From: Desulfohalobiaceae bacterium
GTDB taxonomy: Bacteria > Desulfobacterota > Desulfovibrionia > Desulfovibrionales > Desulfothermaceae
NCBI GenBank assembly: GCA_021737615.1
Contig: JAIPDR010000011.1
Coordinates: forward strand, 1-35,912
Direction: 5' to 3'
Length of the DNA stretch: 35,912 nt
Shown here: positions 1-35,912 of the stretch, piece by piece
How positions within the stretch are numbered: the first letter of the stretch is position 1
How the letters are laid out: each line of letters starts with the position of its first letter
Notes under the pieces: generated by a model
Database searches by the model: none
The model's input: only the letters and a program-made list of their open reading frames with translations
Told to the model about the DNA's origin: nothing
Made by a program: the position numbers and the translations under genes

Positions 1-298
1 TCAAACCATAAGACTGCAGAAGATTGTCATTCATGCAACATCAAAGGTTATAGCAGAGCCTAAGAGTCCGGAGGGGGCAGGGATCCCCTATGAGCGAGCC
101 TTAGAAAACCGAGAGCCGGAAGCGTTTAAGCGCAAGAGAACCCTGTGACCGGTTCGAACTATTCCGCATTTTTAAATGAAGTTTCATATGAGGCCTGCCA
201 GAGGCAGGGCTCATATGGAACCTACTTAACTTCAAAGTAACCGTCACATCCCCAGGCAAACACCTATTTTTTGGCAATGACCGGGTGAGACCCTGGAT
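1..298. other. Left-edge region without a convincing gene
   Basis: No gene is supported here. One plus-strand frame is open from base 2 to a TGA at 146-148 (48 residues). It could be the tail of a gene starting outside the window, but its peptide is rich in Arg, Glu and Lys and matches no family I recognise. The rest is a spacer downstream of ruvB, which is read leftward, and contains the stem-loop at 182-220. Confidence 0.4.
182..220. repeat. Imperfect inverted repeat (stem-loop) downstream of ruvB
   Basis: Arms of about 18 bases centred on the loop AGA (200-202) pair with two mismatches; the core is CATATGAG against CTCATATG. It lies about 80 bases past the ruvB stop, so it could end or protect the leftward ruv transcript. 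There is no T-run on either side, so a classical intrinsic terminator is not shown. Confidence 0.5.
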
Positions 299-1276
299 CT
301 ATTCGCTGCAGGGAATGATCTTCAGGTGGCGGTAGGCCTTGCCTGTGGCCACCCGGCCCCTGGCCGTCCGCTTCAGGAAGCCGCACTGGATCAGGTAGGG
401 CTCGTAGATATCCTCCAGGGTTTTGACCTCCTCGGCACAGGCCGTGGCAATGGTCTTGACCCCTGCCGGGCCGCCTCCGAAATTCCTGATGAGGATGGTC
501 AGGATCTTGCGGTCCATGCTGTCCAGCCCCAGCTCATCCACTTCCAGCCTGTCCAGGGCAGAGCCGGCCTGCTCCAGCGTAACCTCCTCCTCTCCGCCGA
601 CCATGGCGAAGTCGCGGACCCGGCGCAGGAGCCTGTTGGCGATCCTCGGGGTCCCCCGGGACCGCTTGCCTATCTCCAGGGCCCCCTCCCGGGTAATCTT
701 GATGCCCAGTATTCCGGCCGCGCGAAGGACAATTTCAGCCAGTTGGGAAGGCTGATAAAAATCCATGCGCAGGATGACGCCGAACCTGTCCCGCAAAGGG
801 GAGGTCAACAGCCCGGCCCTGGTGGTGGCCCCGGTCAGGGTGAACGGTTCCAGGTCTATTTTGACAGTCCTGGCCCCGGGTCCCTGTCCGATGACCAGGT
901 CAAGCTTGAAGTCCTCCAGGGCCGGATAGAGGATCTCCTCAACGTTGGCCGGCATGCGGTGGATCTCGTCGATGAACAGGACATCCTGACGCTGGAGGTT
1001 GGTCAGGATGGCCGCCAGGTCTCCGCTTCGCTCCAGGACCGGCCCGGAGGTGCAGACGATGTTCACCCCCAGTTCCCGGGCGATGATCTGGGCCAGGGTG
1101 GTTTTTCCCAAACCGGGATTGCCGTAGAGCAGGGTATGGTCCATGGCCTGATCCCTTTCCCTGGCCGACTGAAGAAAGACCTGGAGGTTGGAGCGGAGCT
1201 CGTCCTGCCCGATAAAATCATCGAGGTACAGCGGCCGCACCGTCTCTTCCGTCTTGCCGAGAATTTCGTTTTTCAT
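299..1276 (-). CDS. ruvB: Holliday junction branch migration DNA helicase RuvB
   Basis: RuvB is the AAA+ ATPase motor that, with RuvA, drives branch migration of Holliday junctions during recombination and repair. The 325-residue protein has the usual family length (E. coli about 336). It shows Walker [10 protein letters not shown] near residue 52, Walker B DEIH near 103, the sensor region GATTRAG, an RDRFG arginine-finger segment, and the C-terminal winged-helix segment ending in [12 protein letters not shown]. The ATG start gives the expected N-terminus ([14 protein letters not shown]). It is the last gene of rlmE-yebC-ruvC-ruvA-ruvB, 37 bases after ruvA, so co-transcription is likely. Nothing looks broken. 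Confidence 0.97.
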
Positions 1277-1313
1277 AGGCCTTTACGCATGGTCCTGATC
1301 CGCAGACATTCCC

Positions 1314-1934
1314 TCACCTGGAAGAGGCATCCTTCTTCAACTGCTTGAGCACGGCCCGGATGGCCTCGCCGACCAGGAGCTCCGGCTCCTCGTCAATGAC
1401 CCGGGTCAGGAGGAAGCGGACTTCGCCTTCGCTGTACCCCAGATTGGTCAGACCGGCCAGGGCATCTGAAAAAACGGTGTGCCGGGCCCCGGTTTCCCGG
1501 GCCGGGGACTTGGAAAACTGTGGGTTCCAGCCGGCGAATTTATCCTTTAGTTCCCAGACAAGTCTCTTGGCCGACTTCTGTCCTATCCCCGGGACCCTGG
1601 TCAGGGCCTGGCAATCCTCCCTGCAGACGATCTGGCTCAGGCTGGCCGGGTCAAAGGTTGAGAGGATGGCCAGGGCCGTCTTGGGTCCGAGTTTGCTGAC
1701 CGAGAGGAGCAGGGCGAAGGCCTGCTGCTCCTGTTTATCCGAAAAACCGTACAGCTCGATGGCGTCTTCCCTGACCAGGGTCCGGACATACAGCCCGACC
1801 TCTTCTCCTGTTTCCGGCAACCGGTCCAGACAGGTTGCCGGCACTTTCAACTCATAGCCCACCCCCCCCGGGGTCAGGAGGGTACAGCCGTCCGGACCGC
1901 AGTCCAAGAGAGTGCCCTGGAGGTAACTGATCAT
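1314..1934 (-). CDS. ruvA: Holliday junction branch migration protein RuvA
   Basis: RuvA binds the four-way junction as a tetramer and loads RuvB. From the ATG at 1934 the protein is 206 residues (E. coli 203) and begins MISYLQGTLLD, the family's OB-fold start. The open frame extends upstream, but those residues are not family-like. The central helix-hairpin-helix pair is visible (LLSVSKLGPKTALAIL and LTRVPGIGQKSAKRLV). The C-terminal domain III, which contacts RuvB, ends LKQLKKDASSR. It lies 40 bases after ruvC and 37 before ruvB. The ribosome binding site is weak, which fits translation within an operon. Confidence 0.95.
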   Translation of the reverse strand: MISYLQGTLLDCGPDGCTLLTPGGVGYELKVPATCLDRLPETGEEVGLYVRTLVREDAIELYGFSDKQEQQAFALLLSVSKLGPKTALAILSTFDPASLSQIVCREDCQALTRVPGIGQKSAKRLVWELKDKFAGWNPQFSKSPARETGARHTVFSDALAGLTNLGYSEGEVRFLLTRVIDEEPELLVGEAIRAVLKQLKKDASSR

Positions 1935-1974
1935 ATGAAGATTATCGACTCCACACTTGCAGCAGGCTTGTTTT

Positions 1975-2529
1975 TCACGTGCACTGCAGCCTGCCAAGAC
2001 GCTGTTGGTTCAAATGGCAGATAGCGGCTCCCAGGGCGTCGCTGCTGTCCTTGCCCCAGTCCGGCTTGACCCCGAGAAGCTGCCCGACCATAAAAGCCAC
2101 CTGTTCCTTCCCGGCCCGGCCGGCACCGACCAGACTCTTCTTGATCAGGGTCGGTTCATAGGGATGCACAGGCAGCCCGTGCCGGGCGCAGGCCGTGAGC
2201 ACCGCCCCCCTGGCCTGGCCCAGCTTCAAGGCCGAGGCGGTGTTGCGGGCCACGAAGATATCCTCCACCGCAGCCGCCAGAGGCTGGTATTTCTGGATGA
2301 CCACGGAAACCCCCTGAAAGATCTCTCCGAGTCTTTGGCTCAGGTCGTTTGTCCCTCTGGGTCTGATGGTCCCGGTTTCTATCAGGGTCAGGATTCCGGA
2401 TCTCTCCAGGACCAGACCGTAGCCGGTGCAGCGGCTGCCGGGATCCAAACCCAGGATGAGCCGGCCGTCCCTGCTTACCTGGCTCAATCCCGGTCCGGCA
2501 TGAGGCTCAGAGCTGCTCGTAGAGCTCAT
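1975..2529 (-). CDS. ruvC: Crossover junction endodeoxyribonuclease RuvC
   Basis: RuvC is the RNase H-fold nuclease that resolves Holliday junctions. The acidic catalytic residues can be placed: Asp in LILGLDPGSR, Glu in AAVEDIFVARNTASALKLGQ, and the Asp pair in KDSSDALGAAICH. The start is uncertain. The ATG at 2529 (184 residues) overlaps the yebC stop by 23 bases, while a TTG at 2487 gives 170 residues, closer to the E. coli length of 173, and begins 20 bases after yebC. Neither has a strong ribosome binding site. The TTG removes a serine-rich, non-family leader and may be the true start. It sits between yebC and ruvA, as in many proteobacteria. Confidence 0.93.
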   Translation of the reverse strand: MSSTSSSEPHAGPGLSQVSRDGRLILGLDPGSRCTGYGLVLERSGILTLIETGTIRPRGTNDLSQRLGEIFQGVSVVIQKYQPLAAAVEDIFVARNTASALKLGQARGAVLTACARHGLPVHPYEPTLIKKSLVGAGRAGKEQVAFMVGQLLGVKPDWGKDSSDALGAAICHLNQQRLGRLQCT

Positions 2530-3250
2530 CCGGGATCTCGAAATTGCTGTGGACCTTTTGCACATCATCGTGATCGTCCAGCTGCTCATAGAGCTTCAAG
2601 GCCTTTCTGGCGGTTTCCGTATCCAGGTCGACGTAATTTTGTGGAATCTTGGCCAGTTCAGAATTTTCGATCTCGATCCCGGCTTGTTCAAAGGCCTTCT
2701 TGACAGCCATGAAATCTTCGGGGGCGGTTCTGACCTCCCAGGCCTGTCCGTCGTCGACCAGATCATCCACTCCGGCCTCCAGACCGACTTCCAGGAGCTG
2801 ATCTTCATCGTATTTCTCTTTAGCGAAAGAAAGGACACCCATATCCTGGAACATCCAGCCCACACATCCGGCCTCCCCCAGGTTGCCGCCGCTCTTTCCG
2901 AACAGCTTCCTGATTTCCGCCACGGTCCTGTTCTTGTTGTCGGTGGCCGCTTCCACCAGGACAGCCACCCCCCCGGGACCATATCCTTCATAGACGACCT
3001 CTTCGATGGATCCGGCGGAAATCTCCCCGGTGCCCTTCTTGATGGCGGTGTCGATCTTGTCCTTGGGCATGTTGATGCTCTTGGCCGCCTCAATGGCCAT
3101 GCGCAGCCTGGAGTTCATCTCGACATCGCCCCCGCCCAGCTTAGCTGCGAGCATCAATTCCTTGGTGGCCTTGGTGAACATCTGTCCGCGCTTGGCGTCC
3201 TGACGCCCCTTTCTGTGTTTTATGTTCGCCCACTTGCTGTGTCCGGCCAT
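2507..3250 (-). CDS. yebC: YebC/PmpR family (TACO1-like) protein
   Basis: YebC-family proteins are cytoplasmic. They have been described as transcription regulators, and more recently as translation factors that relieve ribosome stalling at proline-rich stretches, like mitochondrial TACO1. The ATG at 3250 gives 247 residues with the hallmark start MAGHSKWANIKHRKG and a good AGGGGG ribosome binding site in the preceding bases. The middle KDKIDTAIKKGTGE and YEGYGPGGVAVLVEAATDN segments are diagnostic. It precedes ruvC, the classic position. The 106-base AT-rich spacer before it (3251-3356) could hold its own promoter, but I could not define one. Confidence 0.95.
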   Translation of the reverse strand: MAGHSKWANIKHRKGRQDAKRGQMFTKATKELMLAAKLGGGDVEMNSRLRMAIEAAKSINMPKDKIDTAIKKGTGEISAGSIEEVVYEGYGPGGVAVLVEAATDNKNRTVAEIRKLFGKSGGNLGEAGCVGWMFQDMGVLSFAKEKYDEDQLLEVGLEAGVDDLVDDGQAWEVRTAPEDFMAVKKAFEQAGIEIENSELAKIPQNYVDLDTETARKALKLYEQLDDHDDVQKVHSNFEIPDELYEQL

Positions 3251-3356
3251 AGATCCCCCTGAAAAAATGAATATTGGATATTGAAAATTTAATGCTGCTA
3301 AATGAAAAGATTTCACCCTGAACTTTTTTTACTGAAACGTTCTCTGGGTTCTTACT

Positions 3357-3986
3357 TTACCCCCTGCCTTCTGCTTCAGACTCCGCATTTCGGGTCCGGG
3401 CCCTGAATCCCAAGCCGAGGAGAAACGATTCCTTGCTTTCCTGCCTGGAGCTTTTGGGCTTGAAGCCCCTGACCTTTGCAAACTCCTGGCGCATCGCAGC
3501 CAGCAGCTCCTGGACATCGGGACCGTCAAAGACCTTGGCCACAAACTTCCCGCCGGACGCCAGGCTCTTTGGGCAGAAATCAAAGGCCGCCCTGGTCAGT
3601 TCATAGGACAGGGTCTGGTCTCTGAGTTTGATTCCGGTGGTTTTCGGGGCCAGATCGCTGACCAGCACATCAAACGGGGCCATGGCCTCCAGCCCGGATA
3701 ATAACTCCGCTCCCGGCTCAAGGACATCTGCCTGGCAAAATTCGACCTGCTGCGGCCAGTCCTTGTCCACCATTTGGCGGTCCACGGCCAGGACCCGTCC
3801 GGAGGGGCCGACTCGTTTGGCGGCATACAGAGCCCAGGAACCCGGGGCCGCTCCCAGGTCCAGGACACGCTGCCCCGGGCGAAACAGGGAAAACTTCCTG
3901 TCGATTTCCTGGAGTTTGTAGACCGACCTGGCCGGATAATGGTCCTGCTTGGCCTTTTGAAAGTAATGGTCTCTGTATTTTTTCAT
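3357..3986 (-). CDS. rlmE: 23S rRNA (uridine-2'-O-)-methyltransferase RlmE (RrmJ/FtsJ)
   Basis: RlmE methylates the ribose of a uridine (U2552 in E. coli) in the 23S rRNA A-loop, late in 50S assembly. From the ATG at 3986 the protein is 209 residues, the same length as the E. coli enzyme. The SAM motif is VLDLGAAPGSWALYA. The catalytic K-D-K-E set can be placed: Lys in ARSVYKLQEID, Asp in VSDLAPKTTG, Lys in FVAKVFDG, and Glu in the SRQESKESF region. The open frame extends upstream to 4076, but the extra residues are not family-like. No strong ribosome binding site is seen. It is probably first in the leftward operon with yebC-ruvCAB. Confidence 0.94.
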   Translation of the reverse strand: MKKYRDHYFQKAKQDHYPARSVYKLQEIDRKFSLFRPGQRVLDLGAAPGSWALYAAKRVGPSGRVLAVDRQMVDKDWPQQVEFCQADVLEPGAELLSGLEAMAPFDVLVSDLAPKTTGIKLRDQTLSYELTRAAFDFCPKSLASGGKFVAKVFDGPDVQELLAAMRQEFAKVRGFKPKSSRQESKESFLLGLGFRARTRNAESEAEGRG

Positions 3987-4116
3987 GACGGAAGTACCAT
4001 ATCCCAAAAGGAAACGAAAGCCAAGGAAGGGCACCCTTACCCCGCGCTGGGAAATAAGGCCCGGGCTGCAGGCCAACAGAAAAAATCCCGCTTCAAAACC
4101 CTATCCCAGCGGTCCG

Positions 4117-4140
4117 GCCAAGGCCGAACCCGGCCTTGGC
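4117..4140. repeat. Perfect 10-bp stem-loop in the rlmE/aminotransferase divergent gap
   Basis: GCCAAGGCCG (4117-4126) and CGGCCTTGGC (4131-4140) pair perfectly around the loop AACC. It lies in the 288-base spacer between rlmE (leftward) and the aminotransferase (rightward). No T-run adjoins it on either strand, so it is not an obvious terminator. It could be an operator or a 5'-UTR hairpin of rlmE. Confidence 0.6.
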
Positions 4141-4167
4141 GGCTCTGAAGACATGGCTTAAACGGGC

Positions 4168-4196
4168 TTGAAAAAAAGGATGACCTCGGGTATTTC
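4168..4196 (+). promoter_or_regulatory. Possible sigma-70 promoter of the aminotransferase gene
   Basis: TTGAAA (4168-4173) is followed after 17 bases by TATTTC (4191-4196), about 79 bases before the start codon. The -35 match is good and the -10 match is poor, so this is only a candidate. Confidence 0.22.
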
Positions 4197-4274
4197 TTGA
4201 GCGGCAGAGGTGTTGTCCCTGCGATCTGTCCTTATGTCGTCTTGTTCTTGTACCGATAACCCACGTGAGGTCCC

Positions 4275-5450
4275 ATGCAGTACTCAGACCGCATTCAAAG
4301 CGTAAAGCCATCTGCGACCCTGACCATCAACGCCAGGGCGGGGGAACTGAAAGCCCAGGGCCAGGACGTCATCAGCCTGGCCGCCGGCGAGCCGGATTTC
4401 CCGCCCCCGCCCCGGATCCTGGAGGCGGCCAAGCAGGCCATCGACTCGGGTTTCAACACCTACACCCCGGTGGCGGGCATCCCCGGTCTGCTGGAGGCGA
4501 TTGCCGACTATTTTTACACCTTCTACAATGTTTCCGCCACCAAAGAGATGGTCGTGGCCACCAACGGCGGGAAGCAGGGACTGTACAACCTCTTCCAGAT
4601 CCTGCTCAACCCCGGAGACGAAGTCCTGATCCCCGGGCCTTACTGGGTCAGTTATCCGGATATGGTCTCCCTGGCCGGCGGCAGCCCGGTCATCGTCCCT
4701 GCGGCTCCGGACAACGGTTTCCTCCTGGAAACAGAGGACCTGGAAGCCGCCCTGACTCCGAAAAGCAAGGTCCTGATCCTGAACTCTCCCTCCAACCCCA
4801 CCGGAAGCCACTACACCCAGGCCCGGCTGGATGCGATCCTGGAATGGGCCTTTTCCAGGGAACTCTTCGTCATCTCGGACGAAATCTATGATCAACTGAT
4901 CTACCCTCCGGCCCGGCCCGCCTCGGCCTCTCCCTGGCTGGAAAAATCCCAGGGCCGAATTGCAGTGGTCAACGGGCTTTCCAAGAGCTTCGCCCTGACC
5001 GGCTGGCGGATCGGATATGTCCTCAGCCATCCCGGCCTGATCAAGAACATGATCAAAATCCAGGGACAGAGCACATCCAATATCTGTTCCATCGCCCAGA
5101 AAGCCGCTTTAGCCGCACTGACCGGGTCCTTTGACTTCCTGGAGGACGCCCGCCGGGATCTTGCCGGACGCAGGGACAAGGTCCTTGAGATCATGGGCAC
5201 CTGGCCCGGGACTATCTGCCCCAAACCGGACGGGGCCTTTTATCTCTTCCCCAGAATGGACGGCCTGTACAGCCAGGCGATTCCCGATTCCACGGCACTG
5301 TGCACCTATCTCCTGGAGAACTGCGGCGTGGCCCTCGTCCCGGGAGTAGCCTTCGGGGACGACCGCTGTCTGCGTTTTTCCTATGCCCTGGAAGAAGAGA
5401 CCCTGCTCCGGGGGGTAGACAAGGTGGGAGAGGCCTTGCAAAAAATATGA
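4275..5450 (+). CDS. Class I pyridoxal-phosphate aminotransferase (aspartate aminotransferase type)
   Basis: This is a fold-type I PLP aminotransferase of the bacterial aspartate aminotransferase subgroup (I-gamma), expected to exchange amino groups between aspartate and 2-oxoglutarate; some relatives also use aromatic substrates or prephenate. The 391 residues fit the family. Landmarks are AAGEPDFPPP near residue 37, NSPSNPTG near 170, SDEIYDQL near 201, and the PLP-binding lysine K237 in GLSKSFALTGWRIGY. The substrate-binding arginine lies in the C-terminal CLRFSYA segment. The ATG has a GAGG ribosome binding site. It stands alone, divergent from rlmE and convergent with topA, so its exact substrate cannot be read from context. 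Confidence 0.92.
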   Translation: MQYSDRIQSVKPSATLTINARAGELKAQGQDVISLAAGEPDFPPPPRILEAAKQAIDSGFNTYTPVAGIPGLLEAIADYFYTFYNVSATKEMVVATNGGKQGLYNLFQILLNPGDEVLIPGPYWVSYPDMVSLAGGSPVIVPAAPDNGFLLETEDLEAALTPKSKVLILNSPSNPTGSHYTQARLDAILEWAFSRELFVISDEIYDQLIYPPARPASASPWLEKSQGRIAVVNGLSKSFALTGWRIGYVLSHPGLIKNMIKIQGQSTSNICSIAQKAALAALTGSFDFLEDARRDLAGRRDKVLEIMGTWPGTICPKPDGAFYLFPRMDGLYSQAIPDSTALCTYLLENCGVALVPGVAFGDDRCLRFSYALEEETLLRGVDKVGEALQKI

Positions 5451-5640
5451 TAGCCCTGACTTGAGGTGTCGCTCTCCGTGGTTGAAAGCCTTGGCTGCCG
5501 GCGGCTACAGACCCGCTGGACAAGGTTCAGGATTCGCGGCTCCCAGGGTCCACGGTCGAAGAGGAAGAAATCCCTGAACGGGTTTTGAAAAGCAGATTTC
5601 GATGTTCTTGTCGCCAGGGTCGAGTCTTCCGGCCGAAGGC

Positions 5641-7890
5641 TCAATCCGGATCCGGATATTTTTTCCAGTATCCGCAGCCCTTGGCCGGACAGGCCAGATG
5701 CTCCCCCCTGGCCTGGCTCGTTTTCCTGCCAAGGACCCTGCCCCCGCATTTTGGACACTGCTCTTCGACCGGGTAGGCCCACATGGCGTAGTCGCACTCC
5801 GGATAGCGGTCACAGGCGTAAAAGACCTTTCCCCGCTTGGAACTTTTCTCCACCAGTTCACCCGGACAGTCCTTTTTTGGGCAGGGGACACCCGTGGAAT
5901 AGGACCTGGCGTACTTGCATTTCGGGTATCCGGAGCAGGCGATGAAACGATTCCCTTTGCGGGCCTTTTTGACGACGAGATCAGAGGAGCATTCCGGGCA
6001 GGTGCCCACTTTCTCCAACTGCTGGGGCTCTTTTTCAACGATCCGGATCGCCCCGTTTTCATCCCTGGTGAAATTCGTGCTGTTGCGGCACTCGGGATAG
6101 CCGCTGCAGGCCAGGAATTCGCCGTTTTTCCCGAACTTGATGACCATGGCCCGCCCGCACTGCTCACAGGTCAAGCCGCTTTCCTTGCCGGTCTTGACCT
6201 GGGCCATCTCGGCCGCGGCCTTCTCCAGGGCGGGGTAAAAATTCCGGGCAAAGTCCTTGAGCAGATCCGTCCAGTTCACATCCCCCTCAGCCACCTTATC
6301 CAGTTTTTCCTCCATCTGGGCCGTGAACTTCACATCCATCAGGCTCTGAAAATGGGCCGCCAGGAGGTCGATGACGGTAAAGCCCAGTTCGGTGGGGACG
6401 AACAACCTGGACTCCATGCGCACGTAGTCCCTGCTCCTGATCGTGGACAGGATCTGGGCATAGGTCGATGGTCTGCCGATTCCCAGCTCCTCGAGCTTGC
6501 GGACCAGGGAGGCCTCGGAGTAACGGGCCGGGGGCTGGGTGAACTTCTGCTCCTTTTTCAGCTTGATCAGGTCCAGGGCGTCTGTTTCCTTCAGCGGAGG
6601 GAGCTCAACCTCCTTGAGGGCTTCATTCGGGGTGTAGATCTTCAAAAACCCGGGAAAGATCAAGCGTTCTCCCTTGACCCGCCACAGGGTCCTGCCGGCC
6701 TGAATCTGAACCGCGGTGTCCCAGTACTTTGCGGCTGCCGCCTGGGAGGCCAGGAAGCGCTGCCAGACAAGCTTGTAGAGCCTGTATTGGTCATTGGAGA
6801 GATAGGATCGGATCTCATCCGGCTGCAGGTTGACGTCCACCGGGCGGACGGCTTCATGGGCATCCTGGCTGCTGCCTTTCTGCTTGAAGAATCTCGGCTT
6901 TGAAGGATAAAAATCAGGACCGAGACTGCCGACGATCCATTCTCTGGCCTGCTCCCTGGCCTCATTGGAGATGCGGACCGAATCGGTCCGCATGTAGGTG
7001 ATCAGGGCAGTGGTCCCTTTATTGCCGATATCCAGGCCCTCGTACAGGTTCTGGGCCAGGGTCATGGTTTTCTTGGCCGAAAACTTCAAGCGGGCGCTGG
7101 CTTCCTGCTGCAGGGTGGAGGTGATGAAAGGGGGCTTGGGTTGTTTCTGCCTCTGTTTCTCCTCCACCTTGCTGACCGTGAAGCTGCTCTTTTCGATCTC
7201 TTCGGCCAGGGCCTCGGCCTCTTCCCCTGAACCGATGCTGGCTTTCCTGGAATCCAGCTTCCAGAGCTCGGCTTCGAACACGGGTCCTTCCCGGCCCTGC
7301 AGATCAGCCTTGAAAACCCAGTATTCCTCGGACACGAAGGCCATGCGCTCTCTTTCCCGGTCCACGATCAAACGCAGGGCCACCGACTGAACCCTCCCTG
7401 CGGAAATGCCCCGTTTGACTTTCTGCCATAAAAGCGGGGAGAGCTTGTAACCCACCAGGCGATCGAGGACCCGCCTGGCCTGCTGGGAGTCGAAGAGTCT
7501 TCGGTCCAGTTCCCTGGAGTTCTTCAAGGCCTCCTTGACGGCCGAAGCCGTAATCTCGTTGAACTGGATCCGGCTGATATCCGGATTTGCGTCCTTGATC
7601 AGTTCAGCCACGTGCCAGGCGATGGCTTCGCCCTCCCGGTCCGGGTCCGGGGCCAGATAGACCCGGTTGGCTTTGCCGGCCTCCTTCTTCAAGCGGTCGA
7701 CCACCTTCTTCTTGCCGTGCAGAACCTGATACTGGGGGCTGAAATCATGTTCCTCATCCACGCCCAGGGTCTTGGTCGGCAAGTCCCTGACGTGACCGAC
7801 AGAGGCGTCCACCTCATAGTCTTTGCCCAGAAATTTCTTGATTGTTTTGACTTTTGCCGGCGACTCGACAATGATCAGATCTTTGTTCAT
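5641..7890 (-). CDS. topA: DNA topoisomerase I (type IA)
   Basis: TopA relaxes negative supercoils by cutting and rejoining one strand. The 749-residue protein starts with the Toprim domain (MNKDLIIVESPAKVKTI, with the metal-binding acidic triad in APDPDREGEAIAWH). The core carries the active-site tyrosine, about residue 299, in TALITYMRTDS. The C-terminus has four cysteine-rich zinc-ribbon units: CEQCGRAMVIKFG, CPECSSDLVV, CPKKDCPGELVEKS and CPKCGGRVLGRK, each followed by a second Cys pair of the ACSGYPEC type. It is divergent from era across an 87-base AT-rich gap. The 190-base gap to the convergent aminotransferase (5451-5640) holds nothing I can identify. Confidence 0.97.
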   Translation of the reverse strand: MNKDLIIVESPAKVKTIKKFLGKDYEVDASVGHVRDLPTKTLGVDEEHDFSPQYQVLHGKKKVVDRLKKEAGKANRVYLAPDPDREGEAIAWHVAELIKDANPDISRIQFNEITASAVKEALKNSRELDRRLFDSQQARRVLDRLVGYKLSPLLWQKVKRGISAGRVQSVALRLIVDRERERMAFVSEEYWVFKADLQGREGPVFEAELWKLDSRKASIGSGEEAEALAEEIEKSSFTVSKVEEKQRQKQPKPPFITSTLQQEASARLKFSAKKTMTLAQNLYEGLDIGNKGTTALITYMRTDSVRISNEAREQAREWIVGSLGPDFYPSKPRFFKQKGSSQDAHEAVRPVDVNLQPDEIRSYLSNDQYRLYKLVWQRFLASQAAAAKYWDTAVQIQAGRTLWRVKGERLIFPGFLKIYTPNEALKEVELPPLKETDALDLIKLKKEQKFTQPPARYSEASLVRKLEELGIGRPSTYAQILSTIRSRDYVRMESRLFVPTELGFTVIDLLAAHFQSLMDVKFTAQMEEKLDKVAEGDVNWTDLLKDFARNFYPALEKAAAEMAQVKTGKESGLTCEQCGRAMVIKFGKNGEFLACSGYPECRNSTNFTRDENGAIRIVEKEPQQLEKVGTCPECSSDLVVKKARKGNRFIACSGYPKCKYARSYSTGVPCPKKDCPGELVEKSSKRGKVFYACDRYPECDYAMWAYPVEEQCPKCGGRVLGRKTSQARGEHLACPAKGCGYWKKYPDPD

Positions 7891-7977
7891 AATAGACGGG
7901 CTATACCTGCTCAGAACCAGGAGCGCAACCCATAATTTTTTTTACTATAACTTACCCAAATAACAATTTATTTACAA

Positions 7978-8931
7978 ATGAACAGCCACTTCCCTGAAAA
8001 CAGCCAAAATCATCACTCCGGCATCTGCGCCATCATCGGCCCCCCGAACAGCGGGAAATCGACCCTGTTGAACCTGTTTCTGGGCCAGAAACTGTCTATT
8101 GTCACCCCCAAACCCCAAACCACCAGAAACAGAATCAGCGGCATCCTGACCCGGGACGACGCCCAGATCCTGTTTCTGGACACTCCGGGAATCCACAAGT
8201 CAGGAAAGGCCCTGAACCGGATGATCGTGAACACGGCCTGGCAGACTCTGGCCGAGGCAGACCTGATCCTCTTCGTCCTGGACGGCTCCCGTTACAGCGG
8301 AGACCGGGCAGCGACCAGGCTGGAACGGGATCTGTCCTCTGTCTTTCAGCGCCTCAAAAGCCATTCCCAGCCTTTGATCCTGGTCGTCAACAAGATCGAC
8401 CTGGTCGGGTCAAGGCCCCGCCTGCTCCCTCTGATCGAGCAACTGGCGGGCATCTTCCCGGAAGGGGAAATCGTCCCCATCTCTGCACTCAAGGCTGAAC
8501 ACACGCAAGAACTCCTGGAACTGCTCATCCAGAAGCTCCCCCTGAACCTGCCCCTTTTCCCGGAAGATCAGCTGTCGACCCTGCCCATGCGTTTTTTTGC
8601 CGCCGAGATCATCAGGGAAAAGCTGATCATGGTTCTGAACCAGGAGATCCCTTACTCCATCGCCGTGGAAATCGAGAGTTGGCAGGAAATTCCGGAAAAA
8701 AACCTGACCGAGGTCCATGCCGTCATCCATGTGGCCCGGCAGAATCACAAGCAGATCGTCATCGGCAAGCAGGGGTCCCGTCTCAAGCAGGTCGGCCGGG
8801 AAGCACGGCTTGAGCTGAGCAGCATCCTGGAACAGCGGATCCACCTGAAACTCTGGGTCAAGGTCAAGCCCAACTGGCATGAAAACCGGAGCTTTCTGCA
8901 GGAGCTCCTCCCTGAGGCCAAACCGGCCTGA
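7978..8931 (+). CDS. era: GTPase Era
   Basis: Era is an essential GTPase that binds the 3' end of 16S rRNA and acts in 30S subunit maturation. The 317-residue protein has G1 GPPNSGKST, G3 DTPGIHKSGKALN, G4 NKID and G5 SALKAEHTQELL, then a C-terminal KH domain with IVIGKQGSRLKQVG. The N-terminus is about 13 residues longer than the minimal family start. No Shine-Dalgarno sequence precedes the ATG (the upstream bases are AT-only for a long run), so initiation is either leaderless or weak. It is divergent from topA; the 87-base spacer must hold both promoters. Confidence 0.96.
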   Translation: MNSHFPENSQNHHSGICAIIGPPNSGKSTLLNLFLGQKLSIVTPKPQTTRNRISGILTRDDAQILFLDTPGIHKSGKALNRMIVNTAWQTLAEADLILFVLDGSRYSGDRAATRLERDLSSVFQRLKSHSQPLILVVNKIDLVGSRPRLLPLIEQLAGIFPEGEIVPISALKAEHTQELLELLIQKLPLNLPLFPEDQLSTLPMRFFAAEIIREKLIMVLNQEIPYSIAVEIESWQEIPEKNLTEVHAVIHVARQNHKQIVIGKQGSRLKQVGREARLELSSILEQRIHLKLWVKVKPNWHENRSFLQELLPEAKPA

Positions 8932-9317
8932 CCCGGCCATTCTATAGTATTTTAGATTTTGGATTTTGGATTTTCGATTGTTAAGACAAAGAATAAGAGT
9001 TGGTTATCTGGCATAAATCCAAAAACTTTTTCTTAAAGCCTATAGTTCCAAATGGTTCCAGGTTCACCATTCACGGTTCACGGTTAAGAAAAAAGGATCA
9101 TCCGCTTTTTGCGTACTCATGGATTTGAAGGTTTGGAAATGAGGAAAAAAACTTATCGCCTTCTCTATTTTCAAAAAAGCAGGCTTACTGAAGAAAAGGG
9201 ATTCTTCACTCGTCCCTGTTAAATGCGCTTCGCTTAAAGAGATTTAACTGGACAGGCAGACTCGTTCAGAATGACAAGCAAAGGTAAACGCTCAATATTT
9301 CTATAAAGGGAGCGGGT
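8932..9317. other. Intergenic region era-yggS with low-complexity repeats
   Basis: No gene is supported in these 386 bases. At about 8953-8979 there is an AT-rich tandem pattern built on GATTTTG. At about 9067-9087 a CACGGTT unit is repeated head to tail. A 7-bp inverted repeat GTTAAAT (9218-9224) / ATTTAAC (9242-9248) also lies here. These look like the decorated intergenic DNA common in this group of bacteria. No clear promoter was found. Confidence 0.5.
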
Positions 9318-10013
9318 ATGAACGATCAGACACTCGTACAACGCTGGCGCCAGACCCTGGATGACATCGAAGAAGCTGCCCGCAAGGCGGGGCGCGACCC
9401 GGCTCGGGTCAGTCTGGTGGCGGTCTCCAAGCTGCATCCCTACCAGTCCATAGCCGAACTGGTCCAGGCCGGACAGCTGGATTTTGGGGAGAACTATGTC
9501 CAGGAGGCTCTGGAAAAGCAGGCCGAAGAGGGAACAGTGCAGCGAATCCGCTGGCATTTCCTCGGTCGACTGCAGACCAATAAAGCCAGGTTTCTGGCCG
9601 GAAGGTTTCATCTGATTCATTCCCTGGACAGGCTGAAGATGGCTCGGGCCCTGAACAGTAAATCCCTTGATTACGGGGTCAGGCAGCCGGTCCTGATCCA
9701 GGTCAACCTGGCCGAAGAAGAACAGAAGGGTGGGGCTGCAAAAGACGACCTGTCCCGGTTTGCCGGAGAGATTCACGGCCTGGAAGGCCTTAAGCTCAGA
9801 GGGCTGATGTGCATGCCTCCGTTTTTCGACGACGGCGAGCAGGCCAGGCCCTATTTTTCCAGACTCAGAAAACTCAAAGAGGTGCTCGAGCGGGATCTGG
9901 GAATCGACCTGCCTCACCTGTCCATGGGTATGAGCGGCGACTATGCCCAGGCCATTGCCGAAGGGGCCACCCTGGTCCGTATCGGAACCAGGATCTTCGG
10001 CCCCAGGCCCTGA
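9318..10013 (+). CDS. YggS/PLPBP family pyridoxal-phosphate homeostasis protein
   Basis: YggS-family proteins bind PLP in an alanine-racemase-like TIM barrel. They have no established catalytic reaction and help balance B6 vitamers and amino acids. The 231 residues match the family. The PLP lysine is K38 in LVAVSKLHP. Other landmarks are DFGENYVQEALEK, IRWHFLGRLQTNKARF, HSLDRLKMA, and the phosphate-binding SMGMSGDYAQAIAEGATLVRIG near the C-terminus. A GGGAGCGGGT ribosome binding site precedes the ATG. It is convergent with rlmB. Confidence 0.95.
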   Translation: MNDQTLVQRWRQTLDDIEEAARKAGRDPARVSLVAVSKLHPYQSIAELVQAGQLDFGENYVQEALEKQAEEGTVQRIRWHFLGRLQTNKARFLAGRFHLIHSLDRLKMARALNSKSLDYGVRQPVLIQVNLAEEEQKGGAAKDDLSRFAGEIHGLEGLKLRGLMCMPPFFDDGEQARPYFSRLRKLKEVLERDLGIDLPHLSMGMSGDYAQAIAEGATLVRIGTRIFGPRP

Positions 10014-10208
10014 GCAAAGGGCGGAGCGGGGAGTGCGGAGTTCGGAACGCGGACAGTGGAAAAAAATGCAGGATGATCGGGGGTCCGACCGGCCGCTGCA
10101 AGGAAGACAAGTTTAGTGACTTATCGGTTATTCACTGTAATGAAAAACAAGAAATTTTCGAACCGCCCGCTCGCGGACTTGCTCAAGGCAAAGGACGCAA
10201 AGGAAGAT

Positions 10209-10240
10209 TTTTTCTCCGGCGGGTGAACGCCGGAGAAAAA
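10209..10240. repeat. Perfect 13-bp stem-loop between yggS and rlmB
   Basis: TTTTTCTCCGGCG (10209-10221) and CGCCGGAGAAAAA (10228-10240) pair perfectly around GGTGAA. It sits between two converging genes, where a shared terminator is expected. However, T's lie 5' and A's 3' of the GC core on both strands, so neither strand reads a GC stem followed by U's. The 352-base gap (10014-10365) otherwise holds no supported gene. Confidence 0.7.
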
Positions 10241-10245
10241 TCGTG

Positions 10246-10267
10246 CCTTCTCTCTGAAGAGAGAAGG
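10246..10267. repeat. Second perfect 10-bp stem-loop between yggS and rlmB
   Basis: CCTTCTCTCT (10246-10255) pairs with AGAGAGAAGG (10258-10267) across a two-base loop, five bases after the previous stem-loop. The arms are a pyrimidine run and its purine complement. It may form a cruciform or part of a transcript end structure. Confidence 0.65.
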
Positions 10268-10365
10268 TTCAAGAATGCTTCCGTCATTTATCCCGTAAGG
10301 GATTGCAAATTTGAGCTTTGCGGTATGCTCTTGGTCAATCACGCCACAAGCCTGATTGATAAGAG

Positions 10366-11118
10366 CTACCCCGCGATCTTTTTCCTGAGCATTTCCACCA
10401 GGAGCATGGCCCCGGCCTGGGCAACGTTCAAGGAATCGAAGCCGCGGCTCATGGGGATGGTCAAGCCGGTTTCGCAGGCCCGGGCAACCCCCGGCCTGAC
10501 CCCCTTTTCCTCGTTTCCCAGGACCAGGAGAACCGGCCAGACTATGTCCTGATCAAAAACATTTCGACATCTTTCCCCGGTTCCGGCGTAACAGGTAAAA
10601 AACCCTTTTTCCCGGCAGTCCCGTACCAATCTGGTCAAATTGGTTTCCCTGGCCAGGGGAAGTTCACTCATAGCCCCGGCTGCAGCCTGCTGAGCCAGTC
10701 CTCCGGGAGGGGCGGTCCTGTTTCTGGGCAGGACCATTCCGGCCCCGCCCAAAGCGAACAACGATCTGGCCAGCGTGCCCAGGTTGCCTTCATCCTGGAC
10801 CTGATCCAGGACCAGGACCAGGGGCAGATCCGTCGTCCGGGCCAGATCCAGAAGCCGATCCGTTTCTTGATATCCTTTTGCAAAGACTCGCAGGGCAAAG
10901 CCCTGATGATTCTTCAGCTCAAATTCCGCGAACTTCCGGCCGGGAATGAACTGATAGCGGATTCCGCCCTCCCGGCAAAGCCCGATGATCCGGCTTACAT
11001 CTTTGCCTTTTTTCTGCTTTTCTATGAAGACCGAACTGACCCTTTCCGGAGTCCGGCACAAAAATTCCACAACCGTATGCTTGCCGCCCAAAAGGACAGG
11101 GCTCGATTTGTTTTGCAT
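10366..11118 (-). CDS. rlmB: 23S rRNA (guanosine-2'-O-)-methyltransferase, TrmH/SpoU family, RlmB-like
   Basis: This SPOUT enzyme transfers a methyl group from SAM to a ribose 2'-O; RlmB acts on G2251 of 23S rRNA in E. coli. The 250 residues show the N-terminal substrate-binding domain (PVLLGGKHTVVEFLCRTPERV) and the three knot motifs: VLDQVQDEGNLGTLARS, LLVLGNEEKGVRPGV and IPMSRGFDSLNVAQAGAML. The usual Asp-Pro of motif 1 is Asp-Glu here. Its exact target cannot be read from sequence, because TrmH-type tRNA enzymes share these motifs. It is divergent from the lytic transglycosylase gene. Confidence 0.88.
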   Translation of the reverse strand: MQNKSSPVLLGGKHTVVEFLCRTPERVSSVFIEKQKKGKDVSRIIGLCREGGIRYQFIPGRKFAEFELKNHQGFALRVFAKGYQETDRLLDLARTTDLPLVLVLDQVQDEGNLGTLARSLFALGGAGMVLPRNRTAPPGGLAQQAAAGAMSELPLARETNLTRLVRDCREKGFFTCYAGTGERCRNVFDQDIVWPVLLVLGNEEKGVRPGVARACETGLTIPMSRGFDSLNVAQAGAMLLVEMLRKKIAG

Positions 11119-11374
11119 AATCAGCCTATTTGTTTTGACAGTTCAACAAGATTCGGATAGCATTCAAAAAATGAGGCAAATGACCGGTGAAGTCCGACTG
11201 CCCGAGGCCTTGGTCACCGAGTCAGCCGGGAAGACGCTTTGCATCGATTGTACAGGAAATGCCCGCTTGGCCATGGCGGGAGAGCCATGCGCCCCCTGTG
11301 GGTGAAGTTCTGTGTGCCGCGTTTCAGGGCCATGGCCAGGGCCTCAACCCAATTCAAACCGAGAATCAGGACCT
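11119..11374. other. Divergent intergenic region rlmB-mltD
   Basis: These 256 bases hold no supported gene. The open frame that runs upstream of the mltD start is not family-like. A short stem CCCGC (11262-11266) / GCGGG (11276-11280) is present. Both promoters must lie here, but I found no convincing -35/-10 pair. Confidence 0.35.
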
Positions 11375-13420
11375 ATGAAAAGCCGAAGCCCAAACCGCCT
11401 CTGTCTGCTCTTAATACCGCTATTTTTCCTGATTTCCTGTGCCCCCTTCCAGCAGTCCCAACAGTCCTTTCCAGACCAGATGAGCGCAGCGGCCGGTCCG
11501 GAAAGGGCATCCGGCAGTCCTGCCCGGATTGTCGGCCAAACCCGCAGGGACGGCAGCGTCTCCCAAAAGGACATGGGTCGGGATCTCACCCAGCCCCTGG
11601 AAAAAGAGGTCGTTGAACCGCCACCGGCAAGCGGCTCTTTCGCCATCTCCGCCCTGGACAAGGAGGCCAGGGAGGCTCTGCAGTCAAAACCGGAGATCTC
11701 CTTTGAACTGGATATCGAAGAGACCAAGACCCTGAGTTATTACTTCCAGTATTATACTAAAAAAAATCACCAGACCTTCCAACGCTGGCTCAAGAGGGCG
11801 GAGCCGTTTCTGCCTTATATCCGCAAGGTCTTCACTGAAAAAGGGCTGCCCCAGGACCTTGTCTTTCTGCCCTTTGCCGAGAGCGGCTTCAACCCCCTGG
11901 CCTATTCCAGGGCAGGGGCGGCCGGACTCTGGCAGTTCATTCCGTCCACAGCCAGGATGTTCGACATGAAAGTCGACTGGTGGATAGACGAACGACGGGA
12001 TCCATACCTTTCGACGCAGGCTGCGGCCGAATTTCTGAACCGGCTGTACGAACGCTTCGACGACTGGTACCTGGCCCTGGCCGCCTATAACTGCGGTGGG
12101 GGAAACATATCCAAGGCCCTGAAGAAAGCCGAAGGGTCGACCTTTTTCGATATCAGCCGGACCAGAGGCTATCTGCCCAGGGAAACCCGGAACTACATCC
12201 CCAAGTTCCTGGCCATCCTGAAGATAGTCCGGAACCTGGAAAGCCTGGGCTTCGACCCCATCACCTGGGATGCGCCCGAGGACCCTGCCAAACTGGAGGT
12301 CGAGGGAGGAACCGATCTCCTGGCCCTGGCCAGGCACCTCGGCCTGGACTGGGATCAATTCCGACACGCCAATCCGGCCTTCAGGAGGATGGCCGCCCCC
12401 CCGTACAAAAGCAGCCCGGTCTATCTGGAACCCTCCTTGCTGGCCAAGGCCGAAACCTACTTGAAATCAAGGGATGCGGCACCATATGCAGGCTTCCACA
12501 GATACAGGGTCCAAAGCGGGGATTCCTGGTGGAAGCTCTCCAGACGATACCAGATCCCGATCCGGATCCTGAAGCAGACCAACAGGACCGGCTCCAACTT
12601 CCTCCGGTCCGGTGAGTGGATATTGATCCCGGGATCGGGGCACAAGAGTCTGGCCAGGGGCTCCTCAGGCCCGCCGGCCACTCCGAAGACCTACCGGGTC
12701 AGGCCTGGAGACAGCCTGTGGAGCATCTCCCGGCGCTTCGACCTGAGCCTGGAAAACCTCCGCCTGGCCAACGGCATCGCCTCCCGAAGCAGCCATCTGC
12801 GGGTCGGCCAGGAACTGCAGATCCCTGGCCGCAACAGTCAGGAGATAAAGCAGTCCATCGCCGCCAAACGTTCCAACTACACCGTTCAAAAAGGCGATAA
12901 TCTCTGGAACATATCCAGACGCTTCGACACCAGTCTTCAGACCCTGCTCGCAGCCAACGGGCTGCGAAAAAGCGATGTCCTCCAGGTCGGAAGCAAAATC
13001 TACATCCCGGACATCACCCCCGGCCAGACCCGTCAGTCCAGGGAGCGGGCCCGGTCTTCCTACAAAAAGATCATCGAGTACTATGTCCAAAAAGGCGACA
13101 ACCTCTGGAACATCTCCAACCGCTTTGACATCAGTCTGAAGACCCTGCTTGCCGCCAACGACATGGCCAGGGGAGAGGTATTGCATATCGGGAAGCAACT
13201 CTCCATACCGGTAACTCCGGACTTGAAACCGGTTTCCGGGACCGGAGGGACTGCGGGGAAGCATAAAAAGGTCACCTTCTATACCATCAGACAAGGCGAC
13301 TCCCTCTGGAGCATCGCCCGCAAGTTCGAGGTCAGCATCAAAGAGCTCCGGGCCTGGAATGACGTCGGTTCCAGCAGCCTGCTGCGGCCCGGCGACTCCC
13401 TGAAAATCCTGATCGATTAA
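11375..13420 (+). CDS. mltD: MltD-like membrane-bound lytic murein transglycosylase with five LysM repeats
   Basis: The enzyme cleaves the MurNAc-GlcNAc bond of peptidoglycan, leaving 1,6-anhydro ends. From the ATG at 11375 (681 residues) there is a lipoprotein signal peptide ending in LISC with Cys22. The GH23 domain follows, with catalytic Glu169 in FAESGFNPLAYS and the family segments AAGLWQFIPSTA and WYLALAAYNCG. Five LysM modules fill residues from about 377 to the end, starting YRVQSGD, YRVRPGD, YTVQKGD, YYVQKGD and YTIRQGD. E. coli MltD has two. The protein should sit on the periplasmic face of the outer membrane. Its TAA stop overlaps the aroE stop on the other strand. Confidence 0.94.
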   Translation: MKSRSPNRLCLLLIPLFFLISCAPFQQSQQSFPDQMSAAAGPERASGSPARIVGQTRRDGSVSQKDMGRDLTQPLEKEVVEPPPASGSFAISALDKEAREALQSKPEISFELDIEETKTLSYYFQYYTKKNHQTFQRWLKRAEPFLPYIRKVFTEKGLPQDLVFLPFAESGFNPLAYSRAGAAGLWQFIPSTARMFDMKVDWWIDERRDPYLSTQAAAEFLNRLYERFDDWYLALAAYNCGGGNISKALKKAEGSTFFDISRTRGYLPRETRNYIPKFLAILKIVRNLESLGFDPITWDAPEDPAKLEVEGGTDLLALARHLGLDWDQFRHANPAFRRMAAPPYKSSPVYLEPSLLAKAETYLKSRDAAPYAGFHRYRVQSGDSWWKLSRRYQIPIRILKQTNRTGSNFLRSGEWILIPGSGHKSLARGSSGPPATPKTYRVRPGDSLWSISRRFDLSLENLRLANGIASRSSHLRVGQELQIPGRNSQEIKQSIAAKRSNYTVQKGDNLWNISRRFDTSLQTLLAANGLRKSDVLQVGSKIYIPDITPGQTRQSRERARSSYKKIIEYYVQKGDNLWNISNRFDISLKTLLAANDMARGEVLHIGKQLSIPVTPDLKPVSGTGGTAGKHKKVTFYTIRQGDSLWSIARKFEVSIKELRAWNDVGSSSLLRPGDSLKILID

Positions 13421-14268
13421 ACCGGATTTCCACCGGACAAACGAGACAGGACCAGGTCCCGTATTTCAGCTGTGGGGAACTCCTTAGCGGTCCAGAGCCT
13501 GAACTGCCCCGCAGCCTGGTGCACGAACATTTCCACCCCGGAAATACATCTGCGGCCCCTGGCTGCTGCTTCTCGAAGCAATCTGGTCTCAAGCGGGTTG
13601 TAGACCAGATCAAAGACAAGATCGCATCTGGGCAGTTTTTGAGCAGGGTAGGGGCTTCGGGATTCTCTGCCGCCGGCCATCCCCAGGGGAGTGGCGTTGA
13701 CCAGGAGCTCCACCCGCAGGTCCGCCCTTTGCTCCCAGGGCACTCCGGTTATGCCCTGATCCCTTTCCAGAGCCCGAAGGCGGTTCAGGTCACGACCGGC
13801 AACGAAAATGCTGCTTATTCCCATCTCCCGTAATCCCTGGCAGCAGGCCAGAGCCGCCCCCCCGCAGCCGAGGATCAGAACCGTAGCCGGCTTGATCCCC
13901 TGTTCTTTCAGCGAAGCCATGAAGCCCGTGCAATCGGTATTCTCCCCCCAGAGCTCATGATTATCCCAGAAAACCGTGTTCACGGCACCGGTCCTTTCAG
14001 CCCTGAGGGTCACTTGGTCAAGCAAAGGCAGAATGCTCTCTTTGTGGGGGATGGTCACGCTCAGCCCTGAAATCGGCAGGATTCGAACGGACCGCATGAA
14101 TTGAGGAAGAACCTCAGCCTGGACAGGCCAGGCCAGATAGACAAAGGGAAGGCTGCCGCCGGCAAAGGCCCGGTTATGGATCAAGGGACTAAGGGAATGG
14201 CCCAGGGGATATCCGATGATTCCAAAGAGCTTTTCAGGGATGACAAACCCTTGCCGGTCCGAGATCAT
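13417..14268 (-). CDS. aroE: Shikimate dehydrogenase AroE
   Basis: AroE reduces 3-dehydroshikimate to shikimate with NADPH in aromatic amino-acid synthesis. The 283 residues show the shikimate-binding start GYPLGHSLSPLIHN, the catalytic Lys in LSVTIPHKESI, the paired Asp in GENTDCTGF, the nucleotide-binding ILGCGGAALACCQGL, and the late DLVYNPLETRLLREAAARG and GVEMFVHQAAGQF motifs. The start lies three bases after the korC stop, so it is probably translated from the kor transcript. The functional link between the two is not obvious. The stop overlaps the convergent mltD stop within TTAA. Confidence 0.95.
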   Translation of the reverse strand: MISDRQGFVIPEKLFGIIGYPLGHSLSPLIHNRAFAGGSLPFVYLAWPVQAEVLPQFMRSVRILPISGLSVTIPHKESILPLLDQVTLRAERTGAVNTVFWDNHELWGENTDCTGFMASLKEQGIKPATVLILGCGGAALACCQGLREMGISSIFVAGRDLNRLRALERDQGITGVPWEQRADLRVELLVNATPLGMAGGRESRSPYPAQKLPRCDLVFDLVYNPLETRLLREAAARGRRCISGVEMFVHQAAGQFRLWTAKEFPTAEIRDLVLSRLSGGNPV

Positions 14269-14271
14269 CGG

Positions 14272-14817
14272 CTAGATTCCTCTGACCTGTTCCGCCCCCT
14301 TGGCCAGACCTTTTTCATTTAGGGGGATCAGTCGGCTGTTCTGTTTTGAAAAGACCCGGTCCAAAGCGCCCTGAACAGTTTCCAGCTCCAGGCAACCCGT
14401 TGCCTTCAGCCAGGCTCCGAGCATGACCATATTGGCCATCTTGCTCGTGCCCAGTTTCTCGGCAATGGAGTTGGCCGGCACAGAAAAAGGCCTGATCCGG
14501 TCCTGCTCCAGGACCTCCGGGTCTATGATCGAGGTATTGGCCACCAGAACCCCGCCGTCTTGCAGTCTCGGCTGAAACTTGTCCACCGAAGGCTGATTCA
14601 TGACGATCAGGCTCTTGGGAGAAAAGACAATCGGCGATCCGATGTCTTGGTCCGAGAGAACCACGGTGCAGTTGGCGGTTCCGCCGCGCATCTCAACCCC
14701 GTAGACAGGCATGAAGGTGCATTTCAGGCCCTGGTTCATGGCGGCATAGGCCAGCAGATTCCCGATGAGCATTACCCCCTGTCCGCCGAATCCTGCGATG
14801 ATAACGTCATGGTACAA
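14272..14817 (-). CDS. korC: 2-oxoacid:ferredoxin oxidoreductase, gamma subunit
   Basis: This is the gamma subunit of a four-subunit 2-oxoacid:ferredoxin oxidoreductase (KOR/VOR type), which binds coenzyme A and helps close the active site. The family start DVIIAGFGGQGVMLIG is clear, followed by VYGVEMRGGTANCTVVLSD. I chose the TTG at 14817 (181 residues). It has a GGAGG ribosome binding site (14826-14830) eight bases upstream and gives a family-like N-terminus. The upstream ATG at 14847 lies inside a long palindrome and would put that site in the coding region. It is separated from korB by 175 bases, unlike the tight spacing elsewhere in the operon, and is followed at once by aroE. Confidence 0.93.
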   Translation of the reverse strand: MYHDVIIAGFGGQGVMLIGNLLAYAAMNQGLKCTFMPVYGVEMRGGTANCTVVLSDQDIGSPIVFSPKSLIVMNQPSVDKFQPRLQDGGVLVANTSIIDPEVLEQDRIRPFSVPANSIAEKLGTSKMANMVMLGAWLKATGCLELETVQGALDRVFSKQNSRLIPLNEKGLAKGAEQVRGI

Positions 14818-14831
14818 TATGCAATCCTCCA

Positions 14832-14882
14832 AAAAACTTTTTCGCATGCCAGGCTCTTAGCCTGGCATGCGAAAAAGTTTTT
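14832..14882. repeat. 51-nt palindrome with perfect 24-bp arms between korB and korC
   Basis: Bases 14832-14855 are the exact reverse complement of 14859-14882, with the three-base loop CTT. The outer ends are A-runs on the 5' side and T-runs on the 3' side of each strand, so either strand reads as a GC stem followed by U's, the form of a bidirectional intrinsic terminator. On the operon strand the stem ends one base before the korC ribosome binding site (14826-14830). It may attenuate, process or stabilise the kor mRNA between the beta and gamma genes. Confidence 0.85.
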
Positions 14883-14992
14883 ATATTTTAAACATCAATA
14901 AAACAAGAAGCAGAGGCCTATGGTCAGGCGCAGGCCCCTAGGCGCGCCGTTTTTCTATTCTTCGGTTTGAGCCGCACAACAGGACCGGAGAC

Positions 14993-15772
14993 TCAAAATT
15001 GTGTACCGTCGCTGTCATTATCCTTGAAAATCCCAAGGGGAAAATAATCGATCATTTCCCCGCCAACCCGCTCGTTGGCCTCCACCGGAGACATCCTCCA
15101 GTTGGTGGGGCAGGCCGACAGGAATTCCACAAAGGAAAAGCCCTTATTCTGAAGTTGATTGGCAAAGCCTTTCTTCAGGACCTTGCCCGCCTTTTTGATG
15201 TTTTTGACATTGTTTACCGCAACCCGGGCCGAAAAAAACACTCCGGGCAGGCCGGCCATGATCTCGGTCATCTTCAATGGCGCCCCGTCCGTCTCGAAGC
15301 TGCGTCCATGTTGCGAGGTTGTTGTCTTTTGCCCGACCATGGTCGTCGGGGCCAGTTGCCCCCCGGTCATTCCGTAGACAGTGTTGTTCACGAAGACCAC
15401 GGTCATGTTTTCCCCGCGGTTGGCAGCGTACATGATCTCGGACAGGCCGATGGCCGCCAGGTCTCCGTCGCCCTGGTAGGTAAAGACCACGTTCTCCGGG
15501 TTGGCGCGTTTGACCCCTGTGGCCACCGCTGCCGCCCTGCCGTGGGGGGACTCCACGGTGTCCACCAGGAGATAGTTGTAGATAAACACGGAACAGCCGA
15601 CCGAGGCCACACAGATCGTGTCTTGAACCACACCCAGTCCCTCCAGGACGCCGGCCAGCAGACGGTGGACGATTCCATGATGGCAGCCGGGGCAGAAATG
15701 GGTCGGTGTATCCGCGAGCACATCCGGCAGCCGGAAGACCTGCTTTTCTTCACTGAACCTTGTGTGTGTCAT
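14993..15772 (-). CDS. korB: 2-oxoacid:ferredoxin oxidoreductase, beta subunit
   Basis: The beta subunit binds thiamine pyrophosphate and carries cysteines for an Fe-S cluster. From the ATG at 15772 the protein is 259 residues. It shows HFCPGCHHGIVHRLL near the start, the TPP/Mg motif YQGDGDLAAIGLSEIMYAANRG, and the partner segment NNTVYGMTGGQLAPT. The frame is open further upstream across the end of korA, but those residues are not family-like. It lies 77 bases after korA; the ribosome binding site is weak. The substrate (2-oxoglutarate or branched-chain 2-oxoacid) is not settled by sequence. Confidence 0.94.
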   Translation of the reverse strand: MTHTRFSEEKQVFRLPDVLADTPTHFCPGCHHGIVHRLLAGVLEGLGVVQDTICVASVGCSVFIYNYLLVDTVESPHGRAAAVATGVKRANPENVVFTYQGDGDLAAIGLSEIMYAANRGENMTVVFVNNTVYGMTGGQLAPTTMVGQKTTTSQHGRSFETDGAPLKMTEIMAGLPGVFFSARVAVNNVKNIKKAGKVLKKGFANQLQNKGFSFVEFLSACPTNWRMSPVEANERVGGEMIDYFPLGIFKDNDSDGTQF

Positions 15773-15849
15773 TGGTACCACTTCTTGAGATTGAGATGGT
15801 TTTGTGGTTGCGAGTGGCCAATACAGGACCGGCCTTTCGCACTTGCCTT

Positions 15850-16923
15850 CTAATGTCTTTTTTTGGGCAGGGCCTTCTCGATCGTGCCCAGCAGGTCCTC
15901 CGGATTGGCCAGCTGCCCCGGAAGGACGCAGTGTAAGCCTGAGTCCGCATGTCTGCGAATGGCCAGGCGGACATCGTCGACCATCTGGCCGGCGTTGTTT
16001 TCCACGGTCAAAAAACGCTTGCCTTGAGCAGCCAAGCGTTCGAGAGGCTCCTCCGGAAAAGGGTAGAGAGTTATGGGCCTGAACAGGCCGATCTTTTCTT
16101 TCTTCTCCCGCAGCATACGCACAGAGCTTTTGGCGATCCGGCCCATGGAACCAAAGGACACCACAATCAGGTCGGCGTCCCGGGTGCGATATTCCTCCCA
16201 GTCGCACTCCTTGCGCATGGACTGGTACTTCTCCTGCAACCTCCTGTTGTGTCCGGCCAGAGCTCCGTCGGAAAGGTACAGCGATTTCAAGAGCCTCGGC
16301 CCCCTGTTTCTGGCCCCGCTCAGGGACCAGTCGAGGCCTTTGCCGTCCTGGACGGTTCTCTCTTTCCAGTCCTTTATCGGCTCCTTCATTTGCCCGAGTA
16401 TCGCATCCCCAAGCACAACCACCGGGTTGCGGTACAAAAAGGCCAGGTCAAAGGCCCGGATGGTCAGGTCATAGGCCTCCTGGCAGCTGGCCGGGGCCAG
16501 GGTCAGGGTTCTGTAGTCCCCGTGGCCTCCCCCCCTGGTGGTCTGATAATAGTCCCCCTGAGATGGATCGATGCTCCCCAGGCCCGGACCGCCTCTGCAG
16601 ATATTCACGATAACCCCGGGCAGCTGGCTCCCGGCCATATAGGATATGGCCTCCTGCTTCAGGGCTATTCCCGGGCTGGAGGAGGAGGTCATGGCTCTTT
16701 TCCCGCAGGCCGTAGCTCCCAGGAGCATATTGGCCGCGGCGATCTCGCTTTCGGCCTGGACAAATTGCCCCCCGGCCTGCACCAGTACCTCGGACAGCAG
16801 TTCGGGGATCTCGCTCTGGGGGGTGATAGGATAAGCGAAATAACATTCGCAGCCCGCAGCCATGGCCCCCAGGGCAATGGCCTCGTTTCCCTTGACCAGA
16901 AAGATTTTGTTATTTTTTCCCAT
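15850..16923 (-). CDS. korA: 2-oxoacid:ferredoxin oxidoreductase, alpha subunit (KorA/VorB type)
   Basis: The alpha subunit contains the pyrimidine-binding domain and the subunit contact region; the complex converts a 2-oxoacid plus CoA to acyl-CoA, CO2 and reduced ferredoxin. The 357 residues begin KIFLVKGNEAIALGAMAAGCECYFAYPITP-like and include PQSEIPELLSE and TSSSSPGIALKQEAISYMAG. This pattern is close to proteins commonly annotated 3-methyl-2-oxobutanoate dehydrogenase subunit VorB, so a branched-chain (valine-derived) substrate is as likely as 2-oxoglutarate. A GAAGGA ribosome binding site precedes the ATG, which overlaps the end of the ferredoxin gene by 14 bases. Confidence 0.93.
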   Translation of the reverse strand: MGKNNKIFLVKGNEAIALGAMAAGCECYFAYPITPQSEIPELLSEVLVQAGGQFVQAESEIAAANMLLGATACGKRAMTSSSSPGIALKQEAISYMAGSQLPGVIVNICRGGPGLGSIDPSQGDYYQTTRGGGHGDYRTLTLAPASCQEAYDLTIRAFDLAFLYRNPVVVLGDAILGQMKEPIKDWKERTVQDGKGLDWSLSGARNRGPRLLKSLYLSDGALAGHNRRLQEKYQSMRKECDWEEYRTRDADLIVVSFGSMGRIAKSSVRMLREKKEKIGLFRPITLYPFPEEPLERLAAQGKRFLTVENNAGQMVDDVRLAIRRHADSGLHCVLPGQLANPEDLLGTIEKALPKKRH

Positions 16924-17152
16924 AGGCCTGTCCTTCTTTTTTGCTGCGAAAGACCGTCAACGCCCAATCAGGACAGATCTCGGCGCAAAACGAGCAGCCT
17001 TTACACTTTTCCCGAAGCGGTTCCGGCAGATGGACCACTTTGTACCCGCTGGAGTTCATCCTGTCCGAGAGGCAAAGGGCCTCCTCCGGACAGACCGTAG
17101 TGCACAGCAGGCATCCTTTGCATCGTTCTTCTCTGATTTCTACTCTCGTCAT
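16910..17152 (-). CDS. korD: 2-oxoacid:ferredoxin oxidoreductase, ferredoxin-like delta subunit
   Basis: The 80-residue protein has two [4Fe-4S] motifs, CKGCLLCTTVCPEEA (near residue 11) and CKGCSFCAEICPDWA (near residue 49). It is the electron-transfer subunit that passes electrons from the TPP centre to external ferredoxin. It comes first in the kor set, with a good GGAGAGGG ribosome binding site, and overlaps korA by 14 bases. It follows queA by 83 bases on the same strand. Confidence 0.93.
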   Translation of the reverse strand: MTRVEIREERCKGCLLCTTVCPEEALCLSDRMNSSGYKVVHLPEPLREKCKGCSFCAEICPDWALTVFRSKKEGQAYGKK

Positions 17153-17235
17153 CGGGTCCTACCCTCTCCAGTCCGGATCAGTCCTTCCCGACCTCACCGC
17201 CTGGAACTTGCAGTTAACAGTTCGAAACAGACTCT

Positions 17236-18348
17236 TCAGAGGATCAACATGGCATCCCCGTAGGAAAAAAACCTGTATCCCTCCTCCACGGCCGATTCAT
17301 AGGCCTTCAGGATCCTCTCCCGGCCGGTGAAAGCGGCGATCATCAAAAGCAGGGAAGACCTCGGCAAATGGAAATTCGTGATCAAATGATCCACGACCTC
17401 GAACCGAAAGCCCGGATAGATGTACACATCGACCCAGCCCGCGTATGCTTCGACACGACCCAGCTTTTCACGGACGCCCTCGAGTGTGCGGACGGTGGTG
17501 GTGCCCACGGCCACCACCGGCCGCCCCTTTTTTTTGGCCTCATTGATCTTGCGGGCCGAATAATCGGCAATCTGGACATATTCGGCGTGCAGCTCATGCT
17601 CTCTGATATCCGCGCTGCGGACCGGGGAAAAGGTCCCATAGCCGACGTAGAGGTTCACCGGGACTAAATCTATCCCTTTCTCCACCATTTTGTCCAGCAG
17701 TTCCTGGTCGAAGTGCAGCCCGGCCGTGGCCGCCGCCATGGAGCCGGCCTGCCGCCGGTCGGCATAAACGGTCTGATAGGTTTCCCGGTCCCGGACTTCC
17801 GTCTCCCTTTTGATGTATGGCGGCAAGGGGATCCGGCCAACTTCCTCGAGAAGGAGCGGGAGTTCGTTTTTCCAGATCAGGCGCCCGCTGACCCGGCCGA
17901 AGGTATCCTTTTGGTCGACGCAAAACAAAAGCCGGTCGGAAAAGCGAATGGTTTGCCCGGCCGCCACCTTTTTGGCCGGTTTGAGCAGCCCCTGGACCCT
18001 GGACCACCGCCACCGGCCAGGGTCATATTTTGCCCGGATCAAGGGCAGAGGCGTTAGGAGAAGGAATTCGACCCAGGCCCTGCTTTCTCCTCTTCGCCCC
18101 CGCAATCTGGCCGGAAAGACCGTGCTCGTATTGATCACCACTACTGAATCAGGCGGCAGGATCTCAGGGAGTTGCCGGAAGGAGGCGTTCACCGGCCTGT
18201 CCTTGGCGCGATCCAGGATCATCAATCGCGATTCACAACGCCGCTCGACCGGATACTGGGCAATTTGCTTTTCCGGTAATTCATAGGTATAGTTCTCCAA
18301 GGCAAATGGATCCGGTTCCCGGCCCTTTTTTCGGGTTAGATCTTTCAT
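17236..18348 (-). CDS. queA: tRNA preQ1(34) S-adenosylmethionine ribosyltransferase-isomerase QueA
   Basis: QueA transfers and isomerises the ribosyl part of SAM onto preQ1 at the tRNA wobble base, giving epoxyqueuosine. The 370 residues include YELPEKQIAQYPVERRCESRLMILD, VVINTSTVFPARLRG, AATAGLHFDQELLDKM, NLYVGYGTFSPVR, and VAVGTTTVRTLEGV followed by TNFHLPRSSLLLMIAAFTG. The N-terminus has about 17 residues more than E. coli QueA before ENYTYELPE, so an internal start is possible. It is divergent from the lipoprotein gene with only 45 bases between starts. It is followed on its strand by korDABC-aroE and may be the first gene of that transcript. Confidence 0.95.
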   Translation of the reverse strand: MKDLTRKKGREPDPFALENYTYELPEKQIAQYPVERRCESRLMILDRAKDRPVNASFRQLPEILPPDSVVVINTSTVFPARLRGRRGESRAWVEFLLLTPLPLIRAKYDPGRWRWSRVQGLLKPAKKVAAGQTIRFSDRLLFCVDQKDTFGRVSGRLIWKNELPLLLEEVGRIPLPPYIKRETEVRDRETYQTVYADRRQAGSMAAATAGLHFDQELLDKMVEKGIDLVPVNLYVGYGTFSPVRSADIREHELHAEYVQIADYSARKINEAKKKGRPVVAVGTTTVRTLEGVREKLGRVEAYAGWVDVYIYPGFRFEVVDHLITNFHLPRSSLLLMIAAFTGRERILKAYESAVEEGYRFFSYGDAMLIL

Positions 18349-18393
18349 GCTGTCGCGATTTTTCCTTTGCTAACCGTGAATAAGGAGATCAGA

Positions 18394-18852
18394 ATGTTCA
18401 AGAAAATTCTCCTGCTCAGCGGCCTGCTGGTGTTCTTCACCTCCTGTTCCGGGATGCAGAACCCCTTCACGCCGCAGCCAGCAACAAGTACTGACATTTC
18501 GGTTCAGGAGAGTCAATCAGAACCTCCGCCGCAGGACGACAACGCCTACTTCGATTTCGACGATATCCTGATCCCAAGCGACTTAACGCTTGACCGTGAC
18601 AGCTCTATCATCTTCCAAACTTCCCGGATAAAGGCCGGAAAGCTCGAATTTCGCGGCCGAGTCGATCCTGTTTCCCTGTTCAACTTTTTTATCGTCAACC
18701 TGCCTAAAGACAACTGGAGCATCAAAGGACAGTTCAAGTACGGCCATTTTTTGATTATTGCCGAAAAAGCCAGCAAATTTACTGTCCTGAAAATAACCGA
18801 AGGTAACCTCAGAACCACGCTGCAAGTCTGGGTTACGCCCAGGCTGCCTTAA
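18394..18852 (+). CDS. Small uncharacterised lipoprotein upstream of coaBC
   Basis: The 152-residue product starts MFKKILLLSGLLVFFTSCSG, a lipoprotein signal with the modified Cys at residue 18. I chose the ATG at 18394 because an AAGGAG ribosome binding site lies seven bases before it. After a Pro/Gln/Ser linker, the C-terminal half (from about residue 55) is beta-rich. It has an IPSDLTLDRDSS stretch, then FRGRVDPVSLFNFFIVNLPKDNW, and ends in LQVWVTPRLP. The pattern of a GRV-type strand, a short helix and an NW turn looks like a small conserved domain, but I do not recognise a named family. It is four bases before coaBC, so co-expression is likely, though the functional link is unknown. Confidence 0.75.
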   Translation: MFKKILLLSGLLVFFTSCSGMQNPFTPQPATSTDISVQESQSEPPPQDDNAYFDFDDILIPSDLTLDRDSSIIFQTSRIKAGKLEFRGRVDPVSLFNFFIVNLPKDNWSIKGQFKYGHFLIIAEKASKFTVLKITEGNLRTTLQVWVTPRLP

Positions 18853-18856
18853 GCCC

Positions 18857-20077
18857 ATGATCCCCCAGCACTTGACACTCACCCAGTACCAGGGCCGACG
18901 CGTTCATGTGGGCATCAGCGGGAGCATCGCCGCCTACAAAGCCATTGATGTCTGCCGGGCCCTGCAGGCGACCGGGATCGAAACCAGCGCCGTTTTGACC
19001 GCGGCCGGGGCCAGATTCATTACTAAGTGGAGCCTCGAAGCCCTCGGGGTCGATCCGGTTCAGACCAGCATGTTTTCCAGGGAAAATTCGATTTTCGCCC
19101 ATCTGGAGCCCGGGCAGAACGCCTCCTTGATGCTCATCCTCCCCGCCACGGCCAACACCATGGCCAAGCTGGCCGCGGGCATCGCCGACAACATGCTCAC
19201 CTGTCAGGCCCTGGCCTTCCCCGGTCCCCTGCTCATCGTCCCGGCCATGAACCCGAATCTCTGGTTTTCCCCGGCCACGGAAGAAAATGTGGTCAGGCTG
19301 AGCCGCCGGGAAAATGTACGGGTCATGCAGCCGGAAAGCGGTGAGATGGCCTGCGGTGATCTGGGCAGGGGCAAGCTGCCTCCGCTTTTGGACATCTACT
19401 TTCAGGCCTTGAAGTCTCTCAGCAAACAGGACCTGTCCGGTCTCAAGATCCTGATCAGCCTGGGCCCGACCAGGGAGTTCTTTGATCCGGTCCGTTTCTG
19501 GTCCAACCCCTCCAGCGGGATGATGGGAGCGGCTCTGGCCTTGACGGCCTGGATCCGGGGGGCAAAGGTCAGGTGTGTCTGCGGGCCGACCGATGTCTGG
19601 CTTCCAGGGTCTGTGGAGAGACAGGATGTGATATCTGCCCGGGAAATGTATGAAAGCTGCCTCGATTGCTGGCCCGATTTCGACATCGGCTGTTTCTGCG
19701 CGGCAGTCTCTGATTTTCGCCCCAAGACAGCAATGACCCAAAAGTTCAAGAAGGCATCTGCATCCGGATTAAGCGTAGAATTTGACAGCAACCCCGACAT
19801 CCTCAAGGCTCTCGGCGAAAACAAGCGAGCCGGGCAGCGCCTGGTCGGCTTTGCCGCTGAATCTGAACCCGATCTGCTCGTTTTGGCCAAGGAAAAGCTG
19901 GACAAAAAAAACCTGGACCTCATTTGCGCCAACAAGATCAACGAGCCCGGGACCGGTTTCACTCAACCCACAAACTCCATGCTCCTGTTGAACAAAAAAG
20001 GGGAGAGCCGCCAGCTCCCCCTGATGAGCAAGGCCGATATCGGATGGCAGATATGGGACTGGACCTTAAAGACGTAG
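18857..20077 (+). CDS. coaBC: Bifunctional phosphopantothenoylcysteine decarboxylase / phosphopantothenate-cysteine ligase
   Basis: CoaBC makes 4'-phosphopantetheine for coenzyme A: CoaB joins phosphopantothenate to cysteine, and CoaC (FMN) decarboxylates the product. The 406-residue protein has both halves. The CoaC half shows VGISGSIAAYKAIDVCRAL, the His in FAHLEPG, the PAMNPNLWFSPAT motif, and the substrate-closing Cys in GEMACGDLGRG. The CoaB half begins near ILISLGPTREFFDPVRFWSN, then NPSSGMMGAALA, with the catalytic Lys in AAVSDFRPK and GFAAESE later. The last 34 bases overlap the next gene. Confidence 0.96.
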   Translation: MIPQHLTLTQYQGRRVHVGISGSIAAYKAIDVCRALQATGIETSAVLTAAGARFITKWSLEALGVDPVQTSMFSRENSIFAHLEPGQNASLMLILPATANTMAKLAAGIADNMLTCQALAFPGPLLIVPAMNPNLWFSPATEENVVRLSRRENVRVMQPESGEMACGDLGRGKLPPLLDIYFQALKSLSKQDLSGLKILISLGPTREFFDPVRFWSNPSSGMMGAALALTAWIRGAKVRCVCGPTDVWLPGSVERQDVISAREMYESCLDCWPDFDIGCFCAAVSDFRPKTAMTQKFKKASASGLSVEFDSNPDILKALGENKRAGQRLVGFAAESEPDLLVLAKEKLDKKNLDLICANKINEPGTGFTQPTNSMLLLNKKGESRQLPLMSKADIGWQIWDWTLKT

Positions 20078-20628
20078 ATCTTGAGCCCGGGCTGAAGGGG
20101 TGGTATCGCAGCGGCCTTTGCTATTTTTTCCGTTCGCAGAATCCTCAAGATAAACCCGGGGCTTCAGTTCCGCAATCGCCTTCGGCTGCTGCCTTCCCCG
20201 AACCCTGGTCCAGGATATTCAACTCCAGAAAGGCCGAATGCACCTCTGTCTGGACTTACTGGCAGCTGCCCCTAGACCTCGGACCGCAGCCATCGGCGGA
20301 ACGGAAACGGTTATTTCAAAAGATCGTTTCCGCCCTGAACTGGCCGCCGGAGCACCTTGTCTTCTGGCCTCTTTCCGCATTCCACCCCCCTGATCTTTTG
20401 TCCAGAACCGATCTCTTCCGGCAGGGGATCCAACTCTTGAAGCCCTTGTATGTTCTTGTTTTCGGGGATCAAGCCATCGAAGCCCTCTTTCCCGGGGACA
20501 AGAGGACGGCCTATGGCCTTTTCAAAATGGACCAAATCGATTATATCTTTCTCCCTGGAGCGGAGGATATGCTGCCGGACAATAAAAACGCCAAGCGCAT
20601 TGTTTGGAACACCCTGAAAAAATTATAA
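20044..20628 (+). CDS. Uncharacterised protein, distantly like a degenerate uracil-DNA glycosylase
   Basis: From the ATG at 20044 the product is 194 residues (a second ATG at 20053 is equally possible). It starts inside the last 34 bases of coaBC. I recognise no named family with certainty. The C-terminal half follows the order of UDG families 4/5: a helix plus EHLVFWPLSAFHPP where these enzymes have a strand ending in a CRPP-type turn; then LLKPLYVLVFGDQAIEALFPG, like the LIxPxVIxxLG-A-LLG strand-helix; then FLPGAEDMLPDNKNAKRIVW, like the HPS-LLR-K-W end. The GExPGxxED catalytic motif and the catalytic His are absent, so glycosylase activity is unlikely. A binding role is possible. Confidence 0.6.
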   Translation: MADMGLDLKDVDLEPGLKGWYRSGLCYFFRSQNPQDKPGASVPQSPSAAAFPEPWSRIFNSRKAECTSVWTYWQLPLDLGPQPSAERKRLFQKIVSALNWPPEHLVFWPLSAFHPPDLLSRTDLFRQGIQLLKPLYVLVFGDQAIEALFPGDKRTAYGLFKMDQIDYIFLPGAEDMLPDNKNAKRIVWNTLKKL

Positions 20629-20655
20629 AAATGTGCATTTGAAGGGAATACGTCT

Positions 20656-21663
20656 ATGAAGGTTCTTGTCACCGGAGCAGCCGGCTTTATCGGATTCCAT
20701 CTCAGCCACCGCCTGCTCGAAGAGGGCCTCCAGGTCGTGGGACTGGACAACCTCAATTCATACTACAGCCCGGCCCTGAAAAAGGACAGGCTGGCCCTGC
20801 TGCAGGAGCGGAAAAACTTTCGATTCGCAGCGGTTTCCCTGGAAGACCAACCTGACCTGGAAACCCTCTTCCTGGAACACAGGTTCAGCACAGTGGTCAA
20901 TCTAGCGGCCCAGGCCGGCGTCAGATACAGCCTGACAAACCCCAGGGAATACATAGACAGCAATCTGGTCGGCTTCGCAAACCTCCTTGAATGCTGCCGG
21001 CACTTTGAAACGGAGCATCTTGTTTTCGCCTCTTCCAGTTCGGTCTATGGTTTGAACACAACGCTTCCCTTCAGTGTGCACCACAATGTCGATCACCCTA
21101 TCAGCCTCTACGCCGCCAGTAAGAAATCCAACGAACTCATGGCCCACTGCTACAGCTATCTGTATGATCTCCCCTGTACCGGCCTTCGTTTTTTCACGGT
21201 CTATGGGCCCTGGGGCCGGCCGGACATGGCCCTGTTTCTTTTCACGGAGAATATCCTTAAGGGGCGTCCGATCAAAGTCTTCAACAACGGCCGCATGAAG
21301 CGCGACTTCACCTACATCGAGGACATCGTCGAGGGCATTTCCCTGGTCATGCGGCGAATACCCGAAACAAACCCCGTCTGGAGCGGCGCGGTTCCCGACC
21401 CCTCCTCCAGCCCTGCCCGGTATAAGCTATACAACATCGGGAACAACAACAGTGTTCAGCTCGAGTATTTTATCCAAGTCCTGGAGGAGAACCTGGGGAA
21501 ACAGGCCGTGAAGGAATATTGCCCGCTCCAGCCCGGCGACGTTCCCAACACCTTTGCTGATATCGATGATTTGACCCGGGATGTGAATTTCAAACCCAGG
21601 ACAAAAATTGAGCAGGGAATCCCCAATTTTATCGACTGGTATAGGACCTATTACTCCGTCTAA
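20656..21663 (+). CDS. NAD-dependent nucleotide-sugar epimerase (UDP-glucuronate 4-epimerase type)
   Basis: This short-chain extended dehydrogenase/epimerase probably converts UDP-glucuronate to UDP-galacturonate for surface polysaccharide. The 335 residues show the Rossmann TGAAGFIGFHLSHRLLE at residue 6, the GLDNLNSYYSPALKKDRL segment typical of this subgroup, NLAAQAGVRYSL, the catalytic Ser region SSSSVYG, the YAASKKSNE tyrosine-lysine pair, and RFFTVYGPWGRPDMA. All are typical of CapI/LspL-like enzymes. It stands between the UDG-like gene (27 bases upstream) and parA (55 downstream), with no other polysaccharide genes nearby. Confidence 0.9.
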   Translation: MKVLVTGAAGFIGFHLSHRLLEEGLQVVGLDNLNSYYSPALKKDRLALLQERKNFRFAAVSLEDQPDLETLFLEHRFSTVVNLAAQAGVRYSLTNPREYIDSNLVGFANLLECCRHFETEHLVFASSSSVYGLNTTLPFSVHHNVDHPISLYAASKKSNELMAHCYSYLYDLPCTGLRFFTVYGPWGRPDMALFLFTENILKGRPIKVFNNGRMKRDFTYIEDIVEGISLVMRRIPETNPVWSGAVPDPSSSPARYKLYNIGNNNSVQLEYFIQVLEENLGKQAVKEYCPLQPGDVPNTFADIDDLTRDVNFKPRTKIEQGIPNFIDWYRTYYSV

Positions 21664-21718
21664 TATCGGGTTTGGCCCTGACCGAAACCTTCGCAGCCAG
21701 CCGGATAAAGGAACATCC

Positions 21719-22477
21719 ATGGGACGAACAATTGCCATTGCCAACCAGAAAGGCGGTGTGGGAAAAACAACGACAGCCATCAACCTGGCCGCCTCGCTGG
21801 CTGCCATGGAGAAACGGGTCCTGTTGATCGATTGCGACCCCCAGGCCAATGCTTCAAGCGGGTTGAACATCGTACCCGATGAAAGGGGGAACCTCTACCG
21901 GGCTCTGTATGACCCGGAAGCGGCCCCGAACATGGTCTATGCGTCCAAGAACGCCTACCTGAACGTCCTGCCCTCGATACCCGATCTGGCGGCTGCCGAA
22001 CTGGAACTGGTGGAAAGAACGGCCCGGGAGTACTACCTTAAAGAGGTCCTGGATTGCTTCAAAAGCGGATACGAATACGTCCTTCTGGACTGCCCCCCGT
22101 CTTTGGGGCTGCTGACCGTCAATGCCCTCTGCGCCGCCGACAGCCTCCTCATCCCCCTGCAGTGCGAGTACTATGCCCTCGAAGGGATCACCCACTTGAT
22201 CCGATCCTATGAACTCGTCCGCAAACGCCTCAACCAGAAGCTGCAGCTCCTGGGCGTCGTCCTGACCATGTTCGACAAACGGAACAAGCTCGCTCACCAG
22301 GTCGAAAACGAAGTCCGGGGCTTCTTCAAAAAACAGGTATTCGGGACCATCATTCCCCGGAACGTCCGTTTGTCTGAAGCGCCCAGCCATGGACTTCCGG
22401 TCATCTATTACGACCACAAGTCAAAAGGTTCCCAGGCCTATCTGGATCTCGGCAAGGAGTTTCTGACCAGGACCTGA
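21719..22477 (+). CDS. parA: Chromosome-partitioning ATPase ParA (Soj)
   Basis: ParA is a deviant-Walker ATPase that binds DNA non-specifically and moves ParB-parS complexes apart. I chose the ATG at 21719 because it gives the classic start MGRTIAIANQKGGVGKTTTA and has an AAAGGA site six bases upstream; the open frame before it is not family-like. The 252 residues show deviant Walker A (K11 and K16), LLIDCDPQANASSGL, and YVLLDCPPSLGLLTVNAL. The C-terminal LSEAPSHGLPVIYYDHKSKGSQAY is typical of chromosomal Soj. parB follows after 184 bases, a wider gap than in most parAB operons. Confidence 0.96.
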   Translation: MGRTIAIANQKGGVGKTTTAINLAASLAAMEKRVLLIDCDPQANASSGLNIVPDERGNLYRALYDPEAAPNMVYASKNAYLNVLPSIPDLAAAELELVERTAREYYLKEVLDCFKSGYEYVLLDCPPSLGLLTVNALCAADSLLIPLQCEYYALEGITHLIRSYELVRKRLNQKLQLLGVVLTMFDKRNKLAHQVENEVRGFFKKQVFGTIIPRNVRLSEAPSHGLPVIYYDHKSKGSQAYLDLGKEFLTRT

Positions 22478-22503
22478 CAACCATTTTGGCCTTTGCCGCA
22501 GAA

Positions 22504-22627
22504 GACCGGATGGATGATTCAAAGACTCGTATGACATTTCCGGTCAGTGATTCCTGAGATCAGTCCGCTGCTGTTGATTTTTTCCTTCGTTTTTTTTATG
22601 CTTCCCCCGAAATGACCGTTTCCGGTC
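22504..22627. repeat. Repeated TTTCCGGTC units in the parA-parB gap
   Basis: The 9-mer TTTCCGGTC occurs at 22537-22545 and again at 22619-22627. GACCGGA, the inverse of its core, lies at 22504-22510, and GACCG at 22614-22618 forms a small hairpin with the second copy. The spacing gives direct and inverted copies in the 184-base spacer before parB. This could be an operator for autoregulation, or chance in GC-rich DNA. Confidence 0.35.
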
Positions 22628-22661
22628 GAACGCAACGCCAAAATTTTCGCATGGAGCCTAT

Positions 22662-23606
22662 ATGAGCACTGTGAACCGCGGTCTGGGAAGAGGTTTGGAT
22701 GCCCTGTTTTCTTCTGCTAATGAACAGGCACCGCCTGAAGGCAATGCAGCCGAGAATATCCCGATCGACCGGATAGAACCAAATCCCAGCCAGCCCCGCA
22801 AACGGATCAGCGAGCAAAGCCTCCGGGAATTATCAGACTCGATCAGCCACCAGGGAGTCCTGCAGCCCATTTTGCTCAGGCCGAACCCGGGCGAAACCGG
22901 GAAATTCCAGATAGTGGCCGGCGAGAGGCGCTGGAGGGCGTCCTGCCTGGCCGGACTGGAGACGGTTCCGGCCATTGTCAAGGAGATGACCGATTCCGAC
23001 GCCCTCATCGTCGGCCTGGTCGAGAACCTGCAGCGGGAGGACCTAAACCCCATGGAGGAGTCAGAAGCCATCGAGCACCTCCAGGTGGAACTCAAAATCT
23101 CCCAGGAGGCCCTCGCCCAGAAAATCGGCAAGAGCCGCCCGGCCATTGCCAACAGCCTGCGCCTCCTCCAGCTTGATCCTGCGACCAAGGAAGCTGTCCG
23201 CAACGACTCTCTCTCGGCCGGAGCCGCCAGAACCCTGCTGGGCATCAGCGACCCGGACATGAGACAGCGCTTCTTTGAGTATGTTGTCCGGAACAAGACC
23301 TCTGTGCGGCAGATCGAGGCCGGAGTCGGCCACTGGAAGAAGCACGGCCGACTGCCGGCGCACATCTGGAAAGAACAGAGCGCTTCCGGCCGGGCAGAGA
23401 GCGGGACCCTGTTTGAGGGCATCAAGAAGGCCTGCGCGACCCGGATCCGAGAACGGGTAAACTGTCCGGTCAAGATCTCCGGCGACACGGAAAAGGGACG
23501 GATCACCCTTTCCTACCGATCAGAAAACGAGCTCCAAAACATTCTCGAGCACTTCGGGGTCGCCCAAGCCATTGTTTCACGTGAAACAACCCAGCACGAA
23601 GGATAA
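22662..23606 (+). CDS. parB: Chromosome-partitioning protein ParB (Spo0J)
   Basis: ParB is a CTP-dependent DNA clamp that loads at parS and spreads. The 314 residues start GLGRGLDALF, typical of chromosomal ParB. The IPIDRIEPNPSQPRKR box, the arginine-rich CTP-binding motif GERRWRA at residues 87-93, and ENLQREDLNPMEESEA follow. A helix-turn-helix (SQEALAQKIGKSRPAIANSLRLL) lies near 144-168, and a C-terminal dimerisation segment ends the protein. A GGAG ribosome binding site precedes the ATG. The codons for residues Ile-Val-Ser-Arg-Glu-Thr near the C-terminus contain a perfect parS site, so the gene's own end is a binding site for its product. Confidence 0.97.
   Translation: MSTVNRGLGRGLDALFSSANEQAPPEGNAAENIPIDRIEPNPSQPRKRISEQSLRELSDSISHQGVLQPILLRPNPGETGKFQIVAGERRWRASCLAGLETVPAIVKEMTDSDALIVGLVENLQREDLNPMEESEAIEHLQVELKISQEALAQKIGKSRPAIANSLRLLQLDPATKEAVRNDSLSAGAARTLLGISDPDMRQRFFEYVVRNKTSVRQIEAGVGHWKKHGRLPAHIWKEQSASGRAESGTLFEGIKKACATRIRERVNCPVKISGDTEKGRITLSYRSENELQNILEHFGVAQAIVSRETTQHEG
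23573..23588. promoter_or_regulatory. parS: parS centromere site within the 3' end of parB
   Basis: TGTTTCACGTGAAACA is a perfect 16-bp palindrome and matches the bacterial parS consensus TGTTNCACGTGAAACA. It is the only copy I find in the window. It lies in the parB coding sequence, 18 bases before the end of the stop codon. ParB made from this gene should load here, which marks the region as close to the segregation centromere and probably not far from the replication origin. Confidence 0.93.
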
Positions 23607-23658
23607 AGCAAGAACACAACAACAAACATGCTCAAGGTTTAAGCGACGATACAAAAAC

Positions 23659-24306
23659 ATGCTGGTCAAGGTCAACAACCTCTCCCATTCCTTCGGCAAT
23701 CACTGGGTCTTGAAGAACCTCTCTTTTTCCGTCCGGGAAAGGGAGTTTGTCATTGTCACCGGACATTCCGGAGCCGGGAAAACAACGCTTCTGCAGGTAC
23801 TGCACGGCGCCCGGCCCCTGCAGCGGGGAGAGGCGGAAATAGCCGGGTACAGGCTGAGCTCCCTGCGGCCGGGGCGGCTGCACTGTCTGCGCCGGGAACT
23901 GGGCGTGGTTTTTCAGGACTTCAAAATACTGCCCGGCAAAAGCGTCGGCGAAAACGTGGCTCTGGCCCTGGAGGTCAGGGGGATGCCCAGGGCCCAGATA
24001 CAGAGGCGGGTAAACGCGGTTCTCAGGGGGGTGCAGATGGAATCCATGCGCGATGTGCCCTGCAAGCATCTTTCCGGGGGTGAACAGCAGCGGGTGGCCA
24101 TTGCCAGAGCCATCGTGGTCAACCCCAAGATTCTACTGGCGGATGAACCCACCGGCAATCTGGACAACGATCTTTCCCTGAGGCTGGTTCAGATTTTCCG
24201 GAAGTTCAATGAGCACGGGACCACGGTCATTATGGCCACTCATAATCAGACCATCATCGAGGAAATGGCCTGCACCCAGTTGATCGACCTCGACCGCAGG
24301 CGGTAG
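23659..24306 (+). CDS. ftsE: Cell division ATP-binding protein FtsE
   Basis: FtsE is the ABC ATPase that, with FtsX, controls septal peptidoglycan hydrolases at the divisome. The 215 residues show Walker A GHSGAGKTTLLQ, the Q-loop in VVFQDFKILPGKSV, the signature LSGGEQQRVAIARAI, Walker B ILLADEPTGNLD, and the H-loop MATHN. I chose the ATG at 23659, which gives MLVKVNNLSHSFG; the open frame upstream overlaps the end of parB. No good ribosome binding site is visible. It begins 52 bases after parB and ends 12 before ftsX. Confidence 0.94.
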   Translation: MLVKVNNLSHSFGNHWVLKNLSFSVREREFVIVTGHSGAGKTTLLQVLHGARPLQRGEAEIAGYRLSSLRPGRLHCLRRELGVVFQDFKILPGKSVGENVALALEVRGMPRAQIQRRVNAVLRGVQMESMRDVPCKHLSGGEQQRVAIARAIVVNPKILLADEPTGNLDNDLSLRLVQIFRKFNEHGTTVIMATHNQTIIEEMACTQLIDLDRRR

Positions 24307-24318
24307 CCAAAAGGTAAT

Positions 24319-25191
24319 ATGACCATTTTCAGACTCCTGCTGAAAGGCCTGGACAATTTTGGGGCCAACAAATTCGAATCGGCCCTGACCCTGCTCGGAG
24401 TCGTCCTGATCACCTTTATCGGCACCTTTTTGATCCTTGTGGCCCATAACGTTCAAAGCCGGATTGTTTCCGACAAGGCAGAGATGCAATTCGAGATCTA
24501 TTGGGAAAAAGACAGCCATCCTGAGTCGGTCAGACAGGATTGGGCCAGGCTCGACAGGATGGAGGCCGTGCAGGAGATAACGACTTACGAACCCGGGGCG
24601 GGGCTGCAGGTGCTGGCGGATTCCCTGGGGCAGGACCTCGACCTTTCCTGGTTTGCAGGCGAAAACAACCCTCTGCCCCCAACGGCCGTGATCACGGTCA
24701 ATCTGGACCGAAACCGGCCGCAGGAACAGGCCGGGGAATTAAAGGCCGAGATTCTGTCTCTGCAGGGCGTGGACCGGGTCCATTACAACCCCTTGCAACT
24801 CGATTCAGCGGGTTCCTGGCTCAAATTCAGCAGAAGTGTCCTCTGGCCCCTGAATTTCATTTTGCTCCTGCTTGTGGGTCTGATTGTGGGCAACACCATC
24901 AAGCTTGCCCAGCTCCAGGTCCAGGACGAGATTGCCGTTCTCAGGCTGGTCGGTGCAGCCAGGTGGTACATCACGCTCCCCCTCTTGTCAGGAGGCGCCT
25001 TTTACGCCTTGAGCGGAGGCCTGCTGGCTTTGGGCCTGTTGAAGGTGGCTCAGGTAGGCCTGAACGAACTCCTGAACACGGCCCCCTTCTGGTTTGGTGT
25101 TGAATACCTCACCTGGCAGCAGGCAACGTCGGTCCTGGGCGTCTTGACCGCAGTGACCGTAATCTTCAGCTGGGTCAATATCAAAAAATAG
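24319..25191 (+). CDS. ftsX: Cell division membrane protein FtsX
   Basis: FtsX is the membrane partner of FtsE; its periplasmic loop acts on murein hydrolases or their activators. The 290 residues have a first membrane segment (about residues 20-45, ALTLLGVVLITFIGTFLILV), a periplasmic domain of about 120 residues, and three further membrane segments starting near residues 175, 218 and 268. The cytoplasmic loop QVQDEIAVLRLVGAARWYI is characteristic. An AAAAGGTAAT ribosome binding site precedes the ATG. Confidence 0.93.
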   Translation: MTIFRLLLKGLDNFGANKFESALTLLGVVLITFIGTFLILVAHNVQSRIVSDKAEMQFEIYWEKDSHPESVRQDWARLDRMEAVQEITTYEPGAGLQVLADSLGQDLDLSWFAGENNPLPPTAVITVNLDRNRPQEQAGELKAEILSLQGVDRVHYNPLQLDSAGSWLKFSRSVLWPLNFILLLLVGLIVGNTIKLAQLQVQDEIAVLRLVGAARWYITLPLLSGGAFYALSGGLLALGLLKVAQVGLNELLNTAPFWFGVEYLTWQQATSVLGVLTAVTVIFSWVNIKK

Positions 25192-25226
25192 ATGATCCCG
25201 GGGCTTAGAAACTGAAAGGGGATGAT

Positions 25227-26156
25227 GTGAACAGGCCGGTTATGATCTGGGATGAAAAGGTAGCTCAGGACTATCTCTATTGGGAAAAAAGCGAACCCGG
25301 GATTTTCATCCAATCCCGCAAGAAAAGGCTGATCCTGAAAATCTGCGCCTCCTGGTTCAACCGGAAGGCCTCCGCCCTGGAAGTCGGTTGCGGAACCGGC
25401 TATTTTCTGCAGGTCCTGCATGAGGCAGGGCTGGATGTCACCGGTCTTGATGCCTCGCCGGCCATGCTGAACAAAGCCCGGAAGCGGGTCGGAGTCAAGG
25501 CGGATCTTCATCTGGGCAATGCCGAGTATCTCCAGTTCGAGACCAACGCCTATGACTATGTCCTTCTCTTGAATGTCCTGGAATTCTGCAGAAATCCCGG
25601 CGATGCCCTTGAAGAGTCCTTCAGGGTCGCCAAAAAAGGAGTGGTCGTCAATTTCCTGAACCGGCACTCCTGCTATAACCTGGCCAGGAAGCTGGGGGGG
25701 CAGCCACGATCAGGACTGGACCAGCTGTATGCCAAGGCCCGCTACTGGAGCTGGCCTGAGATGCGCCGGCTCATCGAGGCTAATATCGGACAGTATCCGT
25801 TGAAACTCGGCTCTGTCCTGCCCGGTCCTCCGTGGACCTGGAAAGACAGGTTCATCTGCCGCTTTTTCAATTCGCTGATCTATCCCCTGCCCTGCGGGGC
25901 GCAGTGTGCAGCGCGCATCACCTTTTGCCGGACCGTCCCCTTGACCCCGCTCATTGCCTGGAAGCGGGAACCGAAACTGCACTACCCAAAGACGAATACC
26001 TTGACCTCGGACTTTTTCGACAGACCCTCCTGCCCGGCCGGGATACGGATCAAGCCGTCGGCCTGGAGCATGGTTTTCAACAACCCGGATTTGCCGATCA
26101 AGGGGACGGCGGTAGGCAGACCCTCTCCGGAATATTCGAGCCGGACCCGGACATAG
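25227..26156 (+). CDS. Class I SAM-dependent methyltransferase with a tail antisense to moeA
   Basis: The 309-residue protein has the SAM-binding motif EVGCGTGYFLQVLHEAG near residue 51, then VTGLDASPAMLNKARKR and DYVLLLNVLEF. The substrate is unknown. The GTG start at 25227 is supported by an AAAGGGGA site about five bases upstream; an ATG at 25242 is the alternative. The last 58 codons, from about 25982, lie antisense to the 3' end of moeA, whose stop is at 25982. The family-like part seems to end near PLTPLIAWKREPKLHYPKTN, and the rest is Ser/Pro-rich and has no obvious fold. A lost stop codon or a frameshift could have extended the frame. It follows ftsX by 35 bases. Confidence 0.8.
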   Translation: MNRPVMIWDEKVAQDYLYWEKSEPGIFIQSRKKRLILKICASWFNRKASALEVGCGTGYFLQVLHEAGLDVTGLDASPAMLNKARKRVGVKADLHLGNAEYLQFETNAYDYVLLLNVLEFCRNPGDALEESFRVAKKGVVVNFLNRHSCYNLARKLGGQPRSGLDQLYAKARYWSWPEMRRLIEANIGQYPLKLGSVLPGPPWTWKDRFICRFFNSLIYPLPCGAQCAARITFCRTVPLTPLIAWKREPKLHYPKTNTLTSDFFDRPSCPAGIRIKPSAWSMVFNNPDLPIKGTAVGRPSPEYSSRTRT

Positions 26157-27229
26157 TCCTCCCGGCCCTGTTTCGAGGAAAGATTCCGTCCCAAACAGGC
26201 TGTAATATAGGCCTGAAGCCTGCCGCTTTCGTCCGGGTTCTCCCCGGAAAGGCTGGCAATCAGCGGGGCCACCAGGACCAGAAAGACAACCTGAACCGAA
26301 GTAACCTGGCCCGGAAGTCCGATTACCGGCTTCCCGCCTATATCGGCTAGGATGGTCGGCTTGCCCGGACTGATGGAAACCCCGTGGGCCAGAATCAGGC
26401 AGTTTTCTATCTCTTCCATGGCCGCCAGGGTCAGATCCCGGGTCCCGACCGAGCTCCCGCCGGATATCAGGACCAGGTCGCACTCCTGCAAGGCCGTCTC
26501 CAGGGATTCTTTGATTTCGAAAAGCTTATCCGGAACAATCCCGTACATTACTGGATCTGCCCCTGAGTCTGTGACCAGACAACGCAGGGTATGGCTGTTC
26601 ACATCTCTGATCTGGCCTATCGCCGGCTCCCTGTCCTGGGGAACGAGCTCATCGCCACTGGAGATGATTCCCACCCTGGGCTTCTGGAAGACAGAGACCC
26701 GGTCGCGGCCTAGAGCGGCCAGCAGGCCTATTTCCTGAGGCCGGACCCTGGACCCCGGAGCCAAAACCTGCTCTCCGGCAACACAGTCCTCCCCTTTGCT
26801 CATGATGTTTTCGCCTGGGGCCACGGTCCTTCTGATCTCGACCTCGTGTTCGGCAAAGGGCTGGGTGTGTTCAAGCATCACCACGGCGTCGGCTCCGGAA
26901 GGCAGCACGCCGCCGGTCACGATTTCTGCGCACTGACCGGATTGGAGACTGATTTCCGGGAAAACGCCGATTGCTATTCGATCGACTATATCCAGATAGG
27001 CCGGATTGAATTCGCTCGCCCCAAAGACATCGCTGGCCCGCAGGGCATAGCCGTCCATGCTGGAGCGGGAAAAGGGAGGCAGATCCTGCGTAGCGGTGAT
27101 GTTATCAGCCAGAACGTCTTCATGAATCTCAGCCAGCTCCTTGCTGCATCGAACCCCTGGCCGGGAAAAGCCCTTGATCAATTCCAAGAAGGCGTCAACT
27201 GAGACAACCCGAAAAAAATCGGAACTCAT
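25982..27229 (-). CDS. moeA: Molybdopterin molybdenumtransferase MoeA
   Basis: MoeA inserts molybdenum (or tungsten) into adenylylated molybdopterin. The 415 residues show PPFSRSSMDGYALRASDVFGA near residue 51, IVTGGVLPSGADAVVMLEHT, RPQEIGLLAALG, and the MoaB-like core VGIISSGDELVP, LISGGSSVGTRDLT and GKPVIGLPGQVTSVQVVF. The C-terminal domain ends KVFVFG, a usual family end, so its 3' boundary is reliable. The ATG directly follows the mobB TGA; its GGAGG ribosome binding site lies in the end of mobB, so translational coupling is likely. Confidence 0.95.
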   Translation of the reverse strand: MSSDFFRVVSVDAFLELIKGFSRPGVRCSKELAEIHEDVLADNITATQDLPPFSRSSMDGYALRASDVFGASEFNPAYLDIVDRIAIGVFPEISLQSGQCAEIVTGGVLPSGADAVVMLEHTQPFAEHEVEIRRTVAPGENIMSKGEDCVAGEQVLAPGSRVRPQEIGLLAALGRDRVSVFQKPRVGIISSGDELVPQDREPAIGQIRDVNSHTLRCLVTDSGADPVMYGIVPDKLFEIKESLETALQECDLVLISGGSSVGTRDLTLAAMEEIENCLILAHGVSISPGKPTILADIGGKPVIGLPGQVTSVQVVFLVLVAPLIASLSGENPDESGRLQAYITACLGRNLSSKQGREDYVRVRLEYSGEGLPTAVPLIGKSGLLKTMLQADGLIRIPAGQEGLSKKSEVKVFVFG

Positions 27230-27931
27230 TCAAGCCTCCAGAGAAATATTGATCTGACCGGGTTGGTAACCTTTTAACGAGGAAAGCATCCCCTTGATGC
27301 CGTTGGCCAGAATGGCGTTCACAAAGGGATTCAAGGGAAGTTGTGTGCCGTTGATCGTAACCTGCAGTGAAGAATACCGGGCCTGGCACTCCCGGGCAGA
27401 GGCCTCTCCCCGGACTATCTCTCTGGCCAGTTCGGCGCAGTCATTTCGGCCGCAGGCACTGCAGTCAAGACCGGGCAGCATGAATCCCTTTTCCATGATC
27501 ATCCGGGCCAGGTCATTGATCTCACGGACCACGGTATATCCGGGGACATCGTGCTCGCTCCAGACCCCCAGGGTCATACCGGAGTCCAGTTCTTGAATCG
27601 CCTGCCTGGTATCGGCCAGGATAATCTTGGGGAGATAGGCAAGACTCTTGCCGCCTTCGACCAGAAGGACGTCCGCCTGCAGGAGACCGGTCAAATCCGG
27701 TAAATATTTCTTGCTGTTCCAGATCAGCTGGGTCCTGTCTTCGCTCAAGCCGAGGACTGAATCGGCATAGTCACTCAGGACCTCGGTATCCGTGCCTTCC
27801 AGGGCCAGGCGGTGGTGACTGAATTTGGCCACTGCGATTTTCAGGCCCAGTTCTTTGAAACGCTTGCAAAGTTCCAGGGCAAGGGTGGTCTTGCCGCTGT
27901 CTTTGTATCCGATAAGGGCTGCAGCCTGCAT
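27230..27931 (-). CDS. mobB: MobB-like molybdopterin-guanine dinucleotide protein with a C-terminal [4Fe-4S] domain
   Basis: MobB is a GTP-binding helper in molybdopterin guanine dinucleotide formation. The ATG at 27931 has an AAGGAGGA ribosome binding site and gives 233 residues starting MQAAALIGYKDSGKTTLALE, the P-loop. The central ADVLLVEGGKS is typical. Residues 157-182 hold C157-x2-C160-G-x3-C165 with C182 after an A-x2-I-x2-GEA spacing. This is the pattern of the small Fe-S domain (PF04060 type) of CO-dehydrogenase/corrinoid proteins and Rnf. The last 45 residues (LPLNPFVNAILANGIKGMLSSLKG) are conserved-looking but unnamed. It precedes moeA with no gap. Confidence 0.87.
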   Translation of the reverse strand: MQAAALIGYKDSGKTTLALELCKRFKELGLKIAVAKFSHHRLALEGTDTEVLSDYADSVLGLSEDRTQLIWNSKKYLPDLTGLLQADVLLVEGGKSLAYLPKIILADTRQAIQELDSGMTLGVWSEHDVPGYTVVREINDLARMIMEKGFMLPGLDCSACGRNDCAELAREIVRGEASARECQARYSSLQVTINGTQLPLNPFVNAILANGIKGMLSSLKGYQPGQINISLEA

Positions 27932-28046
27932 ACTAATCCTCCTTTCGAGAGTCTGTTTCGAGTCGGCAGGGGAGAGGAAAACGACACATGGTGATGCCAT
28001 GGGAAAAAAGCTGAAAGCCAGTCCTGAATATACCCGGAAAGATCTT

Positions 28047-28075
28047 TTGACAATACTTTCAGCTTAGTCTACATA
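28047..28075 (+). promoter_or_regulatory. Candidate sigma-70 promoter for hisS-aspS
   Basis: A perfect -35 hexamer TTGACA (28047-28052) is followed after 17 bases by TACATA (28070-28075). The -10 match is only moderate. Transcription would begin near 28082, leaving an untranslated leader of about 96 bases before hisS. The 246-base gap from mobB (27932-28177) also holds the mobB ribosome binding site at its left end and a small CATGG/CCATG hairpin near 27987-28001. Confidence 0.45.
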
Positions 28076-28153
28076 AATTCTTTTGTTTATAAGGAGACCA
28101 CACCGGGTATCGTAAGTCAGTGCCTTTTTAATCTAAAACCAAAAATCAATTTG

Positions 28154-28178
28154 TAAAGAGGCCGCAATCTCCTCTTTA
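28154..28178 (+). promoter_or_regulatory. Stem-loop covering the hisS ribosome-binding region
   Basis: TAAAGAGG (28154-28161) pairs exactly with CCTCTTTA (28171-28178) around a nine-base loop. The 5' arm is Shine-Dalgarno-like and the 3' arm includes the A of the ATG at 28178. If formed in the mRNA, it would mask both and lower hisS translation. It may instead mean that translation starts at the second ATG, 28193. Confidence 0.5.
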
Positions 28179-29440
28179 TGACAGCCAAAGCCATGGAAAT
28201 CATACATAAAGTCAAAGGCTTCAGCGACATATTCCCGCCGAGATCCGAGACCTACACCCGTCTAGAGGAGGCAGCCCGGCAGATCTTCTCCCGCTATGGC
28301 TTCGGGGAGCTCCGCCTTCCGCTGCTGGAAAAGACCGAACTCTTCGCCAGATCCATCGGCGACGAGACCGATATTGTCCAGAAGGAGATGTATTCATTCC
28401 AGGACCGCAAGGGAAGGTCTCTGACCCTGCGGCCGGAGGCAACGGCCGGGGTGGCCCGGGCCTACATCGAGAACAAGATCTATGCCGGGCAGGAGGTCAG
28501 CAAGCTGTACACCCTGGGGCCCATGTTCCGTTACGAAAGACCTCAGAAAGGAAGACAGCGTCAGTTCCATCAGATAAATGCGGAAATCCTGGGCTCCGCC
28601 GCCCCGGAAGCAGATGCGGAACTCTTGTTGATGCTGACCTCTTTTCTGAAAAACATCGGCCTCAAAGCCCTTGTTCTGGATCTCAATTCCCTGGGGTGCT
28701 CCAAGTGCCGGCCAGTATTTATCGAGGCGGTCGACGCCTTTCTGCGTTCTGAAGAGAGGGCCGGTTTTTGTCCCGACTGTCAACAAAGGAGTCAGACCAA
28801 CCCCTTGCGGACATACGACTGCAAGGTTGACCGCTGCCGGGAAAACATGAAAGGGGCGCCCAGAATTACCGACTACATCTGCCTGGACTGCCGGGATCAC
28901 TTTCAAGTGGTCAAAGACCTTCTGGACCGCTCCGGGGTCGAATACCGGATCAACCCCAATCTGGTCCGGGGCCTGGACTATTACCAGCGGACCACTTTCG
29001 AGGTCATCTCCAGGGATATCGGGTCCCAGTCCGCAGTGGCCGGAGGAGGCCGATACGACGGGCTCCTGAAGGACCTGGGAGGACCGGATCTGCCGGGCAT
29101 AGGATTCGCCTGCGGACTGGAACGGCTGGTCATGCTCCTGGGTGAGAACGAGCCGGCCGGATGTGATTTCTTTGTAGCGGTTCTGGTTCCGGAGGCCAAG
29201 GAAACAGGGCTCTTGCTGGCCTGTGAACTCAGGGAGCAAGGCCTTTGCGGTGAGACCGGCTTCGAGGTCAAGAGTCTCAAGAGCCAGCTCAGGCTGGCCA
29301 ACAAGCATCTGGCCAGAAAGTGCCTCATTCTGGGTCAGGAGGAAATGGCCGGGTCCACGGTACTTGCCAAGGATATGCAGACCGGAGAGCAGCACGAGGT
29401 GGCCCGGGAGAAGGCGCTATCCATTTTTGACGGTCTTTAA
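28178..29440 (+). CDS. hisS: Histidyl-tRNA synthetase
   Basis: HisRS charges tRNA-His. The 420 residues (E. coli 424) show the class II motif 2 region LGPMFRYERPQKGRQRQFHQINAEILG, the histidine-binding VRGLDYYQRTTFEV, motif 3 GFACGLERLVMLL, and a C-terminal anticodon-binding domain from about residue 325. A zinc-ribbon-like insert (CSKCRP, CPDCQ, CLDCRD) lies between residues 170 and 240, as in many bacteria. The start is ATG 28178; ATG 28193 (MEIIHKVKGF) is a good alternative because most family members begin near there. It precedes aspS by 35 bases. Confidence 0.96.
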   Translation: MTAKAMEIIHKVKGFSDIFPPRSETYTRLEEAARQIFSRYGFGELRLPLLEKTELFARSIGDETDIVQKEMYSFQDRKGRSLTLRPEATAGVARAYIENKIYAGQEVSKLYTLGPMFRYERPQKGRQRQFHQINAEILGSAAPEADAELLLMLTSFLKNIGLKALVLDLNSLGCSKCRPVFIEAVDAFLRSEERAGFCPDCQQRSQTNPLRTYDCKVDRCRENMKGAPRITDYICLDCRDHFQVVKDLLDRSGVEYRINPNLVRGLDYYQRTTFEVISRDIGSQSAVAGGGRYDGLLKDLGGPDLPGIGFACGLERLVMLLGENEPAGCDFFVAVLVPEAKETGLLLACELREQGLCGETGFEVKSLKSQLRLANKHLARKCLILGQEEMAGSTVLAKDMQTGEQHEVAREKALSIFDGL

Positions 29441-29475
29441 TAATCAGAAATTATAGAGGAACACAGGACAAAAAC

Positions 29476-31266
29476 ATGCCGGAATTCACAGCGGATCAAT
29501 TGATTCAACCCCTCGGCGACTGGCAGCGCAGCCATCATTGCGCCCAGACCGATCTGGCCCTTCTCGGACAGGACGTCTGTCTCATGGGCTGGGTCCAGTA
29601 CCGCCGGGACCACGGCGGCTTGATCTTCATCGACTTGCGGGACCGGGAAGGATTGACCCAGGTAGTCTTCTCCCCGGACCACAACCTGCAGGCCCACCAG
29701 GAAGCGCACGTCCTCAGGCCGGAATATGTCCTGGCCGTCAAGGGAACTGTCAGGCAAAGGCCCGAGGGCATGCGGAATCCGAATCTCAAAACCGGACAGA
29801 TAGAGGTCGTGGTCAATGACTGGAAGCTGCTCAATGCAGCCTTGACCCCGCCTTTCCCTATCGAAGAGCGGATAGACGTCTCCGACCATCTCCGCTTGAA
29901 GTACCGCTATCTCGACCTGCGCCGGAAAGGTATGACCAGGAACCTGCGCCTCAGACACGATGCTGTGCAGAGCGTTCGAAGCTTTTTAAACGCCGAAGGA
30001 TTCCTGGAGGTGGAAACGCCTGTTCTGACCAAAAGCACGCCTGAAGGGGCCAGGGATTTCCTGGTGCCCAGCCGGCAGCATGCGGGTCATTTTTTTGCCC
30101 TGCCCCAGAGCCCGCAACTCTTTAAACAACTCCTCATGCTCGGGGGTCAGGAAAAATACTACCAGATCGTCCGCTGTTTCCGGGATGAGGACCTCCGGGC
30201 CGACCGACAGCCGGAATTCACCCAGATCGATTTGGAGATGGCCTTTGTCCAGGAAGAACAGGTGATGAGCATCGCCGAAAGGATGATCAAACGAGTCATT
30301 GCCAGCACCGTGGACAAGGACCTGGAAACGCCCTTCCCCAGGATGAGCTATTCCCGGGCCCTGGATATCTACGGCCTGGATCGTCCAGACACCAGATTCG
30401 GACTCTTGCTGCACGATTGCACGCACATCGTCAAAGATTCCGATTTCAAACTCTTTGCAGAGGCCGAGATGGTCAAGGCAATCCGGGTCGAACAGGGCGA
30501 GCACCTCTCCCGCCGCGAAATCGATGAACTGACGGAGTTCGTCAAGATCTTCGGGGCCAGGGGACTGGCCTGGATCAAGATCAAGGCGGATCAATGGCAT
30601 TCTCCGATTGCCAAGTTCTTACGGGAAGAAGAGAAACAACAGCTGGTCCGGGAGCTGGGACTCAAACCCGGGGATATAGTCTTTTTCCAGGCCGGAAAGG
30701 CGGATATGGTCCGGACAACACTCGGAAATCTGCGGCTGAAGCTGGCCGAGAAACTTGACCTCATCCCGGAAGACCGGCTCGATCCGGTCTGGATCACGGA
30801 TTTTCCCCTTTTTGAATGGGACCAGGAGGAAAAGAGGTGGACCGCCTGTCACCATCCCTTCACCGCGCCGCGGGATGACGACCGGGACCTCCTGGAGTCG
30901 GCCCCGGAATTGGCCAGGGCCAGGGCTTACGACCTGGTGCTCAACGGAAGCGAGATAGGCGGGGGGTCCATCAGGATCCATACCCCTGACCTGCAGTCCA
31001 GAATGTTTCAGGCCCTCGGGATCTCAAGGGAAGAGGCAGACAGCAAGTTCGGCTTTCTGATCGAAGCCCTCAAATACGGTTCTCCTCCTCACGGCGGGAT
31101 CGCCTTTGGCCTGGACCGCCTGCTGATGATCCTCGGCAGGACCGATTCCATACGTGAGGTCATCGCCTTTCCCAAGACCCAGAAGGGGGCCTGCCTCTTG
31201 ACCGACGCCCCGACTGCCGTTCCGGCCAAGCAGCTCGGAGAGTTGGGACTCCGGATCAAGGGATGA
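29476..31266 (+). CDS. aspS: Aspartyl-tRNA synthetase, non-discriminating type suspected
   Basis: AspRS charges tRNA-Asp, and in non-discriminating forms also tRNA-Asn, which GatCAB then converts to Asn-tRNA. The 596 residues carry the N-terminal OB fold (GWVQYRRDHGGLIFIDLRDREG), motif 2 region KYYQIVRCFRDEDLRADRQPEFTQIDLEM, a GAD insertion domain (about 290-410), and motif 3 GIAFGLDRLLMIL. His46 in RRDHGG and Gly98 in RPEG match positions reported to favour tRNA-Asn recognition in Pseudomonas AspRS; E. coli has Leu at the first. No gatCAB or asnS is in this window to confirm it. An AGAGGAA stretch precedes the ATG, and it follows hisS by 35 bases. Confidence 0.96.
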   Translation: MPEFTADQLIQPLGDWQRSHHCAQTDLALLGQDVCLMGWVQYRRDHGGLIFIDLRDREGLTQVVFSPDHNLQAHQEAHVLRPEYVLAVKGTVRQRPEGMRNPNLKTGQIEVVVNDWKLLNAALTPPFPIEERIDVSDHLRLKYRYLDLRRKGMTRNLRLRHDAVQSVRSFLNAEGFLEVETPVLTKSTPEGARDFLVPSRQHAGHFFALPQSPQLFKQLLMLGGQEKYYQIVRCFRDEDLRADRQPEFTQIDLEMAFVQEEQVMSIAERMIKRVIASTVDKDLETPFPRMSYSRALDIYGLDRPDTRFGLLLHDCTHIVKDSDFKLFAEAEMVKAIRVEQGEHLSRREIDELTEFVKIFGARGLAWIKIKADQWHSPIAKFLREEEKQQLVRELGLKPGDIVFFQAGKADMVRTTLGNLRLKLAEKLDLIPEDRLDPVWITDFPLFEWDQEEKRWTACHHPFTAPRDDDRDLLESAPELARARAYDLVLNGSEIGGGSIRIHTPDLQSRMFQALGISREEADSKFGFLIEALKYGSPPHGGIAFGLDRLLMILGRTDSIREVIAFPKTQKGACLLTDAPTAVPAKQLGELGLRIKG

Positions 31267-31329
31267 TCAGGCATTGTTTCCAGAGACCATCTACAGGCAG
31301 CATGCGTCCTGTCCGGTCCTGATAGTGCC

Positions 31330-31357
31330 TTTACACAAACAGGAAAATTATTATATA
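31330..31357 (+). promoter_or_regulatory. Candidate sigma-70 promoter upstream of def
   Basis: TTTACA (31330-31335), one change from consensus, is followed after 16 bases by TATATA (31352-31357) in AT-rich DNA. Transcription would start near 31364, upstream of the GC-rich stem-loop at 31376-31400. It would serve the def-fmt-DUF116-rsmB-comEC operon. Confidence 0.4.
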
Positions 31358-31375
31358 TGTCATTGGGTCCCTCGG

Positions 31376-31400
31376 TCCCGGCCCTGCAACCGGGCCGGGA
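31376..31400 (+). repeat. GC-rich stem-loop in the def leader
   Basis: TCCCGGCCC (31376-31384) pairs exactly with GGGCCGGGA (31392-31400) around a seven-base loop. There is no following T-run on the plus strand, so it is not a clear terminator for aspS. With the promoter at 31330 it would lie at the start of the def 5'-UTR. Confidence 0.5.
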
Positions 31401-31448
31401 GCAAAGGCCGAAAAGAGGTCAACAATCATCAATAAATCCGGTGTCAAG

Positions 31449-31949
31449 ATGGCCAGAGAACTTAAAATATACCCTGATCCGGTCCTAAAGGTTAGAGGCC
31501 GGGAAATCGAGGAAATCACGCAAAGCATCAAGGACCTGTCCCAGGAGATGATCGGCATCATGTATGCCAATCAGGGGATCGGTCTGGCCGCACCTCAGGT
31601 CGGCGCGTCCCTGCGGCTTATAACCGTGGACGTGAGCGGCCCGGATTTTCGTGAGGATCTGCATGTTCTGATCAATCCTGAGCTCGTGGAACAGGAAGGA
31701 GAAACCCTCTCCGAGGAAGGCTGTTTGAGCCTTCCGGACTTCAAGTGCAAGGTACAGCGGGCCGAAGAGATCACGGTCAGGGGCCTGGATCTGGAGGGAG
31801 CGGAAAAGATCATACAGGCCAAAGGGCTGCTGGCGGTCTGCCTGCAGCATGAAATCGACCACTTGAATGGGAAAGTCCTCCTGGATCATGCCGGACGCCT
31901 GAAAAAAAACTTCTACGAGAAAAAGGCCCAAAAAAGGATGCAGGAATGA
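31449..31949 (+). CDS. def: Peptide deformylase
   Basis: Def removes the formyl group from the N-terminal Met of new proteins, using Fe2+ or another divalent metal. The 166 residues show motif I GIGLAAPQVG (43-52), motif II EGCLSLP with metal-ligand Cys92, and motif III HEIDHLNG with His134, Glu135 and His138. The start is ATG 31449; no strong ribosome binding site is seen. It overlaps fmt by four bases (ATGA), the classic def-fmt arrangement. Confidence 0.97.
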   Translation: MARELKIYPDPVLKVRGREIEEITQSIKDLSQEMIGIMYANQGIGLAAPQVGASLRLITVDVSGPDFREDLHVLINPELVEQEGETLSEEGCLSLPDFKCKVQRAEEITVRGLDLEGAEKIIQAKGLLAVCLQHEIDHLNGKVLLDHAGRLKKNFYEKKAQKRMQE

Positions 31950-32881
31950 GCAAACTGCGCGTCTTGTTCCTGGGCACACCTGATTTTGCCGCGGTCATTC
32001 TAAGAAAATTGCTGGACTGGCCGCAGGGGAGCGTGGCGGGAGTCATCACCCAGCCCGACCGCAAGGCGGGGCGCGGCAGGAAAATGACACCGCCCCCCGT
32101 GAAGGTTCTGGCCCAAGAATACGGACTGCACATGCTCCAGCCCGAGACCCTACAGAGCAAGCAAGCCCTCGATTTCATCCAGAAGACCCGGGCAGATGTC
32201 CTGGTCGTGGCTGCCTACGGCCTGATGATTCCCCGGGCAATCCTGTCAGCGACCCGCTACGGGGCCCTGAACGTCCATGCCTCGCTTCTGCCCAGATATC
32301 GCGGGGCCGCCCCTATCCAGCGGGCCATCATCAACGGGGAGACAGTCACCGGTATCAGCATCATCCAGATGGAAGCCGGACTGGACTCGGGACCTGTTCT
32401 GAACCAGAAAGCCATGGCCATCGGGCAGGAGGACACTGCCCAAACCCTCCATGACCAGCTTGCCGTCCTGGGGGGGGACTGCCTGACCCAGACCCTCGAG
32501 AACATCACCTCCGTCCGGGGCATCCCCCAGGATGACCGGCTGGCCACCTATGCCCCGAAGTTGAGCAAAGAAGACGGCCTCATCAACTGGAACCTGGAAG
32601 CACACAGGGTCCATGCCCATATTCGCGGAGTGTTTCCCTGGCCCGGAGCCTTTTTCTTCTGGAAACGGCCCAGAGACGGCAAGACGATCAGGCTGGGGAT
32701 CTTCCCCGGGGCGATCGGACCAAGGCTGGAAAAGGACATTCCTCCGGGCGAACCGGCCGGGCTTCAGGGAGAAGCCCTGCGCATCAGCTGCCTGGATCGC
32801 TACTATCTGGTCAAAACCATACAGCCGGCTTCATCCGGCCGGCCTCTGACCGCCCGGGAATTCTCCCGCGGATACATTTGA
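31946..32881 (+). CDS. fmt: Methionyl-tRNA formyltransferase
   Basis: Fmt formylates initiator Met-tRNA with 10-formyl-tetrahydrofolate. The 311 residues show the start KLRVLFLGTPDFAAVILR, TQPDRKAGRGRKMTPPPVK, the catalytic region LNVHASLLPRYRGAAPIQRAI, and MEAGLDSGPVL, followed by the C-terminal OB-fold domain from about residue 205. It overlaps def by four bases, so the formylation and deformylation enzymes are made together. Confidence 0.97.
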   Translation: MSKLRVLFLGTPDFAAVILRKLLDWPQGSVAGVITQPDRKAGRGRKMTPPPVKVLAQEYGLHMLQPETLQSKQALDFIQKTRADVLVVAAYGLMIPRAILSATRYGALNVHASLLPRYRGAAPIQRAIINGETVTGISIIQMEAGLDSGPVLNQKAMAIGQEDTAQTLHDQLAVLGGDCLTQTLENITSVRGIPQDDRLATYAPKLSKEDGLINWNLEAHRVHAHIRGVFPWPGAFFFWKRPRDGKTIRLGIFPGAIGPRLEKDIPPGEPAGLQGEALRISCLDRYYLVKTIQPASSGRPLTAREFSRGYI

Positions 32882-33015
32882 CTCTTGCGGTAACTTCAGA
32901 GCTCTTTCCAGCGAGCTGAAATTTGCCTTTGAAATGTTTAATTTTAAAGCAAATAAATCATTTCAAGCAGTTAACTATCATAATTGGTACAGGTGTACGA
33001 AGTCTGAACTTGCGC

Positions 33016-33816
33016 ATGAAAGAGAGTCTGGCCACATATACCCGGATTGATGAAGGGATCAGGGAATCCTTCACCGCGCGCAAGCGACTGTTCATCGGCC
33101 TGCTCAGCGGGACCTCGTGTCTGTTGATCGTTTTTTTCATCGTCTTCTGGCTCGTGCCCTATATCGGCCTGAAGCAGTTCCACCCTGCCTTGACCTGGTC
33201 CCTGGGTCTCTTTGTCCTGGTCTGCATCCTCCTGGTCGTCTGGTCTTCCCTGGCCCTGGTCCTGAATATCCTCTTGAAGAGACCGGTCCTCTTTTCCAGA
33301 AAGCTGCGCGGAATCGCCATAAAAATCTTCCTGCCCCTGATGATTGTTGTCGGCCGGTTGTTCGGGATCAACAAGGAACGGGTCAGATCGTCCTTCATCC
33401 AGGTCAACAATGAAATGGTTGCAGCGGAAGGCAGGCGGTACAGCCCAGAGGAGATGCTGCTCCTCATGCCGCACTGCCTGCAAAACAGCCTCTGCAGTCA
33501 CAGGCTGACTTACAACATAAAAAACTGCAAACGCTGCGGAGAATGCTCCATTTCCGGACTGCTCGAAATCAGCGAAGAGTTCAGGGTGCCCATGGCCATC
33601 GCAACCGGGGGCACCATCGCCAGAAGAATCGTGGTCAAAAACCGACCCCGGCTGATCATTGCCGTGGCCTGCGAGCGCGATCTGGCCTCCGGAATCCAGG
33701 ACACCTACCCGCTTCCGGTCTACGGGATCATGAATGAAAGGCCCCATGGCCCCTGCCTGGACACCTGCGTGGATCTGGACAAAGTCAGACAGACCATTGC
33801 CCGGTTCCTGAGATGA
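33016..33816 (+). CDS. DUF116 family membrane protein
   Basis: The 266-residue product has two clear N-terminal membrane segments (about residues 24-50 and 60-87), a basic amphipathic stretch, and a C-terminal domain of about 140 residues with conserved cysteines: MPHCLQNSLC, NCKRCGECSISG, AVACERDL and GPCLDTCVD. This is the signature of the DUF116 family, whose function is unknown; the Cys pattern suggests a metal or Fe-S site. The upstream frame is open to 32923, but ATG 33016 (or a TTG two codons earlier) is the likely start. The 134-base gap after fmt is AT-rich and may hold an extra promoter. Its stop overlaps the rsmB start by four bases (ATGA). Confidence 0.88.
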   Translation: MKESLATYTRIDEGIRESFTARKRLFIGLLSGTSCLLIVFFIVFWLVPYIGLKQFHPALTWSLGLFVLVCILLVVWSSLALVLNILLKRPVLFSRKLRGIAIKIFLPLMIVVGRLFGINKERVRSSFIQVNNEMVAAEGRRYSPEEMLLLMPHCLQNSLCSHRLTYNIKNCKRCGECSISGLLEISEEFRVPMAIATGGTIARRIVVKNRPRLIIAVACERDLASGIQDTYPLPVYGIMNERPHGPCLDTCVDLDKVRQTIARFLR

Positions 33817-35126
33817 TCAAGGGGAATTCCCGGCCGGGGCAGAACGGAAGACTGCTTGCGCTCAAGGTTGCGTTTAAAACGCAAGGCGCAAGAGACCTCC
33901 AGGCCGGACTCAATCAGGAGATATCCAGGACCAGAGGCTTAGCGGATCGCGAAAAAAGACTGGCCACGGAACTTGTCTATGGATACGCCCGTTTCAAGGG
34001 TCGTATCGACTGGATAGCATCTTGTTTCCTGAAAAAAGGGACGAAAAGACTCCCGGTCCATTTTCTGACCATCCTTGGCCAGGGCATATACGAACTGCTC
34101 TTTTTGGACCGCGTGCCCGACTACGCTGCAGTGGACTTTTACGTGCGTCAGGCCGGGGAAAGATGGGGCGGGAATCTCTCCGGCCTGGCCAATGCGGTCC
34201 TGCGAAGGGTCGTCCGGGAACGATCGGCCCTTAAGGACAAAGAATTCTACCGGGTTGACCGCCCCGATCTGGAGACCTTCTACAGCCGGTACTACTCCTG
34301 CCCCGGCTGGATGATCCGCATCCTGATCAGATCCCTTGGTCCGGAGGCTGTCGAGACTGTACTCAAACAAAGCATTCGCCCCCCGTTGGTCGGGGTCAGA
34401 ATCAATCGGCAGGCACCCGGATGCCACGAACTCGCAGAGCGATTGGCCCGCCTGCCTGAGGCCGCCCTCAGCAGGCCTCCAGGTCTGGCCTTTTGGAAAA
34501 CGCCGGCGGCCGTCTATTCCCTGGAAGAAAAAGGCAGGCTCAGCCGGCAGAGCCTGGCCTCCCAGCAGGCCCTGGCTTGCCTCGCTCCGCAATCCTGGCC
34601 GCAGCCTGTCTGGGACTGCTGTGCCGGACACGGCGGAAAGACGGGCCAGCTCCTGGAAATCGGTCTTAAGCCTGTCTGGGCCAGTGATCGTGTTTCCTGG
34701 AAGGCGGCGCTTTGCCGGCAGGAACTGAGCCGCCTCTCATTTTCGAATGTCCCGGTCTTTTCGGCGGACGCTGCCAGAGCCCACCCCCTGAAGCAGAGAC
34801 CGGGAACTATTCTCCTGGATGCCCCCTGCTCCGGGCTGGGGGTTTTGAACCGCAGGCCGGACATCAAATGGAAGCTGAATCAGGAGGCAATCCCCCGGCT
34901 CCTGGAAATCCAGAGCCAGATGCTGAGTCTGGCCTGCGACACGATCCAGAGACAGGGCCTGGTCGTCTACCTGACCTGCACCCTGAACAGGGATGAGAAC
35001 CAGGAGCAAATTGCAAAGACTTTAGACGGATCTGTAGACAGGATCAGCCTGGAAAAAGAGTATTCGACTCCCATTGACAGCCCGCTGGGGGAATACTTTT
35101 ATGCCGCCGTCCTCAGGAAAAAATAA
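33813..35126 (+). CDS. rsmB: 16S rRNA (cytosine(967)-C(5))-methyltransferase RsmB (Sun)
   Basis: RsmB methylates C967 of 16S rRNA. The 437 residues have an N-terminal NusB-like domain (LKVAFKTQGARDLQAGLNQEI to about 145) and a C-terminal NOL1/NOP2/Sun methyltransferase domain. Motif IV DAPCSGLGVLNRRPDIKWKL and motif VI LTCTLNRDENQEQI hold the two functional cysteines. Motif I reads WDCCAGHGGKTGQL; the family usually has a Pro where this has His. It overlaps DUF116 by four bases and comEC by 26, so the three are probably coupled. Confidence 0.93.
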   Translation: MIKGNSRPGQNGRLLALKVAFKTQGARDLQAGLNQEISRTRGLADREKRLATELVYGYARFKGRIDWIASCFLKKGTKRLPVHFLTILGQGIYELLFLDRVPDYAAVDFYVRQAGERWGGNLSGLANAVLRRVVRERSALKDKEFYRVDRPDLETFYSRYYSCPGWMIRILIRSLGPEAVETVLKQSIRPPLVGVRINRQAPGCHELAERLARLPEAALSRPPGLAFWKTPAAVYSLEEKGRLSRQSLASQQALACLAPQSWPQPVWDCCAGHGGKTGQLLEIGLKPVWASDRVSWKAALCRQELSRLSFSNVPVFSADAARAHPLKQRPGTILLDAPCSGLGVLNRRPDIKWKLNQEAIPRLLEIQSQMLSLACDTIQRQGLVVYLTCTLNRDENQEQIAKTLDGSVDRISLEKEYSTPIDSPLGEYFYAAVLRKK

Positions 35127-35912
35127 GTCAGCCGAGTTCAAACCCGCCCCGGGACTTCTCCCCTGGCAAGTCCTGCTGCTCTTTGCCGTCATAGGGCTGT
35201 TCTACCCTCAATATCCCCTGCCCGCCCTGTTGACGGCCTGTCTTTTGCTTTGCTCTTCCCTGGGGACGGGATACAGAGCGAGGCCCGCTTTTCTTGTTGC
35301 GGTAATTGTTGTGTTTATGCTCGGGTTGCTTCTGTCCCTGAACGATTCGTCCGTGGTGAGTCCAAGAATCCCGGACTGGATGAAGGCGCGGAAAAAGGTC
35401 GAAATCCTGGGAGCCATCCACAGGGTCAGCCCCAAGCCGAATAACAGGCTGCAGATCATCCTCAAAGGGATGGAATTCAGATCACCCGGCGCCGCTAAAT
35501 TCCAGGTCCTGCCCGGCCGCTGTGTCTGGACTTGGGACCAGCCGGCCTTCTGGCCCGCCCCCGGTCAGCGGGTCCGGGCCGGCCTCAGGCTAAAGCCGAT
35601 CCGCGGGCGTCAGAACTTCGGGGCCTGGGACCCGAGAAGGTTCTGGGGACGAAAAAAAGTCCGCTATCGGACCTACAGCAAAGGCGGCAAGACCGACATC
35701 GAGATCCTGGGTCCGGTCCCGGTATCCTGGTCCTGGAGGATGTCTCTGCGGGAGACCGTTCTCCGAAACACCGGGGAAGGACCGGGACAGGGCTTGCTCC
35801 TGGCCCTGTTGATGGGAGACAGATCAAAGAGTTCCTACCAGACCCTGGATCTGGTTCGCAGGGCCTCCCTGGCCCACAGCCTGGCCCTCTCCGGCCTCCA
35901 TCTCGGATTCGT
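35101..35912 (+). CDS. comEC: ComEC/Rec2-family protein, N-terminal part (cut by window end)
   Basis: An open frame runs from the ATG at 35101, inside the end of rsmB, past the window edge (at least 270 residues). ComEC is a membrane channel for single-stranded DNA uptake, also found in species not known to be competent. After a soluble start, hydrophobic segments lie near residues 22-38, 40-55 and 60-80, followed by an OB-like extracellular domain (DUF4131 type) around 95-210. Near the end the frame has GLLLALLMGDRS and HSLALSGLHLGF, the start of the Competence domain. The family is usually 700-850 residues, so most of the gene lies beyond the window. Confidence 0.85.
   Translation, partial: MPPSSGKNKSAEFKPAPGLLPWQVLLLFAVIGLFYPQYPLPALLTACLLLCSSLGTGYRARPAFLVAVIVVFMLGLLLSLNDSSVVSPRIPDWMKARKKVEILGAIHRVSPKPNNRLQIILKGMEFRSPGAAKFQVLPGRCVWTWDQPAFWPAPGQRVRAGLRLKPIRGRQNFGAWDPRRFWGRKKVRYRTYSKGGKTDIEILGPVPVSWSWRMSLRETVLRNTGEGPGQGLLLALLMGDRSKSSYQTLDLVRRASLAHSLALSGLHLGF

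Follow-up and report, generated by a model that had tools for sequence, protein, structure and literature searches.

The gene that adjoins coaBC in Desulfovibrionales is most likely the positional ortholog of the family 4 uracil-DNA glycosylase (UDG4) gene that occupies this place in other Desulfobacterota, after loss of catalysis. This reading is based on its homology to UDG4 and on the location of UDG4 itself 3' of coaBC in other members of the phylum. UDG4 itself was already known; what is new here is an order-specific ortholog predicted to be non-catalytic. The loss of the active-site residues, together with the near-universal retention of the gene, suggests recruitment to a non-enzymatic job, perhaps in DNA replication.

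The gene was analyzed within a window of 35,912 nucleotides, i.e., the whole of the stretch examined (contig JAIPDR010000011.1 of the Desulfohalobiaceae bacterium assembly GCA_021737615.1). An open frame on the forward strand (20044-20628) comprises 194 codons plus a stop codon and shares 34 bases with coaBC (18857-20077). An overlap of this length had been reported in a previous reading of the DNA made from the sequence alone (the sequence-only reading), and it is correct for a start at 20044; comparison with relatives favors the second ATG, at 20053, which shortens the overlap to 25 bases. Of 86 loci, 49 have a possible start codon at offset -25 relative to the coaBC stop, 32 at -19 and 22 at -34, with several candidates per locus allowed. 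Within the final 60 bases of coaBC, 80 of the 86 loci contain a possible in-frame ATG, GTG or TTG. From the overlap we infer that coaBC and the UDG4-like gene are probably co-translated. The product starting at 20053 has 191 residues and is composed of an N-terminal peptide (residues 1-26), a linker (27-59) and a domain of approximately 130 residues. The features of the locus are as follows.

18857..20077, forward strand: coaBC, the constant upstream neighbor (TIGR00521, E 5.3e-112).
20053..20628, forward strand: coding sequence of the UDG4-like protein, predicted to be non-catalytic; 191 aa from the second ATG, 194 aa from the ATG at 20044.
20053..20077, forward strand: overlap with the 3' end of coaBC; 25 bases (34 from 20044), with a possible start at -25 in 49/86 loci.
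20053..20130, forward strand: N-terminal peptide, residues 1-26, ending L-x-x-W-Y-x-x-G-L-x-x-F-F; related to the N-terminal peptide of Desulfobacterota UDG4 (hhalign 14.5).
20131..20229, forward strand: linker, residues 27-59; its length ranges from 23 to 124 aa among family members, with 29% Pro+Ala over the family.
20230..20625, forward strand: UDG-like domain without the catalytic residues, residues 60-191; hhalign against the UDG4 profile, probability 95.9, score 64.4.
20251..20277, forward strand: W-T-Y-x-x-L-x-x-D, residues 67-75, replacing UDG motif 1 (GExPGxxED); W in 77%, T in 85%, Y in 99%, L in 90% and D in 100% of 88 sequences.
20302..20304, forward strand: Arg84, in 95% of 88 sequences.
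20362..20370, forward strand: F-W-P, residues 104-106, where UDG4 has the uracil-binding Asn; F in 69%, W in 94% and P in 99% of 88 sequences.
20443..20475, forward strand: P-x-x-V-x-x-F-G-x-x-A, residues 131-141, aligning with P-K-V-I-C-A-L-G-x-x-A of UDG4.
20551..20616, forward strand: the L-P-x-x-x-x-M-L-P-D-N-x-x-x-K-x-x-x-W-x-x-L end, residues 167-188, replacing motif 2 (HPAxLLRxP) and without the catalytic His.

The family is present in 98 of the 101 genomes sampled from the order of the window (Desulfovibrionales); 87 were recovered by single-sequence search, and 5 and 6 of the remaining 14 by profile searches. The family copy of genome G004 is interrupted by a contig end. Neither the family nor coaBC was matched in the assemblies of G039 and G042, and, because coaBC is missing too, these look like assembly gaps. 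A phylum sample of 297 genomes, with up to nine candidates scored per genome, yielded 10 family matches, all within the same order. The viral contigs searched contained no relative of the window protein and none of the UDG4 that the window's genome also encodes. No description of the family or of a coaBC-UDG neighborhood was found in the open-licence literature, although other print sources may hold one. The residue counts given below refer to 88 family sequences; two of these are cut by contig ends, and those exceeding 300 aa were trimmed to the last 260. Open frames of 617 and 619 aa at the match in G017 and G072 were considered as possible coaBC fusions, which was rejected since coaBC lies in another frame.

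The relationship to UDG4 emerges at the level of profiles. The window protein alone had no Pfam or NCBIfam match at E <= 1 and none in PADLOC, and an earlier profile comparison, using only four UDGs from relatives, yielded a weak score of 28.2 at probability 14. The profile of the 88 family members, compared by hhalign with that of 66 catalytic UDG4s of other Desulfobacterota using full alignments, gave the score and probability listed above for the domain. Restricted to match columns, the same pair scored 53.3; 100 column permutations averaged 12.9 and peaked at 21.4, and the reversed profile scored 15.8. A realigned run spanning both the family and the UDG4 proteins gave 49.4 (probability 92.9). 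The relation to UDG claimed in the sequence-only reading was thereby borne out for family 4. The 66 UDG4s are those of 70 loci that carry GE.PG..E and KC.PP in one frame, and not all of them are linked to coaBC.

The Pfam UDG model (PF03167) narrowly exceeded its cut-off of 24.3 bits with one member (L027, 24.5 bits), and a six-frame PF03167 search reached the same ORF (as L121, which overlaps L027; E 1.6e-4). The family consensus matched this model with E 1.7e-4 but, at 22.1 bits, remained below the cut-off, and weak Pfam UDG matches were obtained for 8 of 39 members (best E 0.0043). Over the 39 members the mean column identity is 21%. The best sequence match in a PDB search with the family profile was E. 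coli Mug (1mtl), which at E 0.54 is not significant. The N-terminal peptides of the family and of Desulfobacterota UDG4 are also related: their hhalign score, given above, was reached in none of 300 column permutations, the best of which scored 10.2.

Other database matches were discarded. By sequence, the window protein retrieved mitochondrial ribosomal mL59/mL64 from the PDB (E 0.17 and 0.28), while the family consensus gave eight matches at E <= 10, the best being NDUFV3 (0.021, over the linker) and mL59/mL64 (0.026-0.029); all were taken as chance. The PHROGs candidates, likewise rejected, were 11 weak families, each matching 1 of 39 members (best E 0.033).

Structures were predicted with AlphaFold for the window protein and one relative. 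With the peptide and linker included the pLDDT was 35; the domain alone reached a pLDDT of 47 and a pTM of 0.43, with the element order a-b-a-b-a-b-a. Both models are too weak to confirm the fold, and no weight is given to the comparisons made by structure. A Foldseek search returned 70 matches at E <= 10, none of them at E <= 0.001, and there was no UDG among the 50 matches listed. VIA-align placed 7 of 199 chains at Z >= 2, the last of them being Thermus UDG4 (1ui0; Z 2.0, rmsd 4.5, 100 residues aligned), tied with unrelated chains.

In the account of Thermus UDG4 given in PMC5387724, the pocket is formed by E41, G42, E47, F54, N80 and H155, and N89 and H155 act in catalysis. The family has lost these motifs. 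GExPG of motif 1 is found in 0/88 sequences and KC.PP also in 0/88, the column of the second (catalytic) Asn being unaligned. The column of the uracil-binding N80 is occupied by Pro in 87/88 sequences and by Ser in 1/88. At the column of the motif-2 His (H155), the 88 sequences have D (34), S (24), G (12), A (6), P (4), N (4), E (3) or H (1), and the HP[ASGY] pattern, present in 15/88, never falls on this column. The sequence-only reading had stated that both GExPGxxED and the catalytic His were missing from the window protein, and the family counts agree with it on both points. Three of the [4Fe-4S] cluster Cys columns could be aligned and hold Cys in 1/88, 0/88 and 1/88 sequences, the fourth column being unaligned; C..C occurs anywhere in 4/88 family sequences, compared to 66/66 UDG4s. 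It should be noted that the UDG4 set was chosen by GE.PG..E and KC.PP, and that only its 66/66 values for HP[ASGY] and C..C are independent counts. The order of UDG elements proposed in the same reading holds in part: the P-x-x-V-x-x-F-G-x-x-A strand and the K-x-x-x-W end align with UDG4, but the CRPP-type turn that had been described is absent, as the KC.PP count indicates. Judged from these substitutions, the protein is very probably inactive as a glycosylase.

The new near-invariant residues of the family, numbered from the start at 20053, are Y69, D75, R84, W105 and P106, at the frequencies listed above, and G21 (93%, n = 88) in the N-terminal peptide. Motif 1 can be aligned only to within 1-2 residues; with the invariant Asp placed on the final D of GExPGxxED, as in both the original and the realigned comparison, the E47 column holds Glu in 21/88 sequences. 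The mean net charge of the domain, +1.3 in the family (-6 to 12) and +4.6 in UDG4 (-2 to 12), speaks for a non-catalytic protein, although the two ranges overlap widely.

The explanation that we prefer, with modest confidence in it as a whole, is that this non-catalytic descendant of UDG4 was recruited as an adaptor whose N-terminal peptide docks on a partner in replication or repair. In the ancestor of Desulfovibrionales, a coaBC-adjoining UDG4 would have lost its catalytic and iron-sulfur residues while keeping the C-terminal half of its UDG domain together with the N-terminal peptide and a flexible linker. Around the former pocket, the near-invariant W-T-Y-x-x-L-x-x-D, R and F-W-P would have arisen. 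The peptide would dock on a conserved replication or repair component, with the UDG-like domain swinging on the linker and holding a second partner or DNA. Taken by itself, the assignment of the protein as an adaptor has about an even chance of being right. The neighbors read (queA-like, lipoprotein-like, coaBC, epimerase and ParA/ParB-like genes, all named by eye except coaBC and the epimerase) include no replication or repair enzyme, and the docking partner is for this reason a guess; a part of the replisome such as DnaX is a possible but doubtful candidate.

A protein with the same history might instead serve as a non-catalytic sensor of damage or of DNA structure, using the old pocket to bind DNA or a base but making no cut, and recruiting repair proteins via its N-terminal peptide. 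Descent from a DNA-binding enzyme, the related N-terminal peptide and the near-invariance of residues around the old pocket motifs are all compatible with such a role. The lower mean net charge of the domain relative to UDG4 argues against it, as does the fact that the uracil-binding Asn and the His are gone, and we regard it as unlikely.

The UDG content of the order bears on a further alternative, namely that the protein is still a DNA glycosylase, used instead of UDG4, whose rebuilt pocket accepts uracil or another base and is made up of the W-P pair and the near-invariant Tyr and Asp close to the old motif 1. PF03167 matches above the cut-off were found in 19 of the 101 genomes of the order, compared to 131 of 148 in the phylum sample. 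This scarcity of recognizable UDG in Desulfovibrionales counts against a non-catalytic protein, since it would be odd unless something else removes uracil. The family also replaces UDG4 at the same position, its Y, D, R and W-P residues are nearly invariant (the Asp near the old motif 1 entirely so), and UDG families 1 and 4 are described as already differing in motif-1 residues (PMC5387724). Set against this, the key residues of Thermus UDG4 have been lost together, including the His and both Asn, and the H155S substitution alone is given as lowering the rate by more than three orders of magnitude (PMC5387724). The domain also has a lower mean net charge than UDG4, and an intact UDG4 is encoded elsewhere in the window's genome (L001, contig C106; GEAPGEKED, KCRPPKNRD, HPG), which by eye is without the N-terminal peptide. 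Retained glycosylase activity with a rebuilt pocket is in our opinion quite improbable. In one genus of the order sample (g15), frames with a weak PF03167 match, many of ∼249 aa, are sited away from coaBC.

The interpretation of the gene as a positional ortholog of UDG4 draws on its neighborhood. The UDG4-like gene is located 3' of coaBC and on the same strand in all 86 loci having both genes (85 genomes, G062 with two such loci), and its open frame begins no more than 43 bases after the coaBC stop. One locus (L032), identical to another (L003), was omitted from this count, and in two more (L011 and L080) the stretch does not include coaBC. A recurring linkage with coaBC, which the sequence-only reading had set out as a check, is thus found throughout the loci of the order that carry both genes. 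Outside the order, catalytic UDG4 itself lies 3' of coaBC, on the same strand and within 600 bases, in 42 of 70 Desulfobacterota loci. In four further loci coaBC is 1.0-1.5 kb away, giving 46/70 with coaBC upstream on the same strand; the other 24/70 have no coaBC on the stretch, some of them with only ∼1.3 kb of upstream sequence. The 70 loci are the best-scoring matches, one per genome, from the 131 genomes with a match. Many of the coaBC-adjoining UDG4s of other Desulfobacterota have possible start codons at or near the coaBC end.

Because catalytic UDG4 occupies the same place in other Desulfobacterota, the linkage with coaBC seems older than the degeneration of the catalytic motifs. The adjacency looks inherited rather than functional, and it therefore does not point to a role in CoA synthesis. 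This weakens the proposal that the protein is a regulator or assembly factor of CoaBC, held at a fixed ratio by the overlap. The invariable position 3' of coaBC and the possible starts inside the coaBC end would suit such a role, yet the catalytic enzyme shares the neighborhood, and the 10 family matches among the 297 phylum genomes are confined to the order, whereas coaBC occurs outside it. We consider a CoaBC-directed function very improbable. Directly 5' of coaBC, the window contains a lipoprotein-like ORF (18391-18852, forward strand) for which Pfam and NCBIfam gave nothing at E <= 1; a relative of it precedes coaBC in the same orientation in 53 of the 86 loci, many of which have short flanks. 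An Rfam scan of the window gave no match at the gathering score.

The gene is under purifying selection. Compared with its nearest relative (70% identical), the window gene has a dN/dS of 0.22, and the same comparison gave 0.16 for coaBC, 0.08 for the downstream epimerase gene and 0.07 for the upstream lipoprotein-like gene. Against three more distant relatives, with synonymous sites near saturation, the values were 0.27-0.37. All were calculated by the Nei-Gojobori method, excluding the first nine codons of the UDG4-like gene due to the overlap. No internal stop codons occur in the 88 family matches. The sequence-only reading had called the protein degenerate, which is right as regards the lost catalytic motifs; that it is merely degenerate is contradicted by the purifying selection, by its own set of near-invariant residues and by its order-wide conservation. 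A decaying UDG4 relic heading for loss, for which the lost catalytic residues and a mean column identity of only 21% could be cited, would hardly combine the dN/dS of 0.22 and the lack of stop codons with presence in 98/101 genomes, Asp75 in 88/88 sequences and Tyr69 in 99%.

The family most likely represents the order-wide conversion of a DNA-repair enzyme to a conserved protein without the catalytic residues, and sister lineages still show the ancestral gene at the same location. Should the N-terminal peptide dock on the replisome, the family would shed light on how a UDG fold can turn into a replication subunit, and it would provide a candidate clamp-loader accessory for bacteria without HolC and HolD. 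It also raises the question of how uracil in DNA is handled in Desulfovibrionales, most of which had no UDG above the Pfam cut-off in this analysis.

The DNA polymerase III clamp-loader subunit psi (HolD) has a UDG/Mug-like fold but no catalytic activity and is, alongside the viral case discussed below, another UDG-fold precedent for a catalysis-independent role in replication. In psi as in the family, a short N-terminal peptide precedes a small domain. The peptide of E. coli psi is reported to bind the clamp-loader collar (structure 3gli; PMC11044049), and its register agrees with that of the family, the L-G-I of E. coli psi falling on the family G-L. The similarity scores are weak. When the peptide was compared with three HolDs, the score was reached in 3 of 300 permutations in the case of the family and in 4 of 300 in that of UDG4; with E. 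coli HolD alone the numbers were 2/200 and 0/200, respectively. At full length against three HolDs, the family scored 18.1, no better than chance (4 of 150 permutations as high), over an aligned stretch that is not collinear, and UDG4 scored 21.6, slightly above chance (0/150). PF03603 (HolD) gave no match with the family consensus at E <= 10 and none in the window's genome, and a weak match in 1 of 39 members (E 0.17). Chi (HolC, PF04364) was detected in 0 of the 101 genomes of the order sample. The gene contexts differ as well, the family adjoining coaBC and E. coli holD overlapping rimI. Membership in HolD was rejected in view of the lack of a PF03603 match to the consensus and of chi in the 101 genomes, and HolD is retained as an analogy. 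In the wider Desulfobacterota sample, HolC (PF04364) was found in 14 of 148 genomes.

A more specific version of the adaptor proposal would make the protein a second, independently evolved psi-like clamp-loader subunit. The peptide of UDG4 would already have been seated on DnaX, the repair activity would have been lost, and a chi-free adaptor would have remained, repeating the path of HolD. We think this scenario rather unlikely.

Among active enzymes, the likeness to E. coli Mug lies in the match around the F-G-x-x-A strand and the L-P end (1mtl). The closest relative is UDG4 (TIGR00758, PF03167), which shares with the family the place 3' of coaBC, a related N-terminal peptide and linker, the order of the C-terminal strands and helices, and the P-x-V-I-C-x-x-G-x-x-A and K-x-x-x-W ends. 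In contrast to UDG4, the family has W-T-Y..L..D, R and F-W-P, and it has kept neither motif 1 nor the CRPP/Asn motif, nor the motif-2 His or the Cys residues of the cluster. A parallel to the role proposed here is vaccinia virus UDG, a component of the polymerase processivity factor, for which a catalysis-independent role in replication through protein contacts has been described (PMC1936997). The vaccinia protein is viral and has its own partner, A20; the two are likened by role and not by sequence, the role being described for the viral protein and proposed for the Desulfovibrionales family.
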